This document shows positions 1 to 64,000 of a stretch of DNA of 64,000 nucleotides, piece by piece (the stretch's first letter is position 1; each line of letters begins with the position of its first letter). Source of the stretch: a virus; IMG/VR virus record IMGVR_UViG_3300035698_029931, positions 1 through 64,000 of that record; one strand, 5' to 3'. Below the pieces are notes generated by a model, which ran no database searches, was not told where the DNA came from, and saw only the letters and a program-made list of their open reading frames with translations. The translations under genes were made by a program, and so were the position numbers.

Positions 1-2
1 AT

Positions 3-180
3 GGAATTAGGCTTGGTGAAGGTGCTTATTCTTATGTATCTGGTGATCCTGAGACAGCAGGCCCCGCTGGTGCGGCACTCGTGAATAATAGTGGGGCACC
101 TGTCATTGATATTGTTACAGGGACTCAGTATATGTGCACTAATCAGGTTGGACCAGCTAGGAATTGGATAGCATTTTAAT
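3..180 (+). CDS. C-terminal end of a virion (fibre-like) protein, partial
   Basis: The reading frame is open from the first bases of the window to a TAA at 178-180, giving about 58 residues of a protein whose start lies upstream. The tail is rich in Gly, Ala and Thr and contains the strings TAGPAGAALVNN and NQVGPARNWIAF. Short polar, Gly-rich C-termini of this kind are common in phage fibre and baseplate appendage proteins, and the next genes are also virion-like. No family can be assigned from this fragment. Confidence 0.55.
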
Positions 181-219
181 AAAAACTAAAATTAAAACTA
201 CAACCGAAAGGGGAACAAG

Positions 220-546
220 ATGAAAAAGATTCAAACTAAAAAGGTGTTGGAGACATTGGATGGTGAACCATTAAAGATGGGGGAAGGTGTTTTAACGATT
301 GGTAAAGTGATAGAAGCAATAACGAGCAATTATCAGGGACAGGCATTTAAGGGAGACCCTTTAAAGGCATTAGAGATTGCGAGACGTTTTCATGATAGAG
401 AAGAAGTAGAAATAGATGGGTCTGATTTTCAAGGTCTTATACAAGCAGTGAGAGAGAACAAACAATTCACTGCATTAGTTTTAGGGCAGATCATTGAAGC
501 TTTTAATGAAGCAAAAGATTCAAATAAAGATGAAAAGAAAACTTAA
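220..546 (+). CDS. Small hypothetical phage protein
   Basis: A 108-residue protein with a good ribosome site (GAAAGGGG) about 10 bases before the ATG. The first 30 residues are basic with an LDGEPLKMGEG turn. The remainder is helical with alternating charges and ends in a Lys/Asp-rich tail. Its size and layout resemble small proteins found beside tail genes in many phages, but I do not recognise a family. It lies between the end of a virion gene and a fibre-like gene, so a structural or assembly role is possible but unproven. Confidence 0.6.
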   Translation: MKKIQTKKVLETLDGEPLKMGEGVLTIGKVIEAITSNYQGQAFKGDPLKALEIARRFHDREEVEIDGSDFQGLIQAVRENKQFTALVLGQIIEAFNEAKDSNKDEKKT

Positions 547-575
547 TAAAGGATTGAACTAAGGGAGGAATGAAA

Positions 576-1034
576 ATGTCTTATTCTTATAATGTATTGA
601 CGGTTGCTCAAACTAAACTGTTAGATGATTATACACCTTGGGCTTATAAAGTCAGACTTTCTGAACTTATAGATGAGGCTTTAACGGGATCTAGTTTGGG
701 GTTGTTTGAATCCATTACAGTAGAGAACGATGCTATTATTGGTCGTGATCTTCATGTGACGCGGGAAGGGTATTTTGGTCAGTCCCTCCATTGTGGCGGT
801 GGTTATGGAGATACAGGATTTTCCGTTGATGCGGCTGGAAATGTTATGATGGATGGATTCTTAGATTGTACCGTTGGTGGATTGCGGAATAAGGATGAGT
901 CAATTCCCAATATAGGAACTGCAGGTGTTAAAGGTGAGTGGACTTATGGAACGCCTAACGCGGGTACTAATTGGTATATATATATATGCGTAGATGATAA
1001 CACGTGGCGTCGAGTTGAGATAGTTGTGTGGTAA
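576..1034 (+). CDS. Fibre-like virion protein, small
   Basis: The ATG at 576 is preferred over the in-frame ATG at 570 because the GGAGG at 564-568 is 7 bases from it but only 1 base from the other, giving 152 residues. The middle (ITVENDAIIGRDLHVTREG, then GFSVDAAGNVMMDG) reads as short beta repeats with the aspartate and glycine turns typical of trimeric fibre shafts. The end (GTAGVKGEW, NWYIYICVDDNTWRRV) matches the style of fibre-tip C-termini that report on a value and end in a beta strand. A receptor-binding or decoration role is inferred. Confidence 0.6.
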   Translation: MSYSYNVLTVAQTKLLDDYTPWAYKVRLSELIDEALTGSSLGLFESITVENDAIIGRDLHVTREGYFGQSLHCGGGYGDTGFSVDAAGNVMMDGFLDCTVGGLRNKDESIPNIGTAGVKGEWTYGTPNAGTNWYIYICVDDNTWRRVEIVVW

Positions 1035-1089
1035 AATAAAAATTTTATGACTAAGCGAGTATAGTAAAAATAAAATAAAAAGGTAAAAA

Positions 1090-2202
1090 ATGCGTATAGG
1101 AATAGTGAGTACATTTAATGTAGAATGTGGAATAAGTACTTACACTGAGCATTTAGTTGAACATTATCCGGAAGGTCAAGTCCAAATTTTTGGTAATAAA
1201 CTAGGTGTTTTAACTGACACTGAAAACTGCCTTAAACACCCTATTTGCAGATGCTGGAGTCGAAAGGATGATTTAATAGAGCTTACCCACGCTCTTATAG
1301 AATCTGATGTGGATATTGTTCATATTCAGCATGAGTTTGGGTTGTTTCAGAATCAATCAGCATTTGTAGAAATGTTGAAAAAGTTAAGAGAAAAGAAGAT
1401 TCCCGTTGTAGTCACATTCCATACGATTTTCTCTGAAGACCATCTTAACAGTGCTATCCAACAAATTTCCACGTATGTTAACATAATCATTTGTCATGGG
1501 CAAGGAGGTAAGGATGCTCTTCGAAATGTTGGAGTTAACAACACCTCATTGCTTCCTCATGGTTCTGTAAAAGTACAGGCGCGTGGGCATGATGAAAGTC
1601 GTAAATATCTTAACATTCCTGATGATAAAACTGTTATCTTATCTTTAGGGTTCATCACCCCTAATAAGGGGGCAATGGATTCTGTTTCTGCAATTTATCG
1701 ATTAAAGTATGAATTTGAAAATCTCTATTTCTTGATAGTGGGGATGCCCGTGGTTCATGACAATAACTTTGCCAACATGGAGTATTGTTTAAAACTTTTT
1801 AAACGAGTGAAAATGCTCAGTTTATTCGACACTGTTCATATATATCCTAAGTATGTCAGTGAAAAAGAAATAGATTATTATGCGGGTGCATCAGATATAG
1901 CAATAGAGAACTATTATCCAACTCATCATTCTACTTCAGGGATGAGTCATTTGGTTATGAGTTATGGCTTACCTTCTATTTCTTCAAAAGCCAATATTCT
2001 TGCTGATTTAGATTCAACAAGAAGTTTAAAATATAAAATTGGCAACATTGAAGAGATGTCGCAAAAGTTGCGTATTTTAATTCGTAACGATGATATTAAG
2101 AAAAAATTGAAAGAAAACTGTTTAAGTTATGCTGAGGAAACTTCTTGGGATAAAACAGCAAACATACACATCGGTTTGTACAGCTCGTTGGTTGCTGAAT
2201 GA
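1090..2202 (+). CDS. Glycosyltransferase, GT-B fold (family 4-like)
   Basis: This 370-residue protein has the two-domain layout of GT-B enzymes, which move a sugar from a nucleotide donor to an acceptor. The N-terminal domain starts with RIGIVSTFN and has the HIQHEFG motif (residues 78-84) and an FHTIFS strand near 111, both common in GT4 proteins of the mannosyl/glucosyl type. The C-terminal domain has LSLGFITPNKG, a donor-binding region near 265-285 (IENYYPTHHSTSG), and a PSISS segment. The usual E-x7-E is not clean, so the donor cannot be predicted. It opens the glycan island, and its end lies 7 bases before the next gene. Confidence 0.8.
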   Translation: MRIGIVSTFNVECGISTYTEHLVEHYPEGQVQIFGNKLGVLTDTENCLKHPICRCWSRKDDLIELTHALIESDVDIVHIQHEFGLFQNQSAFVEMLKKLREKKIPVVVTFHTIFSEDHLNSAIQQISTYVNIIICHGQGGKDALRNVGVNNTSLLPHGSVKVQARGHDESRKYLNIPDDKTVILSLGFITPNKGAMDSVSAIYRLKYEFENLYFLIVGMPVVHDNNFANMEYCLKLFKRVKMLSLFDTVHIYPKYVSEKEIDYYAGASDIAIENYYPTHHSTSGMSHLVMSYGLPSISSKANILADLDSTRSLKYKIGNIEEMSQKLRILIRNDDIKKKLKENCLSYAEETSWDKTANIHIGLYSSLVAE

Positions 2203-2209
2203 GAGGGTT

Positions 2210-3268
2210 ATGGTAGAAAAAGGTTTAAGGGTGATGATTAACGGGTTTTACGGTGCTCACAATAGTGGTGATGAGGCGATGTTGCGCAATTTTGTTTATA
2301 ACATGCAAGCTCACGACCCTGAGTGCATCACATTGGTAGCCACTGATAAGGCTCAGTCATTCAACTATAAGAATGTTTATTTTGTTTCTTCAGAAGATCG
2401 TGCTCAGCTAACAGAAACGGATGCTTTTATCTTGGGTGGAGGGGATCTCACTCCAGCATTTGGGAATCAGCTTTTATTGCATGCGAAGAAAGTTGGTAAT
2501 AAATGTATTATGTTGGGAGCCAGTATCAATGATGATTGGTTGTATGAAAAGATGAGGGACATTTATGTAAAGTCTTTAGAATTATTTGATCTTATTTTTG
2601 TAAGGGATCTTCAATCTAAAGAAAATCTTGATAAGTTGGGAATAAAATGTTCAGTGAAAACTGATATATCAGTAGGTTTACCTTCTGTACCAATAGAGTT
2701 TAAAAAAAGTGATAAGCATGTTACTTTATGCATAAGGGAAGTTCATCCTGAGTATGAAGTGCGCATGGTTGCTTTGGCAAATAAGGTTGTAAGGTTTTTG
2801 TTAAAAGAAGGGTTTACAATCACTCTACTGCCTCTTTGTTATGAAGATAAAAGGTCTTATGAGTATTTTACGAAAATTGATCCTAAGATAGAGATGATTT
2901 ACACTCTCAGCCCTCAACAGCATAAATATGTTATTGGTAATTCTGATTATGTTATTTCATTGGGTCGCCTGCATCCTTTGATATATGCTATTGATACGGT
3001 TACACCTATGTTGGGAGTGGTTTATCCTATTCTTGAAACTCCCCGCTATCATAAGATGCCCGCGTGGTTTGAGTATATCAATAATGATTATTTGCTTAAT
3101 TTTAATTTGAAGATGAAGGATTTTGAGAAAAAGTTTAGGGAGTTGAATGATCATAAAGATGAAGTTAAAAAACAGTTAGTTATTCAAAAAAAATCTCATG
3201 ATAAGTGCAATAAAGAACAGTTTAACGAATTGATCAATTTTATAAAGGGAAAAAATGATAACACCTAA
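2210..3268 (+). CDS. Polysaccharide pyruvyl transferase family protein (CsaB/WcaK-like)
   Basis: Proteins of this family transfer pyruvate (from phosphoenolpyruvate) as a ketal onto sugars of surface polymers. The family's N-terminal loop GAHNSGDEAML is at residues 15-25, followed by GGGDL near 80 and SLGRLHPLIYA near 250, which corresponds to the conserved R-LH-LI-A motif. The start at 2210 (352 residues) is chosen because GAGAGGG lies just upstream; longer forms would run deep into the preceding glycosyltransferase. It sits between a glycosyltransferase and a methyltransferase, so it probably acts on the same glycan. Confidence 0.75.
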   Translation: MVEKGLRVMINGFYGAHNSGDEAMLRNFVYNMQAHDPECITLVATDKAQSFNYKNVYFVSSEDRAQLTETDAFILGGGDLTPAFGNQLLLHAKKVGNKCIMLGASINDDWLYEKMRDIYVKSLELFDLIFVRDLQSKENLDKLGIKCSVKTDISVGLPSVPIEFKKSDKHVTLCIREVHPEYEVRMVALANKVVRFLLKEGFTITLLPLCYEDKRSYEYFTKIDPKIEMIYTLSPQQHKYVIGNSDYVISLGRLHPLIYAIDTVTPMLGVVYPILETPRYHKMPAWFEYINNDYLLNFNLKMKDFEKKFRELNDHKDEVKKQLVIQKKSHDKCNKEQFNELINFIKGKNDNT

Positions 3269-3863
3269 TTCGATTAAAGAAGGGCCGCCAGAATATTATG
3301 ATAACGCCTTTTCTCGTGGAACTTACCCTAATTTTTTTCAGATAGCAGGGTATGTCATGGATTCTTTGGATCGGTTTAAAAGTGGTAAATTATGTGTAGC
3401 GGAAGCTGGCGTGAGACTTCCCGCATTTAAGCAGCCCTTTTTGGATATTGGATGCGGAATGGGTCGTGTTAGTCTGGTCGGTTATTATGGACATGGATTA
3501 CGGATAGATGGTGTGGATTTTTCTTCTTATGGTATCAATCTTGCAACATGTTACCAATTGAAGAATGTTACTTTTTATCAAAAAGACGTATGGAATTTTA
3601 CTGATTATGATAAATATTCAGTTTTTATTATGACTGAATTTTTAGAACACATTAAGGACGATGTTAGGTTTATCCGAGAAAAGATTCCGTCAGGGTCGTT
3701 GGTGATAATATCGTTACCCAGTCCATTGTTTGGGGATACGTATCATTTACGTTATGCTGAATCAGTTTCTGATATTGTTAATGCATATGAAAGTGAACTT
3801 AATTTCATCGAAGCCAAAGTCATTGGTACAGGGACTTATGGTGCAATAGCTTTGAAAAAATAA
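3255..3863 (+). CDS. Class I SAM-dependent methyltransferase
   Basis: A 202-residue Rossmann methyltransferase. Motif I is LDIGCGMG (63-70), motif II ends in the acidic VDFS (87-90), and the TEFLEHI segment near 130 is the motif IV equivalent seen in sugar and small-molecule methylases (Methyltransf_11/23 type). The gene overlaps the pyruvyl transferase by 14 bases with AAAGGG before its ATG. It probably O- or N-methylates a sugar of the glycan. The acceptor is not readable from sequence. Confidence 0.8.
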   Translation: MITPNSIKEGPPEYYDNAFSRGTYPNFFQIAGYVMDSLDRFKSGKLCVAEAGVRLPAFKQPFLDIGCGMGRVSLVGYYGHGLRIDGVDFSSYGINLATCYQLKNVTFYQKDVWNFTDYDKYSVFIMTEFLEHIKDDVRFIREKIPSGSLVIISLPSPLFGDTYHLRYAESVSDIVNAYESELNFIEAKVIGTGTYGAIALKK

Positions 3864-3864
3864 A

Positions 3865-4854
3865 ATGAAAATAACAATTGCAATAAATACAGCTCAGGTG
3901 GATTATCCTTATACGGCTTTTCCAAACACTCATTTATTCGAATTAACAATGAGAAGTTTGAGAGAACAAACTTTCAGGGATTTTGAGGTAGTCGTAGCGG
4001 ATGTAAATTATGATGAGCGAAAAGACTATTTCAAAGAAAATCCTGAAGATTTCCCAATTAACCATGTTAAAATTAAACCTAATGTGTGGATTCCGTTCAA
4101 TCATTTCGCTATTTCAACGACAAAAAACACTTGTCTATTACACGCTAAAGGCGGTATTGTTGCTTCTATTGGTAGTTGTGTTAGGTTTGATAAGCACTTT
4201 GTAGAAAAGGTTGTTGAGGGGGTTGAAGATGGAAATTGTATTATAAGTAGATTTTCGATTGAACGAGGCGATGAAATTGTTTTTAAAGATTTGCGACCTG
4301 ATGATGCTGTATCTGTTCACGGCAATGTGGCAGCTTCAATGGAAGATTGGTTACTCATTAACGGGTACGATGAAATGTATGACGGTTCCAAAGGGATAGA
4401 AGATTGTGATGTTGGAGAAAGACTTTTAAGAGCTGAGAAGGAAATTAAAATGATTGATGGGGGAGTGGTATACGAAGATCATATCACTTGTTATCCGTTG
4501 TTGACAAAATCTCCAAGATTTCAAAAGTGTCAATTTTTATGGTGGACAATTTCTGCTGATAGAAAACAGATTGCTGCGAATAAGAATTCCTTAACGGATC
4601 TTGAATATGATTATTTACAGTCTTGTAAGTATGGAGATACAAGAAGATTTTGTTTGAGAAATTTAAGGTGTATGTATTGTTCCGAAGATTTTGAATGTTT
4701 TTTTGGAAAGTCGGCTCATTTAACAAAACTCTATATGCATCCTTCATTGATATTTGATTTAAAAGAACAGCAAAAGAATCCAAGGTTAGCAGTTAAAAGG
4801 TTAGCGAAACTTTGTGAAATTGATAATCTTAAAAAATTTGTCGGAGAAGTGTGA
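3865..4854 (+). CDS. Family 2 (GT-A) glycosyltransferase with a degenerate DxD site
   Basis: This 329-residue protein aligns over its full length with the protein at 9334-10329: both share REQTFKDFEVV-type strands, the AISTTKNTCLL segment (82-92) and an ED pair in GIEDCDVG near 180 that would be the catalytic base. Where the paralogue has TDD at 102-104, this one has IGS, so the metal/donor-binding DxD is missing. It may be a pseudoenzyme, use a metal-free mechanism, or serve as a partner subunit. The start directly follows the upstream stop without a clear ribosome site, suggesting translational coupling. It shares a C-terminal HPSLIFDLKE motif with its paralogues. Confidence 0.75.
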   Translation: MKITIAINTAQVDYPYTAFPNTHLFELTMRSLREQTFRDFEVVVADVNYDERKDYFKENPEDFPINHVKIKPNVWIPFNHFAISTTKNTCLLHAKGGIVASIGSCVRFDKHFVEKVVEGVEDGNCIISRFSIERGDEIVFKDLRPDDAVSVHGNVAASMEDWLLINGYDEMYDGSKGIEDCDVGERLLRAEKEIKMIDGGVVYEDHITCYPLLTKSPRFQKCQFLWWTISADRKQIAANKNSLTDLEYDYLQSCKYGDTRRFCLRNLRCMYCSEDFECFFGKSAHLTKLYMHPSLIFDLKEQQKNPRLAVKRLAKLCEIDNLKKFVGEV

Positions 4855-4865
4855 GGGGTAAGGTC

Positions 4866-5384
4866 ATGGAAGATCATTTTCAAGAAAGATATGTCAAGCA
4901 TCAACAGCAAAAAGGGGAAGTCTTGCAGCAAATTGTGGAGGAAAGACATTCTAGTAGGATCTTTTCTGATAAAACAGTGAGTGGGGAGGATATTGACACG
5001 TTACTCGCCCACTCACTATATTGCCCTTCTTCTTGTAATAGGCATGCGATTGAATTATCTATTATTAGTGATAAGGATCTTAAGAATTTATTAGGCGGAA
5101 TATTGGTGGGTGGGGTTGGTTGGATAAATAGAGCAAGCCATATCATCCTTATTTTTGCTGATTCTGTTGCTTATAAAGCTGGAGATGAAGTTAAGTTTAT
5201 GCCATATTTGGATGCTGGAATCATTATTCATCAATTGTATTTAACTTCTGCTGCATTAAGGTTGAAGTGTTGTTATGTGAATCCCAACATTAGAGAAATG
5301 AATTATGATCATTTCAAGAAGGTTTTTAGTGATAAAATATTTTGTGGGGCATTCGCAATAGGGAAAGAGGTGAGTGTTGCCTAA
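4866..5384 (+). CDS. Nitroreductase-like flavoprotein
   Basis: The first 45 residues fit the FMN-binding nitroreductase pattern: ERHSSRIFSDKTVSGEDI followed by CPSSCNRHAIEL, corresponding to the R-S-R-F and A-P-S-x-x-N-xQ motifs. The later DAGIIIHQLYLTSAALRLKCCYVN matches the second conserved helix and strand. At 172 residues it is near the small end of the family. GGGGTAAGG precedes the ATG at 4866. Family members reduce nitro groups, quinones or dehalogenate; several sit in polysaccharide clusters without a known substrate. A redox step in glycan or cofactor chemistry is an inference. Confidence 0.65.
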   Translation: MEDHFQERYVKHQQQKGEVLQQIVEERHSSRIFSDKTVSGEDIDTLLAHSLYCPSSCNRHAIELSIISDKDLKNLLGGILVGGVGWINRASHIILIFADSVAYKAGDEVKFMPYLDAGIIIHQLYLTSAALRLKCCYVNPNIREMNYDHFKKVFSDKIFCGAFAIGKEVSVA

Positions 5385-6435
5385 AATCAGTGTGATATAC
5401 ACGACCGCAAGAGGTGATTGTCCAATGAGGGAGAGGCCTGGGGTGAATCAATTTTCTGTATTTTTGGATTCTCTTGAAGAACAGGTGTTTAAAGAAGAAA
5501 TTGAAGTGATCATTGTTGATGCATTGAAAGATGTGAAAATAGAAAATTCAAAATTGCCTGCGTATTTAACTGAACGTAAAGAATATAATTTTTCTAAGTA
5601 TTCTTTTCCTGTAAAGCACATCAAACCTCTTCCAAGTTGGTGGTTGGAACATGGGTTCAGTTCTTATTGTCATTGTGTTAATAGCGGTATTATTGCAGCA
5701 GATGGAGAATTGATTATTTTATTTGATGATTGTTCAAAGATAATGGGAAGAGAAAATATAAAATTGCAATGGGAATGGTATAAAAAAGGTGATGGTAAGC
5801 AGTTTGCAAGATCTATTTATGAATATTGGATTGGGGATAAACCAAGATTGAATTCTGTTGAAGGAAAGCCGTCGTTTGGGAAAATTGTAAGGCATATGAG
5901 TTATGACCGTTTAGAAGAAAAAAATAAATTGTATATAGAAGAGGAATCATTTGGTTCTTATGGGTATTATTCCTTTAGTTTGGATGTAATTTTAGCACTC
6001 AATGGATACAATGAATTGTTTGATGGAGCTAAAGGTGCAGAAGATTTTGATATTGGCAATCGTTTAATGGCTTATGGTTGTAGGTCTATCGTAGATATGA
6101 GATTGAGGGTAGTAGAGTTTTCTCATTATTCCACTGCGTTTCATGGTTTGAATGTTGGGGTGGGAAGAAAAAACAATGTTTCCACTCACGAAGCACTTTT
6201 GCATCTTTGGGAGCCTGATTGGAAGGATCGTGTTCGGGAGAAAAAAACTTTTATAAAAGCGAATGATAGACCTATGACCGAACAAGAATACAATTATATG
6301 TTAGAAAGGAACAAGGTTTATGTTCCTAATTTTGTAGAAGATGAAGTCATTAAAAGAATGAAAACTCATCCACCAATTTTTGATTTAAAAGATTTGAGGA
6401 AAAAATATCGTGAAGGGTTCTATAACGAGAAATAA
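5374..6435 (+). CDS. Family 2 (GT-A) glycosyltransferase
   Basis: A 353-residue GT-A protein starting PKISVIYTTARGD, with the donor/metal site LFDDCSK (DD at 118-119) and the acceptor-side GAEDFDIGNRL near 215. It ends with THPPIFDLKDLRKK, the same C-terminal signature as the proteins at 3865 and 9334, so the three are paralogues. The start is non-ATG: GTG at 5374 or TTG at 5377 follow GAGGTG, and the TTG has the better spacing. It overlaps the nitroreductase gene by about 11 bases. The DxD here is intact. Confidence 0.8.
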   Translation: MLPKISVIYTTARGDCPMRERPGVNQFSVFLDSLEEQVFKEEIEVIIVDALKDVKIENSKLPAYLTERKEYNFSKYSFPVKHIKPLPSWWLEHGFSSYCHCVNSGIIAADGELIILFDDCSKIMGRENIKLQWEWYKKGDGKQFARSIYEYWIGDKPRLNSVEGKPSFGKIVRHMSYDRLEEKNKLYIEEESFGSYGYYSFSLDVILALNGYNELFDGAKGAEDFDIGNRLMAYGCRSIVDMRLRVVEFSHYSTAFHGLNVGVGRKNNVSTHEALLHLWEPDWKDRVREKKTFIKANDRPMTEQEYNYMLERNKVYVPNFVEDEVIKRMKTHPPIFDLKDLRKKYREGFYNEK

Positions 6436-7015
6436 AAAGATTAAAGAACGTATTTACATTACTAAAGACGAGCTAGAATCTATTGAAAGTGGGCTGTCTT
6501 TAGATGCTCATATTCAACGATACGGATTTGTTCGTCAATATGCTCATGGGAATGTTTTGGATTGTGCGTGTGGATGCGGTTATGGAACTTATATGTTATC
6601 AAAGAACCCTGATGTTGAATCAATTGTTGGGGTGGATGTTTTAAAGGGAGCGATTGAGTATGCGAACCTTCATTTTACTAATGATAAAGTTTCTTTTAGG
6701 TGTGGCGATATCGGGAAGATGGTATTGTTGAAACAGGTTGATCAGTTGATTTCTATTGAAACAATTGAGCATCTTCAGTATCCCTTGGATTTAATAAATA
6801 TGGTTGTAAAGAATAATATAAACGAGTTGATCATTTCGTTCCCAACCAAAAAATCAACTCATTACAATAAATACCATTACCATGATTTTACCTTTAATGA
6901 CATTAAAATGTTATTAAGTGATCAATACAGAATAAGAGATTCGTTTGAATACAAAAGAGAAGTTGGGTTTGTTTTTTGTGTTCGATCAAAACTACAAGAA
7001 AGGAATAAGAAATGA
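6410..7015 (+). CDS. Class I SAM-dependent methyltransferase
   Basis: A 201-residue protein with motif I LDCACGCGYG (50-59), motif II VGVDVLKGAIEYA, and SIETIEHLQYP as the motif IV region, which places it with the UbiE/Methyltransf_23-like small-molecule methylases. The second half is short and carries THYNKYHYHDF, a segment often seen in capsule-locus methylases. It uses a GTG start with TTGAGGA upstream and overlaps the preceding glycosyltransferase by 26 bases. The target is probably a sugar hydroxyl, carboxyl or amine in the island's glycan. Confidence 0.78.
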   Translation: MKGSITRNKKIKERIYITKDELESIESGLSLDAHIQRYGFVRQYAHGNVLDCACGCGYGTYMLSKNPDVESIVGVDVLKGAIEYANLHFTNDKVSFRCGDIGKMVLLKQVDQLISIETIEHLQYPLDLINMVVKNNINELIISFPTKKSTHYNKYHYHDFTFNDIKMLLSDQYRIRDSFEYKREVGFVFCVRSKLQERNKK

Positions 7016-7779
7016 CAAAAGAAAAGTACAGTCAAATAGCGGAGATCACCACACCACCTCCACAAACTCCTTGGAATAAAGATACTAATAATCTTAGTTA
7101 CGTTTATTTTCCAAACTTAAAAACAGTTTATTGTATCACTTATCGAACAGCATCTACGTTCATTAAGAGATGGCTTTATAAGTGTGAGAATAACCTTGAA
7201 GAAACGGATGTCACTACAGCTACAGTTCCAATTCATCAATTAAAATGGAATCGTTTGACACCATTGCAAGTTTTGGATAAAAAAGATTGTTTAAGGTTCG
7301 CAGTCATTAGGCATCCAATAGACAAAATGTTGTCAATGTTCTATTGTTCTGTTTATAATAGGCCATATGATTTTAGATGGTGGAAAAGGTATTTGCCAAA
7401 CCGTAAAAATAATCACGTTTCTTTTGATGAATTTATGGAAGTGATTGCAGAAAGAACTGTTGATTGGGAAAATGCTGATATACATTGTTTTAATCAAAGC
7501 AGTTTACTAACTCATGATGACAAATATTTACCTACTCACATAGGTCTTTACAGTGACATTGAAAAGTTTTTGGCAAACATAGCAAAAATTAAGAATATTC
7601 TTCCTCCAGATTTTAATAAAAAGATTAACACTTCAGCGTATTGTTTGTACACTAAAGAAAAACGATCTGAGGTTTCTAAATATGCGAAAAAAATGATTGA
7701 AAAAAGATACGAGAAAGATTATGAATTGTATGATAAAGTTAAAAAATCGGGAGGGATGTTATTATGTCAAAAGACATGA
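7012..7779 (+). CDS. Sulfotransferase family 2-like protein
   Basis: This 255-residue protein has the two PAPS-binding motifs of carbohydrate sulfotransferases. The 5'-phosphosulfate loop equivalent is YRTASTFIKRWL (44-55) after a strand ending in VYCIT, and the 3'-phosphate motif is VIRHPIDKMLSMF (98-110), where Arg100 and Ser108 are the expected contacts. The Lys of the classical loop is replaced by Arg45. The gene directly below it (start 7764, 16-base overlap) is an APS kinase that would supply PAPS. Together they suggest that the phage sulfates a sugar of its own glycan or of a cell surface. Confidence 0.75.
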   Translation: MTKEKYSQIAEITTPPPQTPWNKDTNNLSYVYFPNLKTVYCITYRTASTFIKRWLYKCENNLEETDVTTATVPIHQLKWNRLTPLQVLDKKDCLRFAVIRHPIDKMLSMFYCSVYNRPYDFRWWKRYLPNRKNNHVSFDEFMEVIAERTVDWENADIHCFNQSSLLTHDDKYLPTHIGLYSDIEKFLANIAKIKNILPPDFNKKINTSAYCLYTKEKRSEVSKYAKKMIEKRYEKDYELYDKVKKSGGMLLCQKT

Positions 7780-8315
7780 CTTGGTTTACCATTATGTCAC
7801 AAAAAGTAATTTGGTTCACTGGACTCCCTTGTAGTGGGAAAACAACCGTGGCTGATTTGGTGGCAGAAGAATTGCATCGTTTTAATGTATACCCTGTTCG
7901 ATTAGATGGTGATGTTGTTAGAAAAGGGCTTTGTAAGGAGTTGGGGTTTTCTAAAGAAGATAGGCGTAAAAATTTAGAACGGATTGGTTATGTTTGTGAA
8001 ATTTTGAGTAACAGTAATGTTTTAACATTAGCCACTTTCGTTTCTCCTTACAGAGAAACAAGGGATTGGTTGAGGGAAAAAGTTGGTGAAGAAAATTTTG
8101 TTGAAGTTTATTGTAAATGTTCTGTTGAAGAATGTATCCGACGAGATGTGAAAGGAATGTATGCAAAAGCACTTAAAGGGGAGATTAAGGGTTTCACGGG
8201 CGTGGATGATCCTTATGAAGTGCCTCAAGAAGCTGAAATTGTTTTGGATACAGAGCGGGAAGAACCAAATGATAGCGGAAGAAGAGTTCTGGAAAGGATT
8301 CTTTTTAAACGATGA
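7764..8315 (+). CDS. cysC: Adenylylsulfate (APS) kinase
   Basis: The enzyme phosphorylates adenosine 5'-phosphosulfate to PAPS, the universal sulfate donor. All family hallmarks are present in 183 residues: Walker A GLPCSGKTT (20-28), RLDGDVVRKGL (46-56), the GFSKEDRRKN segment (61-70), the FVSPYRETR loop (92-100), KGMYAKALKGEIKGFTG and VDDPYE (147-152). GGGAGGG lies 8 bases before the ATG at 7764. A later ATG at 7794 would also leave the domain whole; the first ten residues look like a near repeat of the next ten. It overlaps the sulfotransferase gene and the next gene (ATGA). Confidence 0.92.
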   Translation: MSKDMTWFTIMSQKVIWFTGLPCSGKTTVADLVAEELHRFNVYPVRLDGDVVRKGLCKELGFSKEDRRKNLERIGYVCEILSNSNVLTLATFVSPYRETRDWLREKVGEENFVEVYCKCSVEECIRRDVKGMYAKALKGEIKGFTGVDDPYEVPQEAEIVLDTEREEPNDSGRRVLERILFKR

Positions 8316-8536
8316 AGAAGTTAAGAAAAATTAAACTTGGTACATTAGGGGTATCGGGTATTTTTTACCGTATTCATATTATCATTCTTCAATCGATTTT
8401 TTTCTACATTCTCACAGGGGAGTGGAAATGGGCGATAGGAACTTCGATATTATGGAATGCCATTTGCACATTGTTATATTATAATTACCATTATTGGTTT
8501 GCTAGGTTATTCAAAATAGGGAGGAATAATGAGTGA
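8312..8536 (+). CDS. Small membrane protein, DUF2061-like
   Basis: A 74-residue basic protein with two hydrophobic stretches (about 20-35 and 42-58) around LTGEWKWAIGTS, ending in YYNYHYWFARLF. The order helix, TGxW, helix, Y-Y-x-HYW is the DUF2061 pattern. Family members are small membrane proteins of unknown function and are often found beside APS kinase or sulfation genes. The gene overlaps the APS kinase stop by ATGA, so the two are translationally coupled. A role in sulfate or PAPS handling is conceivable but not shown. Confidence 0.6.
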   Translation: MKKLRKIKLGTLGVSGIFYRIHIIILQSIFFYILTGEWKWAIGTSILWNAICTLLYYNYHYWFARLFKIGRNNE

Positions 8537-8972
8537 AGAAATAAAAACAATAAAACACATCATGGACGTCCAGGGGTTCATTTCAATTATAGTGGGTGAA
8601 TTGGAAACGAGAGCAAGATTTCATGATAGGTCGAAGCTATATTCTCCTGAAGTAGAAACATTTGATGTTTATTCTAAGAAGCTCAAGGGGTGTACTTATA
8701 ATAGCGAGGAGTATAAGCAGTTTTTAAAAGGGATGAAGCCAGCTTTAGATCATCATTATGCTGAAAATAATCATCATCCAGAACATTGGGAAAATGGCAT
8801 TGCCGATATGGATTTGGTTGATTTAACAGAGATGCTTTGCGATTGGAAGGCTGCTACACTTAGGCATGATGATGGGGATTTAATAAAAAGTATAGAGCAA
8901 AATCAAAAGAGATTTGGATACTCTAACGATATAAAAAAGCTGTTATTAAAAACGGCAAGGAGATTAAAATGA
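8529..8972 (+). CDS. DUF5662-like phage protein
   Basis: A 147-residue protein with conserved histidines arranged as in DUF5662: RARFHDRSKL near 28-37, then HHYAENNHHPEHW near 76-88 and CDWKAATLRHDDGD near 107-120. The His/Asp pattern resembles an HD-like metal site, but the catalytic activity of the family is unknown. A strong AGGGAGGA precedes the ATG. It overlaps its upstream neighbour by 8 bases and its downstream neighbour by ATGA. Such genes are frequent in large phages. Confidence 0.6.
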   Translation: MSEEIKTIKHIMDVQGFISIIVGELETRARFHDRSKLYSPEVETFDVYSKKLKGCTYNSEEYKQFLKGMKPALDHHYAENNHHPEHWENGIADMDLVDLTEMLCDWKAATLRHDDGDLIKSIEQNQKRFGYSNDIKKLLLKTARRLK

Positions 8973-9337
8973 GGAGCATGTTTATTGGTCGATATCAACC
9001 GTTTCATGAGGGTCATTTTACGCTCATTAATGAGGTGTTGAAGGAAGAAGGTGGCAAGGTGTTAATTGCTTTGCGTGATACACCTATCCGGAATACAGAT
9101 CCTTATTCCATTGAAGAGCGTATTGAAGTGATTAAGGTTTATTTTCCTGATGCAGTTTTTTATCCTTACGAAAACGGTTGGAAAAGTGCTGACGTGGTTA
9201 TTGTAGGCATTCCCGACATAGGTGAAGTTTGTTATGGACGAAAGGTTGGATGGGGTATGAGGGAAATCAAGTTGGATGAAAAAACAGAAGCAATTTCAGC
9301 AACGAAGATTAGAGCAAATATGAAAGAAGAGAAATGA
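8969..9337 (+). CDS. Cytidylyltransferase/NMN adenylyltransferase-like nucleotidyltransferase
   Basis: The protein has the nucleotidyltransferase HxGH signature in GRYQPFHEGH (7-16) and the C-terminal ISATKIR motif that closes the active site in NMN adenylyltransferase-type enzymes. At 122 residues it is a minimal domain, shorter than most NadM proteins. It may activate a sugar or polyol phosphate with CTP or ATP for the glycan island, or it may take part in NAD salvage. The location between a DUF5662 gene and a glycosyltransferase favours the former only weakly. Confidence 0.7.
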   Translation: MRSMFIGRYQPFHEGHFTLINEVLKEEGGKVLIALRDTPIRNTDPYSIEERIEVIKVYFPDAVFYPYENGWKSADVVIVGIPDIGEVCYGRKVGWGMREIKLDEKTEAISATKIRANMKEEK

Positions 9338-10329
9338 AAATTTCGGTTTGCATGAATACAGCACGTGCCGATAGATGTACGGGAAGGGAAACAAATTTCC
9401 ATATTTTTGAATATCTCATGGAGGGGTTGAGGGAACAAACTTTTAAGGATTTTGAAGTTGTTATTTGTGATGTTTTGTGGGAACAAAGAAAAACATATTT
9501 CATAGATCATCCAGAAAAATTCCCAATAAAACATATTCCACCAAAACCAAACATATGGGTTCCTAACGGTTACTGTGCTATTTCTACAACTAAGAATACT
9601 TGTTTACTTTATGCGCAAGGTGAAGTTGTAGTTTTTACAGATGATTATTCGACTTTTTCTCCAAAACATTTGGAACTTATTGTTGATAAAGTCACTGAAA
9701 CACACTGTGTTGCCAACACTTATAATATTTATGCAGATGACGAGTTGGTGCATAGGGACAGGAGGAGGTCTGCACGCAATTTAGTTACTTACGGGAATAT
9801 AGCATTGTACCTTGAAAGATTTTTAGATCTCAATGGTTATTGTGAAATGTATGATGGTTCAAGGGGGTTAGAAGATTGTGATATGGGGGTTAGGATGCTT
9901 AGGAGTGGAATGACCACTGAATTGATACAATATCCTGTAAAGTATCAGCGTCACATTGAAAATTATCCATTACAAAAGAAAAGCAATATAAAATGTCCGA
10001 GATTAGCCGAAACTTTATCCAACAATGATTATAGAAAAGGCATTCATCGAGCGAATGAGATTCCCTACACTGATGAAGAAATGAAGATACTTTTTGAATG
10101 TTCTAATATTGTTCAAGGTCATAGATGTAAATATGTTGATAAGCATGGAAAACCTGTAGTATGTACTAGCGGTTTTATTGAAGGTGGTAATCCTAGATAC
10201 AGTGATACACATTTAATTGATAAGTTCACCAGACATCCATCATTACTTTTTAGCCTTAAAGAAATGAGAAAAGACGTCCCAATGGCTTTAGAGAAGCTAA
10301 AGGATGTTTGTAAAGACATGTTGCCTTAA
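9334..10329 (+). CDS. Family 2 (GT-A) glycosyltransferase
   Basis: A 331-residue GT-A enzyme starting MKISVCMNTARAD, with an intact FTDDYSTF donor site (TDD at 102-104) and the acid/base segment RGLEDCDMGVRML near 177-190. It is a close paralogue of the protein at 3865-4854, and the alignment needs no gaps through the first 110 residues. The C-terminus has HPSLLFSLKEMRKD, shared by all three island GT-A proteins. It overlaps the previous gene by ATGA. The intact DxD suggests that this is the active copy. Confidence 0.82.
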   Translation: MKISVCMNTARADRCTGRETNFHIFEYLMEGLREQTFKDFEVVICDVLWEQRKTYFIDHPEKFPIKHIPPKPNIWVPNGYCAISTTKNTCLLYAQGEVVVFTDDYSTFSPKHLELIVDKVTETHCVANTYNIYADDELVHRDRRRSARNLVTYGNIALYLERFLDLNGYCEMYDGSRGLEDCDMGVRMLRSGMTTELIQYPVKYQRHIENYPLQKKSNIKCPRLAETLSNNDYRKGIHRANEIPYTDEEMKILFECSNIVQGHRCKYVDKHGKPVVCTSGFIEGGNPRYSDTHLIDKFTRHPSLLFSLKEMRKDVPMALEKLKDVCKDMLP

Positions 10330-10341
10330 AGGAGGTTGATT

Positions 10342-10890
10342 ATGCCAGTTTCGTATCATGAAGGTTATGATTGTTTTAAAAAACTTATTGAAATGTATCA
10401 ACCAGAAGATTTGTTGGATGTTGGAATGGGTTATGGTAATATAGGAAGTATGGCTCAAATTATTATGCCAAGACTTGAACTTAATGGTATTGAAATTTGG
10501 TTGCCGTACCTTAGTCATGAAAATTCTCAGGCAAAAAGATATAAAAGAATATTCTTGGCAGATATCAAAGATATGATTGGTAAACTTTGGCCTGTTGATA
10601 TTGTAGTTGCGTGGGATGTGATAGAACACCTCGAAAGGGAAGAGGGGATTAATGTTATATATTATTTAAAATCAATCGCAGAAAAAAGTTTGTTAATAAG
10701 TCTTCCAATTATCGATTATCCACAAGGCGCAGTTTATGGAAATAATGCTGAGATTCATAAGACTCAATGGAAAGTTGAAGAGATGGAAGAATTAGGTGCG
10801 GAAACAGTGTTTAAGGGTAAAGTGATTGGGGTTTTTGAATTTAAAAGAAGTACAACAGAAAGAGAGGGTAACGATCATGATAGAAGATAA
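10342..10890 (+). CDS. Class I SAM-dependent methyltransferase
   Basis: A 182-residue protein with LLDVGMGYGN (24-33) as motif I, IEIWLPYL as the acidic motif II strand and VAWDVIEHLE near 85-94 as motif IV. The ATG at 10342 lies 6 bases after a perfect GGAGG, which excludes the in-frame TTG at 10336. The C-terminal part has SLPIIDYPQGAVYGNN and HKTQW, similar to small sugar or lipid methylases. It belongs to the methyltransferase set of the glycan island. Confidence 0.75.
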   Translation: MPVSYHEGYDCFKKLIEMYQPEDLLDVGMGYGNIGSMAQIIMPRLELNGIEIWLPYLSHENSQAKRYKRIFLADIKDMIGKLWPVDIVVAWDVIEHLEREEGINVIYYLKSIAEKSLLISLPIIDYPQGAVYGNNAEIHKTQWKVEEMEELGAETVFKGKVIGVFEFKRSTTEREGNDHDRR

Positions 10891-11674
10891 GAAAATGAAA
10901 AAGAAAGCAAACAATAAGAAGGTGAAAGATACGAATGATAAGGCGGAAGTCGTAAGTCAATTTGGACCGGATTATTATAATGAAGATTATTACGTAACTC
11001 CGGATGGTAAAAAGTTTGAAACTCCTGATGGTGAAACTTTAGGATGGAGTTATCAGAATCCTGATGGTGAGTTTTTGGGTGCTGATGATATTGTAAAGGC
11101 GTGGAAATTGGTGTTTGATCCAAAGAAAATGTTGGACGTAGGGGCTGGGCGGGGAACATTTGTGGCATACGCTCATAATTATGACATAGAAGCGGTGGGT
11201 TTTGATTTTTCATCGTGGGCTGTAGGCGACAAGGGAAGGTACCCGAACTGTAAGGCTGACTGGTTGGAACAACACGATGCCACGAAACCTTGGCCATATA
11301 AAGACAATCAATTTGATATGGTAACATGCTTGGATTTGTTGGAACATATTTATGAAGAAGATATTCAATTTGTTATTGATGAAATGTGTCGAGTTTCCAA
11401 GAAGTATATTTTCTTGCAGATTGCCAGTTTGCCCCATGATGAAGGTGTTTGTTTTAAGAAGGGTCAGAAGATCCCTGTTCAGTGGCAAGGTTGTGCTGTT
11501 GCTGGTCATGTGATTATTCAGCCTAAGAAATGGTGGATTAAAAAAATGTATCGGAATGGTTGGAAAATGAATAAAAATATATTGGATTGGTTTTTGAGTG
11601 TAATGGATAGTGATGTCATTTCTAATTGGTTACAAAACACTATTGTAGTTATGGAGAAAGAAAATGACAAATAA
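10877..11674 (+). CDS. SAM-dependent methyltransferase with Lys-rich and PDG-repeat N-terminus
   Basis: The ATG at 10877 follows AGAGAGGG and gives 265 residues. The first 25 residues are mostly Lys/Asn. Residues 38-70 carry three PDG turns (TPDGKKFE, TPDGETLG, NPDGEFLG), an unusual short repeat that might bind another protein or metal. The methylase domain follows, with LDVGAGRGTF (86-95), VGFDFSSWA, and CLDLLEHIYEED as motif IV. It overlaps the preceding methylase gene by 14 bases. The acceptor is unknown. Confidence 0.75.
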   Translation: MIEDKKMKKKANNKKVKDTNDKAEVVSQFGPDYYNEDYYVTPDGKKFETPDGETLGWSYQNPDGEFLGADDIVKAWKLVFDPKKMLDVGAGRGTFVAYAHNYDIEAVGFDFSSWAVGDKGRYPNCKADWLEQHDATKPWPYKDNQFDMVTCLDLLEHIYEEDIQFVIDEMCRVSKKYIFLQIASLPHDEGVCFKKGQKIPVQWQGCAVAGHVIIQPKKWWIKKMYRNGWKMNKNILDWFLSVMDSDVISNWLQNTIVVMEKENDK

Positions 11675-12653
11675 TTTATTGCCCTATAAGAGTTCCACAC
11701 CAATTCATTTTTATAAAAGGGAAGATCATTCTTCAATTGATATTGTTGGCGGTAAGATTTTTGAACAAATGAAAGAACATGGCTATAGTGTAGAATTGAG
11801 ATCGGCTAACAATGTTAATAAGCCAGAAATAAATCCAGTGGATGTTGGGATTGTTTATGGGCTCGTTCGAGATTTAAAGAAGTTGTCTCGATATAAAATA
11901 AAAGTGGCGGGGTTAGTTTGTGAAGAAGAATTGACTCCTCATAATATTGAGTTAATTGAAGAAGCTGATTTAGATCAAATATGGGTGCCGAGTGAGTTTG
12001 TGGCGAACTTTTTTGTTCAAGCTGGATTTACAGAAAAGGTTACTGTTGTACCGCATGGAATAGACGATTCCCCTATTATTGAATGTAAAAATAATGGGGA
12101 AAGATTCGTAGGTTTAATGATATACAATTCATACAATAGATTGAATGATCACGTAAAGAGAAAGAATCCGTTTAAGGCGGTCGAAGCTGTTAACTCTTTA
12201 AATGGATCGTTAGACCTTTTGTTGAGATTAAAAACAAAGCATCAAGGGTATTACAATAAATATGATTTAAAAAGGGTCGAATTTATTGATCAATATTTTG
12301 AAAATGTGGATGAATTATATAGAGAGTGCAATTTTGTACTTTATCCGTCAGATTCGGAAGGTTTTGGGCTAATTGGCTTGGAGTGTTTGATGAGAGGAAT
12401 TCCATTGATTTCCACTAAAACTGGTAACGATTATCTGGATAAAGATATCGAGTATGTCCACATTGAATTACCAGTGACCGTAGAAAAGATTAAAGCAGCT
12501 ATTTTGAAAATGGTGAGTAATTATCAATACTATAGAAAGCAATCCATTCAACAAAGGGATTTACTTTATTCTAGGTTTTCTTGGCCTGAGATTGGTAAAA
12601 AAGTTGATATCACTATGAGTAAAATTATACGTAAAATTTATGGGGTAAAGTAA
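11664..12653 (+). CDS. Glycosyltransferase, GT-B fold (family 4/1)
   Basis: This 329-residue protein has the GT4 hallmarks: DQIWVPSEFV near 107-116, TVVPHGIDDS near 128-137, and the donor-binding SDSEGFGLIGLE near 230-241, which contains the E-x7-E motif. It ends with a typical RFSWPEIGKKV helix. It is the last gene of the glycan island; after it come about 36 bases and then the holin-like gene. An 11-base overlap joins it to the methylase upstream. The sugar donor is not predictable. Confidence 0.83.
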   Translation: MTNNLLPYKSSTPIHFYKREDHSSIDIVGGKIFEQMKEHGYSVELRSANNVNKPEINPVDVGIVYGLVRDLKKLSRYKIKVAGLVCEEELTPHNIELIEEADLDQIWVPSEFVANFFVQAGFTEKVTVVPHGIDDSPIIECKNNGERFVGLMIYNSYNRLNDHVKRKNPFKAVEAVNSLNGSLDLLLRLKTKHQGYYNKYDLKRVEFIDQYFENVDELYRECNFVLYPSDSEGFGLIGLECLMRGIPLISTKTGNDYLDKDIEYVHIELPVTVEKIKAAILKMVSNYQYYRKQSIQQRDLLYSRFSWPEIGKKVDITMSKIIRKIYGVK

Positions 12654-12689
12654 AAATCTCAAATAAGAAAAGGTATACTTCTTTCCATT

Positions 12690-12944
12690 ATGAACGGTGA
12701 CTTTAAGGGAACAGCGGAAGAATGGCGTGGTTATGCTGGTCGCGCGTTAGAAGATATCGGTAAAGATATAACTGAAGTAAAAAAAGAATTGAAGGAAATT
12801 AAGGTAGATATTTCTTCCCATAAAATGAGTATTGTTAGGTTGAAGTTGAAGAGTGGGATTTGGGGGGTGATTGGAGGGGTTCTTACGATTTCGGTATCCT
12901 TTCTTATATCCCTTTTAATTGGCAAAAAATTCTTGTTATTTTAA
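12690..12944 (+). CDS. Small coiled-coil protein with C-terminal membrane helix (XhlA/holin-like)
   Basis: The first 50 residues form a heptad-like helix (ALEDIGKDITEVKKELKEIKVD), and residues 57-82 are a single hydrophobic segment ending in GKKFLLF. This is the layout of XhlA/haemolysin-type phage proteins that assist lysis. No ribosome site is visible before the ATG; a TATACT box ends only 10 bases upstream, so the message could be nearly leaderless. The endolysin lies 4 kb downstream. A lysis role is inferred from layout alone. Confidence 0.55.
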   Translation: MNGDFKGTAEEWRGYAGRALEDIGKDITEVKKELKEIKVDISSHKMSIVRLKLKSGIWGVIGGVLTISVSFLISLLIGKKFLLF

Positions 12945-12983
12945 AAATAATCATAAAAAATAAAAATAACAAATAAAAGAGGG

Positions 12984-12989
12984 TATAAT
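12984..12989 (+). promoter_or_regulatory. Candidate promoter -10 box before scaffold/capsid genes
   Basis: TATAAT follows AGAGGG in the 98-base gap before the scaffold-like gene, with room for a start point near 12996 and a long purine-rich ribosome site before the ATG at 13043. No good -35 hexamer is seen 17 bases upstream. Similar TATA-R-T boxes occur at 1060 and 31773, before other virion or island genes. Confidence 0.35.
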
Positions 12990-13042
12990 GTGGTCGAATT
13001 TAGGAGCTTTTTATTCTAAAGAAAAGGAAAGGAGATTTAAAA

Positions 13043-13792
13043 ATGGCTAAAACGAACGAAGATAAACTTCTTAAAGCTATCGGAAATTTTTTGGATGGTG
13101 CTTTAGAGAAAACTGAAAATGAAGAAGATAATCTCGAAGAAGGTGAGGAGATTGTTAAAAAGGCTATGGACGATAAGCCTGGAAAAGAAAAGAAAGATGA
13201 TAAGAAAGATAAGAAAGATGATGATGATGATGATGATGATTTAGGTAAGAAATGTAAGAAAGGTGAAGTTGAGGGTGGAGAAGATAAGATTAAGCCCGGA
13301 AAACCTGCGGTAGATAAAATTGGTAAGAAATCTTTTTCTGGTTCCGATGAAGAATATAACGAATATTTGGAGTTAAAAAAAGCGAAAGATGAGGAAGAAA
13401 TGAAAAAAGCAAACGAAGAAAAAGAAAATTTTCAGAAAAGTATCACAGATTTAAAAGATGTGGTTGTTGATTTGAAGTCTAAAGTTGAGCTTATGTCAAA
13501 ACAACCGAACGCTAAAAAATCTGTTGATGGTGTTGATTACATCAAAAAATCTGAGAATAATGATGAGGGAAAAGATGTAGATGAGTCCACGCCTACAAGT
13601 GGTATGCCAAAACATATTATGAAGGCAAGAGTTGCCAATGTTATGTTTGAAAAAGGTGTTAAGGAGAAGAAATTGACGGCTGCTGATGTAGCTGAATATG
13701 AACACTCTGGAACACTTTTAGATCCTGCTAAACGTGGTCTTGTTAAATCGTTGGTGAGTGAAGAAATTAAAAAGGGTGGATTTCAAGGATAA
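13043..13792 (+). CDS. Highly charged scaffold/prohead-core-like protein
   Basis: A 249-residue protein dominated by Lys, Asp and Glu, with a run of eight aspartates near residue 60 and a long helical stretch (about 105-150) predicted to coil. The C-terminal 60 residues are more ordered (HIMKARVANVMFEKGVKEKK, then DPAKRGLVKSL). Charged helical proteins encoded immediately before the major capsid gene usually are assembly scaffolds or core proteins that fill the prohead. No protease motif is seen. AAAGGAAAGGAG precedes the ATG. The assignment rests on position and composition. Confidence 0.55.
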   Translation: MAKTNEDKLLKAIGNFLDGALEKTENEEDNLEEGEEIVKKAMDDKPGKEKKDDKKDKKDDDDDDDDLGKKCKKGEVEGGEDKIKPGKPAVDKIGKKSFSGSDEEYNEYLELKKAKDEEEMKKANEEKENFQKSITDLKDVVVDLKSKVELMSKQPNAKKSVDGVDYIKKSENNDEGKDVDESTPTSGMPKHIMKARVANVMFEKGVKEKKLTAADVAEYEHSGTLLDPAKRGLVKSLVSEEIKKGGFQG

Positions 13793-13827
13793 TTGAATGT
13801 AATCGTTAAAGGATAGGAGGAAAAAAA

Positions 13828-15297
13828 ATGAATCCGGATTTAATTTTTGGTCAAGATGCTTTTGTAGCTGATACAGATATGTTGGAAACTTTAACCAAAA
13901 CCTTAACGGCAGGTTATGGTTATGAAGGTGCTCCTGGAGCACTGGCTGGTGGTGGAGCTTTGCAGGTTGAATCTCTTGATTCAACTATGAGATCGGTTAC
14001 CTGGGATTATCGTCATCTCAGAGCATGGCCAATCTTCCCGAAAGACAAGGCGTTCAATACGGTTGAACAGTATAACCGTGAAACCAGTTATGGTAGCCAG
14101 CAAAATGGTGGATTTTTTGATGCGGATCTTGGTGTCGCGCCACAGGCTCATGATGCTAACTTCCATCGTGAAATCCAGAAGGTGAGATATATCGGTACTA
14201 CGCGTCAGGTTGCTCACCCGTTGACATTGGTCAGAACAGCTAATGGCCCTGCCATTGCTCTTCAGATTCAAGCTGGAACGATGTGGATTTTAGAGCAGTG
14301 GGAACGTCAGATTTGGGAATCCAACGGCTATTTTCAAAATACAGCTAATGGGTATTTCACTGGTGATCCTGCACATATTCCTGCTGCAACTGTAAAGTTT
14401 AATGGTATGGATCAGCAGATCCGATACGGCCAGGCAGATGCTTCGGCTCAGTATACGGGTTGGGATGGTTATAATCCAGAAACAACGGTTGTAACTAATA
14501 TGGATGGTGCGGTTCCTGATGAGGATGATCTTACGGAATGGGCTTATTTGCAGTCACTTAATTTTGGTACACCTACCCATGCTTTTTTACCACTAAAAGC
14601 TGTGGCAGATGTTTCTAGAACGATGTTGCCAAAAGAACGTGTAATTCCGGCAGGCACCGAAGGACGCGGTGGATTCTTGATGACTGAATTTATCGCTGCA
14701 ACAGGTGTTTTTAAGATGGTTGGTTCGAGATTCTTAGAACCTAAGCGTGCTCCGATGGTTACAGCTCAAACAGGTGCCCCAGTTCTTCCGGTCATAGGTG
14801 CAACTGCAGCAGAAGCTACGGGTGCTGGTGAAACTTCTGAATTGGCAGCTGGTAATCATTACTACAGGGTTTCAGCTATCAATCAATTTGGCGAATCACT
14901 CGCTGCTGCTCAGGCTGGCCCAATTGTTATCGTGGCAGGTCAGAGGGCTAGAATCGCCATTAATGGTGGTACGGTTGGAGCTCTTTATTATGCGATTTAT
15001 GAATCGCAGACTAACGGTTCTGGCTGGGAATTTGTAGGATATGTTCGAGATACGAATGCTGCAGGTGGAGCAGGTGCAATCTTCCGTGACGCTGGTAAAC
15101 TTCAAAGAGGTTTGGGTCATGGATATCTGCTTCAACTTGATGCGCTTAATGCGATTTGGAGACAGCTTGCTCCATTGATGAAGATGGATCTTGCTATCAC
15201 AGGTCCGGCCTTTAGGTGGATGCAACTTCTATACGGTACACCGATAGTTTTTGCTCCGCTTCATAATTGTATTATGGATAATATCGGTAGAGCGTAA
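13828..15297 (+). CDS. Major capsid protein with an inserted fibronectin/Ig-like domain
   Basis: A 489-residue protein placed after the scaffold-like gene and before neck genes. Its codon use is visibly richer in G and C than its neighbours, as expected for the most abundant virion protein. Residues 1-310 and 430-489 look like the HK97-type shell. Residues about 315-425 form an insertion with HYYRVSAINQFGESLA and YYAIYESQTNGSGWEFVG, the strand pattern of a fibronectin type III or Ig-like domain. Such insertions usually project from the capsid surface. A strong AGGAGG precedes the ATG, and a terminator follows the gene. Confidence 0.8.
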   Translation: MNPDLIFGQDAFVADTDMLETLTKTLTAGYGYEGAPGALAGGGALQVESLDSTMRSVTWDYRHLRAWPIFPKDKAFNTVEQYNRETSYGSQQNGGFFDADLGVAPQAHDANFHREIQKVRYIGTTRQVAHPLTLVRTANGPAIALQIQAGTMWILEQWERQIWESNGYFQNTANGYFTGDPAHIPAATVKFNGMDQQIRYGQADASAQYTGWDGYNPETTVVTNMDGAVPDEDDLTEWAYLQSLNFGTPTHAFLPLKAVADVSRTMLPKERVIPAGTEGRGGFLMTEFIAATGVFKMVGSRFLEPKRAPMVTAQTGAPVLPVIGATAAEATGAGETSELAAGNHYYRVSAINQFGESLAAAQAGPIVIVAGQRARIAINGGTVGALYYAIYESQTNGSGWEFVGYVRDTNAAGGAGAIFRDAGKLQRGLGHGYLLQLDALNAIWRQLAPLMKMDLAITGPAFRWMQLLYGTPIVFAPLHNCIMDNIGRA

Positions 15298-15358
15298 CTT
15301 AAAATATAGAAGAGATGGTGGTGGTTTCCTTGTGTGCAGTATGCTTCTTAGTCGTAAG

Positions 15359-15389
15359 AAAGGGTGGGATTAAAGTCCTACCCTTTTTT
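15359..15389 (+). terminator. Intrinsic terminator after the major capsid gene
   Basis: A 10-bp stem (AAGGGTGGGA with TCCTACCCTT, one G-T pair) closes a 6-base loop and runs directly into a T tract ending at 15389. It lies about 60 bases after the capsid stop, in the 166-base gap before the next gene. It would let capsid mRNA accumulate independently of the tail genes. Confidence 0.85.
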
Positions 15390-15463
15390 ATTGGTGAATA
15401 AGTAAAAAATAAAGTAAAAAAGAAGTAAAATGAGTTGAGAATAAAAATTAAAAGGATAAAAAT

Positions 15464-15748
15464 ATGGGTGAAAATAAAAAAATTTATGAGACTGATGTTC
15501 TTGAACTTTGTCCATTTTTACAGATGAACGGTTTAAGGTATTTGAGGGTTAGGAAAGATAAGAACCATAGTAAAATCGATAATTGTGTTTTTGTCTTTGA
15601 AGATGAAAAACAACAAGGTTCTGATTTATCTATGGCTTTTTTAAAAAGTAGAGAAAAAGAATATAAGGTGCATTGGGGATTTTTTAGAAATGAATTGGCA
15701 AAAGCTCAAGGTAAGAGCTACGCTAATTATGAAATATTGGAAAAGTGA
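15464..15748 (+). CDS. Small hypothetical virion-region protein
   Basis: A 94-residue basic protein with no recognised domain. It contains a CPFLQMNGLRYLRVRKDK stretch and a mixed helix/strand pattern. AAAAGGAT lies just before the ATG. As the first gene after the capsid terminator it probably belongs to the head or neck, but nothing in the sequence proves this. Confidence 0.55.
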   Translation: MGENKKIYETDVLELCPFLQMNGLRYLRVRKDKNHSKIDNCVFVFEDEKQQGSDLSMAFLKSREKEYKVHWGFFRNELAKAQGKSYANYEILEK

Positions 15749-15756
15749 GGAAATAA

Positions 15757-16143
15757 ATGGCGACTGCTTTGACTTTAAGAATATTGGGTGCTCAGGATCA
15801 AGGGATTCTCGATGCTTTTGAGTTTTATGGGGGAGAAAAACGCACCATGACTCTTCAATTGGTTAGAATCGAAGATGATCAAAAATGGGTAATTCCTGCT
15901 GATGTTTCTGATGTTGAAGTGATAGTTTCGGGAACTCCAGATGATATATCTTTAAAAAAATCTGGGGGTTTCGTTGTAATAGATAGCGTTGATAAAAGTG
16001 TAATGACTGTCAATTTGTCAACGACAGCTACTGCAGCAATGATAACGGGGAATATTCAAGCGAAGGTTTCTTCCCCCACCATTGACACAATTTATGCTAG
16101 ACTTGATTTATCATTAAAAAGGTTACGAAAAATATCGGAGTGA
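15757..16143 (+). CDS. Hypothetical head/neck protein, beta-rich
   Basis: A 128-residue protein with alternating hydrophobic residues (DVEVIVSGTPDDISLKK, FVVIDSVDKSVMTVNLS) that suggests a beta sandwich, ending in a basic helix. It lies 3 bases before the start of a connector-like gene and has GAGGAAATA at its ribosome site. Small beta-sandwich proteins at this location often decorate the capsid or plug the neck. No family is recognised. Confidence 0.5.
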   Translation: MATALTLRILGAQDQGILDAFEFYGGEKRTMTLQLVRIEDDQKWVIPADVSDVEVIVSGTPDDISLKKSGGFVVIDSVDKSVMTVNLSTTATAAMITGNIQAKVSSPTIDTIYARLDLSLKRLRKISE

Positions 16144-16146
16144 TGA

Positions 16147-16962
16147 ATGACTCAAAGTTCAGTTATATTTCCTGAGAATGCTGTATCTCAACCTGGTTAT
16201 GATAGGTATGATACGGTATTAACAGTCAATGATTTGAGAAAAAGGTACTTGCATGGAGTTGATTTGAGAGATAGTACGGGCAAAAATTTGAGCAAACAAG
16301 CTGTTGAATTTTATCTCAAGTCCGCCATTTCTCAAATTGAACATGATTATGAAATAACAATCACTCCCACCAAGTACATGTATGAACCACATGATTATAA
16401 GATGGTGGATTATTGGAATTGGTCTTTAATTAGATTAAAACATAAACCAGTTATCAGTATCGAAGAGTTGCAATTGAGAGTTACTAATCCTGATGATAGT
16501 AGCGAATCAGATGCTGTAATACCAAACAGTTGGATTAGGCTAACCAATTTGACAGGCCAATTCCAATTAGCCCCTATCACGGGTTCTATTGGAACTTTTA
16601 ATATTGGTAACACCACATTCTTACCTCGCATACTCATTTTTAACGACACTTTTCCGGCGTTTTTTCGTGTAACTTATACTGCGGGTTTTGAAATAAATAG
16701 AATCCCAGCAATCATTAATAACGCTATTGGATTGACTGCTGCTTTACGTATTCTTTCTATCGCGGGCGATCTTGTTCTTGGTGCAGGTGTAGCGAGTTCT
16801 TCAATAGGGTTGGACGGTCTCAGTAAAAGTATTTCAACCACAGCATCGGCTATGTACGGTGCTTATTCTGCTCGTATGGAAGATTATAGAAAAGAACTTA
16901 AAAAAATAGAAGGCATTCTTAAGAAGTATTATGGAAAAACTTTAAAGGCAGCTGTTGTTTAA
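16147..16962 (+). CDS. Head-tail connector-like protein
   Basis: This 271-residue protein begins with TVNDLRKRYLHGVDL and then EFYLKSAISQIEHDYEITI, a helical N-terminal layout like that of gp6/gp15-type connectors, in which a helix bundle packs around the portal exit. A beta domain follows (KHKPVISIEELQLRV to FRVTYTAGFEI), then a Gly/Ala-rich helix pair (GAGVASSSIGLDG) and a C-terminal coiled coil. The tail genes follow downstream. The call is made on position and fold pattern. Confidence 0.5.
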   Translation: MTQSSVIFPENAVSQPGYDRYDTVLTVNDLRKRYLHGVDLRDSTGKNLSKQAVEFYLKSAISQIEHDYEITITPTKYMYEPHDYKMVDYWNWSLIRLKHKPVISIEELQLRVTNPDDSSESDAVIPNSWIRLTNLTGQFQLAPITGSIGTFNIGNTTFLPRILIFNDTFPAFFRVTYTAGFEINRIPAIINNAIGLTAALRILSIAGDLVLGAGVASSSIGLDGLSKSISTTASAMYGAYSARMEDYRKELKKIEGILKKYYGKTLKAAVV

Positions 16963-16979
16963 AATAAAAGGGGTGATAT

Positions 16980-17390
16980 ATGATTAAAGAATATAAGAAA
17001 AAAGAAAAGACGAGGTTGTCGGAACATTTTGTATCTACAGAATTTGATTGTCATTGTAAACGAAAAGGGTGCACTATCACTTATATTGATAGCGATTTGA
17101 TTGACCTTTTAGAGCAATTGAGAGATAAGTGGGGTGGCAACCCTATTTTAATTAAGAGCGGTTTTAGGTGTGTAGATCATAACGCTAAAGCGGGGGGTAA
17201 ATCCGGGAGTAGGCATTTGGTAGGTAAGGCGGCTGATTTTGATATGCACAAGTTAAAAGAAATTGTTGGGATAGATGTTTTGATACAAGATTGTCAGGCT
17301 TTTGGAGGGTTGGGGTTATCAATAAGGAAAAGTTTTATTCATGGGGATGTTCGAAAAACTCGTGCAAGATGGAAATATAAAGGAGGTTGA
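16980..17390 (+). CDS. M15-type peptidase, probable endolysin
   Basis: A 136-residue zinc peptidase of the M15 (VanY/D-Ala-D-Ala carboxypeptidase-like) family, which cuts peptidoglycan stem peptides. The metal site is complete: SRHLVGKAADFD gives His79 and Asp86, and FIHGDVR gives His121. SGFRCVDHNAKAGG (60-73) is the usual preceding motif. There is no signal peptide, so release would need a holin. It sits within virion genes, so it could also be a virion-associated lysin. AAGGGGTGATAT precedes the ATG. Confidence 0.82.
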   Translation: MIKEYKKKEKTRLSEHFVSTEFDCHCKRKGCTITYIDSDLIDLLEQLRDKWGGNPILIKSGFRCVDHNAKAGGKSGSRHLVGKAADFDMHKLKEIVGIDVLIQDCQAFGGLGLSIRKSFIHGDVRKTRARWKYKGG

Positions 17391-17392
17391 TC

Positions 17393-17581
17393 ATGCTAAG
17401 TATTTTCAATATTTTTAGAAAAAAGAAACTTAAAGTTGGAGCGAAAGTTGTTTTGTTAGGGAATAAAGATTATGAAGGTGTTATTGCGGGTGTTAAAGAA
17501 GACGGTTGTTTGATTCAGTGGGATAAGTATAAAACAGGTGATATTCATAAATACGCTTTTGATGCGTTTAAACTAATTTAA
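17393..17581 (+). CDS. Small basic SH3/KOW-like protein
   Basis: The ATG at 17393 lies 6 bases after a perfect AGGAGG, giving 62 residues. After a short basic helix (FNIFRKKKLK) the rest reads VGAKVVLLGNKDYEGVIAGV, LIQWDKY and HKYAFDAFKLI, a five-strand SH3/Tudor-like pattern. Proteins of this kind may bind RNA, DNA or peptides. It is encoded directly behind the endolysin. I do not know its function. Confidence 0.55.
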   Translation: MLSIFNIFRKKKLKVGAKVVLLGNKDYEGVIAGVKEDGCLIQWDKYKTGDIHKYAFDAFKLI

Positions 17582-17606
17582 GAAATGAAGGAAAACGGGG
17601 TGAAGA

Positions 17607-18506
17607 ATGGAACAGACAAATAAGGTCTTTGAAGGACTCAAGAGTGATATTATGGGGTTATCTGATTTTATGGGTAAGGAAAAATTGTATCAGGATTTTC
17701 ATGCAATGGTCGCTTTGATAACTCCCGACAAGGAAATACATGCAGATGTGTGGGATCGTGATGAAAGTAGGATAAGAAATAAAATTCAAAACCCTGAGTA
17801 TAAAACTTACGGTGAGGAAAAAGGTGGGGTTGAGTTGGCTTTTCGTTTAAAACAAGTATCTCCCCAAGAAATTGGTCTTGCTCCTGTTGATAAGACTCCA
17901 GTTTTTTTTGATTCAGCCATGGCGTTATCCCCTTCTTATCAAGATGAATTTAGTGAAGTAGACGGTTACGAACCTAGTCGTGATATTATGGGCGGTGGCA
18001 TTAAATGTAATTGTGCTGTGTGTGTTGTTTTGAGAAAACCCAAAGAAATTTGGCAGCCCTTTGACTATAAAGTTGCTGAAGAAACGGTGAATTTCATAAA
18101 CGAATATATTGAAAACAATAGGATGATTGAAAAGAAAATGAATATCAAAAGAACCCCCGAGGAACTAAAGATATTGACAGATAGAATTAAAGAACATTAT
18201 GCGACTAAATCCATTGATTTTATTGATGAGATCAAAAAGTCCGTTGATATTCGCATTAAAAATGATATCAAAGAAAAGGTTAAACTGGAGAAGACGACTC
18301 TTTTAAAGTCAATTAAAGATAAATTGGATTTGTTAAAAAGAACAAAAGAAGGGAAGGAAATCGTTAAAGGTTTGTTTGGTGAAGAATTTAAAATATTCCA
18401 AATGAATTCTGATTCTGAATCTGAAATGGAAGGTTTTTGTAAATCGTTAAGCGGGTCTACTGATATCGTAGATTTTGTCGGTGTCAATGGGGCGAAAGGT
18501 GAATAA
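17607..18506 (+). CDS. Hypothetical virion-region protein with Cys cluster
   Basis: A 299-residue protein with a mixed N-terminal domain, a KCNCAVCV cluster near residue 132-139 that could bind metal, and a long charged helical C-terminal half (ENNRMIEKKMNIKR, KSVDIRIKNDIKEKVKLEK). GGGGTGAAG precedes the ATG. It lies between the endolysin and another Cys-containing gene. No family is recognised. A neck or tail-completion protein would fit the location. Confidence 0.5.
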   Translation: MEQTNKVFEGLKSDIMGLSDFMGKEKLYQDFHAMVALITPDKEIHADVWDRDESRIRNKIQNPEYKTYGEEKGGVELAFRLKQVSPQEIGLAPVDKTPVFFDSAMALSPSYQDEFSEVDGYEPSRDIMGGGIKCNCAVCVVLRKPKEIWQPFDYKVAEETVNFINEYIENNRMIEKKMNIKRTPEELKILTDRIKEHYATKSIDFIDEIKKSVDIRIKNDIKEKVKLEKTTLLKSIKDKLDLLKRTKEGKEIVKGLFGEEFKIFQMNSDSESEMEGFCKSLSGSTDIVDFVGVNGAKGE

Positions 18507-18508
18507 TT

Positions 18509-19339
18509 GTGGTCACAAGAAGGTTGGCAAAGGGGAAGTATACCAAAGGCTCCAATCCTTATAAAGCTAAAACGGGCAGTTGGGCAGTCTTAGATCCCGA
18601 AGAATTTAATGCACAAATTGCTGAACATGGAATTAGGGTTTTGCATGAAAAGATCACCTTATGCCCTAATTATCGTGGTGAAAGCGACAGCGGGGTTCAT
18701 GTTTTAGATTGCCCGCTTTGTCATGGCAGTAATTTCATTCATTTTGATCCGCAAGAAATTTGGGGATTATTTCAACAAAATTCTTTAGTGCAAAACTTTT
18801 TTACACAGGGTTGGTGGGATAGGGGAACAGCTCTTTTAACCACTCCCACCCATTTAGAAGGGGAGTCAAGTCAACCAATTTTTTTGAATTATTTTGATAA
18901 AATAACACTCCTAGATTTTGAAGAAAGATTTCATGAGTTAATCCATAAGTCTAAAGGGAATCTAGATAAGCTAAAATATCCAGTTGTTGACGTCAACTTC
19001 TTAAGAACCACTTATAAGGAATATCATAAACACAAGGATTTTGATGTAACTGATGATGGCTATATAAAATGGAAATCAGATAATCACCCTAGCTACGATA
19101 TGTATCAAGAGGTAGGCGAGTTATTTACGGTATCATATTTACGAAGACCCATCTATCGAGTTTTAGAAATTATGCATGAAGGTAGGTATAGTCAATACAA
19201 TTTTAAAAAAGCCACTCGGGTGGCTTCGCGCTATCCGCAGCAAGTTTTGATTAAGAAGGATTTTTTAATTCAACGAGCGGAAGAAACTCAAGATAAAGAA
19301 ATAATTTCGGCTGAGGATTTAACACCATCCGGACCATAA
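18509..19339 (+). CDS. Hypothetical neck/tail protein with zinc-knuckle-like site
   Basis: The protein (276 residues, GTG start with AAAGGTGA 7 bases upstream) has a basic N-terminus and a Cys pattern in TLCPNYRG and DCPLCHGSNF that could hold a zinc ion. The remainder is aromatic-rich (FFTQGWWDRG, YLRRPIYRVL) and ends in a basic strand region. Its spacing of 2 bases from each neighbour indicates one transcript with the neck and tail genes. A neck or joining role is inferred. Confidence 0.5.
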   Translation: MVTRRLAKGKYTKGSNPYKAKTGSWAVLDPEEFNAQIAEHGIRVLHEKITLCPNYRGESDSGVHVLDCPLCHGSNFIHFDPQEIWGLFQQNSLVQNFFTQGWWDRGTALLTTPTHLEGESSQPIFLNYFDKITLLDFEERFHELIHKSKGNLDKLKYPVVDVNFLRTTYKEYHKHKDFDVTDDGYIKWKSDNHPSYDMYQEVGELFTVSYLRRPIYRVLEIMHEGRYSQYNFKKATRVASRYPQQVLIKKDFLIQRAEETQDKEIISAEDLTPSGP

Positions 19340-19340
19340 A

Positions 19341-20057
19341 ATGGCAAATTTTGATATAAATTTAAAAGCAAGTGAGTTGGGAAAGAGTTTGGATGATATT
19401 TCCGACCGAGCTAAGAATGAATTGAGCGGAGCATTAGGCGGTTTAGTGGATGCCATTTATGGTCAAGGAATCATTTATGCACAACAACGATTAAAGACAA
19501 CTCGCCTTCAATATTTGGAGAATTTTCATTATCAAAAGGCTGGGGACAATCTTTATGTTATTTATTTGGATGACGAAGCCAATTATTTAGAAGATGGATT
19601 TGCTGGATTTTCTATGATCCCTGGATTAGTGAATGGCCCTAAATCAAAACCCACTAAAGATGGGATGGGGAGATATAACACTGTACCGATTCGTCATTCT
19701 GTAGGAAGTCAACAAAAGACGAATATGGCACAAATGGAATTACAACAGAATTTAATAGATACAATTAAGAGAAATAAACTGGGAAAAACTTTTAAACATC
19801 CTTCAGGGCAACCCATGCAGGGAGTTGTAGCTAGGGTTAAGGGAAACGATTTAGCTCAGAACCTTCAAGGGTTGGTGAAAGTTCAAAAAACGTATGAGAA
19901 GGCGACTCAGAGCTATTATATGACTTTTAGGAGGGTGTCCACTAAGACTGATCCAACTAAATGGAGACATCCTGGATGGAAAGGTGCGCATATTTTTGAT
20001 GATTTAGAAAATTTTACTGATAGAAAAATAGAAGAAATATTGCAGGCAATTCTGTAA
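19341..20057 (+). CDS. Tail-completion/neck-like protein
   Basis: A 238-residue protein starting with helices (DDISDRAKNELSGALGGLVDAIYGQ) and continuing with the strand YVIYLDDEANYLEDGFAGFSM. That order of a helical N-terminus followed by a small beta domain is seen in HK97 gp10-like tail-completion proteins. The C-terminus has YYMTFRRVSTKTDPTKWRHPGW followed by acidic residues. It precedes the sheath by two genes, which fits a neck role. The similarity is only structural in style, and the call is tentative. Confidence 0.5.
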   Translation: MANFDINLKASELGKSLDDISDRAKNELSGALGGLVDAIYGQGIIYAQQRLKTTRLQYLENFHYQKAGDNLYVIYLDDEANYLEDGFAGFSMIPGLVNGPKSKPTKDGMGRYNTVPIRHSVGSQQKTNMAQMELQQNLIDTIKRNKLGKTFKHPSGQPMQGVVARVKGNDLAQNLQGLVKVQKTYEKATQSYYMTFRRVSTKTDPTKWRHPGWKGAHIFDDLENFTDRKIEEILQAIL

Positions 20058-20092
20058 TAAAAATTAGAGGCGAGAAGGACTATAATAAAAAA

Positions 20093-21025
20093 ATGGGTGC
20101 TCCACTTACAGAAATCATTTTAGAACGTATAATTCGATATGGATTACAAGAACTTAGGGATAAGCCATCGAGAATTGATATGATCTTTGATAAGATGCTT
20201 TTGCCTGCCATGGTTAAACAATATGGCAACAAAGAAATAGACACTATAAAGCAATACGTTTTAAATAAAAAGATTGCAGTTGTTCAGGCGTGGCCAATTC
20301 AAGCTGAAAAAATACCTTGTTATTCTATAAATGTGGTAGGAACAGAAGAAGCTGCTAATACAGCTTTTTTTGGAGATGAAGGTGGGTATGAAGTAGCAAC
20401 GCGAACTGCGCCAGTTCTTTTATCTACGACTCCATTGAGTTATGATTCAACCACGGGGTTTCTTAAATTATCTGATGGAACAGATTTATCAAACATTTAT
20501 GTTGGAGCTATTTTTACGGATCCTACGGGGGAGGAATATGAAATTTTAGGGGCAATTTTAGAGGAAACTGGAAGGACTGGTTTTGCGATAGTTTACGGGG
20601 CAGATGTTACATTAGGAAGCAGCGTAGTGTATGGAGCTCCTGATTATGATGTCAGCGACGTTAAGAAAACTCCTATGATAGAAAATGTCCAAATAGGGGT
20701 TCATGCTGGGGAAGAAACAAACTTATGCAAGTATCTTTATTACATGCTTTTGTATTTCATTCAAAGTCGGAGAATGGAACTTGAGAATATCGGGGTCCAA
20801 CTTCATACTTTTACAGTGAGTGAATTTGCTAAAATTCTGGATTTTTTACCTGACAATGTTTTAAGTAGATTTGTTACTTTCAGGGCTAAAGTTTGGTTCA
20901 GTTGGTATCAAGATCCTATTCAGTCTATAAATCGTACTGGCGTGCAGGTAAAAGTTGATAAAGATAAATGGATAAAAACGGGTGATTATACGGTTTTAAC
21001 AACTGATGGAACTGAAGAAGAATAA
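20093..21025 (+). CDS. Tail terminator/neck-like hypothetical protein
   Basis: A 310-residue protein in which an N-terminal helical region (LTEIILERIIRYGLQEL) is followed by an inserted beta domain (residues 85-190, many Gly and Thr) and a C-terminal alpha/beta part (IENVQIGVHAGEETNLCKYLYYMLLY). The last part, repeated strands flanking a long helix, resembles sheath- or tail-terminator proteins that cap the tail end. A TATAAT box lies 7 bases before the ATG, but a purine ribosome site overlaps this area, so it may be fortuitous. Confidence 0.45.
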   Translation: MGAPLTEIILERIIRYGLQELRDKPSRIDMIFDKMLLPAMVKQYGNKEIDTIKQYVLNKKIAVVQAWPIQAEKIPCYSINVVGTEEAANTAFFGDEGGYEVATRTAPVLLSTTPLSYDSTTGFLKLSDGTDLSNIYVGAIFTDPTGEEYEILGAILEETGRTGFAIVYGADVTLGSSVVYGAPDYDVSDVKKTPMIENVQIGVHAGEETNLCKYLYYMLLYFIQSRRMELENIGVQLHTFTVSEFAKILDFLPDNVLSRFVTFRAKVWFSWYQDPIQSINRTGVQVKVDKDKWIKTGDYTVLTTDGTEEE

Positions 21026-21041
21026 ATAAAAGGAGAATACC

Positions 21042-21413
21042 ATGATAAAAGAAAAAGAAGTTGAAGAGGTAAAGGTAGAAGAAGTGGGTTCAATTAAAGA
21101 GGAGAGTGTTGCAGTGAAAAAGGTGGATGGGAAAGTAGATGAGAAGGTCGTTAAGACTTACATGAAAAATATAACATTAGCAAAAATAAACAAGGAAGAT
21201 TTTGAAATCACTAAAAAAGAAACAGATAATAAGGTAAAATTAGATAACAGATTGACGTTTGAGGCTTTTTTTGAGGTGTTGAAACTTGAGAATAGTAGCA
21301 TTAAAGATCACCATAAAAGACCGATTAGATTGTTTTTGGAAGAGAAAAATGATTCAAAAATGTTGTTATTTAAAAAAGAAAGATACATGGAACTATTTAA
21401 AAATTATTTTTAG
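21042..21413 (+). CDS. Hypothetical charged protein before the tail sheath
   Basis: A 123-residue protein whose first 45 residues are almost only Glu, Lys and Val (EVEEVKVEEVGSIKEE), followed by a compact alpha/beta segment (NITLAKINKEDFEITKKE, LFLEEKNDSKMLLFKKE). AAAAGGAGAA precedes the ATG. It lies between the neck and the sheath genes. Nothing else in the sequence suggests a function. Confidence 0.5.
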   Translation: MIKEKEVEEVKVEEVGSIKEESVAVKKVDGKVDEKVVKTYMKNITLAKINKEDFEITKKETDNKVKLDNRLTFEAFFEVLKLENSSIKDHHKRPIRLFLEEKNDSKMLLFKKERYMELFKNYF

Positions 21414-21433
21414 CTTAAAATAAAGGAGAGAAC

Positions 21434-23917
21434 ATGTCGATTACAATTTCTTATAATGGTGCGGCTATTAACAAACCTGGAGCGTATTCTAAAATTGACG
21501 TTGAAGTGAATGCTGGATTGCCGTTAGCTCCTGCAGGTATCGTGGGTATTGTGGGAGAGGCATACGGCGGAGCTCCTGGAAGTTCGGATGGTGTTCAAGA
21601 ATATGACAGCGTACAATTGTATGAAATTATTGCTAAGTATGTTAGCGGTCCTATTGTGGATTCTTGTAGGGCTCTTTTAAATCCAAGTAAAGACCCCGAT
21701 ATAGTCAACGGTGCGAATAAGGTCAAGATATACAAGACCAATTCATCTGCGCAGTCCAGTTCTTATATTCAACAGATAGATGATGCTGTCACACCTGAAT
21801 CCATTATAACATTATTGTCTGCGAATTATGGTGACGATGAAAATAATATCAATTTTTATGTCACCCAAGGAGTTACAGAAGATGACTCCTGTTCTTTCAC
21901 TAGTGATACATTAACATTCCCATTAGTTTTATCTGGTGGTGGAATATTGAATTATTATTATCAAGGGTCTATTTATGGCTTTGTAATGCCAGCAGGTGGA
22001 CCATATGCCGCAGTTGCTGATGTCATTGCCCTTTTGAATGATGACGCAAATTGGGCACCTAGCCGTCCTATCGTAGCTTCTGCTGTTGGAACAACTAAAA
22101 TAAAGGTTGAGATTAACACGGCACTTCCAGCTTTTGATGGTTACGAGACAATGGATGAATATGGTTGGGCATTTTTCGGTGGATTAGTGAGTGATGCTGA
22201 ATTGAAATTCAGAACTGATATCCCTTTTACTGGTAATGGAACTGCTGTTGGAACATTTACAACCAGTGACATCAGTACATTGTCTGTAGGTATGTGGACG
22301 CAGGTAATGGATAATGATTCCGCTTTTCTTTTTGTGAAGGTTACAGGAATTAGCGGTTCTGCTGCGCCCTATACGATTACGGTTGATGATGGAAACACAA
22401 ACCTTTTAGCTTATACGGTGGCCCAAAATGCACGTGTTTGGGGTTCTTGTGGTATAATTGACGAAACCACCATGGAATTGACACATGGAACTGGGGGATG
22501 GACGCGAGGTTTTAGGGGTTCTCGATTGGTGATTGCGAAGAAGAATATCACTGTTGAAACTTTACCTGAAAACAGCAATGACACTACGTTTAGGATTCAA
22601 TATACAGGTTCTGGCACGAATTGTACAATGTCAATTCAAACCGTTGGCGGTATCAAGAAACTAACAACAACTTGCACAGGTGCTGCGGCTGATGATTTAG
22701 ATATTACTTTATCAACATATACCACCATTCAGCAATTGGTAGATTATATTGATAATTATAGCGGAGGAGCAAAATACCATTGCTATAGCGATTATTACAA
22801 TGCAGGTTCATTGAGTCCTGCTTATCTCGATTTTTATAACGCCATTCAAATTCGAGCGATTCCACTGGATGTAAAGGTCGCTATCAATGAAACTGTTGTT
22901 ATTCTAAATTCATATTCTCAATTTTTGAGGGGAACTCAAGTTGATAATGTTTACGGTCAACTTGAAACTATTTCAAGTACTGCGAAAAGATTCTTAACGG
23001 GAGCTACCAATGGAGGAACTTCTAACAGTGATGTTCAGGCTGGATTTGATGCATTGTTAACGACTGAATGTGACATAGTTGTTCCGTTATTTTGTAGAAA
23101 TGCTTCGGCTGATATTGTAGAATCTTTGACAGAAGCGACTTCAAATTATACAATTTCTTCAATTGTAACAATGGCAGATTCTCATTGTCGTACAGCTTCT
23201 AACACAATCAATAGAAGTGAAAGAACGGATTTTGTTTCCTATAAAGGAACTTATGCTGCCACTATACAGATGGCAAAACTTTTGAACAGTGAATACAGCT
23301 CATTAGTTCTTCAGGACACTCAAGTCATAGATTCAGATGATACGTTGGCTTGGAAAAATCCGTTCGTGTTTGCTTCTCTTTGTGCTGGAGCAGAAGCGGG
23401 TTCTGAGGTTGGGTTACCACTCACCAAAAAAGCACTTAATTGTAACGGTGTACGTCATTCCGAATTTAATCCAAGAACGGATTACAGTGCGGCAATTGAA
23501 GCTGGCCTTTTCTTCGCTGATATGCCGGAAAGAGGTGGAGTGGTCGTTGTTTGTGGCAATACAACTTATCAAAAAGATGCGAGTTTTGTTTGGAATAGAA
23601 GGTCGGTAATTCGAGCATCTCAGTACACAGCTAAAACATTGCGTGAACAACTTGAGACAGCTTTTGTGGGTAAAACTAAGGCTGGAGGAACGACTCTTGC
23701 TCAAGGTATTAAGGGTTATGCCCAAATGATTCTTGGCTCTTTGTTGAGGCAAAACATATTAGTTGGAGATAGTAGAAATGGTGGTCTTGGATATCGCGGT
23801 TTAACTGTCAATGTATCTGGTGGAACTGTTACTTTGGATGTAATTATTACACCAATTCAAGGAATTGATTTTGTCTTAAATAATATCACTTTGGCTAATA
23901 TCAGTGATGCTGCTTAA
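21434..23917 (+). CDS. Contractile tail sheath protein
   Basis: The 827-residue protein has the family frame: an N-terminal strand with INKPGAYSKIDVEVNAG, then PAGIVGIVGEAYGG, a large variable middle, and a C-terminal core with AKTLREQLETAF, YAQMILGSLLRQ and a closing beta strand (VTLDVIITPIQGIDFVLNNI) that donates to the neighbouring subunit. It is longer than typical sheaths (450-700) because of an inserted beta region at about 215-400. The tail tube gene follows after 17 bases. The sheath establishes the myovirus morphology. Confidence 0.88.
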   Translation: MSITISYNGAAINKPGAYSKIDVEVNAGLPLAPAGIVGIVGEAYGGAPGSSDGVQEYDSVQLYEIIAKYVSGPIVDSCRALLNPSKDPDIVNGANKVKIYKTNSSAQSSSYIQQIDDAVTPESIITLLSANYGDDENNINFYVTQGVTEDDSCSFTSDTLTFPLVLSGGGILNYYYQGSIYGFVMPAGGPYAAVADVIALLNDDANWAPSRPIVASAVGTTKIKVEINTALPAFDGYETMDEYGWAFFGGLVSDAELKFRTDIPFTGNGTAVGTFTTSDISTLSVGMWTQVMDNDSAFLFVKVTGISGSAAPYTITVDDGNTNLLAYTVAQNARVWGSCGIIDETTMELTHGTGGWTRGFRGSRLVIAKKNITVETLPENSNDTTFRIQYTGSGTNCTMSIQTVGGIKKLTTTCTGAAADDLDITLSTYTTIQQLVDYIDNYSGGAKYHCYSDYYNAGSLSPAYLDFYNAIQIRAIPLDVKVAINETVVILNSYSQFLRGTQVDNVYGQLETISSTAKRFLTGATNGGTSNSDVQAGFDALLTTECDIVVPLFCRNASADIVESLTEATSNYTISSIVTMADSHCRTASNTINRSERTDFVSYKGTYAATIQMAKLLNSEYSSLVLQDTQVIDSDDTLAWKNPFVFASLCAGAEAGSEVGLPLTKKALNCNGVRHSEFNPRTDYSAAIEAGLFFADMPERGGVVVVCGNTTYQKDASFVWNRRSVIRASQYTAKTLREQLETAFVGKTKAGGTTLAQGIKGYAQMILGSLLRQNILVGDSRNGGLGYRGLTVNVSGGTVTLDVIITPIQGIDFVLNNITLANISDAA

Positions 23918-23934
23918 AATAAAGGAGGATTAAC

Positions 23935-24414
23935 ATGTCCGGATCAAGAGTTGATGAAGGTGTAAATCCAAGTGCCGTTTTAACAGGTGCGAAGATAACA
24001 TTTTATCTTGGTGAAACAGTTGTGGCGTATGGCAGTGCACTTAATGTGACGATCAATCAAGGACTAACCCCTATCCATACTATAGATAGGTTAGCTCCCG
24101 TTGAGTATGCCGAAATTGATTATACCTGTACATTTTCTATAACAAGATTTAGAGTGCCGAAGAATAATGCAAGGCCAGGGACGGGTTCTCCGGTTGAATT
24201 AGGTTGGCAATCTAAGTTGCAGAATATGTTGACACAGGGCACAATTTCCGCGCGAGTGTATGATAAATCAACTCAACAAAATGTGCTAGTTATTGAAGAA
24301 GTTAAAATGACAACTCGTAACTTTTCAATTGCTGCAAGAGATGTTGGCAATGAAACTCTTGATTTTGTTGGTATCCTTGCATATGATGAAGCTGGGGAAC
24401 AAAACGTCATTTAA
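23935..24414 (+). CDS. Tail tube protein
   Basis: A 159-residue protein directly after the sheath with AAAGGAGG at its ribosome site, the expected order for contractile tails. The sequence (ILVIEEVKMTTRNFSI-like strands, LGETVVAYGSALNVTIN, and a helix at QSKLQNMLTQGTI) fits the small beta-barrel tube subunits that stack inside the sheath. The ending FVGILAYDEAGEQNVI is a final strand. Its size and place support the call better than any single motif. Confidence 0.8.
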   Translation: MSGSRVDEGVNPSAVLTGAKITFYLGETVVAYGSALNVTINQGLTPIHTIDRLAPVEYAEIDYTCTFSITRFRVPKNNARPGTGSPVELGWQSKLQNMLTQGTISARVYDKSTQQNVLVIEEVKMTTRNFSIAARDVGNETLDFVGILAYDEAGEQNVI

Positions 24415-24433
24415 AATTGCTGACATGATCTGT

Positions 24434-24477
24434 GGGGAGGGCGGGTCCCCTTCTTCGGCCTGCCCTTCTCACTCCCC
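24434..24477 (+). promoter_or_regulatory. GC-rich hairpin between tail tube and chaperone genes
   Basis: A 7-bp stem (GGGCGGG at 39-45 with CCTGCCC at 59-65, offsets from 24400) is extended by GGGGA/TCCCC across an internal loop. It is strikingly GC-rich against the AT-rich background. No T tract follows on either strand, so it is not a standard intrinsic terminator. It lies in a 167-base gap that otherwise contains only TTACCTAAAAA twice. It may stabilise or attenuate the abundant tube mRNA relative to the chaperone genes downstream. Confidence 0.5.
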
Positions 24478-24581
24478 CTAAAATAAAAACTGCAGTTACC
24501 TAAAAAGATTTATATGAACTTACCTAAAAACATTGTTGTAAAACCACTTAAAATTAAACTAAAAAGAAAAAGGAGAATATT

Positions 24582-24995
24582 ATGAATTTCGATAGTTTAC
24601 CGCAATTTGAGTTTGGATTTGAAGTAGATGTGATTGGAAGTGAAACGAAAGAAAGGTACAAAGGAAGTTTTGTTTATTGTCGGCCCAAGATCAAAGAACA
24701 GTCGGAAATAGCTCGTCTTAAAGGTCGTCTTGATGGTGGTGTAGATGTTGGTCTTACTATGGTCACCATCCACGATGCACTCGCCCGTTTAAAAATCACT
24801 TTAAAAGAATATCCTAAATGGTGGGAAAAATGTGATTATGGAATGGAACTTTACGATCTTAATGTGATCGCAGAGTTATTGAAACATATAAATGATTTTG
24901 AAGATCAATTTATAGAAAAAATAAGCGACAAACAACCGAAGGAAAAAAAGAAAGAAGGAAAAGAAGAAAAGACCGATGAACAATCAGACACTTAA
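24582..24995 (+). CDS. Tail assembly chaperone-like protein (G-like)
   Basis: A 137-residue protein located between tail tube and tape measure, the conserved position of tail assembly chaperones. It has a beta start (FEFGFEVDVIGS), a helical middle (TIHDALARLKITLKEY) and a C-terminal tail of almost only Lys, Glu, Asp and Gln from residue 118. The tail is encoded by a purine tract where the next gene's frame is already open. GGAGAATATT precedes the ATG. The identity is inferred from gene order. Confidence 0.6.
   Translation: MNFDSLPQFEFGFEVDVIGSETKERYKGSFVYCRPKIKEQSEIARLKGRLDGGVDVGLTMVTIHDALARLKITLKEYPKWWEKCDYGMELYDLNVIAELLKHINDFEDQFIEKISDKQPKEKKKEGKEEKTDEQSDT
24925..24975 (+). promoter_or_regulatory. 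Possible programmed frameshift zone joining two tail chaperone genes
   Basis: The second gene's frame, which is +1 (equivalently -2) to the first, is open from 24925, before its own ATG at 24976, and the zone is an A/G-only slippery tract. A shift of +1 or -2 here would fuse the two proteins. A classical A-AAA-AAG heptamer is in phase at 24944-24950, but a -1 slip there reaches a stop at 24977-24979. Confidence 0.45.
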
Positions 24996-25356
24996 AAATA
25001 TCAAGAAGACCGCTCTTGATAATGTGAATAAAACTGTCAATGACGTGGATTCATTGCACATATATCTTAAACGGTGGTGGTGTTGGTATTACAAACGCCC
25101 ATATAAAGATTCTTTGTTAGGCGAATACACTTATGAAGAGTTGTTGTTGGAATATTGGGAAAGTATATTTTTGAATGATGAAGAATCTCGTATGCAAGCT
25201 GAAGTTGATTTTCAGGCAGTTTCAGAAGAGGATAAGGAAGATTATGAAGATTGGTTGAAAGAAGAGATGGGCGATGACTATCAGTCACCATTAGAAATGC
25301 AGGATGCATTTGATAAAACCGATAAGACTGAGGAAGTGAAAAATGCCAAAGCATGA
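24976..25356 (+). CDS. Second tail assembly chaperone-like protein (T-like part)
   Basis: The frame gives 126 residues from an ATG that overlaps the end of the previous gene by 20 bases and has no good ribosome site other than the AAGAAGA purines. The protein has a helical start, YLKRWWCWYYKRPYKD, TYEELLLEYWESIF and an acidic C-terminus. It resembles the downstream halves (the T part) of GT-type tail chaperones, which are usually made only as a frameshift fusion. Its end overlaps the tape measure by 14 bases. Confidence 0.55.
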   Translation: MNNQTLKNIKKTALDNVNKTVNDVDSLHIYLKRWWCWYYKRPYKDSLLGEYTYEELLLEYWESIFLNDEESRMQAEVDFQAVSEEDKEDYEDWLKEEMGDDYQSPLEMQDAFDKTDKTEEVKNAKA

Positions 25357-27526
25357 ATTAGAAATTGGATTAAATTTCAAATCCGATAGAAAAAGTGTAG
25401 ATTCGATTAAGCGTGAATTGGAACGGGGAATTAAACTACCCAAAGATGTAAAAAGTTTGTTGGATGGCTCATACATTAAAACTATTGAAACATTTGACAG
25501 AAGTCTTTCTCGTATCATAGGCAAACTTCAAAAATTTTCAGGGTTATCTCAAGGGCGTCCCCTTACTTCAGGGGAAGGTTATCGGGTTGGAAGACTTCAA
25601 GAAACCTTAACACAAGAAATGCACGGTAGAAGTAAAGTTGTGCAGGAAATGCAACAAATGTCCGCAGCGAGAACGGTTGGAGGTGGAAGTGGGATTGGCC
25701 AAGTTGCAAGTGCCGCAGCAGGAAGGTTGGGGTTAGGTCGTGTAGCATCATCAATAGCTGGTGGGGCTTCAGCGGCATCGGTTGTTGCTTCGGCTGGTGT
25801 AACCGCAGCAATTGCATATGGATTTAGAGCTTTGGGTGGTTATGGCAAGTGGAAAGAAGCTGCTCCAGCGTACGCAAAATTGTCGGGATTGGGTTATAAT
25901 CCTTCTCCTTCTACAATGTATGGTGCCACACAGTATGGATTTGGATCCGGGAGAACTCGTCAATTAATGACTGGCATTACAACTGGAATGGGTCGTATGG
26001 ATGGAGGGGTTATGACCCAGATAATGAAAGCCAGTAAGGCGTATGGATTAGATCCTCAAATGTTAGGTCAATTCCCAGGTATGTTGACAAAAATGGGTGG
26101 GAATAACATCCAAAAACAACAGGCTGAAATTTTTGCTGCTGCATTTAATACAAAACTTGAGAGGGGTAGGATTGGAGAATACCTTGAGGCCACTGCTTCA
26201 ACAATGCAACAAATTTCTCAATCTGCTCCAGGGGCAAGTGCATCTTCTATTTCTGGAATGATGTCGACTTTAAGTAGGGGTGGAGGGGTTCTGACGCCTG
26301 GTGTGGCAGGTGGAATGGCATCGGGGTTGAATGAATTGTTAAGAAATCCACAAGGTGGATTAGGTATGTTGATGATGGGTGCCACTAGTGATGTGTTGAA
26401 GAAGGGTGGTTATAGTGGTGCAATGTATGAGGGTATGTACAGGATGTCAAGGGAAAGTATGTTTTTACCTACGCCTGGAGAATTGCCGGGAAAATTTCCA
26501 ATCACCCATATGATGGGTAAACAAGGACCGATGACTGAGTTGTCTCGTGCATTTCATTCTGGCGGAGGCACGATGGGGTTGTTGGGGTCTTTTCGTAAAC
26601 AACTTGAAGGGTTGGGTGGTGGAGGTGCTGCTGATATTTTACTTTCAAGAGCTCCTGGATTTAAGTCTGCGAATGCGGCAAGAGAGTTTTTATCTAAGGT
26701 GGAATTTGCTGAAATGATGGGTGACACTAAGGGGTTGAAGGGGTTGAGTCGTGAATATGAGCTAAATACAGAAAAAAACCTCATAGATATAAATAAAACT
26801 TTAGCTGGAAAAGAGGGTGTTTTAGGTGCATTGGACGAGTTAAATAAGGAAATTGTTGGAAAAAGCGTTGGTCAAGCAACTTTAGATATGAGGCAAACTC
26901 TTTTGAATCTTGAAAAAGGTTTTACCCCGTTGTTTTCTGTTATTTCCAAATTTACAGGTCCAGGAATAGCTCCATCAGGTTGGGATAAAATGGTGGATAA
27001 AATTAGAAATAAAACAGGTCTTTATCCAAAAAAAACAGGTGAATCATTTGGAGGATCTGTACCATCAACGGTTGATGAAATCTCAGGTGGGGGAGGGTTT
27101 TTGGGGAGTGGTCTGGTTGATGTTAAAAATGCGTGGGGAACAAGAAAAAATATTCATACATCAGATCTTGGCGGTATAGGTTGGAATGTCCCTTCTGGTA
27201 CAGATTTGAGGTACAACATTCCATCCAAAGTGACTGGCGTTGGAGAAGGAAGTGTCACTGTAACAGGTCCGTATGGGTTTAAAGTTACTACAAAAAATCT
27301 ACCTAAAATATACGCAAAGAAGGGTCAAATATTAGGTTCTAATGAATTGTTTGGTGTATCAGGGTCGGTTCCGCCTGTCACTAAAGCTTATGATCCAAAT
27401 GGGCAGTTAATGGATCCCAGGCTTTATAGTAAGTGGGTGGAAATGGTAGGTGAAATGTTTGGTAAAGGTGCAGCACCGTGGCAGGGTAAATTGATAAGTC
27501 CACAAGAGATGTCTTCAGTGAGATAA
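25343..27526 (+). CDS. Tail tape measure protein
   Basis: A 727-residue Gly/Ala/Met-rich protein with a helical N-terminus (DSIKRELERGIKLPKDVKSLL) and a hydrophobic Ala/Gly run at about 110-165 that could insert into the host membrane. A long repetitive helical centre follows (AFNTKLERGRIGEYLEATAS, MMSTLSRGGG). It follows the chaperone pair and precedes hub genes, as tape measures do. At about 1.5 angstrom per residue it would fit a tail of roughly 100 nm. No lysozyme domain is visible. GAGGAAGTG precedes its ATG. Confidence 0.72.
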   Translation: MPKHELEIGLNFKSDRKSVDSIKRELERGIKLPKDVKSLLDGSYIKTIETFDRSLSRIIGKLQKFSGLSQGRPLTSGEGYRVGRLQETLTQEMHGRSKVVQEMQQMSAARTVGGGSGIGQVASAAAGRLGLGRVASSIAGGASAASVVASAGVTAAIAYGFRALGGYGKWKEAAPAYAKLSGLGYNPSPSTMYGATQYGFGSGRTRQLMTGITTGMGRMDGGVMTQIMKASKAYGLDPQMLGQFPGMLTKMGGNNIQKQQAEIFAAAFNTKLERGRIGEYLEATASTMQQISQSAPGASASSISGMMSTLSRGGGVLTPGVAGGMASGLNELLRNPQGGLGMLMMGATSDVLKKGGYSGAMYEGMYRMSRESMFLPTPGELPGKFPITHMMGKQGPMTELSRAFHSGGGTMGLLGSFRKQLEGLGGGGAADILLSRAPGFKSANAAREFLSKVEFAEMMGDTKGLKGLSREYELNTEKNLIDINKTLAGKEGVLGALDELNKEIVGKSVGQATLDMRQTLLNLEKGFTPLFSVISKFTGPGIAPSGWDKMVDKIRNKTGLYPKKTGESFGGSVPSTVDEISGGGGFLGSGLVDVKNAWGTRKNIHTSDLGGIGWNVPSGTDLRYNIPSKVTGVGEGSVTVTGPYGFKVTTKNLPKIYAKKGQILGSNELFGVSGSVPPVTKAYDPNGQLMDPRLYSKWVEMVGEMFGKGAAPWQGKLISPQEMSSVR

Positions 27527-27535
27527 GGGGTAGAA

Positions 27536-29347
27536 ATGCCGATATCTAGAGTTATGCCAAAGATAACTTCTAAGGGTGGATCCCAATCTTATTCGTCAGG
27601 CTGTAAGGTTGAAGTTTATCACTATTGTAAACATCAACCTGATGGTATATCCGATGATGCAGATTTGAAAGATGTCTTAGAATCTAAAGTTTTAACATTT
27701 AACAGTAATTCCGAATGCAACCCAGTTGTAAGTTCTCATTTTGCAAAATCAAATACAGCTGGAGCAGGACAATTCAGTTTCACCCTTTTACCCACTGAGA
27801 ATTGGCAAAGTCAAATTATGCCCGGAGATTGGGTTCTTATTTATTTAACAAACGGTAGAGATACGAATAAAACAAGCACACCAGCTGATAATCGTAAACC
27901 AAGGGTGATAGCTAGTAGTACCAGCCAAATTTCTGAACGTAGAGAACAAACAGATGTAAGGTATCATGGGAGTGAAGAAGAAACTTTTTATTGGACAGAT
28001 GAAGAATACAGTCGATTTCGAACAGAGAGTGCTGGTGTTGGTTGGTCTAGAAACATATTGAATTTAGCTCGAGAATACAATGCCAGAATTAGGGCTAACC
28101 CTGGGAACAATTTAGAGTCGGAGCCTGAAGATATCTGGTCTTTGCGGTGTTTGGGTGTTGTAGATTCGGTGGTCAAAAATACCATTGTCAATCCTGTGAA
28201 TGGTGCTAAAACTATTCGATACATAGTTGGAGGGCAAGATTTTGGCAAGGTGTTTACAAACTATTCTATCATGCTTTATCCTTGGATAGCGAAAGATAAG
28301 ATGCAGGGATTTTATATATGGCAAGTTTTGGAGGCATTAGAAGGAAATGCCGGAGAAATAGTAACCAAAATGATTAAGGGTTTTTTAAGTAAAAAGATTG
28401 ATGAAGTTGCGGGGTGGCCTGGAGGTGCTGGTGCGCTGCAATGGTATATTCCGAATCAATTGGCGCAAAAATTTAAAGTTGGAAGTTCGAAAGATGGGTC
28501 AAAGTTTTATGACATTTTAAACATGAAACATATAGAGTTGGATATGGATGGAAATTATTTCACAGCCAACCCCGACCCGAACACTACATTGTGGAATATG
28601 ATGAAACAGTATTCTAATGATCCGATAAATGAAATGTTTTGTGAAATAGATGAAAAAACATCCAAACCGTCAGTGCATTTAAAACAAATCCCATTTGCTT
28701 TTGCTAATTATGAAGATAAAAATTTAGATCATATAAACAAATTTAAGGATTTAGCTTCTGTTGAAATTAAGGACAATGAAATATTGGGTAGTTCGTTAAC
28801 TTATTCTGGTCATGACGGATACAATTTTTTCTTAATGGCAGGCGTCATTTATGACGACAATGTCACTTCCCCTTATCTATCTGTGAGTACATTGCAACCT
28901 GATTTTCCTTACATCAATAAAACGATGAACAAAAGGTACGGATTGTTACCAATAAGAAATTCTGTTATGTTTATACAAAAAAGTGCAACCAAAACAAACG
29001 ACAGTCTTTTGAAGTCTTGGAATAATTTGTTTAAACATTGGTATCAATACAATAGGTATTTTGAAAAGGGTAGTATGACAATTATGGGTAACCCTGGTAT
29101 CAGATTAGGGAAGCGATTGGATGTGATGATTGAGGGAGCAGATAAGGCGGAAGGGCAACAGCCGGAAAAAAGGTCATACTACATTGAATCTTATGTTGAC
29201 ACTTGGGATTATCCTAATCGGTGGTCTCAAGATGTAACTTTAACGAGAGGTGTTTATTACGATAGATTTGGTCAAGAGAAATTCAACCATGAAACAAAGG
29301 AATCGAGTGAATTGCCAATTGGTCAAACTGTAATTAAAAGAAACTGA
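27536..29347 (+). CDS. Baseplate/tail hub protein
   Basis: A 603-residue protein with mixed beta domains: AGQFSFTLLPTENWQSQIMPGDWVLIYLTNGRD near 80-115 is typical of hub proteins whose barrel forms the tube entrance (gp27/gpD style), here given in its key elements FTLLP, MPGDWV and IYLTNG. The centre contains HIELDMDGNYF and a NDPINEMFCEIDE segment, and the end returns to a barrel (GNPGIRLGKRLDVMIEG). It is encoded between the tape measure and the spike, the usual hub position. Confidence 0.65.
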   Translation: MPISRVMPKITSKGGSQSYSSGCKVEVYHYCKHQPDGISDDADLKDVLESKVLTFNSNSECNPVVSSHFAKSNTAGAGQFSFTLLPTENWQSQIMPGDWVLIYLTNGRDTNKTSTPADNRKPRVIASSTSQISERREQTDVRYHGSEEETFYWTDEEYSRFRTESAGVGWSRNILNLAREYNARIRANPGNNLESEPEDIWSLRCLGVVDSVVKNTIVNPVNGAKTIRYIVGGQDFGKVFTNYSIMLYPWIAKDKMQGFYIWQVLEALEGNAGEIVTKMIKGFLSKKIDEVAGWPGGAGALQWYIPNQLAQKFKVGSSKDGSKFYDILNMKHIELDMDGNYFTANPDPNTTLWNMMKQYSNDPINEMFCEIDEKTSKPSVHLKQIPFAFANYEDKNLDHINKFKDLASVEIKDNEILGSSLTYSGHDGYNFFLMAGVIYDDNVTSPYLSVSTLQPDFPYINKTMNKRYGLLPIRNSVMFIQKSATKTNDSLLKSWNNLFKHWYQYNRYFEKGSMTIMGNPGIRLGKRLDVMIEGADKAEGQQPEKRSYYIESYVDTWDYPNRWSQDVTLTRGVYYDRFGQEKFNHETKESSELPIGQTVIKRN

Positions 29348-29355
29348 GGATAGTT

Positions 29356-30264
29356 ATGCCGCATTTTATGCAAGATGGAACACCGATTAGTGGAAATATT
29401 CATGTGGGGATTCAAAAGGATTCTTATCAAAAACAACGTGAAAATTTTGCTATTTTAAAATGTAGAGTGGATGAGGTGATCTATATTGATGATGCAAGAA
29501 ACTCAACAAAAGGAACATCTAATGAACAAACTGAGTATATATTGACAATCATTGGTGGCCCTGAATTGGGGAATCGAATTTTCAATGCCATCAGTGTAGT
29601 TCCGTTAGGCGGTGTTTATAATAGTGGTGAAATCATACATGACGAATTGATTGAGGGTGACACTTCCGGTGAATTTGAAAAAGAACCCAATAAAACCCAT
29701 GGAGCCATAGTTTTATTGGCTAGGGTGAGTGGACGCAAAGGTAATAATGTTATTGTTGGTTGTTTAAAACATCCAAAATCAATACAGAAAATAAGAAAAG
29801 ATGATGGTAGGAAAATTCTTTATCAATATAATGGATTGGAAATCGCTGTTGATAAAGAAGGCGGAATCACTTTGACAAATATGGGAGGACCAAGAGACAA
29901 AAATGGTGATCCTACAAATACAGAAGCTGAAGGAGCTTCTATTGGTATTGATTCTGATGGAATGATGTCGATGAAAAAAGGAAGTCAAGAAATAAGTATG
30001 GACAATGAGGGGCAAGTCAGTATAAAAGCAGCTGGTGAAAATGAAATGGTAATGACTTCCGATGGTCAAACAGAAATGAAAAGTCAAATTACAAATATAC
30101 AGAGTAAGCAAGCGTTAAACATTAAGAGTCAACTCACCTCCATTGGGCAGGGAGGGACTCCTGGTGCGCGGATTGGGGACATATGTGTTGGAACTGGAAA
30201 TGAAGGTAGACCTGTGATGTCTAAAATTATAAACGGTTCATTTATAACGATGATGGGGAGTTGA
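29356..30264 (+). CDS. Baseplate central spike-like protein
   Basis: A 302-residue protein with an N-terminal OB-like region (FAILKCRVDEVIYID and YILTIIGGPELGN) and a C-terminal series of short strands (LEIAVDKEGGITLTN, IGIDSDGMMSMKKGS, ISMDNEGQVSIKAAG, MVMTSDGQTEMKS) spaced about 16-18 residues apart. This is the repeat of a triple-stranded beta helix. The layout is that of gp5/gpV-type membrane-piercing spikes. The end (QGGTPGARIGDICVG) is like a PAAR-proximal tip. It is encoded behind the hub gene. Confidence 0.68.
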   Translation: MPHFMQDGTPISGNIHVGIQKDSYQKQRENFAILKCRVDEVIYIDDARNSTKGTSNEQTEYILTIIGGPELGNRIFNAISVVPLGGVYNSGEIIHDELIEGDTSGEFEKEPNKTHGAIVLLARVSGRKGNNVIVGCLKHPKSIQKIRKDDGRKILYQYNGLEIAVDKEGGITLTNMGGPRDKNGDPTNTEAEGASIGIDSDGMMSMKKGSQEISMDNEGQVSIKAAGENEMVMTSDGQTEMKSQITNIQSKQALNIKSQLTSIGQGGTPGARIGDICVGTGNEGRPVMSKIINGSFITMMGS

Positions 30265-30265
30265 C

Positions 30266-31762
30266 ATGGCTGTAGTTTTAACTCCAGATATGAGAAAAGC
30301 AGTTTCCAGGAGGTTGGTGAAACTTCCTGGAGAAATAGTTGCATTGACAAATACATCAGACAATCTTGATGATGCAGGAACTGCGTATGGGAAGGTTGAT
30401 GAATCTAACTCTGAATTTCTTCAAAATTGGTTGAATATTGCGAATATGTATTTGGATGAAAAACAAAATATCAATGGTGAAGAATATGACACGTACAATC
30501 AAGGGGTAGGAGATGATTTTGATATTGATCGAGTTTTCATCACCAATCCCACGTTAAATGTATTCTTTCCAGTCAGTCATGCTACGTTATCTGACAATTA
30601 TTTTCTTAATCCTCAAATAAATATTTACACAAATAGTGCTGCTAATGGAGTGATATCGGCAACTTATGAGTCTAGGGTTTCAAAAGATTATGAAATGTTG
30701 GCTCTTACTTTATTGACAGGGTTGACAGGGGGAGTCAATACAACTGTAGCTGTAACGTATAGCGGTGGTAACACTCTACAAGTTGCTAATGGTGCGGGAA
30801 CTTCGAATGATTCTTGTGTTATTGTAGATGGAGATAACGGAGCTGTGGTTCCTTCTCAATATCTTTTTTATATTGCTTCTGGGGGAGGAACGAACACCTT
30901 AACAGGTTGGGCTATTTCTGGTGGCCCTGGTAATGTAGTTCCCGCAGGTTCTCAAGTGGTTGTTGGTGGTGGAGTGGTGTGGAGTGATGCAGCAAGAGAC
31001 AGCTTGTCCGGTGCCGCACCTTTTGTGATACTTTCAAATAATATTGTTACTTATATGAATAATACAGCAATTTGGAGTGGTCATTTAACCGCTGAAGATG
31101 TAGCGTTAACAGCCAATGATGATGCAAGAGCACCACAGCAAGCTCAGAATACAGCGGCATTAGCAGCTATACCCATTATTGAAGCAGCGACCACCACTTG
31201 GTTGACATTTCCGGTTTCAGATGTGGGTGGTAATAGTAGATATAATGATCCAGCTTTAACAGCGTTTCAAACTCCGGTGGATGTTCGTTCAGCTTTTGTA
31301 GTTACGAGGTTGGCACAAATTGTAGTTGCGTTAGGTGCGGTTGCTTATATCGGAGGTGGTCCAACATTTACAGCAACTGGAGCTGCAGGGAATAAGTATC
31401 GTTGGGCAGATAGACGTTGTAACAAAAATTATGGATCGTTATCTCAAGAAGATAATGCAGAATCAACGAAAGAGATAATAGATGAACAAAAACAAAATTC
31501 AGAAGATTTATTGATTGATTATGAAGCTGTAATGACAGCGGCAGCCTTAAATGTAGAACCTACCGGGAGTAAAACGGTTTATATAACGGATGTATCAGGT
31601 TTTAGTGTAGGGGATTCGATTTATGCAATTGATGAATTAAATCTAGAATTGAATGGTTTTGTTACAGGGGTTTACGTAGATATAAATAGGATGGATTTAA
31701 GTTTTGATTTTCCATCCACATACACTTTGGATTATTTGGCGCGTGTGTATAAATTATTGTAG
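30266..31762 (+). CDS. Baseplate/tail-associated hypothetical protein
   Basis: A 498-residue protein with a helical N-terminus (VLTPDMRKAVSRRLVKLPGE), a low-complexity Gly/Thr/Ala-rich beta region in the middle (about 130-235), and a C-terminal beta domain. No family is recognised. It starts one base after the spike stop with GGGAG as ribosome site, so it is translated together with the baseplate genes. A baseplate or short appendage role is likely from context. Confidence 0.5.
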   Translation: MAVVLTPDMRKAVSRRLVKLPGEIVALTNTSDNLDDAGTAYGKVDESNSEFLQNWLNIANMYLDEKQNINGEEYDTYNQGVGDDFDIDRVFITNPTLNVFFPVSHATLSDNYFLNPQINIYTNSAANGVISATYESRVSKDYEMLALTLLTGLTGGVNTTVAVTYSGGNTLQVANGAGTSNDSCVIVDGDNGAVVPSQYLFYIASGGGTNTLTGWAISGGPGNVVPAGSQVVVGGGVVWSDAARDSLSGAAPFVILSNNIVTYMNNTAIWSGHLTAEDVALTANDDARAPQQAQNTAALAAIPIIEAATTTWLTFPVSDVGGNSRYNDPALTAFQTPVDVRSAFVVTRLAQIVVALGAVAYIGGGPTFTATGAAGNKYRWADRRCNKNYGSLSQEDNAESTKEIIDEQKQNSEDLLIDYEAVMTAAALNVEPTGSKTVYITDVSGFSVGDSIYAIDELNLELNGFVTGVYVDINRMDLSFDFPSTYTLDYLARVYKLL

Positions 31763-31794
31763 GGTTTTCAAGTATAGTAATGCAGAGGTTTTAA

Positions 31795-33663
31795 ATGGGA
31801 ATATCTACTTTTATATCGGAAGGTGAAGATTTAATCTTAAATCAAGGTGCGAATATATTTACTACACCATTGATTCAAGGGGGTTCTGTTGTTCAAAATG
31901 CTGGTTATATAACCAAAGGCGTTGAATATGCTCTCAATAGAATTAAAACAAGTAATTGGAGATTTGATTTAGGATACGGTTTTTCGGTGGAAGGGGATCC
32001 GTCTAACAAATTTGCGAATCTTAAACTTCAAATAAATCCCAGCGAATTGAGACAATCTGAAAACTTTGCAATAACTGTTACGCCTTGTCAAACTGGAGTG
32101 ATTACAGAGCATCAAGGGTTTGTAATTAAAAATTTGACTATTTCGGGTACGACTGGAATGAGACCGATGGGGGCTGTTAGAACTGGTTACGCTGAGTTTA
32201 TGAGATTGAGGAATTATCTTAGGAGTTATGCAGAGTGTAAAAAAAATCCAAACTATAAAGATTTAAAACTTATTTTTCGCAACAAAAAAGATAATGAATA
32301 TTGGTATGTAGAACCAACTGGCCCTGGAGTTGATTTAAGAAGAACACAGGATAGACCGTTTTTATATGATTATACAATTTCATTGATTATAGTGGGTTGG
32401 GCGGAGGCATATCCTCGTAGGGGTGGAGTTTATGGTCAAATTTTAGATAACATAACTCTTGTTGAGAATATTGTCGATGAGGTTGGTGATAGAATAGAGA
32501 ATGCTGCGGCTATCATTCATGACAGTGCCGATCTATTGAATAGAATTAGTCGTCAAGTGGCAATCACTTTAACAATTCCACTCAATAAAGTAAGTGCAGC
32601 TTTACAAGCAATGAGATATGCAAAAACAACAGTGTCAGCCCTTCCGAGATCTTTTTATGAGGAACTTAAGAGGTCCGCTGCTGATGTGAGAGATAATTTT
32701 ATTGATTTGGTTGGATTGGGGGATTCTAGATACAATACAACATTTGGTAGAACGCCACTTTCTGCACAAAAAAGTTTTATATTATCTGATGTTAAAACTT
32801 TAGAAGCTGTTAGCAGTATAGTGACTGGTATGGATAGGGTTTTAGCTTCTGATGTTATTTTTAGCCCAGAATCAGGATCTGGAGTTTTGAGTGGAACATC
32901 GGACAATTTAGAAAGTGCAATTGAAATTAACAGCAGTGCAGTTCAAGCTACCAGAACTGCTTCTGCCCCATCTTTGAAAGCTGCATTTAAAAATGCGCTT
33001 GATTTTGTGTTACCGCAAAGCGTTAAGGAAGAGGTTATTCAGTATAATGATACACTTGAAAAAATTGCATATCGAGTTATGGCAGATACGACATTGTGGT
33101 ATCAAATAGTTCTTCTTAACAATCTTGATCCACCTTATATTTCAGAAGATCCTATTGTGGGTAAAAACACTTTGTCATATGGGCAAACAATTTTGATTCC
33201 TCAATATGGTACACCTGATAAAATGGCTGTATTACAAAAAGGTGATACTGAAATTACTAAGGATTTATCAATTTTTGAAAAAAATCTTGGAGTTGATTTG
33301 CAATTAACGAATGAGAATGATATTGCCGTTAATTTAGCAGCTCAAGATTTTGAACTTATAGCTGGTGTAGAAAATGCTGCCCAAGCTGTTAATATTAAAT
33401 TAGGGATGGAGCCAGGTGCTTTAATGTATCATCCTGAAATTGGAATTGATATGCAAATTGGTCAAAAGATGGTTTATACTGCAGAAGAAATAACGGAAAT
33501 GATAGAATCCACAATTGTTGCAGATAATAGATTTGCTTCTGTTGATTCAATCCATGTTGAACGTGAGGGCAACACTTTAAGGCTCAAATTGAAAGTTTCG
33601 CTTATGCATTCAAGCAAACCTGTGCCCTTACAACTAATTTTAAGGAGTGGGGAAAATGGCTGA
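31795..33663 (+). CDS. Baseplate wedge protein with LysM and gp25-like C-terminus
   Basis: A 622-residue protein. The first 200 residues look like a tail-tube-interacting domain (FAITVTPCQTGVITEHQGFV). A LysM-like module follows at about 415-480 (YNDTLEKIAYRVMADTTLWYQIV, with SYGQTILIPQ as its end). The last 110 residues carry GALMYHPEIGIDMQIGQK and YTAEEITEMIESTI, the pattern of gp25/GpW-type wedge subunits. LysM proteins of this kind join hub and wedge in T4 and contractile injection machines. A candidate TATAGT box lies upstream at 31773. Confidence 0.65.
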   Translation: MGISTFISEGEDLILNQGANIFTTPLIQGGSVVQNAGYITKGVEYALNRIKTSNWRFDLGYGFSVEGDPSNKFANLKLQINPSELRQSENFAITVTPCQTGVITEHQGFVIKNLTISGTTGMRPMGAVRTGYAEFMRLRNYLRSYAECKKNPNYKDLKLIFRNKKDNEYWYVEPTGPGVDLRRTQDRPFLYDYTISLIIVGWAEAYPRRGGVYGQILDNITLVENIVDEVGDRIENAAAIIHDSADLLNRISRQVAITLTIPLNKVSAALQAMRYAKTTVSALPRSFYEELKRSAADVRDNFIDLVGLGDSRYNTTFGRTPLSAQKSFILSDVKTLEAVSSIVTGMDRVLASDVIFSPESGSGVLSGTSDNLESAIEINSSAVQATRTASAPSLKAAFKNALDFVLPQSVKEEVIQYNDTLEKIAYRVMADTTLWYQIVLLNNLDPPYISEDPIVGKNTLSYGQTILIPQYGTPDKMAVLQKGDTEITKDLSIFEKNLGVDLQLTNENDIAVNLAAQDFELIAGVENAAQAVNIKLGMEPGALMYHPEIGIDMQIGQKMVYTAEEITEMIESTIVADNRFASVDSIHVEREGNTLRLKLKVSLMHSSKPVPLQLILRSGENG

Positions 33664-36600
33664 ATTTACTTTAAAATCTTTTCAACAAATTTTATCTGAT
33701 ATGATCGCAACTGTGGGGGCAAACTCTGCATTGACAGATATCTCAGCTGGTTCTGCAGTCATTACCATGCTGGAAGCTGCTTCAACAGAAGATGCGAATT
33801 CTTATATTCAAATGCTGAATATTATTCGATCTTATAATTTAGATACAGTTGTTGGGATAGATTTAGATGATCGAGCTTACGAATATGGATTGACAAGGAT
33901 CGGAAGCAACCCTGCGAACGGGTATGTAACTCTAAGTGATTCTGCGTTTAGTAAAGTTTCTACGGTTATTTATCCAGGGTTGCCAGGGCCAAGTGCAGGA
34001 AATACAACTGTCAACATCGTAGATTCCACCAGTTTCCCAGCAATTGGAGGGTCAGTTATTGTTGGAAGGGGAACCAACAACGTAGAAACAGTTCCTTATG
34101 GTTCTATAACTAATATGGGAACTTACTATCGTTTAAATTTGACGTTAGCTTTAACAAAAGATCATGGTACTGATGAAACCATTATTTTTGCACAAGGTGG
34201 CGATCGAGTTGTTCCCGCAGGTAGTGTAGTTTATGTTCCTGAATCTGATTTGATCTCTCAAATAAATTTTATTTTGCAAGCTGATCAAACGATTTTAGAT
34301 GGTGAAGTTTCTATTTTAAATTCTACAGTTATTTGTAGTCAATCAGGCACTGTGGGTAATGTGAATATCGGTGCAATAAGATTCTACTCAACTTTACCGT
34401 TTACTACAGCAGAGGTTACTAATCCCTATTCTTTTTCTACAGGTCGAGATGTGGAAACTGATGAACAATTAAGGGATAGGATTCGTGCCACCATACAAAG
34501 TTTAAGTCGTGGAACAGAGAAGTCGGTTTTAACAGCAGCAGTGCAGGTGACTTCATCTTATCAAAATAATAAAGTTGTATCAGCATCCTTTGTGGAAGCT
34601 ACGACTTTAAATGAATTGAATTTTCTTTATATTGATGATGGTGTGGCACTTGAACCGTGGTTTGTAGCGGAACCTTATCAATTGTTGATGGAGTATGCAG
34701 CTGGTGGAGAAAAGTTTTTACAGCTTGATAATTCAAAAACACCGTTGACAAAAGGAAGTCTTGTAACTCAGAACAGTGAACCGTTTGGAATTATAGCTGG
34801 TCAAACACTGATCATTAGGGTTGGGGGTATTGAAGAAACCACTGTGACTTTTGGTGGAGCAGACATGTTTGCAGTACCAGGGTCTGCAACAGCGGAAGAA
34901 GTGATAAGGGTTCTTAATGATGAAGTATCGTTCATAGAAGCCAGAACGTCCGGCAATAGAACAAAAGTTGTTATTGAAGCACTAGCTAACACTAACGAGG
35001 AAATTCAAGTTGTGGGAGGCACTGCGAACGTTGCACTGGGTTTTAAAGAGGGCGTAGATGTTTACACTTTGAAACTTTACAAAAATGATATTTTGCTAAG
35101 TAAGGATGGATGGAATGCCTATGTTATTTCTCAAAGTGGTCAACCCTTTGCGATTGTTCCTGCGACCACTTTGACCCTAAAGATTGATGACAAGCCAACG
35201 GTGCAAACGATAACATTCGGTACAGAAACTACAGCAGCAGAAGTTGCTGCATTGATAAACACACAGATAACAGGTGCGCGAGCGTATACAATTCAAATTG
35301 GAAGTTCGGTGAGAGTTGTGATAGTATCCACTAATCCTTATCCAGGACAATCGGCAGTTGAAGTCACTGGTGGAGCTGCTAATGCTATATTGAATTTTTC
35401 CACTACAATCGTGTATGGAGCAGCAAAGGATTATTCTTTAAATAAATACAATGGACAAATTGAATTAGAAGATGTTCTTGTGGCTGGCGATGAAGTGGTT
35501 GCAGGTTCTCCGTACACGAGGGCATTTGAAGAGTCTATCTCAGCTCAAAATTATTCTGTGGTTATTGGTCAATTATTGATTTTACAGGTGGATGATATTG
35601 TGGATAGTTCAGTCACCACTCAGATTAATGTAACTGACTTTATTGATGTCAGTTTAGCTGCAACATATGTTGATGATCATTTTGAAGACTTGTATGTTCG
35701 ATTTAAAAGCACAACGACAACAGTAGCACTTCAAGGTGTTTATCGACAAATATCAGCTTATAATGGTACAACAGGTCAATTCACCACAGCTGCATTCCCT
35801 GCGATACCTCAAGTTGCAGATGTTTATGAGGTGGTTCAAATAGCCACAGCGACAGCGACAGCTTCTTTAGATTGCGATGGTGTTAACACCATGTTTGAAC
35901 CTTTACTTAGGGGAGTGAGTTTTTATGGTAAAACCAAGAATCTTGACACTTTTTTGAGAGTGCAATCGAATAGTCAAGATGAATCTGGAAGAATACGCAT
36001 TCATTCCGCCACTACAGTTGTGGGCTTGGATCTTCCTACAGGAGTCACAAACTCAGCGCAAGAGAGTAATTACGGTTTTGTGGAAAGTGGAAATGAACAG
36101 GATTTTACATTTGGTGTTGGTCAATTTATCATTTTTGTTTTTGACAATGATTTAACTTATAAAACTGTAACAGTTAATATAGATTACGACAGTATTGTTA
36201 CTGCTGGGGTTGGTGCCAGTGATTTTAGGGCTGCAAGTTTGATAACCTATTTCACACAGCAAGACTTCTTTGTGGGATGTAGAGTCAGATTTAAATTTAA
36301 TACAACTACAGCAGCTTTAAGAAATCAAATTGGGACAATAACAGCTTATGATGAAACTAACGGTCAAATAACAGTTGCCGCACCACTTCCAGCTGCACCT
36401 GTTATTGGGGATACTTTTGAGATTATTCCAACAACAACACGCAATGTGGTTGATCTTTTTAATCATAGAACTTTTACAAATTTAGGGGTTTATTGCGATA
36501 TTGAAGCAAGCTATGACGGGACGAAAGTTCAACTTACAACAAAAACCGAAGGAACTCTAGGTGCTGTTAGATGTGCAGGTGGTAATGCAAATGATTTTAG

Positions 36601-37270
36601 TATACCACTATTGACAGATGGTACGCTTCTGGGAGCTTCCACTGTAGATTCGATTGAAGGGTTGAGTGTTGGATTGCAATTGGTCATAAACGATAGCGGA
36701 GTAGTTGGCCCTGCGGATATAACTATAACAAACATAGCGGGTGCTGCTTCGCCTTATACAGTTTCAGTTTCAGTTGATGCTGGTGGAACTGATATCAGTG
36801 GTTATTTAACGGGTAATTCAGCTTATTTTATGCCTCGAAATCAATTTGATTTTACTCTTATTCCTGCTGAAGGAATTGATGGTTATAAAAACTATGTTGG
36901 TTTAGTTCAAGAATGTCAGTGGATAATCGACGGTAAGGATACTGATTTTGAAAATTATCCTGGCATTAAAGCGGCAGGGGTTCAAATTGAAATAAAAGCA
37001 CCTGTTATGCATTATGTTGAAGTTACCATTGATGTTTCCACATCAGACGGTTTGACATTGGCTCTTGTTAAAAATGATGTTAAATCTGCAATTAGTAATT
37101 ATATAAATGGCCTGGGAGTTGGTGAAGATGTGGTTCTTAGTGAAATAATCGCCGCTGTTATGGCTGTCACTGGTATTGTGGATTCAAGTATTCTCACTCC
37201 GACTGCGAATGTTTTAATAGCTGCCAATGAGTTGGCTCGCATTTCAGAAACCGATATTATAGTAGGGTAA
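33656..37270 (+). CDS. Baseplate J-like wedge protein, enlarged
   Basis: The ATG at 33656 lies 8 bases after AAGGAG and gives about 1,204 residues. The N-terminal helices (SAVITMLEAASTEDANSYIQ) and the arm GRDVETDEQLRDRIRATIQS near 260 are hallmarks of baseplate J/gp6-like proteins, which form the dimeric wedge around the hub. The C-terminus (LTLALVKNDVKSAISNYING) closes the family. It is 2-3 times longer than phage P2 J, because beta domains are inserted between about 340 and 1,000. Two are copies of a module that also occurs in the next gene. Confidence 0.8.
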   Translation: MAEFTLKSFQQILSDMIATVGANSALTDISAGSAVITMLEAASTEDANSYIQMLNIIRSYNLDTVVGIDLDDRAYEYGLTRIGSNPANGYVTLSDSAFSKVSTVIYPGLPGPSAGNTTVNIVDSTSFPAIGGSVIVGRGTNNVETVPYGSITNMGTYYRLNLTLALTKDHGTDETIIFAQGGDRVVPAGSVVYVPESDLISQINFILQADQTILDGEVSILNSTVICSQSGTVGNVNIGAIRFYSTLPFTTAEVTNPYSFSTGRDVETDEQLRDRIRATIQSLSRGTEKSVLTAAVQVTSSYQNNKVVSASFVEATTLNELNFLYIDDGVALEPWFVAEPYQLLMEYAAGGEKFLQLDNSKTPLTKGSLVTQNSEPFGIIAGQTLIIRVGGIEETTVTFGGADMFAVPGSATAEEVIRVLNDEVSFIEARTSGNRTKVVIEALANTNEEIQVVGGTANVALGFKEGVDVYTLKLYKNDILLSKDGWNAYVISQSGQPFAIVPATTLTLKIDDKPTVQTITFGTETTAAEVAALINTQITGARAYTIQIGSSVRVVIVSTNPYPGQSAVEVTGGAANAILNFSTTIVYGAAKDYSLNKYNGQIELEDVLVAGDEVVAGSPYTRAFEESISAQNYSVVIGQLLILQVDDIVDSSVTTQINVTDFIDVSLAATYVDDHFEDLYVRFKSTTTTVALQGVYRQISAYNGTTGQFTTAAFPAIPQVADVYEVVQIATATATASLDCDGVNTMFEPLLRGVSFYGKTKNLDTFLRVQSNSQDESGRIRIHSATTVVGLDLPTGVTNSAQESNYGFVESGNEQDFTFGVGQFIIFVFDNDLTYKTVTVNIDYDSIVTAGVGASDFRAASLITYFTQQDFFVGCRVRFKFNTTTAALRNQIGTITAYDETNGQITVAAPLPAAPVIGDTFEIIPTTTRNVVDLFNHRTFTNLGVYCDIEASYDGTKVQLTTKTEGTLGAVRCAGGNANDFSIPLLTDGTLLGASTVDSIEGLSVGLQLVINDSGVVGPADITITNIAGAASPYTVSVSVDAGGTDISGYLTGNSAYFMPRNQFDFTLIPAEGIDGYKNYVGLVQECQWIIDGKDTDFENYPGIKAAGVQIEIKAPVMHYVEVTIDVSTSDGLTLALVKNDVKSAISNYINGLGVGEDVVLSEIIAAVMAVTGIVDSSILTPTANVLIAANELARISETDIIVG
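34787..35405 (+). repeat. Two tandem copies of a beta module inside baseplate J
   Basis: Residues about 377-466 and 497-582 of the J protein align: each has a strand pair with I-x-V/I-D/G-x-x-x-x-x-x-V/I-T-F-G, then T-A-E/A-E-V, N, and a close in VxGGxANxxLxF. They are diverged at the DNA level, so this is an old duplication. Confidence 0.6.
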
Positions 37271-37272
37271 TT

Positions 37273-38535
37273 ATGGATAGATTAGAAAGACTTTACAGTT
37301 TTATGCCATCTTATTATCATGCTGAATCTAGCGAATATATTAACGCTACTTTTAAAGCATTTGCTGAGCAAGATCAGTTGATAGAAAGCGCAGTTGATGA
37401 TGCTAAAGATCAATTGTATGTAAGTCGGGCTGTTCATAATTATCTTGATTATTTATCTTCTAATTTTGATATTTCAAGGCCCACAGATATACTTTATTTT
37501 ATTGACAGTAAATTTAGAGAACTTATCCCTGTTTTGAGTTATTGGCCGAAGCAAGTGAAACCTACTATTTACAAATGTTTGGAATTGTTTTGGAGTATCG
37601 AATACTTACACTCTACATCTACTAGTGGGAACTTTGAAACTTTTAATTTAGTTGGTGGTGAGACTTTGAGTTTTACTGTAGATGAAACAAAAGAAATATC
37701 TGTGACATTTTTAGCAGAAGATTTTGCAGTTCCAGGAGCCGCAACTGCTCAAGAAGTTGTTGATCGTATTAATGAATGGGTGCCAGAATACGTCATTGCA
37801 CACACTTACCATGACAAACTTTTAAATCAAATACACGTTCGGATAAGCACTTTGACTTTTGGTTTGGCTGGAACTGTTCAAATAACAGGAGGTACTGCGA
37901 ATGTTGCATTAGCTTTTGATACAGATAAACATCAATATACAAAAGTCAGCTTACATGAGTTGAATCCGAATGAATTGATAGTGAGGATGCCCAAGAAGAT
38001 TATACTGGAATATGACACACTATTGTGGTCTCATCATTTCCATGCAGATGCAACAATTGTAGATAGTAGACCAGTCGTTGATGCAACGCATCCATATTGG
38101 CCAGGATCTTTCTTTTATGATCGACCAACAGGATCAAGTATTCATATTACTAGTACGGTTACGACTTTACAACAATCCATTGGAGCGTCTGGGCATTATG
38201 CTGCTGTAACATTTGCCGACACTTCTCAATTTCCAGGAGCAGGCGGTCATATTGTTTTTGATTTTGGTGGAAATGAGCAGGAAGTTGTAAAATATCTTTC
38301 TCGCCCAAACAACACAACCTTATTGCTAGATGCTACGTATCCATTTGTTTATTCGCATGGTATCGGTGATAGAGTCAATTTATGCTATCCTACGCCATAT
38401 AAACCGCGTATAACTGGTGTTGATTATCCAATATTTTTTGTTGATACAGAAATAGCGTACGAGTTAATCAGTCGATTTATTTTGTTGTTGAAAGCAGCGG
38501 GAATTGTTGTGAGATGGATATTAGAAGATGATTAA
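37273..38535 (+). CDS. Baseplate/tail protein, gpI-like
   Basis: A 420-residue protein that directly follows the J gene, the place of gpI in P2-like baseplates. The N-terminus LERLYSFMPSYYHAES and VDDAKDQLYVSRAV are typical of gpI/YmfQ-like wedge proteins. Residues about 119-217 hold a third copy of the module seen twice in J. The remaining C-terminal part (FFYDRPTGSSIHIT, GDRVNLCYPTPYK) is beta-rich and may bind a fibre. Confidence 0.6.
   Translation: MDRLERLYSFMPSYYHAESSEYINATFKAFAEQDQLIESAVDDAKDQLYVSRAVHNYLDYLSSNFDISRPTDILYFIDSKFRELIPVLSYWPKQVKPTIYKCLELFWSIEYLHSTSTSGNFETFNLVGGETLSFTVDETKEISVTFLAEDFAVPGAATAQEVVDRINEWVPEYVIAHTYHDKLLNQIHVRISTLTFGLAGTVQITGGTANVALAFDTDKHQYTKVSLHELNPNELIVRMPKKIILEYDTLLWSHHFHADATIVDSRPVVDATHPYWPGSFFYDRPTGSSIHITSTVTTLQQSIGASGHYAAVTFADTSQFPGAGGHIVFDFGGNEQEVVKYLSRPNNTTLLLDATYPFVYSHGIGDRVNLCYPTPYKPRITGVDYPIFFVDTEIAYELISRFILLLKAAGIVVRWILEDD
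37631..37926 (+). repeat. Third copy of the J-protein beta module
   Basis: The encoded segment has FAVPGAATAQEVVDRIN and ends in VQITGGTANVALAF, which lines up with FAVPGSATAEEVIRVLN and IQVVGGTANVALGF of baseplate J (about 34870-35045). The two genes therefore share an exchanged structural domain. Confidence 0.65.
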
Positions 38536-38581
38536 AAGTTTTTTAAGATATAAAATATAGTTTAATAAATGAGGAGTTAAA

Positions 38582-39682
38582 ATGGCCCAACAAACAAAAC
38601 TTATTATGTATGCACAGGAGCGTTACGATTTACCAGATTTTAACACTTTGCAATCTTTAATAGAAACCGATGAACAACTATTGAATAAAGGTGCTATTTC
38701 AGGGTTAAATTGTTATATTTTGGGTGGTTTTGTGGTAACTCACGTAGTTCCACCGAGTCTGAATATTAGCATCAATCCGATAGGTTCTGTTTTGATAGAT
38801 GGTGCAAATGATGGCAGTTTATACTATGGTCCAGCTGGAACTGCATTGTTAACGGATACAGCAGTGGATGGCACCACAACTTATTTTTGGCTTGAGACCG
38901 ATTTCCAAGGTGGTACGCCAGCAGTTAGAACCTTTTGGGATCCTGCTTCAATGGTTGGTGTTGGAGCTGAATTTAATCAAATAGTCAACACTCAAAGAGA
39001 ATTGATTGTTACTTTGAATAAAAACACAACGGGATTCCCTGTTTCTGGAACTACAATCCCATTGTGCAAAACAACTGCGATTGCTGGTAATATCACCACT
39101 TTTACAGATTGTCGTCAAATGTTGTTTAGACTGGGGTCAGGTGGGAATGCTCCAAATTTAGATTATGTATACCCATGGATAGCGGGTAGAGGCGAACCTG
39201 GGGTTTCTGGTGCTGTTGGTATATTCAGTGGTGGAGATAAACAGCTTGAAAATTTAAAAGATAGTTTAGATGCTATAATGTCAATGATTAAAGAAATTAA
39301 ATTTGGTAGTGCAACAGGTGCTGCAGCTGTTTGGTACGCACCTGCACATTCTAGTTTAGCAGATGTTTCTATTGCTATGACGGGTGGTGGAGTTTGGTCT
39401 TGGGCTTTGGGAACTGGAAGAGTTACACTTACGGCTGATGCAACAATATTGATACCTGGTACAGCTTTTATTAATACGATTGATTTTACTGATCCAGAAG
39501 GAACTGGAAATGCATGGATAAGCATGCCAGCAAACGGGAATGTAGCTTATGTTGATATTGATAGAACTTCAAATGCAGTTTTAACCGCCACAGTCGTGGC
39601 TTCTTCGGCATACGTTCCAGCACCAGATAGATTTATAATGATACGTAGAATCAGTGACGCTGTTTATATTGGTATGGCATAA
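38582..39682 (+). CDS. Tail fibre/appendage-like protein
   Basis: A 366-residue protein with a helical start (LPDFNTLQSLIETDEQLLNKG) then long beta-rich, Gly/Thr-rich sequence. SINPIGSVLIDGAN and YFWLETDFQGGTPAVRTFW resemble domains of fibre proteins that attach to the baseplate in other phages. It is preceded by a 46-base gap with TATAAAATATAG and a GAGGAG ribosome site. A host-binding or fibre-network role is inferred. Confidence 0.55.
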   Translation: MAQQTKLIMYAQERYDLPDFNTLQSLIETDEQLLNKGAISGLNCYILGGFVVTHVVPPSLNISINPIGSVLIDGANDGSLYYGPAGTALLTDTAVDGTTTYFWLETDFQGGTPAVRTFWDPASMVGVGAEFNQIVNTQRELIVTLNKNTTGFPVSGTTIPLCKTTAIAGNITTFTDCRQMLFRLGSGGNAPNLDYVYPWIAGRGEPGVSGAVGIFSGGDKQLENLKDSLDAIMSMIKEIKFGSATGAAAVWYAPAHSSLADVSIAMTGGGVWSWALGTGRVTLTADATILIPGTAFINTIDFTDPEGTGNAWISMPANGNVAYVDIDRTSNAVLTATVVASSAYVPAPDRFIMIRRISDAVYIGMA

Positions 39683-39694
39683 AAGGAGATTGAT

Positions 39695-40936
39695 ATGGCA
39701 TTAATGAGATTGGATAATGGTGAATCAGGTGAACTCGCAACTCCATTGACTAAACAACATTTAGAGTATGTTGGAGGTGCTACTTTAACAGAGGCAGATT
39801 CTCAGCCTGATTACAACACTCTTATCGCACCTAAAGTGGTGCATGGATTTGCTAATTTAGAGGATTTAACACTGGCATTAGCTAAGGTTGGAGATCTGTT
39901 CACTAATCGGTATGGTGATGATATATTTGGAATATTGGAGTGGCAGGCAGCAGCCCAAGCAGATTTTATTAATGGAGCTATTCTCAACATAGGTAATGGA
40001 GCTGTTATCAATGTATTGTCTGGAGGAGAAATAGAATGTCGATCTGGAGCGATAGTGGATTTTCAAGATGGTTGTACACCAAGTTTTGCAACCACCCCAG
40101 GAGCTCCGTTTACTGTTGCTGCTGGTGCAGCTGTGGTCACCAATTTAGATGCAGACAAAGTTGATGGTGCAAATGCATCTGCAACTCCATCAAATGGCAT
40201 AATTGTTATTGCTAATGCTAATGGGTTTTTAACAACTCCAGCAGCTGCTCCTACAGTTAATTATGAAGTGGCGAATAAAAAATATGTTGATGATTCGTCA
40301 GGAGCTATAATCGATCATGATCATTCGGTTAGTGGCACCAACCATGGTGGACAACTTGTTCCTGGAACGATATTTGCAGCAGGTAATAAAACTGGAACAG
40401 GCAAAGCGGTTCTTGATGAATTTCCAACTATAAAAGCTCCGACGATATCTCCTACAAGTGCAAGTGCCTTTATATCTGCTCATGAATATTATAGAGCGGA
40501 TGGAACGCCTGTTTATATGCAGGAAAAGGGGGAAGCTCGAACTCAAGTTGATGCGTCTTACGCTATAACAACTGTTGCAGATGCAAATAATCGTAGGACT
40601 TATATATTCTATTGTACATATACTGCTACTGGGGCTGGAGATGTTTGGATTGATGTATTTGATGCAACATTGCATGCAAGCGATGATCAAATAATGATAC
40701 ATGTTGAGGTAATGGGTTCAGATATTACTGGGGCAGCCTCATATTTACTTTGTGATGGAATGTGGCACTCAAGAAGGGGTGTTGGTGGCACCACGTTTGT
40801 TGGTGATGCGGGGTCAACTGGAGGGTGTGCGCAACAAATGGCGTGGGATGGAACAAGTAAGATGACGTATTCATTAAATCGCGATGATACAGTAGCAACG
40901 AGATATATGGTTAAAGCTACAGTGCAGGCTTGTTAA
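39695..40936 (+). CDS. Tail fibre protein
   Basis: A 413-residue protein whose first part (EDLTLALAKVGDLFTN) is helical, followed by INGAILNIGNGAVINVLSGGEIE, a triple beta-helix-like stretch. NYEVANKKYVDDSSG is a frequent fibre linker just before the tip, and IIDHDHSVSGTNHGG has clustered His residues that might bind iron or other metals as in long tail fibre needles. The C-terminal globular part (about 270-413) would be the tip. AAAAGGAGATTG precedes the ATG. Confidence 0.68.
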   Translation: MALMRLDNGESGELATPLTKQHLEYVGGATLTEADSQPDYNTLIAPKVVHGFANLEDLTLALAKVGDLFTNRYGDDIFGILEWQAAAQADFINGAILNIGNGAVINVLSGGEIECRSGAIVDFQDGCTPSFATTPGAPFTVAAGAAVVTNLDADKVDGANASATPSNGIIVIANANGFLTTPAAAPTVNYEVANKKYVDDSSGAIIDHDHSVSGTNHGGQLVPGTIFAAGNKTGTGKAVLDEFPTIKAPTISPTSASAFISAHEYYRADGTPVYMQEKGEARTQVDASYAITTVADANNRRTYIFYCTYTATGAGDVWIDVFDATLHASDDQIMIHVEVMGSDITGAASYLLCDGMWHSRRGVGGTTFVGDAGSTGGCAQQMAWDGTSKMTYSLNRDDTVATRYMVKATVQAC

Positions 40937-41190
40937 TGCCAGAAAAAAAAGAAAATGATATATACATAAGAGATAGGGATAGCAAAAGTTATCGGCTTGC
41001 ATTCTGGAGTTTCGTTGCTTCTCTTATTTTTGTATTTTTAGGAATTATAGAACATGTTCAATATGGAGACTTTATGTTGAAATTTAGAGCGGTGGAAGGT
41101 CAAGTTGTTTTGTTTCTACTTACTCCTTGCCTAAGTTTATATGGATTTCGTAGATATACAGATTATCTAGTGAAGAAAGGCGAAAAATAG
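40936..41190 (+). CDS. Two-helix membrane protein (holin-like)
   Basis: An 84-residue protein with a charged N-terminus, hydrophobic segments at about 22-40 and 57-73, and a basic C-terminus. This is a common layout for class II holins and other small phage membrane proteins. The ATG overlaps the fibre stop (TAATG), so translation is coupled. It is the last gene of the rightward virion module, followed immediately by a terminator. Membrane insertion is secure; the lysis role is not. Confidence 0.55.
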   Translation: MPEKKENDIYIRDRDSKSYRLAFWSFVASLIFVFLGIIEHVQYGDFMLKFRAVEGQVVLFLLTPCLSLYGFRRYTDYLVKKGEK

Positions 41191-41216
41191 GGAGGGGTAA
41201 CCCCTACTCTTTTTTA
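41190..41216. terminator. Bidirectional intrinsic terminator between converging operons
   Basis: AGGGG and CCCCT pair around a TAA loop. A T run (TTTTTT) follows on the + strand, and on the - strand the same stem is followed by TATTTTT. It lies exactly where the rightward virion module and the leftward accessory operon meet, and overlaps the stop of the leftward gene at 41204. Confidence 0.65.
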
Positions 41217-41395
41217 TTATCTCCCTTTAAATATAACGGCTCAAACTTCCAATGTCTATAAGATTCATGTTTTCTACCGTTACAAGTTAAACACTTCCAT
41301 CGCTTGTATTCTTTTTGAGTCCAAGGACTAACTTTTTCAAACAGTCTGTTCCCTTTACATCTAGGACAAAACAATATTTTAGTTCCTTCCCTCAT
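41204..41395 (-). CDS. Small zinc-ribbon protein
   Basis: A 63-residue basic protein with CPRC near residue 10-13 and CLTC near residue 35-38, the two halves of a zinc ribbon. The rest is aromatic and basic (RHWKFEPLYLKGDNKKE). It is the last gene of the leftward operon and starts only 3 bases after the previous stop. Short zinc ribbons in phages often bind nucleic acid or host RNA polymerase, but nothing here points to one. Confidence 0.55.
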   Translation of the reverse strand: MREGTKILFCPRCKGNRLFEKVSPWTQKEYKRWKCLTCNGRKHESYRHWKFEPLYLKGDNKKE

Positions 41396-41398
41396 ATC

Positions 41399-41812
41399 TC
41401 ATTTTCCTTGCATAAATTCATTGTGCCCCATCTCTACCTCTTCGTACAGCCTAGCTATCTGCTTACAATGCTCATCTTCTCTGCGTTGGTACTTAACTAT
41501 CTCCCTATCCTTCTCGTCTAACAGTTCTTGTATGAAGGCTTGTAGTTCAAGAAAGCCACCAAGGTCAGCCAAGTCATATACTCCACCTTTTACCTGAAGA
41601 CCTTTCTTCTTAATTATGTCGAAGATAAGTTCTCTTAGCTTTTCCTTCCAGTCTTTAGGCTTATCACACCTAGCGCACCCCAACTGAACAATACCAAACT
41701 TCTTCATCACCTTAATTACTTCATCGAAGAAGTCTGACATTGACACAGCCTTATCTAATTCATTTCCTCTTACATGCATGAAGCTGACTTCACTTTTCTC
41801 TGAATCAATCAT
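41399..41812 (-). CDS. Hypothetical protein with CxxC motif
   Basis: A 137-residue, mostly helical and charged protein. It holds one CARC motif near residue 46-49, a helical KLRELIFDIIKKKG and a C-terminal coiled region (LLDEKDREIVKYQRREDEH). No family is recognised. It belongs to the leftward accessory operon below rtcB. Confidence 0.5.
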   Translation of the reverse strand: MIDSEKSEVSFMHVRGNELDKAVSMSDFFDEVIKVMKKFGIVQLGCARCDKPKDWKEKLRELIFDIIKKKGLQVKGGVYDLADLGGFLELQAFIQELLDEKDREIVKYQRREDEHCKQIARLYEEVEMGHNEFMQGK

Positions 41813-41861
41813 CTTACACTCCTATGTAAACATTTGTAAAATTATAAGCATCAGGTTTTGG

Positions 41862-42239
41862 TTATACCTCATAATAGCCATCTTTGTTGGGTGTGGCTGG
41901 CCATATTATTTTATCATAGGGCTGTAGAAGCATAATTTTCTGCACTTCTTCCATAGAACCATATAGCGTTGTGGTTAAGTACCATATTGAATTGATCGCA
42001 TTCACTACCCTGTTGATTAGAGCCGGTGCTAATAATAGCTTGGGTTCTTCTTCTACATAAAATTCCCAATTGTCATCAATTTTTTCATCAATATCCCATG
42101 AATTTTCGCGGTTAGATCTACTGAATGTGTCTTTACCAAAAAACATTTTATCACCTACATAGAGTATCTTTATGTAGCAGTTTTCGCTCCATGCTTTCTT
42201 TCTTACTTTTCTTCCTACCATACTTTTTGTTATTAGCAT
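41862..42239 (-). CDS. Hypothetical small phage accessory protein
   Basis: A 125-residue protein. The start (ITKSMVGRKVRKKAWSENCYI) and the acidic ending of the first domain (WDIDEKIDDNWEFYVEE) follow the pattern of small phage proteins made of an N-terminal K-V-R-R-x-W strand and a closing DDW strand. The second half has a helix with LLLAPALINRVVNAINSIW. I do not recognise a named family. AAGGAG precedes the ATG. Confidence 0.5.
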   Translation of the reverse strand: MLITKSMVGRKVRKKAWSENCYIKILYVGDKMFFGKDTFSRSNRENSWDIDEKIDDNWEFYVEEEPKLLLAPALINRVVNAINSIWYLTTTLYGSMEEVQKIMLLQPYDKIIWPATPNKDGYYEV

Positions 42240-42251
42240 TTTATTTCTCCT

Positions 42252-42617
42252 TTAGATATTTAACAATGTTTTCTCAATAGCCAATACGATAGCTAGGGAG
42301 GGTGTAGGTGCTGTTGCTTTTGCAGCAATGTTAGGCCCTAGATACCCCCATGACTTACTAAAACTTATGTCACATTCTTTATCAAAAAAACTCATAACAA
42401 AATAACGGTAGCCTTTTTCTCTCATCTTATCCACAAGCATAAAAGCATCTGCTATGTTATCGCAGAAATTGGGCAATCCCAGCATAAGATTACCATTGCA
42501 AAACCAATCAGTGCTGTGGATGTCAGACCCTATCCCATTTACCCCCACAACCCATGACTTTTTTTCCCACCCTAGAACCTTCTCAGCCATCAGTTTATTT
42601 AGCTTCTGTTTGTCCAT
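42252..42617 (-). CDS. Phage ABA-sandwich-like small protein
   Basis: The ATG at 42617 follows AAAGGGGAT and gives 121 residues; longer versions would run into the structured RNA upstream. The start LNKLMAEKVLGWEKK, then LPNFCDNIADAFMLVDKMREKG and a Phe/Asp-rich strand, and the closing ATAPTPSLAIVLAIEKTLL match the Phage_ABA_S (alpha-beta-alpha sandwich) pattern, found in many phages with no known function. The RNA gene A ends within 20 bases of this start. Confidence 0.6.
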   Translation of the reverse strand: MDKQKLNKLMAEKVLGWEKKSWVVGVNGIGSDIHSTDWFCNGNLMLGLPNFCDNIADAFMLVDKMREKGYRYFVMSFFDKECDISFSKSWGYLGPNIAAKATAPTPSLAIVLAIEKTLLNI

Positions 42618-42634
42618 ATCATCCCCTTTAAATA

Positions 42635-42847
42635 TTAACAGCGTAGAGCATGGCAAGATTCGAACTTGCTTGTCAATACGGGTGGCAACCAACTGTAGGA
42701 CTTTTCAGTCCACCCACACGGGGAGCTTTCTTCGCACAGTGCCACAGAGTGCTTGTTACTCCGTAGGCGTCCCGTATCAACACTCTAGCTTCTTACCGAC
42801 ACTATTAGCATAGGTGTTCCCACCACGCCGCACGCCCTAGCTGTTAA
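42635..42847 (-). ncRNA. tRNA-like structured RNA A, downstream of rtcB
   Basis: On the minus strand this about 213-nt region has a 7-bp acceptor-like stem (GGGCGTG with CATGCTC) next to a perfect T arm (GCAAG, loop TTCGAAT, CTTGC). It also has a GCG...CGC D-stem equivalent split by a long insertion, and a hairpin with 7-base loop AACAAGC, which would hold a CAA (Leu) anticodon but lacks U33. Its flanks TTAACAGC and GCTGTTAA pair to extend the acceptor stem, leaving one bulged C (42643). The remaining insert has a GGACT-GAAA-AGTCC hairpin. It fills the gap between rtcB and the next gene. Its class is not settled: interrupted tRNA-Leu or Y-RNA-like tRNA mimic. Confidence 0.6.
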
Positions 42848-42850
42848 AGA

Positions 42851-44044
42851 TCAACCTTTAATAACTGCCAATGGTTGTAATTTAGTTACAATCTCAACTA
42901 AGTCTCGTTGATTTTCCATGACTTCATCGATATTTTTATAAGCTCCAGCTGCTTCATCAAGATCAGAAACATTTCTAATGGAATGAATAATTCCCTGATC
43001 ATTTAATATTTTCATTTCATGTTCTAGGTTCAATTCTCTCTGCGCTTGTTTGCGGCCCATTGTTCTACCGGCACCGTGACTGCACGACTTGAAGGAATCT
43101 TTATTTCCTAATCCCCTAACGATATATGAAGACGTTCCTTGAGAGCCCGGAATAATACCCAATTCACCTTCATAAGCCCTTGTTGCTCCTTTCCTATGCA
43201 CCATTACATTGCTTCCGAAATGATTTTCCATAGCCGCATAATTATGAGCGATGTTTATCATTGGACACGTATCCATGATTGTAACCATTCCATTTTTTAC
43301 AAGCCCGACTCTAAATTCCTCAACAATTCTATCCATCATTAATCTGCGATTTGCCTTTGCAAACTCAACGCAATACTCCATTTCTTTTCTATATAGATTT
43401 GCTTCGTCTGTATTTATCGGTAGAAAATTAAGTTCCCATGAGTCCGGAATAAAGCTGTGCCATTCGCTATTAAGTTCCATCGCTAACTTATTGTAATATT
43501 TCGCAACCTTGTAGCCTAAATTACGACTTCCGCTATGAATCATAACCCATATAAACCCATCTGATCCTTTTTGAATCTCTATGAAATGATTACCACCACC
43601 AAGAGTGCCTAATTGCTTACGAGCAGAATCGTAATTAGAATTTACGATCTTCATTTCCGTTACAATTGGAAGGTCCGGCATTAATCTATCGTCCTGCTGT
43701 TCTTTCTGATGCTCAAAGCCGACCGGAACAACCTCTCTTATACGGCCCAATATTCTTTTAATATCATCGACTTCTATATGTTTTAAAGATGTTCTAACAG
43801 CAGACATTCCGCACCCAATATCTACGCCTACAAAATTTGGGACTATTGCTCTTTGAGATGCCATTACGCCACCAATAGGTGCGCCATATCCCTGATGTCC
43901 GTCCGGCATTAACGCAACATGATGAAATGCGAACGGCAGAGAAGCTGCGTTCTCAATTTGACTTAACGCACCATCCTCCATTGATCCTTCTTTTGACCAT
44001 ATCTTTATTGGCAACACGCACTTACCTGGCTTATAAATATACAT
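42851..44044 (-). CDS. rtcB: RNA-splicing ligase RtcB
   Basis: RtcB joins RNA ends with 2',3'-cyclic phosphate or 3'-phosphate to 5'-OH using GTP and Mn2+; it seals spliced tRNAs and repairs cleaved RNAs. The 397-residue protein keeps all key sites: VDIGCGM with Asp75 and Cys78, the LGGGNHFIEIQ motif, HSGSRNLGY, HNYA, and SCSHGAGRTMGR with the guanylated His. AAAGGGG precedes the ATG. tRNA-like RNAs lie directly before (44060-44189) and after (42635-42847) the gene, with ribosome-site-bearing flanks that are themselves part of the RNA stems. A gene for tRNA-Glu lies 0.9 kb upstream. No archease or Rsr gene is seen in the window. Confidence 0.95.
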   Translation of the reverse strand: MYIYKPGKCVLPIKIWSKEGSMEDGALSQIENAASLPFAFHHVALMPDGHQGYGAPIGGVMASQRAIVPNFVGVDIGCGMSAVRTSLKHIEVDDIKRILGRIREVVPVGFEHQKEQQDDRLMPDLPIVTEMKIVNSNYDSARKQLGTLGGGNHFIEIQKGSDGFIWVMIHSGSRNLGYKVAKYYNKLAMELNSEWHSFIPDSWELNFLPINTDEANLYRKEMEYCVEFAKANRRLMMDRIVEEFRVGLVKNGMVTIMDTCPMINIAHNYAAMENHFGSNVMVHRKGATRAYEGELGIIPGSQGTSSYIVRGLGNKDSFKSCSHGAGRTMGRKQAQRELNLEHEMKILNDQGIIHSIRNVSDLDEAAGAYKNIDEVMENQRDLVEIVTKLQPLAVIKG

Positions 44045-44059
44045 TTTATCCCCTTTATA

Positions 44060-44189
44060 TTAACAGCGTAGAGCGTGGCTAGGATTTGCACCTAGCATGA
44101 TACCGCGCAGTACGTTCACTAGGAAAACTGGCTGCTTGGCTCTGCCTAGTATTGCGTCTACCTTTTCCGCCACACGCCCTAGCTGTCAA
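44060..44189 (-). ncRNA. tRNA-Leu-like structured RNA B, upstream of rtcB
   Basis: The core (44071-44179) has an acceptor-like stem GGGCGTG/CACGCTC and a D arm that is nearly the bacterial tRNA-Leu consensus (GGCGGAAAAGGTAGACGC). A long-variable-arm-like hairpin (GTACT-GCGC-GGTAT) and a 6-bp T stem GCTAGG/CCTAGC around TGCAAAT follow. The anticodon arm is abnormal: TACTAGG pairs with CCTAGTG and encloses about 21 bases, three times the usual loop. The ends TTGACAGC and GCTGTTAA pair to lengthen the acceptor stem with one bulged C at 44068. It lies 16 bases before the rtcB start. It is not a normal elongator tRNA; see RNA A. Confidence 0.6.
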
Positions 44190-44196
44190 AGATCAA
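44179..44196 (-). repeat. 18-bp leader repeat, copy at RNA B
   Basis: On the minus strand TTGATCTTTGACAGCTAG forms the 5' flank of RNA B; it differs by one base from identical copies at 42837-42854 (RNA A) and 44383-44400. Each copy contains the TGA stop of the gene before it. The G replacing A keeps pairing with the 3' flank as G-U. Confidence 0.8.
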
Positions 44197-44372
44197 TTGC
44201 GATTCCAATACCAATTCAATGTGCTGTTAAACCCCAATTCCCTTATTGCATCCTGTAGCCATTCCGGTAAAAGGCACCCATTATTTTGTAGAGACAATAA
44301 AAGATATTCTTCCTTTTTATTTTGTGGGATAAAATTACAATTTCCACATCCTAAGTTTGCAATTATTATCAT
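44193..44372 (-). CDS. Small Cys-containing hypothetical protein
   Basis: A 59-residue protein with GGGAGGG before its ATG. The start MIIIANLGCGNCNF has a CGNC pair, and NNGCLLPEW adds a third Cys. The C-terminus is aromatic (STLNWYWNRN). It ends inside the leader repeat of RNA B. It is too short to assign, but the ribosome site and tight fit between neighbours support a real gene. Confidence 0.55.
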   Translation of the reverse strand: MIIIANLGCGNCNFIPQNKKEEYLLLSLQNNGCLLPEWLQDAIRELGFNSTLNWYWNRN

Positions 44373-44382
44373 GTCCCTCCCA

Positions 44383-44400
44383 CTAGCTGTTAAAGATCAA
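44383..44400 (-). repeat. 18-bp leader repeat, solo copy without an RNA
   Basis: TTGATCTTTAACAGCTAG on the minus strand, identical to the copy at RNA A, here followed at once by TGGGAGGG and the start of a small gene. It looks like the scar left by loss of a tRNA-like cassette, or a site where one could be gained. Confidence 0.75.
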
Positions 44401-44717
44401 ACCTCATGAATCCCTTCAACCCCTCTTACCTCTCTGTCTTGTGTTCTTTTATTGAGCCACATCAGAGCTTCTTCTAGTTTTATTATTGCCATAGCGTTTT
44501 CTTTACATACGAATTTGCTTGATTGATAGGCTTGAATTCTTTGCCTACAAGCATCCATTACAGTTTCAACAAATGCTCCATTAGGTTCTCGCCTATCTGT
44601 GCCTTTTCCTAATGGTCCATCTTGCCAACTGATTGAAATTCCCGTTCCTTCGACACTTCCTCCAGTTGGATTACCATTTTCGTCTTGTGTGTTAACTGCA
44701 TGATATTCTGCCAACAT
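44397..44717 (-). CDS. Acb2/Tad1-like candidate, small phage protein
   Basis: A 106-residue protein with the conserved-looking order ISWQDGPLG, PNGAFVETVMDACRQRI, FVCKENAMAIIKLEEALMWL and RTQDREVRGVEGIHEV. The last helical part (EN-A-AI-KLEEA--WL) resembles the hairpin domain shared by phage Acb2 and Tad1 proteins, which soak up cyclic nucleotide or cADPR signals made by CBASS or Thoeris defences. I judge this from memory of the family pattern, not from a search. AAAGGGAGG precedes the ATG. The setting, an accessory operon with rtcB and a tRNA, fits counter-defence. Confidence 0.5.
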   Translation of the reverse strand: MLAEYHAVNTQDENGNPTGGSVEGTGISISWQDGPLGKGTDRREPNGAFVETVMDACRQRIQAYQSSKFVCKENAMAIIKLEEALMWLNKRTQDREVRGVEGIHEV

Positions 44718-44729
44718 ATTTACCTCCCT

Positions 44730-44930
44730 TTAAGGTTTACATGTCCATTTAATATGCAACTCGTTATTTTTCCATCTTTTTAATTCATCGTCCATACCCG
44801 CACTGGATAAATAATTTTTAATAGCAAAATTAATGTCTTTAGAATTAGTGCTGGAAATAGGACTAAAAACAATTTCAAGTACATCTCCATCCCACCTATG
44901 ATCTATAACAAAAAACGCTCTACTTGTCAT
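44730..44930 (-). CDS. Small hypothetical protein
   Basis: A 66-residue protein (start MTSRAFFVIDHRWDGDVLEI) with a beta-alpha-alpha-beta pattern and a closing LHIKWTC strand. AAAGGGAGGG lies before its ATG. It lies between tRNA-Glu and the Acb2/Tad1-like gene. No family is recognised. Confidence 0.5.
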   Translation of the reverse strand: MTSRAFFVIDHRWDGDVLEIVFSPISSTNSKDINFAIKNYLSSAGMDDELKRWKNNELHIKWTCKP

Positions 44931-44953
44931 TCAACCCTCCCTTTTTAAATTTG

Positions 44954-45026
44954 TGCTCCCAGCGGGATTTGAACCCACAATCCTCAGCGTGAAAAGCTGA
45001 TGGCCTAACCATTAGCCCATGGGAGC
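44954..45026 (-). tRNA. tRNA-Glu (anticodon TTC)
   Basis: A complete cloverleaf on the minus strand: acceptor GCTCCCA/TGGGAGC (7 bp), D arm GGCT...GGCC, anticodon stem TCAGC/GCTGA around TTTTCAC (anticodon TTC, U33 and A37 present), short variable loop, T arm GTGGG-TTCAAAT-CCCGC with one mismatch-free stem, and discriminator A. CCA is not encoded. It is inserted between the helicase and small accessory genes. Unlike the RNAs beside rtcB, it is entirely regular. Confidence 0.95.
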
Positions 45027-45035
45027 ATTCAGTCA

Positions 45036-46526
45036 TTAAAAATCTCTATATATTATCTCGCTGGGATATCTTTTATAGATTTCCATTCGAGCATTGTGAT
45101 GTTTATAAAGATATTTCGTCCCCTTATTCGTAAAATCAATAAAATAAGCTGACTTTTTGTTTTCATGTGGACGCAATAATCTACCAATTTTCTGAACTAC
45201 TTCGCTATCAGCTTTAAAACCAGAAGCTAATATACCCACTTGGGCAGGAACAGTATCAACACCCTCGCCTATCACTGATGTTCCTATCAAAATATTGAAT
45301 TTGTTATCATTAAAATCCTCAAGAATTTGCTTGTTCACTTTTCGTTTCCATTTGCCAGTAATAAAAACAGAACCTTCAATCTTTTCTTGCAAAATTTCTC
45401 CATGTTTAATCTCGTTTACAAAAATAATAGTAGGGACATTGTTGCTGTCAAGTTTTTGAGCAATTTCAACAATCTTATCATTATACTCTTCGTTTTGGAT
45501 AAGAGCCATTTGATTTTCTTCTCTCCATTTACTCTCTATATAAGGATTATCGTATTTATACACTATGAATTTAATGGGACTTAAAAACTTGTCGCTTATA
45601 CCTTTATTAAACCCATACTCATACAAAACGTCTGACATAATAGCTTTTAATGATAAATCTGAATTATCATTTCTATAATTAGTAGCTGTGAAGCCATAAC
45701 GAAAATAAATATCCTTAAATTGATTGAAATTTAATGAAGATAAGGTTTCAGCTGAGGAATGGTGAAATTCGTCTGTAATCAACATGTCGATTGATTCAAA
45801 CCATTCTGCAGGTATCTTCGGTAAGGATTGATAGGTGGCCACTGTGATATCTTTATCAAACTGTTTTTTGCCACCTGTGATAACCCCTACGAATCTTTTA
45901 CCATACAATTCAATCAATTGACTTTCAAAGATATCTAAGATATTGGAAGACGGTACCACCACAAGAGTCTTCACTCCCTTTTCTTTAATCAGTTCCTTAA
46001 TGATAAGTGTCTTCCCTGTTCCAGTGGCTGCTTCTACAATTCCACGGGAGTGAATCTTTAACTTTTCTAAGATTTCTTTTTGATAATACCTTAATTTTGG
46101 TAATTTAGTGAGTTTAAGATAATTCTTTTCTTTTTCTTCGGGTTTCTTTCTAGCATCTTCTATGGTGTAATGAATCTTAAAATTTTTGAGATATTTTTCA
46201 ACCATACATAAAAGACCTGTCGGGAATGAATTATTTGACCTATTGAAGAGTTTAACAATGGTAGCTTTTTCAACCCATTCTTCCAGCCTTTGTGGAGTGA
46301 TATAAAGATACTTTAAAAGATCTGGTCGACTCTTCCTCAATTCTTCTTTACTGAAAATTTTGGCATCTCTATATTTCTTCTTCATTACATTACGTATGAA
46401 GACATAATCCTCTTTGCGATAAGAAAGAAGATCATTAAGATTGGAAGATAATTCGTTGATCACATTTGGATTATTATCTCCATATTTTATAAAACAGGTG
46501 CTATTATGGATTATGATTGTTATCAT
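45036..46526 (-). CDS. Superfamily 2 DNA/RNA helicase (UvsW/XPB-like)
   Basis: This 496-residue protein has an N-terminal region without known motifs (1-140), then SF2 motifs: the Q-like LRYYQKEIL, Walker A EAATGTGKT near 165, motif Ia VVPSSNIL, the DEAD-box variant TDEFHH near 250, motif III FTATNYR, motif V IGTSVIGEGVDT and motif VI QKIGRLLRP. The DEFH box and overall length match T4 UvsW-like helicases that remodel recombination and replication forks. A promoter-like motif ends only 4 bases before its start, and no ribosome site is visible. Confidence 0.85.
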   Translation of the reverse strand: MITIIIHNSTCFIKYGDNNPNVINELSSNLNDLLSYRKEDYVFIRNVMKKKYRDAKIFSKEELRKSRPDLLKYLYITPQRLEEWVEKATIVKLFNRSNNSFPTGLLCMVEKYLKNFKIHYTIEDARKKPEEKEKNYLKLTKLPKLRYYQKEILEKLKIHSRGIVEAATGTGKTLIIKELIKEKGVKTLVVVPSSNILDIFESQLIELYGKRFVGVITGGKKQFDKDITVATYQSLPKIPAEWFESIDMLITDEFHHSSAETLSSLNFNQFKDIYFRYGFTATNYRNDNSDLSLKAIMSDVLYEYGFNKGISDKFLSPIKFIVYKYDNPYIESKWREENQMALIQNEEYNDKIVEIAQKLDSNNVPTIIFVNEIKHGEILQEKIEGSVFITGKWKRKVNKQILEDFNDNKFNILIGTSVIGEGVDTVPAQVGILASGFKADSEVVQKIGRLLRPHENKKSAYFIDFTNKGTKYLYKHHNARMEIYKRYPSEIIYRDF

Positions 46527-46529
46527 ATT

Positions 46530-46572
46530 TCACACTTTAATTGTTCTAATGAAGAAAGTAAAAAACTATTTT
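46530..46572 (-). promoter_or_regulatory. Promoter-like motif before the helicase gene (copy e)
   Basis: On the minus strand AATAGTTTTTTA (46559-46570) is followed after 18 bases by TTAAAGTGTGA (46530-46540), the same arrangement as four other sites. The ATG is at 46526, so a start point at the expected distance would make a leaderless mRNA. Confidence 0.6.
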
Positions 46573-46854
46573 GTGCCCTTTTATTTTTTAAAAGATTTTA
46601 GTTTGCTTCTATAACTCTACTTACCTTATGAATTTATTTAATTCTCAATTGAATAAAACTGTATCCGAGAGTTACAAAACATTCTTTTTTTTAATAAAAA
46701 AAACAGCAAAAAACAATAAATCACTTCATTAAATGAGTTGATAAAAACTTTAAAAGTTAAGTGGTTAAGTGAGTGAAACGGATTTTTGATATAGTTTTTC
46801 TTAACTTATTGATTTTAAAAAGAATGGGGTATAAAAAAATGAAACACTTCCTAA
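46573..46854. other. AT-rich intergenic region without a recognised gene
   Basis: This gap of about 280 bases between two leftward genes is highly AT-rich with A and T runs. It contains a weak plus-strand match to the promoter-like motif (TATAGTTTTTC near 46790) and a very short plus-strand frame beginning at 46839 that runs into the neighbouring gene. I see no RNA fold or gene of substance. Confidence 0.5.
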
Positions 46855-47808
46855 TTATATGTAGTTGTGGATTGATACTTCTAATAATCCACGATTGATG
46901 AGGTTGTGTAAAAGATAATATCCAAAACATTCCTTATCTCTTATCCCCCTTAGCAATTCTTTCATATAACGAGGTCTTTTAATCTTCTTTTTGTAATTAT
47001 CCGATAGATTTTTCTTGAACCTTAGAACGTCTACGATCCTTGAACAATCTTTTTTTGATGATGTAGGTCGGATAATTTTAGTATATACATTAGTTATATT
47101 TGTGCTTATTTCCGGAACACCCTCAAAAGGGTGAATTTTTTCTGTTATTTTTGTAGATGGATTGACGGGGGGAGGGCTTTTTTTATCGATTGTAGTCTTA
47201 ATGATAAGATACAATTTCCAAGTATTGTTTTTAAAATTCTTTTTGATAAATGCCCTGACCAGTGAATATTCTTTGGGACTTGTTTTAGAATGACCGATAA
47301 CTTTCGTATGACCATTTTTTTGGTCTACTTTTTGTTCGTGTTCTAATAAATCAATTTCGTTATTTTTTTCGTATCTTTTTGCCAGTTTAGGTGTTGTAAC
47401 GATCCCCATTTTCATAAGTTTTTTAATGACATCTTTTCCTTCTAATGGGAAGTTTATCTTTTTAAATTTAAGCCAAGCGTCAAAGTAATTTGATTTTTCG
47501 GATTTACTTAGTTTGAATGATTGTGGTGAAAGTAATATTGGTAGGAAAATCTTCTCATCAGAACCTCTTCGGATCACTTCATCTCGAATGAGTTGTATGG
47601 ATGTTGCGTGTAAGTTTGGGAATTTTTTTCTGCATTTTTTATATAGTATTTCGTGGTGAAATTTACGATCAACGGTTTTATTGGTTTTTATCAAGTTTGA
47701 ATGTAGCTCAACAACCTCGTTGGTGTCGTTTAAAAGACTTTCTAACAAATCTCGTTTTGCTTTTTTGGGATTTAGATTTAAGTGTAATGTAGTGTATTTT
47801 TCTTTCAT
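46855..47808 (-). CDS. Protein resembling the front part of TnpB, without nuclease domain
   Basis: A 317-residue, strongly basic protein. YTTLHLNLNPKKAKRDLLESLL with a following N and E resembles the start of IS605 OrfB/TnpB, HATSIQLIRDEVIRR recalls the next helix, and TWKLYLIIKTT recalls the strand preceding the RuvC domain. The expected D of RuvC-I, the later E and D, and the zinc finger are all missing; the final 100 residues are basic and unrelated. It could be a truncated derivative that keeps RNA binding, or the similarity could be chance. It is read divergently from groEL, under copy d of the promoter-like motif. Confidence 0.4.
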   Translation of the reverse strand: MKEKYTTLHLNLNPKKAKRDLLESLLNDTNEVVELHSNLIKTNKTVDRKFHHEILYKKCRKKFPNLHATSIQLIRDEVIRRGSDEKIFLPILLSPQSFKLSKSEKSNYFDAWLKFKKINFPLEGKDVIKKLMKMGIVTTPKLAKRYEKNNEIDLLEHEQKVDQKNGHTKVIGHSKTSPKEYSLVRAFIKKNFKNNTWKLYLIIKTTIDKKSPPPVNPSTKITEKIHPFEGVPEISTNITNVYTKIIRPTSSKKDCSRIVDVLRFKKNLSDNYKKKIKRPRYMKELLRGIRDKECFGYYLLHNLINRGLLEVSIHNYI

Positions 47809-47821
47809 CGTATTTTATAGA

Positions 47822-47864
47822 TACTCTTATAGTTGCCAAAAATCAAAAAGTAAAAAACTATTTT
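47822..47864 (-). promoter_or_regulatory. Promoter-like motif, leftward (copy d)
   Basis: AATAGTTTTTTA on the minus strand (47851-47862), 18 bases, then CTATAAGAGTA (47822-47832). It faces away from copy b with a 14-base centre, and the two together form a perfect inverted repeat with 14-base arms. The gene start at 47808 has no ribosome site. Confidence 0.6.
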
Positions 47865-47874
47865 CAAAAAAGAT

Positions 47875-47917
47875 AAAATAGTTTTTTATTTTTTTGTTTC
47901 AATGGAGTAAAAGGAAT
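47875..47917 (+). promoter_or_regulatory. Promoter-like motif, rightward, before the chaperonin (copy b)
   Basis: AATAGTTTTTTA (47877-47888), 18 bases, then GTAAAAGGAAT (47107 offset; 47907-47917). About 120 bases of leader follow before the chaperonin ATG at 48038, with a good GGAGG. This leader is the longest of the five copies. Confidence 0.6.
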
Positions 47918-48037
47918 GCAGTTCTTTGAGAGAGCTGTTTGTGTGGCAGGTGGATTGGGGGTCGTTGATTTTCCATCCCCCAAGTGCGACCCTCATCCGC
48001 TTGTCATAAAATCGATAATAACATCATAGGAGGTCAA

Positions 48038-49759
48038 ATGGAGTCTGTAAAAGCAAAAAGGATAGTTTCTAAGCAGAGGTTTCGTGATTTGGTGATTCAA
48101 GGTGTGGGCATTTTATCAGAACCTGTAGTTGCCACATTAGGCCCAGAGGGTTTGCCAATCTTGATTCAAAGAGATGGAGCTCCGCCGTTTTTTACAAAAG
48201 ACGGTGTAACAGTGGCTCGTCATACAAAAGTCAAAAATCCGTTGCTTGATACGATAATCACTTCATTAAAAGAAAGTTCTGAAAAAACTAATGAAAAAGT
48301 TGGTGATGGAACAACAACCGCAGTGGCTTTGTCTGCCGCTATTATTCGTGAGGGGATGAAACAGATAAAATCTGGAATTGTCACTCCACAAGAATTGGTT
48401 AATGGTATTCGTAAATTAGGAGATCTGTTTCCAGCTGTTTTAGAAAAATGGGTAAGAAAGATAAAGACAAAAGAGGAGCAGCACAATGTTGCTTATATAT
48501 CAGCTAATAATGATAAAGTCATTGCAGATAAAGTTGTGGAAGCTGTTGAGATGGCAGGGGAAGACGGTTATGTTTCGCTTGAAGATGGTACTTCAAAAGA
48601 AATTAAGGTTCAGTTTGTTGAGGGATATACTTTATCGTCTGGGTGGTCTAATATCGGAGCTTATGGGACTACTTTTGTTAATAATTCTCAAAAAAATTCA
48701 GTGGACATATTGAAGCCAGCGATTCTTTTATATGATGGAGTTGTTTCTGATGTCAATGATTTGGCTAATTTCTACATTGCTTTAACAAACAACGGGACTA
48801 GACCGATTCCATTATTAATAATAGCTCATAATTTTGAGGGCGAAGCACTTAATATGCTTATTCTCAATAAGCGTGCTGGTCAAATTGTTGGGCTTGCAAA
48901 AGTTCCTTATTTGTCAACCATCAGTAGTCGTCGTTGGCTTTTAGATGATTTGGCAGCTTTGACGGGTGGTAAGGTTGTTGAGCATGATTCTAATGGTATT
49001 ATGAAGGGAGTTTTTAGTGGTGAAAAAGTTAAGACCCTTAATGAAGGGGTGTTGGGGTGTTGTGATAAAGTGGTTATTGGTAAAAAAGATACGATAATTT
49101 ATGGTGGTCATAGTGATGATGAAGAAAAGATCAAGTACAGTGACACTTTGAGAGGACAGTTGCCGGATGCTGAAAGTGAATCGGAGTTTGATGTTGATTT
49201 GATCAAAACTCGTTTATCTAAAATGTTTGGTGGTATAGTGGAAATTCAGGTGGGCGGTTCTACTGAATTGGAGGTTAGAGAGAAAAAGTACAGGGTTGAA
49301 GATGCACTCAATGCGACGCGTGCTGCAACTGAAATGGGTGTAGTTCCTGGTGGTGGGATTGTTTTTTTCAATCTAGCAGAAATTTTCTTAAAAGATTATT
49401 TAAGAGATAATGTTCATATGGCAATAGCTATTAAAGTCATGAAAGAAGCGTTAAAAGATCCCCTTAGAATTATATTGTCAAACGCTGATATTAAACCTGA
49501 TGAGATAATCGGTGATCTTTTAAAGACAGTGCGGTCGCACCCTCTCAGGGGTTATGATGCGAAAAAGAAGGTTTTAGTGGAGAATATGATGGATGCAGGG
49601 ATTATGGATCCTCTTAAGGTGTCAATTTTGGCTCTTAGAAGTGCGATTTCAATATCTTGTGAATTATTGTGTGGTGGTGGAATGTTGGCTTTTGATGAAG
49701 GCACTGACAATCCTTCACAATCTGACTTTTATGTTAATGAATCCAATCAGGAGGTGTAG
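48038..49759 (+). CDS. groEL: Phage chaperonin, GroEL family
   Basis: The ATG at 48038 follows AGGAGG and gives 573 residues. The equatorial ATP site is preserved (TKDGVTVA at 53-60, GDGTTT at 89-94, and ATRAATEMGVVPGGG in the C-terminal half), so it should hydrolyse ATP. The apical domain is diverged, with an insertion-like acidic stretch (LPDAESESEFDVD). The C-terminal Gly-Gly-Met tail of bacterial GroEL is absent. Chaperonins in jumbo phages such as EL and OBP fold phage proteins, in some cases without a co-chaperonin; no groES is seen here. Confidence 0.9.
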   Translation: MESVKAKRIVSKQRFRDLVIQGVGILSEPVVATLGPEGLPILIQRDGAPPFFTKDGVTVARHTKVKNPLLDTIITSLKESSEKTNEKVGDGTTTAVALSAAIIREGMKQIKSGIVTPQELVNGIRKLGDLFPAVLEKWVRKIKTKEEQHNVAYISANNDKVIADKVVEAVEMAGEDGYVSLEDGTSKEIKVQFVEGYTLSSGWSNIGAYGTTFVNNSQKNSVDILKPAILLYDGVVSDVNDLANFYIALTNNGTRPIPLLIIAHNFEGEALNMLILNKRAGQIVGLAKVPYLSTISSRRWLLDDLAALTGGKVVEHDSNGIMKGVFSGEKVKTLNEGVLGCCDKVVIGKKDTIIYGGHSDDEEKIKYSDTLRGQLPDAESESEFDVDLIKTRLSKMFGGIVEIQVGGSTELEVREKKYRVEDALNATRAATEMGVVPGGGIVFFNLAEIFLKDYLRDNVHMAIAIKVMKEALKDPLRIILSNADIKPDEIIGDLLKTVRSHPLRGYDAKKKVLVENMMDAGIMDPLKVSILALRSAISISCELLCGGGMLAFDEGTDNPSQSDFYVNESNQEV

Positions 49760-49761
49760 CG

Positions 49762-50004
49762 GTGGCTCAAATTGATCAAAAAGAACTTGTTGCATTAATT
49801 ATTGAAGAAATGGATTGTAAGAAAGTGTTTCAAGCAAAATGGGTTTTTGATTGTGCGTTATGTGGAGATCATGTTGACGAAGGCACTGATTTTGTATTTA
49901 TAGGTGATAAGCAGAAGATTTGTGTGTCTTGTCAAGCGTATATATCTGAATTTTTTAGTGATGCGTTGCAGAGAGAAGAAGAAAAAGACGGATGTTTAAA
50001 ATAG
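49762..50004 (+). CDS. Small double-CxxC zinc-finger protein
   Basis: The frame gives 80 residues from a GTG start after GGAGG. CALC near residues 31-34 and CVSC near 53-56 flank a GTDFVFIGDKQK hairpin, the arrangement of a treble-clef or ribbon zinc site. The N-terminal helix and the C-terminal helix are acidic. It is translated directly behind the chaperonin. A nucleic-acid or protein-binding adaptor is plausible; the partner is unknown. Confidence 0.6.
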   Translation: MAQIDQKELVALIIEEMDCKKVFQAKWVFDCALCGDHVDEGTDFVFIGDKQKICVSCQAYISEFFSDALQREEEKDGCLK

Positions 50005-50040
50005 TTTTTTATTTTTGTTTATAAAAAGCGTAAAAGAAAG
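49998..50040 (+). promoter_or_regulatory. Promoter-like motif before the clamp operon (copy a)
   Basis: AATAGTTTTTTA (50000-50011) begins inside the stop region of the zinc-finger gene; 18 bases later comes GTAAAAGAAAG (50030-50040). The next ATG is at 50073 with AGGAGA before it. This would drive the sliding clamp and clamp-loader genes. Confidence 0.6.
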
Positions 50041-50072
50041 CAGTAGAAATGAACTGTATTTAGGAGAAACAA

Positions 50073-50282
50073 ATGGTTAAAGAGTGTAAGCATGACATAT
50101 TGATAGCGATTTCTCAGGAGGATGAAAAGTTTTTGTGTTTTGATAAAACAAGGAGGTACAAGTGTCAGTTGTGCAGTAAGGAGATTTTGATTTTACAATA
50201 TGAAGTGCGTGAATATAATGAAAGAAAATTGGAAGATGATGATAGGCAGTTAAATCTTTTTGAAAAGGAGGAAGTGAAATGA
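50073..50282 (+). CDS. Small zinc-binding protein with clamp-binding-like QLNLF tail
   Basis: A 69-residue protein with ECKHD at the start and CQLC near 32-35, enough for a one-zinc site. The C-terminus has DDDRQLNLFEKEE. QLxLF is the classical short linear motif by which bacterial proteins bind the sliding clamp. The next gene, overlapping by 4 bases, is a sliding clamp. It may be a clamp partner, though the clamp here is of the PCNA/gp45 style, for which a PIP-type motif would be more expected. Confidence 0.55.
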   Translation: MVKECKHDILIAISQEDEKFLCFDKTRRYKCQLCSKEILILQYEVREYNERKLEDDDRQLNLFEKEEVK

Positions 50283-50980
50283 AAGTAAAATCGTTGATAT
50301 TTAAAGATTATTTAAGGCAGTCATGTATGGCAGGATCAGCAGCAGTTGGAGAATGTTTTCTTGATTTTAAGGATGAGGGTGTTGAGTTGTTGACAGTTAC
50401 TGCAGCGAATAATGTTATGGTTAATTCATTTTTGTTAAAGAAAAATTTTGAAGAATACGAAGTGTTTGGTAAAATTGGGATAGACAATCTATCCAACTTG
50501 ATGAAGTTGCTTGAACGTATTGAGAGCGAACATATTGCTGTTGAGAAAAAAGATAACAATTTGTTGTGTTTTAAGGGTGGTAATAAAAAGATTGAATTTC
50601 TATTGAAAGATCCTGAATATATTGAAGCACCTCCAACAGTTCCAAATGATTTATCTCATGATATTTCAATAAAATTAAATCCTGACCAAATTCGGGAATT
50701 CCTTAACGATGTTTCGGCATTGAGTGCAGATGAGATTTTGTTTACCACAGAATCTGGGAAACTATTGTTGGTGGCTTTAGGTCAACATAAAATACGCAAC
50801 AAGATTGATGTTGATATTGACGGTGAACTCAATGCAAAGTTCACTTCCCTTTTAGTTGATGCTATTGGCAATCTTACGGGTAACATTAAGGTTGATTTAA
50901 AAAATGATTATCCGGTTTTATTTAGCACAGATTTGAATGCTAATGGATTTATTAAAATTTTAGTAGCTCCAAAAGCGTAA
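50279..50980 (+). CDS. Sliding clamp (PCNA/gp45-like)
   Basis: A 233-residue protein with the two-domain layout of ring clamps of the trimeric kind: start VKSLIFKDYLRQS, GIDNLSNLMKLLERI as the interdomain helix, and ending GFIKILVAPKA, much like the LxxYLAPK tail of PCNA. It is too short for a three-domain bacterial beta clamp (about 370). It is encoded just before clamp loader genes and after a QLNLF-bearing protein. It should tether the phage polymerase to DNA. Confidence 0.78.
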   Translation: MKVKSLIFKDYLRQSCMAGSAAVGECFLDFKDEGVELLTVTAANNVMVNSFLLKKNFEEYEVFGKIGIDNLSNLMKLLERIESEHIAVEKKDNNLLCFKGGNKKIEFLLKDPEYIEAPPTVPNDLSHDISIKLNPDQIREFLNDVSALSADEILFTTESGKLLLVALGQHKIRNKIDVDIDGELNAKFTSLLVDAIGNLTGNIKVDLKNDYPVLFSTDLNANGFIKILVAPKA

Positions 50981-51019
50981 AATGAGAAAAGGTCAAAAAG
51001 TATCAGAAGAGATTCGGAA

Positions 51020-51166
51020 ATGGAATGGGACGAAGGTGTCCATTATAATTACGATGGCTCATTGAGAGAACGAGACATCAATAGGCAGGGAGAAATAAAA
51101 AGATATTACTCTAATTTTAGATTTTTAAGAATAAATGAAATAACTGAAATGATAATACAAGTGTGA
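51020..51166 (+). CDS. Possible 48-residue protein between clamp and clamp loader
   Basis: The only sizeable frame in the 193-base gap starts at an ATG (MEWDEGVHYNYDGSLRERD) and ends 8 bases before the clamp-loader ATG. The composition, with many Arg, Tyr and Glu residues, is protein-like, but the ribosome site (AGAAGAGA) is only fair. I cannot assign a function. Confidence 0.4.
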   Translation: MEWDEGVHYNYDGSLRERDINRQGEIKRYYSNFRFLRINEITEMIIQV

Positions 51167-51173
51167 GGTTTTT

Positions 51174-52097
51174 ATGCGACTAAAAGATTGTGTTTTTGTT
51201 GAAAAATATCGTCCCAAGTCTATTGCTGATATAGCGGGGAAAAGTAAGACGTTTCTTTCTTCTTATTTGGAGAAGAATGAATTACTTCCCCACTTCTTAT
51301 TTTATAGTACTTTTCCAGGAACTGGTAAAACATCGTTGGCGAAGGCTTTTGTCAATGATTTGGGTTGTGATATTTTATTACTCAACAGTTCTGATGAACG
51401 TAAGATAGACGTTGTACGAGAGAAAGTGAAAATGTTTGCTAGTTCTGTATCTAGTAAGCAAGGTAAGAAGAAGTGTATATTTCTTGATGAGGCAGACGGT
51501 TTGACACGGCAGAGTCAGGATGCATTGCGAAATGTGATGGAAACTTATAGTAAAAATTGTTTTTTTATACTTTCTTGCAATTATATCAATAAGATTATTG
51601 ATCCGCTAAAAAGTCGTTGCATTCTAGTTGATTTTTCAAAATGTTTTAATAAAAAAGAAGTTTGTTCGTATATATCAAAAATAGTTCAAGAAGAGAGTTT
51701 GAATGAATTGGGTGTTAACGATGAAGTCGTGGAAAAAGTTGTGGAAATGTACAGGCCGAATGTTCGCAATATGGTTATGTTTTTGCAAAGAGTTAAGGTT
51801 TCAGGTGCAGAAGTTGTTGGAGAGATTTTAAACAAGGATGTTTATGATTCTTTTTGGGATCTTTTTAAAGAAAAGAAGTTTGCATCTATAGGAAAATTGT
51901 TGGCTGAAAATGATTTAGATGTTGAGTTGATCAATAAGTGGTTGTTTGATAAGGCGATAGAAAATTCAAAAGAATTGGGGGTTAAAAGACTTATCAAAAC
52001 TATCAGAATAATTGCTGAGAATGAAAGAGATTTTGTTTCAGGCGCGGATAAGAATTTAATTTTCCGTTGCGGTATTTTTAGTATGATGATTGGATAA
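51174..52097 (+). CDS. Clamp loader ATPase (gp44/RFC small-subunit-like)
   Basis: A 307-residue AAA+ protein with the RFC-family opening VEKYRPKSIADIAG, Walker A PGTGKT (48-53), Walker B FLDEADG near 102, sensor 1 LSCNYINK and the SRC motif LKSRCI near 150. This matches the ATPase subunit that opens sliding clamps in T4-like and archaeal replication. GTGAGG precedes its ATG. The next gene appears to be the non-ATPase subunit. Confidence 0.88.
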   Translation: MRLKDCVFVEKYRPKSIADIAGKSKTFLSSYLEKNELLPHFLFYSTFPGTGKTSLAKAFVNDLGCDILLLNSSDERKIDVVREKVKMFASSVSSKQGKKKCIFLDEADGLTRQSQDALRNVMETYSKNCFFILSCNYINKIIDPLKSRCILVDFSKCFNKKEVCSYISKIVQEESLNELGVNDEVVEKVVEMYRPNVRNMVMFLQRVKVSGAEVVGEILNKDVYDSFWDLFKEKKFASIGKLLAENDLDVELINKWLFDKAIENSKELGVKRLIKTIRIIAENERDFVSGADKNLIFRCGIFSMMIG

Positions 52098-52110
52098 CTG
52101 GGGGGGGCAG

Positions 52111-52527
52111 ATGTTCAATATAATCAAAAACCTTTATACTCGAAAAGATTATGATTGGATAAGGGAGTTGGATGACAATGTTCCATCTTTAGTCATTTTC
52201 AATTACCTTTTATCTGACCCTTCAGTTGGAAGAAAGATTAAGAGTTTGGCTCCCAGTTTGTTCAGTATTCCTCCAAAGAATTTTATCGCTGTTTTGCATA
52301 CGTATGTTCCAAAACAAAATAGAGCTCCTTTTCTTGGAGGTGTTCGTAAAAAGGAAGAAGACAAAGTTGTTGATGAAATAATGGATAAATTGAGGAGATA
52401 TTTTAAATATTCTGAAAAAGAATTTTCATATATTCAAAAGTATATTTTTGATAATTTTGTTAAAGATAACATAAAAGAATGGCAAATTAAACTGGGATTA
52501 GGAGGTAAGAGGCATGTCGTTAAATAA
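52111..52527 (+). CDS. Clamp loader small subunit-like (gp62-like)
   Basis: The ATG at 52111 gives 138 residues; it follows a run of G and lies 14 bases after the clamp-loader stop. The protein (NIIKNLYTRKDYDWIREL, FNYLLSDPSVG, YVPKQNRAPFLGG) is helical, without Walker motifs. In T4 the non-ATPase subunit gp62 is encoded directly behind gp44, and this protein has that position and similar size. The identification is positional. Confidence 0.6.
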   Translation: MFNIIKNLYTRKDYDWIRELDDNVPSLVIFNYLLSDPSVGRKIKSLAPSLFSIPPKNFIAVLHTYVPKQNRAPFLGGVRKKEEDKVVDEIMDKLRRYFKYSEKEFSYIQKYIFDNFVKDNIKEWQIKLGLGGKRHVVK

Positions 52528-52852
52528 TTTTGTGAACCTTGATTCAGGGTACAAAGAAAAAATGAGTCGGCTTGAAAGGTTGAAAAAAAGGTTTTCTGAA
52601 TCTTTACCTGAAAATATAGCAAAATATAAGGCCCAAGAAATTGTTTTAACATCTGATAAGTTGGAGAGTGTTAAGCTAAATGCCAATAATCATGCAGGAT
52701 TAAGACCTAGTTTAGCTTTTTATTTTGAAAATGCAGAAGAAATTAAAATGGTAGCAAAATATTTCAATACAAGTTTTAAGCAAATGGCAGTGAAAGATTC
52801 CGGTTTGTTAATTGAGATTATTAAAATGTTGGAGGAAACGAAAAATGGATAA
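52514..52852 (+). CDS. Hypothetical protein of the replication operon
   Basis: A 112-residue helical protein (LERLKKRFSESLPENIAKYKAQ as the main amphipathic stretch) followed by a small alpha/beta end with YFENAEEIKMVAKYF. GGAGG precedes its ATG inside the end of the clamp-loader subunit gene (14-base overlap). It might be a replication accessory protein. No family is recognised. Confidence 0.5.
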   Translation: MSLNNFVNLDSGYKEKMSRLERLKKRFSESLPENIAKYKAQEIVLTSDKLESVKLNANNHAGLRPSLAFYFENAEEIKMVAKYFNTSFKQMAVKDSGLLIEIIKMLEETKNG

Positions 52853-54254
52853 GAATAATTGTGAGATAGACAGCATGGAAAATTCTTGTGATTTGAGAGA
52901 AGAAGAGAATTGGGATTTTGATACAAAAGAAAGGTATGGAAGTCCACGAGTAAGTTCTGAATATATGGATTGTTCTTTGCCATTGACTTTTGATCAATAT
53001 TCGTATTGTTCTATGAAGTGCAAATATTGTTTTGCATATTATCAAAAAGCGATGAATCCGTCTATGCGTTCTGGGATAAAATTAAAGGGGGTTAATGTAG
53101 ACAAATTGATTAAAATGTTTAAAGGGGAAATACCTGAAGACCCATATTATCATAATTTTATTAAAAAGAAGTTCCCATTCCATTGGGGTGGCCTTGCTGA
53201 TCCGTTTGATATGGTTGAAAAAAAATATAAACTTGGTTTTAAATTATTGGAAACTTTGGTGGAATTGAATTATCCAGTTATATTTTCTACAAAAGGAACA
53301 TTACCCTCACAAGAACCCTATTATTCTTTGTTTAAGAATGCTGCAAAAAATAAGAATTTTGCATTTCAGTTCAGTATTATTGCTAATTCCGATGAGTTAT
53401 CGAAAAAGATAGATGTTGCAGTTCCGACAACTTCTGAAAGATTACAGTGCATGAAAACAATGTCAGATTTAGGTTATTGGACTGTATTAAGATTAAGACC
53501 TTTTATAGTTGGAATAAGTGATATTGATGTAGAAGAGCTTATAACCCGTTCTTCTCAAAATGGTGCGAATGCTATTTCCACTGAATTTTATTGTTATGAT
53601 GCTAGATGTTCAAATAATGTAGAAATAGCAAAAAGATTTAAGGAAATATCGCAAATATGTGGTTTTGATATCATCGATTTTTACAAAAAGTTAAGCCCTT
53701 CTGAGCGAGGTGGTTATAGGAGATTGAATAGAAATCTTAAAGAAGAGTATGTGAAAAGAATGTATACAACCTGTAAGAAGGTTGGTATGCAATTCAATAT
53801 TTCGGATCCAGATTTTAAAGAACTTAATGACAGCGGTTCTTGTTGTGGTTTGCCTGAATTAAGGGAACAGTATGACAGTGATTTGGTTAATTGGTCTCGT
53901 GGGCAATTAACTTATCATCTCAAGGAATTACGTAAAAGATATTGGGCAAGTGGAGGTAAAGAAAGGTATTTAAAGATTCGTGATGTGATGGGAGATTCTT
54001 ATGATGGTTGGTTAAAAGAACCGCGTTTTTATAGTGATAGTCTTAAAAATTGGGCAACTTCTTGGGCAAAAGTTAATATGGGTTATAGAGACGAATTCAT
54101 ACAAACATGGAATAATACCAGGAGTTCTGGTAATCCGTACAATTATTTTCATGGTAAGATTAAACCTTCTTATATTGATGATGATAATAATGTTGTTTTT
54201 GAGTATGTTCCCCATGATTATGAGAAGAGGTGGAAAGAAGAAGGGATATTGTAA
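52845..54254 (+). CDS. Radical SAM protein, spore photoproduct lyase/Elp3-like
   Basis: The ATG at 52845 follows GGAGG and gives 469 residues. The radical SAM cluster motif is CSMKCKYC (Cys55, Cys59, Cys62). LPLTFDQYSYC before it and HWGGLADPFDM and IFSTKGT after it follow the COG1533 (spore photoproduct lyase-related) style. The C-terminal half has further Cys (CYDARC near 255, GSCCG near 337). The enzyme probably acts on a nucleic acid or a modified base, because SAM and kinase genes for thymine modification follow. The reaction is not known. Confidence 0.75.
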   Translation: MDKNNCEIDSMENSCDLREEENWDFDTKERYGSPRVSSEYMDCSLPLTFDQYSYCSMKCKYCFAYYQKAMNPSMRSGIKLKGVNVDKLIKMFKGEIPEDPYYHNFIKKKFPFHWGGLADPFDMVEKKYKLGFKLLETLVELNYPVIFSTKGTLPSQEPYYSLFKNAAKNKNFAFQFSIIANSDELSKKIDVAVPTTSERLQCMKTMSDLGYWTVLRLRPFIVGISDIDVEELITRSSQNGANAISTEFYCYDARCSNNVEIAKRFKEISQICGFDIIDFYKKLSPSERGGYRRLNRNLKEEYVKRMYTTCKKVGMQFNISDPDFKELNDSGSCCGLPELREQYDSDLVNWSRGQLTYHLKELRKRYWASGGKERYLKIRDVMGDSYDGWLKEPRFYSDSLKNWATSWAKVNMGYRDEFIQTWNNTRSSGNPYNYFHGKIKPSYIDDDNNVVFEYVPHDYEKRWKEEGIL

Positions 54255-54992
54255 ATGGGAATAAAATATTGTAGGTCTTGTTGTCAAATGACTAGTCACG
54301 GTTTAAATGACAGGTGTTTAAAGTGCGGAAAAAATAATTTAATTCAAAAAAATATATTGGGGGAAGAATGTTGGGTTAGAAAAGATACTTGGGATGAAAA
54401 TATTTTTAAAGAAATGGGATTGTATTTGAAAAAGATTTCTTTAACTCCTGAGGATGTCTGGCTGGATGTAGGCGGTAACATAGGGAGTTTTTGTAAAAAA
54501 ATTGCCAAAGAAGTTGCCACTGTTATTGCTTATGAGCCAGATGAAAATAATTTTGAACTTTTAAAGAAAAATAATGAAGAAAGTGATAATATTATTTTTG
54601 TAAATAAAGCTGTTATTGGAAATGCTGATATTGTGAGGGATTTTTATTTGAATCAAAAAACCAATAAGAGTACACATTCTTTTTTTGTTAAACGTGGAAG
54701 GGAACGCGTTGAGGTTGGATGTGAGAATGTTAATGAGATAATTCAAAAGTATAAAGTTGATAAAATAAAAATTGATTGTGAGGGGAGTGAGTACGAAATC
54801 ATAAAATCTATTGTTGATTTTTCTTCAATTAAAGAAATATTTGTGGAATTTCATTTAAATATTTTATGTAAAAAGAATGATTTAACTAAGTACAGGGAAG
54901 TTATTAAAATCCTTAAAAAGAATTTTGCGTATTTGGAGTATCCGGAGGATGTTAAAAAAAATTGGCATGTTTATATTTATGTGAAAAAATAA
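54255..54992 (+). CDS. FkbM-family methyltransferase with N-terminal zinc ribbon
   Basis: A 245-residue protein. The first 30 residues hold YCRSCC and RCLKCG, a zinc ribbon that could bind nucleic acid. The methylase core has WLDVGGNIGSFC near 72-83, IAYEPDENNFELL and IDCEGSEYEII near 175, which is the FkbM signature. FkbM enzymes make O-methyl groups on sugars and other small molecules. It is placed between the radical SAM gene and the DNA transferase-like gene, so it may methylate a base side chain. Confidence 0.75.
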   Translation: MGIKYCRSCCQMTSHGLNDRCLKCGKNNLIQKNILGEECWVRKDTWDENIFKEMGLYLKKISLTPEDVWLDVGGNIGSFCKKIAKEVATVIAYEPDENNFELLKKNNEESDNIIFVNKAVIGNADIVRDFYLNQKTNKSTHSFFVKRGRERVEVGCENVNEIIQKYKVDKIKIDCEGSEYEIIKSIVDFSSIKEIFVEFHLNILCKKNDLTKYREVIKILKKNFAYLEYPEDVKKNWHVYIYVKK

Positions 54993-56162
54993 ATGAGATA
55001 TATACATTCACAAAATAAAGATAAAGAATTTATCGATTGGAGAAACCCTTCTAGAAGGAAAGAAGGGTTTTTAAAGTGGTTAAAATGGAGAATGCGGTAT
55101 GGAGATTTGGACCATTACGTTTGTAATAATTCCTACAGGGATGCAATTGGCAAAATGTCTCCAACTGGTAAATCAATGACTAAGGAGCAGGCGCATTGGT
55201 TTTCTTTAATTTTTGGTATGACTTATCAATCAGAAATGGCGTGGGTTATTTATTGGAATTTTCCTGATTTTTGGTCTATCAACATTGAAGAGTTAGAAAA
55301 ATGGAATTTGGATAATATTGATCGACAAAGGTATGCTCGTGATACTAAATATAATAAAGGGAGGATCGTTAGTCAAGTCAAGTCCCTCCAAAATGAAATT
55401 GGTCCTTCCGGTTCTATTGAAAAGTTTTTTGGTGAATCATTGAGTGATGATGAAAATGAGTCTTTTGAAAAAGTTTTTAATTCTTGTATGAGGTTTCATA
55501 AGTATGGAGGTATGACTTCTTGGTTGACTTGTCAGTTGTTATTCGAAACTGCCAATGTACCGATTAAACCTGACACCGTCAGAGCCACCACACCTTGGAA
55601 TTGGTCAGTAAGGTCGGGTTTGATGTATGCTTATAATAGGGACGATAAGATTGAAGCTACTTGTAAGGATGTTGAGTTTTGTGATAAAGATATTGAACAA
55701 ATAAAAGAGTATGAAAAAGAGTTGTATGAGTTAGCGAAAGATTGTATTGATGAAAATGATAAAAAGATTTTTTCAAATTATTTATTAGAATCTCATTTGT
55801 GTCAATATAAAAAGTTAATGTTAGGAGGTGATTATGCTGGTCATTCTTCTGGAGATCACTTTTCAAGGGCACTTTGGTTATCTGAACGGTGGCCTGAAGT
55901 AAATTTTGATGTATTTTTTAAAGAAGCAATAAAAAAACATTGTCCGATTGTAAGGGGAAAAAGGGAGAGTAAACAGCTTCGGTTTGTTTGTTCTAAGACA
56001 GGTCAGATGATAAATATGCATGAGGACTTTCAGGAATTGCCTAATATGTATTTGGAATTGGGAATAAATCCTGATTGGTTTTATACTAAAGAATATGACG
56101 AAGAAGTGGGAAGTAGAGTTGATAGTTATGCAAATAAAATTTATAATTCTAATTGGTGGTGA
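54993..56162 (+). CDS. Amino acid:DNA transferase / thymine-pyrophosphorylase clade protein (thymine hypermodification)
   Basis: A 389-residue protein. Its N-terminal half has the family order WLKWRMRYGDLDH (29-41), TKEQAHWFSLIFGMTYQSEMAW (63-84), FPDFWSINIEEL, and then DTKYNKGR (117-124), with SIEKFFG further on. I recognise this as the alpha-glutamyl/putrescinyl thymine pyrophosphorylase and amino acid:DNA transferase group described in phages with hypermodified thymidine, where a pyrophosphorylated 5-hydroxymethyl-U is replaced by an amine. The matching kinase is encoded at 57044. I judge this from pattern memory; no search was run. Confidence 0.68.
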   Translation: MRYIHSQNKDKEFIDWRNPSRRKEGFLKWLKWRMRYGDLDHYVCNNSYRDAIGKMSPTGKSMTKEQAHWFSLIFGMTYQSEMAWVIYWNFPDFWSINIEELEKWNLDNIDRQRYARDTKYNKGRIVSQVKSLQNEIGPSGSIEKFFGESLSDDENESFEKVFNSCMRFHKYGGMTSWLTCQLLFETANVPIKPDTVRATTPWNWSVRSGLMYAYNRDDKIEATCKDVEFCDKDIEQIKEYEKELYELAKDCIDENDKKIFSNYLLESHLCQYKKLMLGGDYAGHSSGDHFSRALWLSERWPEVNFDVFFKEAIKKHCPIVRGKRESKQLRFVCSKTGQMINMHEDFQELPNMYLELGINPDWFYTKEYDEEVGSRVDSYANKIYNSNWW

Positions 56163-56176
56163 AAGGAAGGGGTAAA

Positions 56177-56554
56177 ATGATTAACACTTATGATCTTGAT
56201 GGGGTTGTTTATTTAGGAGATGATTATGATGGTATTTATCCAGGTAGAGAAGACATCATTATAACGGGGAGAAGTATTGAGGAAGCGAAGTCTACGCATG
56301 AAATGTTGAGGTTGAGGTGCATTTATAGTCATGTGTTTTTTAACCCAATTCCATTCAGTGCAAAAACTAGAGAATCTTCTGGTTATCATAAAGTTAATGT
56401 GATTAAAATGTTGATTGAAAGCGGTTATGAACATGGCCTTCATTTTGATGATGATGAAATTCAGATCAAAATAATCAAAGAGCTCCTTCCCAATGTTCGT
56501 GTTGTGCATGTAGTTTCTGATATTGTTGAGAAGGAAAATGTTAGACATGATTGA
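56177..56554 (+). CDS. HAD-like phosphatase domain protein
   Basis: The ATG at 56177 follows AAGGAAGGGG and gives 125 residues. It has the HAD core: NTYDLDGVVYLGDD as motif I (first Asp nucleophile, second Asp acid), IITGRS as motif II and LHFDDDEIQI as motif IV, with a Lys between them. HAD proteins of this size resemble the phosphatase domain of polynucleotide kinases or small nucleotidases. In this island it could remove a phosphate from a modified nucleotide or base side chain. Confidence 0.68.
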   Translation: MINTYDLDGVVYLGDDYDGIYPGREDIIITGRSIEEAKSTHEMLRLRCIYSHVFFNPIPFSAKTRESSGYHKVNVIKMLIESGYEHGLHFDDDEIQIKIIKELLPNVRVVHVVSDIVEKENVRHD

Positions 56555-56561
56555 GGGCAAA

Positions 56562-57047
56562 ATGTTAGAAATAGAAAAGAGAATAGTTATTGAACCTGAA
56601 AGTGTTGTTTGGAATCAGAAGGTAAAGGAGTGGTGCGGTCTTCCGTATTATGATAAAAAAAATGGATGTCCAAATTTCAATAAACGTAAGGGATGTCCGA
56701 TGGATAATAAGAATATAGATGAAATTTTAGATGTCAATAAAAAAACTTATATTGTGGGTGTTGTTTTTAATTTAAAAGAATATCGCGATGAAATGAAGAA
56801 AAAACATTCAAATTGGACATATCGACAATTAAACAATGTGATATATTGGCAAGGATCAATTTTTGGAAAAATGAAAAGGGAAGTCAATAAGTTTTCATTG
56901 ATGAATCCTGGTTTAAAAATTGTTTATAAGCCAGAAGCATATGGAGTTAATTTAACAAAGATGTTATTGAATTCGGGTGTTCCGATAAACTGGAAGTACC
57001 CGTTGAGAAAGATTTATATTGTGGCGTTATTAGGAGGAAAAATATGA
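56562..57047 (+). CDS. Cys-rich protein of a thymine-modification-associated family
   Basis: The ATG at 56562 follows GAGGGC and gives 161 residues. The segment VKEWCGLPYYDKKNGCPNFN followed by RKGCPM carries three cysteines arranged as in the predicted metal-binding proteins of the DUF2284 style. The rest is a soluble alpha/beta sequence (VFNLKEYRDEMKKKH, RQLNNVIYWQG). It lies between the HAD gene and the kinase. It may bind an iron-sulfur cluster or zinc. Function unknown. Confidence 0.5.
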   Translation: MLEIEKRIVIEPESVVWNQKVKEWCGLPYYDKKNGCPNFNKRKGCPMDNKNIDEILDVNKKTYIVGVVFNLKEYRDEMKKKHSNWTYRQLNNVIYWQGSIFGKMKREVNKFSLMNPGLKIVYKPEAYGVNLTKMLLNSGVPINWKYPLRKIYIVALLGGKI

Positions 57048-57562
57048 AAGAATTTATTGCAGTTATTGGTCAAAGTGCATGTGGTAAAACAACATTTGTT
57101 CAAAATGAATTTATTGGGGCAAATGAGATGGTGTTAAATAAAGATCCACTTTTACATACTGTTGTTAATGATTGTTGTTTATTGGGGGATTATGTTACGT
57201 CTGTGAGGACAAAAGGTACTGACAGGTTTTCTTATTCTATTTTACCAGATTTGATTGAGTTTATAAAAAATAAAAAAGATGAATACAATCGTTTTGTCGC
57301 AGAAGGTGATAGAATAAATTGTGAAAGATTCTTCCAGTCTTTAAAAGATTTGAAATTGAATGTTACGGTTTATGTTTTTTTATGTGATGTTAATTTGAGC
57401 GTTCAGCGTAGAGTTGATTCTGGTTCAAAACCTTCAGAGCAATTTGTAAGGGCAACTCAAACTAAAACTTTAAGAATGAAAAAAATGGTAGAATCTTTAG
57501 GGTTTAAAGTTATTGTTGAAGATTCTAGAACAGAAAACAATATCAAACATGGATGGTGGTGA
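57044..57562 (+). CDS. P-loop kinase, 5-hydroxymethyl-dU DNA kinase-like
   Basis: A 172-residue P-loop protein with Walker A GQSACGKT (9-16), the GTDRFSYSILPDLIEF motif near 60, FVAEGDRI near 84-91 and RATQTK near 140. The GTD and EGDR motifs together resemble the phage 5-hmdU DNA kinase that phosphorylates hydroxymethyluracil in DNA so that a transferase can replace it. The transferase-like gene is 1 kb upstream. Its start overlaps the previous stop by ATGA with GGAGGAAA before it. Confidence 0.7.
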   Translation: MKEFIAVIGQSACGKTTFVQNEFIGANEMVLNKDPLLHTVVNDCCLLGDYVTSVRTKGTDRFSYSILPDLIEFIKNKKDEYNRFVAEGDRINCERFFQSLKDLKLNVTVYVFLCDVNLSVQRRVDSGSKPSEQFVRATQTKTLRMKKMVESLGFKVIVEDSRTENNIKHGWW

Positions 57563-57565
57563 CTT

Positions 57566-57946
57566 ATGCGTGAAGAACTTGAAGCAAAAATGTTTTGTCA
57601 ATTATTATATAAAGAGGGGTATGTTGAAGGTACGTCTGGTAATTTAAGTTTTAGAGATAGAAGTAGAGTTAAAATAACTCGTACAGGTTGTACATTGGAT
57701 GATCCATTTTTTGTTGATACAGAAAGTTTTGAGGCTTCATCTGATGTTAATTTACATAAAGAAATTTATCGATTGACGGATAGTGATTGGATTTTTCATG
57801 TTCATAAAGACCTTAAATTAAAATTTCTTTTGACAGATAAAGATTTGGATCTTCATTGGTTTAATGTAAGAGATCATGGGGTTTGGGTTGGATGTGGAGT
57901 TGATATAAAAATTTATAGAATTCTTGAAGATGAGGGAATTTTATAA
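57566..57946 (+). CDS. Class II aldolase-like protein, short
   Basis: A 126-residue protein with the class II aldolase/adducin motifs: VEGTSGNLSFR (20-30), ITRTGCTLDDP, LHKEIYRLTDS and then HVHKD, the metal-binding His pair. It stops soon after, whereas typical members are about 200 residues, so it may be shortened. Such enzymes cleave or form C-C bonds in sugar phosphates. Next to a base-modification island it could handle the carbon side chain. Start spacing is poor (GGTGGTG). Confidence 0.55.
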   Translation: MREELEAKMFCQLLYKEGYVEGTSGNLSFRDRSRVKITRTGCTLDDPFFVDTESFEASSDVNLHKEIYRLTDSDWIFHVHKDLKLKFLLTDKDLDLHWFNVRDHGVWVGCGVDIKIYRILEDEGIL

Positions 57947-57976
57947 GGGTAGGTGATGATATGAAATTTAAAAAGT

Positions 57977-58019
57977 AGAATAGTTTTTTATTTTTATTCT
58001 AGTTTAAAGTAGAGTGAGG
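57977..58019 (+). promoter_or_regulatory. Promoter-like motif before the replicative helicase (copy c)
   Basis: AATAGTTTTTTA (57979-57990), 18 bases, then GTAGAGTGAGG (58009-58019). The second element is the poorest of the five and overlaps the helicase ribosome site (GAGGGG, ATG at 58024), so here it may simply be the Shine-Dalgarno sequence. Confidence 0.5.
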
Positions 58020-58023
58020 GGAT

Positions 58024-59478
58024 ATGAATTTAGACAACAGATTTCCGTTCGAGTTGGCCCTGCAAAGAACTATTTTAAAAGTAATGTTCAAAAACGAAAC
58101 ATTTTTTTTAAAATGTATGTCGCATTTGAAAAGTGAATATTTTGAGAATCAATATTTATCTTGGCTTTATAAACTTATTGTTAGTTATTATAAAGAATAC
58201 AAAACACTTCCATCAATGGAAACTGTTAGAAATGAAATATTGAAGTTTGAAGTTAAGGATCGAATATTGTATGAGAAAGTTTATGATGATATATTGGCAA
58301 CTGACTACAAGGATTTGGAATATCTTTATCATGAATTGACTGGGTTTGCAAAGAGAGCTTATTTTGTTGACAATATAAAGCGAACCTTAAGTCTTTATAA
58401 TGAAGGTAATCGCAATAATGCATATCGTCATATGAAGGAGTTTTCTCAAAGTTTGTCGGAAATAGATTTTGAAGAAAGTGACTTATTTGATTATTCGAAT
58501 TTGTTTCCATTATTGGAAGGTCTTCGTTCTCCGAAATTTAGAATGCCACTATCTATAAAACCTTTTGACGAAGTTATGGCTGGGGGGATGCCAAAAGGTC
58601 GGTTGATGTTGATATTGGCAGGCGTGAGTCAAGGTAAGTCGATGGTTTTAACTAATTTGGGGAAAAATTTTATTCAAAAAGATAAGAAGGTGTTGTTTAT
58701 TACGTTGGAGAATCCAGAGGATGAGCAAATAACTCGTTTTTTGTCTCCTATGACGGATATATCTCAAGATGATTTTAATAAAAGAGAATTGACTGATGAT
58801 GAAAAAGTCAAGGTTATAATGGCGAAGGAAAAGATGGAAAAGAATCTGTTTTTAAAAAGTTGGTATGAAGATTCCTTGACTATTGAACATATTGTTAATT
58901 ATTGTAAAGTGAGACATGCAATGGATCCGTATGACGTTTTAATTATAGATTACGTCCAGTTGATTAAACAAAGGGCATCGGAGCGCATGCGTGACCTGTG
59001 GGCTATCCAGGGTGATATTGTGAAGGGTTTGCAGAATTTAGCAAGGAATTTGAATATTTGCGTTATAAGTGCTGCTCAGATCAATAGGTCAGCAATGCAA
59101 AAGACTCGCAAGAGTAAAGGGTTCAAAGATTTGACTCGGATGACTGATGTTGGTGAATCTTATAATCAAGTTAAGATAGCCGATATTGTTCTTACTTTAA
59201 CTGTTTCAGATGCTGATTATAAGAATAGTGTTATGCGAATGTTGTTGGATAAACATCGTGGGGGTGAAAAAGGTATCTTGGTTGAGGTTGAGGTTGATTT
59301 TCCAACTCAAAAAATATTCAGTCCGGATTTGCGATGTAGAAAGTTGAAATGGTCAGATGCACTTAATCCCTCAGGAAATAGAGATCCAAAAGATTTGGAT
59401 GAAGAACCTGAGAGTGAAGAAAGCGGGACTGATAATGTGAAGGTGTCGGAGGCTGAAATTGAAAAACTCTTATCATAA
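58024..59478 (+). CDS. Replicative DNA helicase (DnaB/gp41-like)
   Basis: A 484-residue hexameric helicase. The N-terminal helical domain (1-165) is followed by the RecA core with GGMPKGRLMLILAGVSQGKSM (Walker A GVSQGKS at about 199-206), a LFITLENPEDEQ segment and the H3-like IIDYVQLIKQR Walker B with conserved Asp, then SAAQINRS near 350 and an Arg-finger region. Sequence proportions resemble T4 gp41 as much as bacterial DnaB. The primase gene overlaps its end by 20 bases, matching a coupled primosome. Confidence 0.88.
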   Translation: MNLDNRFPFELALQRTILKVMFKNETFFLKCMSHLKSEYFENQYLSWLYKLIVSYYKEYKTLPSMETVRNEILKFEVKDRILYEKVYDDILATDYKDLEYLYHELTGFAKRAYFVDNIKRTLSLYNEGNRNNAYRHMKEFSQSLSEIDFEESDLFDYSNLFPLLEGLRSPKFRMPLSIKPFDEVMAGGMPKGRLMLILAGVSQGKSMVLTNLGKNFIQKDKKVLFITLENPEDEQITRFLSPMTDISQDDFNKRELTDDEKVKVIMAKEKMEKNLFLKSWYEDSLTIEHIVNYCKVRHAMDPYDVLIIDYVQLIKQRASERMRDLWAIQGDIVKGLQNLARNLNICVISAAQINRSAMQKTRKSKGFKDLTRMTDVGESYNQVKIADIVLTLTVSDADYKNSVMRMLLDKHRGGEKGILVEVEVDFPTQKIFSPDLRCRKLKWSDALNPSGNRDPKDLDEEPESEESGTDNVKVSEAEIEKLLS

Positions 59479-60436
59479 TCAACAAGATGTATTGAGTTTT
59501 GATTTAAAAGGGTTGTTGTCTTCCCATTTCAATAATTATTGTGAAAACAATAACAGCTATTATATGGCATGTCCTTTTTGTGGAAAAAAAAATAAGTTTT
59601 ATATTCAGAAAAAATACAAGTATTTTATATGTTTTGTATGTGAAGAAAAGGGGAGCATTTATAGACTCCTTGCACATTTAAAAAATATTCCGTCTAAAGA
59701 AGCGTATAAGATAATACATAAAATTAAAGAAGAGAATTTGTCGTATGATGATGAATTGAAATTGAAGTTTGTTGATGAAGTTTATGAATCTGAATCTGAT
59801 GTTTTGAATTTGGATTTGAGTTCTTTGGGATTTTATTCATTGTTAAAATTCAAAGAAAATCACGAAGCAAGGGAATATATAGCTCATCGCGGTTTAGATG
59901 ATAATATGATACAGCATTTTAATTTACATTATTGTGATAGAACTAAGAGGGTGATTTTTCCTGTTGAATTTGAGGACAAAATTGTTGGATATCAAGCTCG
60001 TGATATAACGGGAGAACAAGAACCGAAGATTCTTTCTTCAAAAGGTTTTCAAAAGACTAGGTTTTTGTATAACTACAACAAGTTGCTCTATGATTTACCA
60101 GATTATGTTGTTTTAGTGGAAGGGCCAATAGATTGTATAAAGTCGTATGAGTATAATTCTGTGGCATTATTTGGTAAACACATGTCAAAAGATCAGCTTC
60201 ATTTATTATTGAAAATACCGACTTTAAAAAAAGTGTATATAGCTTTGGATCCGGAAGAAGAAGAGGGTCGGTTTGAGATGATGAAAGATTTATCTGCTTT
60301 TTGGGAAACGCTGCTCGTTCCTGTGGAAATTGGCAAAGATATAGGGATGTATAGTTCTTGGGAAATTGGAATGTTATTGAAAAGATCTCAGTCGATATTT
60401 GATTTTGGAGATCAACTAAATATAGAAGATAAATAG
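59459..60436 (+). CDS. DNA primase (DnaG/gp61-like)
   Basis: The start is a TTG at 59459 with GGAGG 6 bases before it, giving 325 residues. A CHC2-like zinc domain (CPFC near 39-42 and CFVC near 59-62) is followed by the RNA polymerase-type core. VLVEGPIDCIKSYE near 218 and ALDPEEEEGRF near 262 are the TOPRIM glutamate and aspartates. It is shorter than bacterial DnaG and lacks the helicase-binding C-terminal domain, as in phage primases. It is overlapped by the helicase gene upstream. Confidence 0.85.
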   Translation: MKNSYHNQQDVLSFDLKGLLSSHFNNYCENNNSYYMACPFCGKKNKFYIQKKYKYFICFVCEEKGSIYRLLAHLKNIPSKEAYKIIHKIKEENLSYDDELKLKFVDEVYESESDVLNLDLSSLGFYSLLKFKENHEAREYIAHRGLDDNMIQHFNLHYCDRTKRVIFPVEFEDKIVGYQARDITGEQEPKILSSKGFQKTRFLYNYNKLLYDLPDYVVLVEGPIDCIKSYEYNSVALFGKHMSKDQLHLLLKIPTLKKVYIALDPEEEEGRFEMMKDLSAFWETLLVPVEIGKDIGMYSSWEIGMLLKRSQSIFDFGDQLNIEDK

Positions 60437-60444
60437 AGGTTACA

Positions 60445-63400
60445 GTGGTGAAACCATCTTATGTTGCTCTTCATTGTCATAGCACTTATTCATTCATGGA
60501 TGGTGTTGGTACCATTGAGGAATGGGTAAAAGGTGCAAAAGAAAAAGGTGTTGCTGGTTTGGCGATTACCGATCATGGCGATGCCTCATCTATGTTAGAG
60601 CTGTATGGGTTGGGGAAGAAACATGGTTTACCTGTTGTTTTGGGTTGTGAATTTTATATAGCAATGTCAAAGGAGAAGGATAAGAATGACAGATATTCTC
60701 ATGTTGTAGTTTGGGCAAAGAATGAAATTGGGTACAAAAATATTTGTAGATTGACGTATTTATCTTATCAAGATGAGAATTTTTATTATAAACCGAGAAT
60801 AACATTCGATGATTTAGTCAAGCATAAAGAGGGCCTTATTGTTGGTTCAGCTTGTGTGAAGGGTGTTATTGCAAAATATATAAATGATTTATCTGATGTT
60901 GATAATGAAGATGCGATAAACCTTGTAAATTCTTTTAAAGAAGCGTTTGGTGAAGATTTTTATTTAGAGATTCAACATGGCGATTTGACATATGAATGGG
61001 ATGAAAAGAAAGAACAATTTTATAAAGCAAAATCAGTTAATATACAGGAAACTATCAATAGAGTTATTTGTCAATTGGGTAAAAAATGTGGTGTTAAAGT
61101 TATAGCAACTCCTGACGCTCATATGATTGATAAAGATCAGAAGATTGTTCAAGACGTTCAATTGAAAAATTATTTTAAAGATAAAAGAATGTACCATGAA
61201 ATTTATTATTTGCCAACACGTGAAGAATTTATAGGAATGTTCAATGAAAAGCATCCATACATTCCCAATGAAGATTTGGATATTTATTTGGATAATACTT
61301 ATGAGATTTTGAATAAGTGTAAAGATTTAAATCTTAAGTTTGATTACAATTTGCCAAAAGTGGATGCAGCTAAGGTTCATGGTATTTGGGGTTTAATAGA
61401 AGAAAAAGGCATTATAGATATGAAGAACGAGGTTTACACTCATAGAATAAAAGATGAATTGGAAGTTATTATTAATAATGGGGTACTCAATTTATTGCCC
61501 TATTTTATTGTGTTAGAAGAATTGGTTGAATGGTGTGAACGAAATGATATTCTGGTCGGTCCAGGAAGGGGTTCGGCTGCGGGTTGTTTATTAAATTATG
61601 CTTTGGGTATAACCAAAGTTGACCCCATCAAGTATGGTTTACCCTTTAGTCGGTTTTTGAATTTAGCGAGAGTTCAAGAAGGGACTTTGCCCGATATTGA
61701 TTTAGATTTTAGTGATCAGCAAGTGGTGAAGGATTATTTGGTTAAAAAATATGGCAGGGAATACGTTTTTAATATTTGCGTTAATCAAACCTTAAAAGCT
61801 CGATCAGCTTTTAAGGATATAATCAGGGTGATGGCTCCTGAAGTTAGTGCAGATAAAGCTAATCAATTGAGTAAAATGATTATTTTTTCCTCTGAAACTA
61901 ATCAAAAACAGGTTTTAAAAGAATCGTTGAATAAAAATCCTAAATTGAAATCGTTTTTGATAAATAATAGGGAAGTTTTTATAGCAATCACTAAGTTGAT
62001 TGGACAAGTGAGGCAAAGGGGAACTCATCCTTCTGCTGTGGTTATGTCTAAGGTTCCTGTTTACGAGGTGGTTCCTGTTGCCAAGAATAGAAATAGTGGC
62101 GAATACGTTACTCAATATACCATGGAATGGTGTGAAAAAGCTGGATTAATTAAGAATGATATATTGGGCCTCAAGACATTGAAAGATGTTTCTGGATGTA
62201 GAAAATTGATAATGGGCAAATACAAGAAGGATATTGATGTTTTTAATTTAGATTTTGAGGATGAAAAGGTTTTTAAGGAATTTGAAAAATGCAACACTGA
62301 TACAGTTTTTCAATTTAACACTGATTTAGTGAAAGGCATTTTAGGTAGAGTTAAGATTAAGAGTTTAGAAGATTTGTCTGTTGTAACTTCTTTGGGTCGC
62401 CCAGGTCCGATGGATATGGGTATGCATAAAATTTATATATCATGTTCTAATGATTTGGAAGAAGTTGTTTATCCACATGATTCATTGAGAACATTGTTGA
62501 AAAGTACTTTCGGTATTATGGTGTATCAAGAGCAAGTGATGGAAGCAGTGAAAATTTTAGGTGGTTTTACCGATGTAGAAGCGGATAATATTCGTAGGGC
62601 GATGGGTAAGAAAAAGATTGAATTATTGAATGAAGTTAAGGATAAATTTATAGAATATGCAGTCAATAAATATTCAGATATAGATAATGGTAAAGCAAAC
62701 AAGTTGTGGGATTTGATTTATTCGTTTGGTCGATACGGCTTTTGTCATGCTCATGCCATTTCTTATTCAATGTTGGCTTATATATGCATGTGGTTAAAAG
62801 TTTATTATCCATTGGAATGGTGGAGTTCAGTTCTTAGCAATGAAGGGGATGCAGACACTGTTAAGGAGTATTATGTAAAGAATAAAGAGATGTTTATTAT
62901 GCCAGATATAAATAAAAGTAAGGATACATATATAGTTGATGGTGATAAGATAGTCATACCGTTGATTTTTTTGACGAGGATAGGTGAGAAAGCTGTTATA
63001 GAAATCATTAAAAGACAACCGTATTCTAGTTTTAGGGATTTTTTGAATAGAACAGATAGGCGTTTGATAAATAAAAAAGTTGTGATGAATTTGGTATGGT
63101 CAGATGTTTTTAGCAATGTAAATCGAGGTGACAGCAATAAGGAATTACTAAAAGAATATTATTATTTTATGGCGAACGGGAAGAGTAGGCCTCAGATTGC
63201 AAAGATTTTGGAAGAATATTCTAAAGACATTGAATCATTGAATAGATTTGATATAATCAATAAAAAGATTGAGAGTTGCCCCATTTATGATGTAAATTGT
63301 CAAGAATATTTTAAAGATTATTTTAGTAAGGATGTAGTGTCTTTAGATAAGATTTTAAAATTTGAAGAAGAATGTAAGGTAAAAGTAGGTGGAATATTTG

Positions 63401-63621
63401 GTGGAATAAAAGTTATAAAAACAAAAACGAATAAACCGATGGCTTTTGCTAATTTGCGGAATAATAATTGTTCGATTGATTTGGTTTTATTTCCTGAAGT
63501 TTATGACGCTCATAAAGATAAGATTAAGAATAATTTATTGTCTGAGGTTGATGGAAAGTTTAATGTGCGAAATAATAAGAAGTCCATAATAGTTAATGGA
63601 TTAAAATTCATAGAAGTATAA
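60445..63621 (+). CDS. dnaE: DNA polymerase III alpha-type (C-family) DNA polymerase
   Basis: A 1,058-residue C-family polymerase. The PHP domain is complete: HCHSTYS (10-16), ITDHGD, GCEFYIA and ATPDAHMI supply the metal ligands, so proofreading by PHP is possible. The catalytic core has GPGRGSAAG near 371, PDIDLDFSD near 415 with both catalytic Asp residues and the third in NDILGLKTL near 571. No separate epsilon exonuclease is seen. The start is GTG (60445 or 60448) after AGAGGT. It is close in length to bacterial DnaE1 without the C-terminal extension. Confidence 0.93.
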   Translation: MVKPSYVALHCHSTYSFMDGVGTIEEWVKGAKEKGVAGLAITDHGDASSMLELYGLGKKHGLPVVLGCEFYIAMSKEKDKNDRYSHVVVWAKNEIGYKNICRLTYLSYQDENFYYKPRITFDDLVKHKEGLIVGSACVKGVIAKYINDLSDVDNEDAINLVNSFKEAFGEDFYLEIQHGDLTYEWDEKKEQFYKAKSVNIQETINRVICQLGKKCGVKVIATPDAHMIDKDQKIVQDVQLKNYFKDKRMYHEIYYLPTREEFIGMFNEKHPYIPNEDLDIYLDNTYEILNKCKDLNLKFDYNLPKVDAAKVHGIWGLIEEKGIIDMKNEVYTHRIKDELEVIINNGVLNLLPYFIVLEELVEWCERNDILVGPGRGSAAGCLLNYALGITKVDPIKYGLPFSRFLNLARVQEGTLPDIDLDFSDQQVVKDYLVKKYGREYVFNICVNQTLKARSAFKDIIRVMAPEVSADKANQLSKMIIFSSETNQKQVLKESLNKNPKLKSFLINNREVFIAITKLIGQVRQRGTHPSAVVMSKVPVYEVVPVAKNRNSGEYVTQYTMEWCEKAGLIKNDILGLKTLKDVSGCRKLIMGKYKKDIDVFNLDFEDEKVFKEFEKCNTDTVFQFNTDLVKGILGRVKIKSLEDLSVVTSLGRPGPMDMGMHKIYISCSNDLEEVVYPHDSLRTLLKSTFGIMVYQEQVMEAVKILGGFTDVEADNIRRAMGKKKIELLNEVKDKFIEYAVNKYSDIDNGKANKLWDLIYSFGRYGFCHAHAISYSMLAYICMWLKVYYPLEWWSSVLSNEGDADTVKEYYVKNKEMFIMPDINKSKDTYIVDGDKIVIPLIFLTRIGEKAVIEIIKRQPYSSFRDFLNRTDRRLINKKVVMNLVWSDVFSNVNRGDSNKELLKEYYYFMANGKSRPQIAKILEEYSKDIESLNRFDIINKKIESCPIYDVNCQEYFKDYFSKDVVSLDKILKFEEECKVKVGGIFGGIKVIKTKTNKPMAFANLRNNNCSIDLVLFPEVYDAHKDKIKNNLLSEVDGKFNVRNNKKSIIVNGLKFIEV

Positions 63622-63635
63622 AAAAGGAGAGAGTT

Positions 63636-64000
63636 ATGATAAAAGAGAAGAGGGATGACCAGGAAGTTCAAGTTGTGTTTGCTATTTATGGTGGAGATTC
63701 TGAAAGTAGGAGGAATTTGTCCGGTGGTATTATAAAATATTGTAAAGAGAAAGCCATTAAAGTAGATTTGGCGTTGCCATTGCACACTTTAGCTCGATCT
63801 TTGTTCAATGTGCCTCCACAGTATTTGTTGGAAAAGGATAAAGAATTTTTGTCTCCAATTTTGGTGAATGATTTTACTATTAAACGAGCGATAAAAACTA
63901 TTTATGATAGCCTTGGTACTTTGGCTAATTTTAATCCGAACAGAATTGGATTGAATAATTTTAATAGGCCGCGTTTAAAATCGGGTAATGATGTGTTGAA
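63636..64000 (+). CDS. Hypothetical protein, partial at the window end
   Basis: An ATG at 63636 after AAAGGAGAGAG opens a frame that runs to the end of the window (121 complete residues). The opening EVQVVFAIYGGDSESRRNLSGG has no clear nucleotide-binding motif. LPLHTLARSLFNVPPQYLL and ILVNDFTIKRAIKTIYDSLG are ordered alpha/beta sequence. It follows the polymerase by 14 bases and is likely part of the replication operon. No family is recognised. Confidence 0.55.
   Translation, partial: MIKEKRDDQEVQVVFAIYGGDSESRRNLSGGIIKYCKEKAIKVDLALPLHTLARSLFNVPPQYLLEKDKEFLSPILVNDFTIKRAIKTIYDSLGTLANFNPNRIGLNNFNRPRLKSGNDVL

Follow-up and report, generated by a model that had tools for sequence, protein, structure and literature searches.

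Two enzyme types, Sat and CysDN, are known for the textbook reaction in which ATP and sulfate give APS, and APS kinase (CysC) converts APS to PAPS. An APS-kinase homologue can also serve another substrate: in the Campylobacter phosphoramidate pathway it acts on CDP-phosphoramidate. Phage cysC has already been published as an auxiliary metabolic gene (AMG) and placed in assimilatory sulfate reduction (PMC10914622), and nadM is one of the viral AMGs listed in a study of seamount viruses (PMC11018836). Here we analysed a window of 64 kb, the first part of an 88,948-bp virus record, where an APS kinase gene is embedded in an operon (7012-9337) that we read, with a probability of about 0.8, as a phage sulfation set leading from sulfate through APS and PAPS to a sulfated product.

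The operon genes and the glycosyltransferase, methyltransferase and pyruvyl transferase genes of the island all lie on the plus strand. The original prediction had placed overlapping genes for a sulfotransferase, an APS kinase and a DUF2061-like protein inside a glycosyltransferase/methyltransferase island ahead of the capsid genes, and both the genes and their surroundings are as it described them. The three open reading frames are found at 7012-7779, 7764-8315 and 8312-8536, sharing 16 bases at the first junction and 4 at the second. The operon extends past them to a DUF5662 gene (8529-8972; PF18907, E 1e-36) and to a gene for a compact HxGH nucleotidyltransferase (NTase) of 122 aa (8969-9337; PF01467, E 9e-9), with further overlaps of 8 and 4 bases. 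The surrounding island includes genes for a GT4-type glycosyltransferase (1090-2202; PF00534, E 2e-9), a polysaccharide pyruvyl transferase (2129-3268; PF04230, E 3e-22), a SAM-dependent methyltransferase (3255-3863; PF13489, E 1e-7) and two putative glycosyltransferases, one GT2/galactosyltransferase-like (3865-4854; PF02709, E 7e-5, just below the Pfam cut-off) and one weaker (5374-6435; PF02709, E 0.002, below the cut-off). Two further island genes abut the operon with 4-base overlaps, a methyltransferase immediately 5′ of the sulfotransferase (6410-7015; PF13649, E 2e-8) and a glycosyltransferase immediately 3′ of the NTase (9334-10329; PF02709, E 3e-6, and PF00535, E 4e-6). The major capsid gene follows downstream at 13828, its product about 30% identical to SPO1-like and Bacteroides phage proteins. 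The island also holds a nitroreductase-family gene (4851-5384; PF00881, E 5e-14), and its pyruvyl transferase would offer a second route to an acidic group on the glycan. In a sister contig of 109 kb the sulfotransferase, kinase and NTase are identical and their order is kept; its sample prefix is shared with another relative.

The product of 7012-7779 had been proposed to be a sulfotransferase, and it matches PF03567 (Sulfotransfer_2) with E 6e-16 and 59.7 bits against a cut-off of 22. Its 3′-PB motif, RHPIDKMLSMF, has the R...S signature, and in a comparison of 42 highly divergent sulfotransferases from viruses R100 never varies and S108 hardly does. A scan of these 42 proteins gave tallies made up almost entirely of sulfotransferase families, and the best matches in a fold search with the window model (pLDDT 78) were sulfotransferases, all weak (E 0.15 or worse). 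The family assignment is strongly supported, and the protein is a probable PAPS user. The adjoining gene (7764-8315) was likewise confirmed as a predicted PAPS-forming APS kinase of the CysC type, scoring 200.8 bits with TIGR00455 (E 1e-59; cut-off 138.7) and 189.6 with PF01583 (E 4e-56; cut-off 21.1). Against solved APS kinases it reaches E 1e-43, and its motifs (P-loop GLPCSGKTT, LDGD, SPY, RDVKG and FTGxDDPYE, the last reading FTGVDDPYE in the window) align with those of solved enzymes and of viral relatives, strongly supporting its place in the canonical APS kinase family.

The small membrane protein of 74 aa encoded at 8312-8536 had been called DUF2061-like. A search of Pfam DUF2061 (PF09834) with this protein alone gave no hit, and its remote membership is seen in a profile-profile comparison (hhalign), in which its family matches a Pfam-positive DUF2061 family at 93.7% (E 2e-7). 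Viral DUF2061 genes adjoin the APS kinase gene or are fused with it, and such fusions number 14 in total. Among 148 sampled Flavobacteriales genomes, 21 of the 34 DUF2061 genes in the matches listed are at most 3 kb away from CysD or APS kinase, and several stand beside CysD with no kinase nearby, which ties DUF2061 to sulfate activation generally. The protein may thus be a membrane partner of sulfate activation, as an anchor or in the handling of sulfate.

Family models label the NTase as NMN-adenylyltransferase-like or cytidylyltransferase-like. Its N-terminal half is closest to archaeal NMN adenylyltransferases (E 5e-13), and a fold search with its AlphaFold2 model (pLDDT 93.3) ranked PPAT/NMNAT first and ATP sulfurylase 24th, with nothing under E 0.001. 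Taken by itself, then, the sequence says adenylyltransferase-like. The NTase lacks the QTRNP-HxxH motif and the PUA_2 domain of Sat/MET3 and carries GRYQPFHEGH; across an alignment of 95 sequences G7, R8, G15, H16, R36, G90, R91, G94, S110, T112 and R115 are invariant and H13 is conserved in 99%. A possible link to ATP sulfurylase is seen in weak matches of 23 of the 95 NTases to PF01747 (best 6e-6) and in an hhalign comparison with this Sat family, at 80%, that covers the C-terminal part. A Sat profile found no match among the open reading frames of the virus record.

Scanning viral contigs for relatives of the kinase and of the NTase yielded 137 non-redundant loci, 116 of them with an NTase; because the loci were fetched with these proteins as queries, the counts that follow describe the set and not a random sample. 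An APS-kinase-type kinase is present within the same ~12 kb in 114 of the 116 NTase loci, at a distance of at most 1.5 kb in 110 and fused or within 100 bp in 88, and a DUF2061 protein is present in 74. NTase-kinase fusions occur in 27 viral loci, in both orders. The kinase is canonical in 84 loci and of a short divergent form, with a less certain substrate, in 51. Sulfotransferases of several families are encoded in 44 of the 137 loci, and 25 of the 53 genes lie within 100 bp of the set, where random placement, assumed uniform, would give 2.1. They were found in 32 of the 84 loci with a canonical kinase and in 12 of the 51 with a divergent one, a non-significant difference (p 0.09), and a control set of viral loci with glycosyltransferases only was too small (n=5). 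The pair had been thought unusual for a phage; the kinase/NTase/DUF2061 set is not peculiar to this one but widespread in environmental phages, though scarce in an isolate-dominated phage collection, where five records match the kinase and none matches the sulfotransferase or the DUF2061 protein. In the family phrog_10255, named "kinase", the first half matches the window kinase and the second half the NTase, which makes it look like a family of APSK-NTase fusions. One viral locus (L014) encodes near its record end a mannose-6-phosphate isomerase C-terminal/cupin-type protein (7636-8085; PF01050, E 5e-7).

Clues to the reaction catalysed by the NTase came from cellular genomes. A scan of genome contigs gave 38 NTase loci, and eight of the 38 genomes also carry a known sulfurylase (six Sat, two CysD); some of the MAG contigs with an NTase could be viral in origin. 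We examined two orders more closely, those of a Flavobacteriales MAG (G008, with locus L232) and of a SAR11 genome (G034, with locus L258). Among the 148 Flavobacteriales genomes Sat was found in none, and the 63 with an APS kinase divide into 57 with CysD and six with the NTase, with none having both or neither (Fisher p 1.5e-8, a value that, like those for SAR11, ignores phylogeny and comes from genomes without reported completeness). The Flavobacteriales NTase gene lies directly 3′ of the kinase gene, in the slot held by CysD in the others.

In SAR11 we know of no ATP sulfurylase partner for aprBA. Across the 147 SAR11 genomes NTase and AprA occur together in 102 and are both missing from 27, with only one of them present in 8 and 10 (p 1.7e-14), and the NTase gene lies within 1.5 kb of aprA in at least 39 genomes, in two arrangements. 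CysD was found in nine SAR11 genomes, all of them lacking the NTase (p 1.8e-6); Sat-type matches were found in three of the 147. Two SAR11 contigs show the order CysH, DUF2061, kinase, NTase. Some SAR11 NTases (L305, L306 and L293) are paired with a short kinase in which NADEVR replaces DGD and SPY is absent, and the substrate of this kinase may be other than APS.

Further sulfate-linked contexts were found outside these two orders. The Nitrospirota locus runs Rrf2, sulfite reductase, CysH, NTase and contains no kinase; its CysH scores above the APS-reductase model cut-off. Four Nitrospirota genomes with the NTase have Sat too, and in three that were read a Sat-APS kinase fusion is encoded elsewhere. 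NTase and APS kinase genes are accompanied by an inositol-phosphatase-family (CysQ-like) gene or by sulfotransferases in Flavobacteriales, Chitinophagaceae and DPANN archaea. At three loci from Bacteroidetes and a marine group III archaeal contig (L225, L233 and L245), SAM synthetase (metK) and methionine-cycle-like genes adjoin the NTase, and in one of them, a marine Bacteroidetes SAG (L225), a second small cytidylyltransferase-like open reading frame (5551-5949) lies between the APS kinase and the NTase. In a tree of 129 NTases, which is unrooted and so gives no direction of exchange, and which rests on few columns with unsettled bootstrap values, the cellular members require 14 label changes, at least 10 of them forced by well-supported branches, and therefore NTase genes have been exchanged repeatedly between viruses and cells. 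The side of the tree that holds the window NTase includes SAR11, and the Flavobacteriales and Nitrospirota NTases fall on the other side, so that a sulfate-linked context is present on both.

These observations suggest how the operon would work. The NTase (8969) would convert sulfate and ATP to APS, which the APS kinase (7764) would phosphorylate to PAPS. The sulfotransferase (7012) would move sulfate from PAPS onto an acceptor, the likeliest being a sugar made by the glycosyltransferases of the island. The membrane protein of the DUF2061 family (8312) probably assists sulfate activation at the membrane. The catalytic steps are deduced from sequence and gene context, and the glycan as acceptor is likewise our reading of the island. 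That the NTase is an ATP sulfurylase is well supported on these grounds; it very probably makes APS, and therefore the phage need not rely on a host ATP sulfurylase. The replacement of CysD or Sat is seen in genomes for the cellular relatives of the NTase and not for the window's own copy. The original proposal that phage enzymes carry out the sulfation thus stands as the best reading, with its sulfotransferase and PAPS-forming kinase supported and its virion or host surface glycan as a candidate acceptor; what it missed is the NTase as the probable source of APS. More broadly, we consider it likely that the NTase represents a third ATP sulfurylase family, so far unrecognised, that is widespread among phages and has been exchanged repeatedly with cells. 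It would serve the supply of PAPS in phage sulfation sets, take the place of CysDN in some marine Flavobacteriales and be the sulfurylase partner that AprBA lacks in SAR11.

Three other explanations have to be weighed. The phage might use host APS and bring only the kinase and the sulfotransferase, with the NTase serving an unrelated purpose such as NAD salvage or a CDP-/ADP-linked precursor. The NMNAT-like N-half fits this, as do some viral loci that have an APS kinase and no NTase (for example L008, L010 and L104), but the fusions in both orders and the near-constant adjacency of NTase and kinase, the mutual exclusion of NTase and CysD in two orders and the aprBA and CysH neighbours all argue against it, and we regard it as improbable. 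As for NAD salvage by a NadM-type enzyme, the window NTase misses both NadM model cut-offs, with 28.9 bits against 181.2 for the archaeal NMNAT model and 38.7 against 127 for the other; this assignment was rejected on these scores and on the sulfate-metabolism contexts.

It is considerably less probable still that the kinase and NTase produce a donor resembling PAPS but carrying a different group, in the manner of the phosphoramidate pathway, and that the "sulfotransferase" transfers that group. Divergent kinases at many loci would suit such a pathway, and the NTase also falls in a cytidylyltransferase-like Pfam family; yet the window kinase is of the canonical type and exceeds the APS kinase cut-off, CysD replacement and the CysH and AprBA neighbours point to sulfate, and CysQ-like phosphatase genes occur in several cellular clusters. 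A phosphoramidate-type pathway was accordingly thought unlikely. We give equally little credence to a role of the set in sulfur assimilation, for cysteine, during infection, which is how phage cysC is usually written about and which the CysH-linked NTases of cells would accommodate. The window set belongs to a glycosyltransferase island, its kinase gene overlaps that of a sulfotransferase, and in many viruses sulfotransferase genes gather around the set. No CysH or sulfite reductase was noticed among the window open reading frames, which were read as protein up to 16 kb, by inspection and not by profile search.

If the NTase is an ATP sulfurylase, the textbook reaction gains a third enzyme type, one that labels such as NMN-adenylyltransferase and cytidylyltransferase have concealed in SAR11 genomes and many environmental phages; the nadM AMGs of the seamount viruses (PMC11018836) may include members of this family. 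Phages could then make PAPS without a host sulfurylase, and some marine bacteria that have an APS kinase or APS reductase and neither CysDN nor Sat would be explained. A search of the open-access literature with a few sets of terms found no report of this NTase as an ATP sulfurylase, which is not proof of absence. Phage cysC genes would then be parts of sulfation sets and not of sulfur assimilation, and the reported readings deserve re-examination. PMC10914622 assigns its phage cysC to assimilatory sulfate reduction; the window kinase stands in a proposed sulfation set, next to a sulfotransferase and together with a putative sulfurylase.

Among known systems, the set most resembles PAPS synthase and the Sat-CysC fusions, where ATP sulfurylase and APS kinase are fused or adjacent as in the viral APSK-NTase and NTase-APSK proteins; it differs in that the NTase domain has only about 120-135 aa, without the QTRNP-HxxH motif and the PUA-like N-domain, and has a NadM-like N-half. 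With archaeal NMN adenylyltransferase (NadM) the NTase shares the HxGH motif, the fold and the sequence of that half, whereas its invariant R36 and G90-R91-x-V-G94 motif, its scores far under the NadM cut-offs and its sulfate-metabolism contexts set it apart. CysDN belongs to another superfamily and has another fold. The NTase takes the same slot after cysC in Flavobacteriales operons, but as one small protein with no GTPase subunit seen alongside.

Follow-up and report, generated by a model that had tools for sequence, protein, structure and literature searches.

RNA B, a minus-strand RNA that lies directly 5' of an RNA ligase gene (rtcB) in a phage genome, belongs, on sequence comparison, to a widespread family of RNAs from phages and prophages that seems not to have been described before. 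Aligned members show that the family keeps the acceptor stem, D arm and T arm of leucine tRNA and has lost the anticodon arm, and that the place of the anticodon arm is taken by a hypervariable and often pseudoknotted core, which is swapped between otherwise similar phages. The window, which is the whole stretch of DNA that was analysed, has a length of 64,000 nucleotides (positions 1 to 64,000 of IMG/VR virus record IMGVR_UViG_3300035698_029931). The features of the rtcB region are listed below by window position; R2 is a covariance model that is described further on.

42635..42847, minus strand: RNA A, 3' of rtcB (fold z -4.25)
42653..42669, minus strand: T arm of RNA A, GCAAG-UUCGAAU-CUUGC, with the canonical UUCGAAU loop (sequence and fold)
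42851..44044, minus strand: rtcB, RNA ligase, 397 aa (Pfam RtcB, E 4.7e-111)
44060-44189, minus strand: RNA B with its outer stem (extended ends), 5' of rtcB
44060..44070, minus strand: 3' flank of RNA B, U-A-C(bulged)-GCUGUUAA (sequence and fold)
44071..44179, minus strand: RNA B from acceptor to acceptor (R2 match; D arm and T arm shared with Bacillus phage RNAs by blastn)
44078..44096, minus strand: T arm of RNA B, GCUAGG-UGCAAAU-CCUAGC, with a 6-bp stem that covaries in the family
44097..44153, minus strand: variable core of RNA B, which replaces the anticodon and variable arms, with a CUAGG/CCUAG stem and 21-nt loop (sequence)
44154..44172, minus strand: U8 and leucine-tRNA-type D arm of RNA B, UGGCGGAAAAGGUAGACGC (sequence; almost unchanged across 96 members whose cores differ)
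44180..44189, minus strand: 5' flank of RNA B, UUGACAGCUA, base-paired to the 3' flank outside the acceptor stem (fold; common to RNA A and L100)
44383..44399, minus strand: solo 5' repeat TGATCTTTAACAGCTAG with no RNA, directly before a 59-aa ORF (exact pattern match)

An initial annotation of this DNA had placed structured RNAs directly before and after rtcB, and both are present as placed; reading of the sequence assigns both to the minus strand, which that annotation had not given. The acceptor-like stem beginning GGGCGTG was correctly seen in both (GGGCGUG/CACGCUC in RNA B, with the same ends in RNA A), as was the pairing of the flanks, which in RNA B joins UUGACAGCUA to UA(C)GCUGUUAA and leaves a single C of the 3' strand bulged out. 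Nucleotide N73 of RNA B is a U, no CCA is encoded, and the ribosome-binding site of rtcB follows directly 3'. RNA A repeats the extended terminal stem, acceptor and bulged C around a large multi-branched core and carries the perfect T arm and the hairpin with an AACAAGC loop that had been reported for it. The ends of the two RNAs are near-copies (23-25 nt at about 91-92% identity), and their paired ends therefore represent one observation rather than two, because the ends were copied between them. A D arm of the form GGCG...GACGC had been claimed for both RNAs; it holds for RNA B, whose D arm is indeed near the tRNA-Leu consensus, but not for RNA A, which lacks a Leu-type D arm and has in that place a long hairpin with a GGAA loop, with GACGC deep in the insert. 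Relative to dinucleotide shuffles, the folding z-score was -4.25 for RNA A (0/200 shuffles as stable) and -2.52 for RNA B (2/200). ARAGORN and Rfam called neither RNA, the sole call being a nearby tRNA-Glu, and a relaxed Rfam scan (E<=5) gave chance matches only for either RNA. The earlier description of structured, leucine-type tRNA-like RNAs with abnormal anticodon regions is supported.

When RNA B was compared with annotated phages by blastn, two of its pieces matched an unannotated site in Grass, SPG24, BSP38 and SPP1, and the D-arm piece alone matched phi3T. Reading of the Bacillus phage loci gave a 7-bp acceptor, UGGCGGAAUAGGUAGACGC, a long variable core, GG-UGCAAAU-CC and the acceptor 3' strand, and the family plan consists of the 7-bp acceptor, the Leu D arm UGGCGGAAUAGGUAGACGC, a 6-bp T stem and the UGCAAAU loop, with the anticodon arm absent. 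A gapped pattern recovered at least 119 stretches from IMG/VR, not all of which are real because its 18 specified bases permit chance matches, and a stricter 30-base pattern recovered 62 exact matches from bacterial genomes, mostly Firmicutes, where ~1e-5 are expected by our own arithmetic under uniform base composition. At least 163 members were collected, which include the Bacillus phages SPP1, Grass and phi3T and prophages of many Firmicutes, and some phages carry several copies. Because UGCAAAU and part of the D arm served as the search pattern, the family-wide invariance of these elements is partly by construction, although RNA B itself has the UGCAAAU loop; for the same reason, the collection under-represents members whose D or T arm has diverged. 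The family is absent from Rfam 15, and no description of it was found in the open-access literature; a review of the SPP1 genome does not mention tRNA. That the family has apparently gone unannotated until now, even in classical laboratory phages such as SPP1 and phi3T and in many Firmicutes prophages, is explained by tRNA finders that reject its members and by the lack of an Rfam model.

The shared scaffold shows the marks of a selected RNA fold. Pairing was not required by the pattern, and 163 of 170 motif-bearing sequences pair at least 6 of the 7 acceptor positions. Among 96 members with distinct cores, 98.2% of cells in the scaffold helices were paired, compared with 34-45% in slid controls, and 11 of the 16 scaffold pairs had changes on both sides; this covariation was repeated on the 33 bacterial-genome members alone. 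The sequence of the acceptor stem varies freely among members while its pairing is kept, and the 6-bp T stem covaries and forms with the 7-bp acceptor a 13-bp stack. Model R2, which was built only from the 33 bacterial-genome members with RNA B left out, gives RNA B a score of 70.9 bits (E 2e-16). Typical members reach 45-86 bits with the family model, and no tRNA-Leu gene of host or phage exceeds about 32 bits.

Homologues with a conserved, covarying fold, which the initial annotation had named as support, thus exist for RNA B through its acceptor and T stems, but RNA A matched neither of the covariance models R1 and R2 with filters on or off. A pattern for the D region of RNA A matched only L110 (L110/G001), the sibling virus, and blastn of RNA A against phages returned short tRNA-like matches and chance matches only. 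When IMG/VR was searched for exact copies of the RNA ends, real matches came only from L110 and L100, the others being chance matches in coding sequence. RNA A is real by its folding energy and its tRNA-like acceptor and T arm, with no relatives found beyond L110, and we treat it as a chimera in which the ends of RNA B surround a different tRNA-like body with a canonical T loop. The L100 RNA has ends that are 95-100% identical to those of RNA B and an insert in its T loop, and its score with R2 (33 bits) is level with that of the best genuine tRNA-Leu (about 32 bits).

Members depart from tRNA in ways that bear on the proposal of an interrupted tRNA-Leu. ARAGORN called 0 of 163 members and found the true tRNA-Leu that served as a positive control, and a canonical anticodon arm (5 bp, 7-nt loop) at the tRNA position occurred in 1-2 of 102 core types, which is the chance level. 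The family is also set apart by an altered T loop, UGCAAAU, and a T stem of 6 bp, and removal of the insert would not restore a standard tRNA; these results speak against an interrupted tRNA-Leu. No match to the Rfam group I or group II intron models was obtained. Like bacterial tRNA-Leu, the family has U8, a Leu-type D arm with G18G19, a 7-bp acceptor stem and a T arm, and like many phage tRNAs it lacks a 3' CCA, which is not among the common triplets 3' of N73 in the 163 members. In contrast to tRNA-Leu, it has a core of 40-90+ nt that is often pseudoknotted and no anticodon arm, a 6-bp T stem, UGCAAAU in place of the UUC T loop, and no fixed A73. A73 is a leucyl-tRNA synthetase determinant and is present in 87 of 163 members (53%). 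In 80 Bacillus-family genomes, a long-core variant with the canonical UUC loop was found in 0 and the UGC form in 1, counts that are very sparse.

Other known RNAs resemble the family in part. Transfer-messenger RNA shares the tRNA-like ends, large insert and pseudoknots, whereas the family keeps a Leu-type D arm and has no tag reading frame, and neither ARAGORN nor Rfam called a tmRNA. The idea of a tag peptide starting at an AUG before the T arm was rejected, as a stop follows directly after the AUG in many members. The Bacillus cereus pseudo-tRNA known as tRNA-Other is tRNA-like, is not used in decoding and is tied to mobile DNA; its likeness to the family is by description only, and it is not known to form a family with exchangeable cores. 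The GOLLD and ROOL RNAs are large structured RNAs of Firmicutes phages that sometimes lie near tRNAs, but they are much larger than the members collected here, which gave no Rfam match. To our knowledge, no other RNA family combines a fixed tRNA frame with cores that are swapped.

Some copies have an insert at another point of the frame, either in the D loop (L400 4652-4805) or in the T loop (L100). An apparent D-loop insert before GTAGACGC in L400 4652-4805 and in L216, L248, L253, L281, L289, L300 and L329 would mark a second insertion point for variable RNA. In L284, positions 11500-11800 hold several family RNAs in tandem within a phage tRNA array, and one of the cores has extra T-arm-like hairpins. 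A hairpin, GGGTTCGGGGNTAGCCCGGACGA, is conserved directly upstream of the RNA in SPP1 and Nitunavirus (L209, L210 and L211). In SPP1 (L210, X89721), the RNA copy occupies the gap between gene 9 and gene 11, where gp10 would be expected; gp10 was listed as 'unrelated to known proteins' in the 2018 re-annotation, and its ORF, for which the coordinates are by expectation, may be spurious.

The cores vary far more than the frame. Clustering at 70% identity divided the 163 cores into 102 types, 78 of which are singletons, and the core of RNA B is common to no other collected member. In 11 pairs of loci, each of the two flanks contains a matching stretch of 100 bp or more, yet core identity was 0.40-0.58, compared with 0.54 for random pairs; 2 of the 11 pairs are tandem copies within one record, with trivially matching flanks, and identity is patchier over fixed 150-nt flanks. 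Conversely, one core type is common to SPP1 and unrelated large Herelleviridae, with acceptor stems that are different and compensated. The cores are also folded: in a pseudoknotted type with five members (L262/249/340/342/358), 13 of 34 pairs have changed on both sides, a number that 0 of 500 shuffles reached, and covarying crossing helices occur in the types L284/348/390 and L344/354/391. In most members the last core helix stops just before the AU that leads into the T stem, and its mean score is 8.74 compared with 5.55 (sd 0.13) in shuffles. The cores matched their own locus or neighbouring DNA in antisense no better than shuffled sequences did.

Together, a fixed frame and a swapped core suggest a common maturation and many partners, and point to a fast-evolving function based on RNA. 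Our preferred reading, to which we assign a probability of roughly 40%, is that these RNAs are non-decoding tRNA mimics that are processed like tRNA and show an exchangeable core in the arms race between phage and host. The tRNA frame would make the transcript a substrate of the host tRNA-maturation enzymes RNase P and RNase Z, which would release the RNA from long phage transcripts and protect it. A search for promoters and terminators around members gave no signal, which suggests that longer transcripts are probably processed to yield the RNA, a step that would suit a tRNA frame. Once freed, the RNA would act through its core as a decoy, mimic or aptamer for a partner that varies. The likeliest partners would be defence factors of the host whose targets are tRNA or the translation machinery, and such partners would explain the exchange of cores. 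The ligase gene would stand outside this mechanism, and in this phage the units RNA B-rtcB and RNA A-next gene would be joined by the repeated RNA ends, where recombination adds or removes units.

Two observations lead us to favour anti-defence: the pattern is that of an arms race, and RNA B shares its block with rtcB and with a gene for a Tad1-like protein. The Tad1-like protein (106 aa, window 44397-44717, minus strand) is encoded two genes upstream of RNA B and matches the solved Tad1 structure (8kbb) with E 4.9e-16, with the Pfam model Acb2_Tad1_hairpin just below the cut-off; Tad1 is an anti-Thoeris nucleotide sponge. Several results count against this reading. Acb2 or Tad1 was not enriched in 40 family records, the sibling being the sole match in a search whose second run had no positive control match, and the cores show no complementarity to neighbouring DNA. 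Binding by tRNA enzymes is not assured, because A73 is present in only 53% of members and RNA B has U. It is possible, if doubtful, that the family represents natural 'tRNA scaffolds' of Firmicutes (and other) phages, in which a Leu-like frame matured and protected by the host would present hundreds of exchangeable pseudoknotted domains as modular, fast-evolving RNA factors of anti-defence or competition between phages. If true, this would make the family an RNA counterpart of polymorphic protein effectors.

Many prophage copies sit between a late regulator or transcription activator and HNH or terminase genes, which fits a role in the late operon as well and keeps alive another, unlikely explanation, in which the RNA belongs to the 5' leader of the late operon or of the gene that follows and serves there as a regulator or as a processing site of tRNA-like form, with a core that senses or tunes expression. 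The RNAs of the window and L100 lie directly 5' of a ribosome-binding site, as such an element would. However, for 55 of 152 members simple ORF calling places the nearest downstream ORF of at least 40 aa on the other strand, the same HNH gene family is preceded by different cores, and hypervariable cores are ill-suited to one conserved ligand.

Comparison with the sibling bears on the possibility that the elements are selfish or recombinational, with tRNA-like arms that serve mainly as homology for cassette exchange and a core without function in trans. By major capsid protein, the sibling is the only relative in IMG/VR, and identity to SPO1-like Bacillus phages is ~31%. The L110/G001 sequence is 99.98% identical to the window but is without rtcB and RNA B (window 42837-44189), a clean loss between the 5' repeats of the two RNAs that corresponds to one crossover in the shared ACAGCTAGGGCGTG and that left RNA A with the 5' flank of RNA B. 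An assembly artefact at this repeat of ~25 nt is a possible but unlikely source of the difference. Because of this crossover, an RNA and the gene that follows it behave in this lineage as exchangeable units, and the solo 5' repeat before the 59-aa ORF may be another remnant; TGATCTTTAACAGCTAG has 3 copies in the window, a number reached in 0 of 100 shuffles. Gain or loss of rtcB through the RNA ends, and the swapping of cores between D and T arms, are what a selfish element would produce. Yet the covarying core helices indicate selection on the RNA fold, and the acceptor stems, which vary freely in sequence, stay paired; this explanation is improbable.

The two RNAs that flank rtcB, together with the ability of RtcB to seal broken tRNA, had suggested substrates or partners of the ligase, which would be cleaved by a host anticodon nuclease or at introns and then resealed or circularised. 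RtcB was found in 0 of 160 family loci and in 0 of 40 whole family phage records (which are fragments), conversely a family RNA was found near 0 of 80 phage rtcB genes, and RNA A persists in the sibling, whose 109 kb contain no rtcB. These counts make a ligase substrate very improbable, and we conclude that the position of rtcB beside RNA B is a coincidence and that the RNAs are not part of an RNA-repair operon.

The hint of a Y-RNA operon in this neighbourhood is likewise accidental. Phage Y RNAs would be tRNA-like partners of Rsr/Ro60 in an rtcB operon, comparable to the bacterial rsr-yrlBA-rtcBA arrangement (PMC7790460), with the bulged terminal stem as the Ro-binding site. The family does share with bacterial Y RNA (YrlA, the partner of Rsr) a tRNA-like domain without decoding, and, in RNA B, the paired ends with a bulged C and the rtcB neighbour that occurs in some bacteria. 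It differs in lacking an Rfam Y RNA match at E<=5, a general link to rtcB and a family-wide Ro-type stem. The rsr search that had been proposed, extended from this virus to its sibling, L100's virus and a further 40 family records, found no TROVE/Rsr in these possibly incomplete records, and pairing beyond the acceptor stem is absent in 82 of 163 members, which makes the bulged outer stem a local feature. The Y RNA proposal is largely refuted. Decay of tRNA-Leu pseudogenes, or drift of spacers spread with phage tRNA arrays, accords with sparse, accessory copies in phages, some of them in tRNA arrays (33 of 163 members within 1 kb of a real tRNA, compared with 18 at random positions), but is contradicted by strong compensatory change in the acceptor and T stems and inside cores, pseudoknots included, by the non-canonical UGCAAAU loop and by cores that are swapped rather than drifting, and is hardly credible.

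Two further regions of the window were noted. A phage chaperonin of the Cpn60/TCP-1 family (591 aa) is encoded at window 47984-49759 on the plus strand, and a long run of plus-strand ORFs at window 1090-12653, before the structural genes, resembles by eye glycosyltransferases and methyltransferases.
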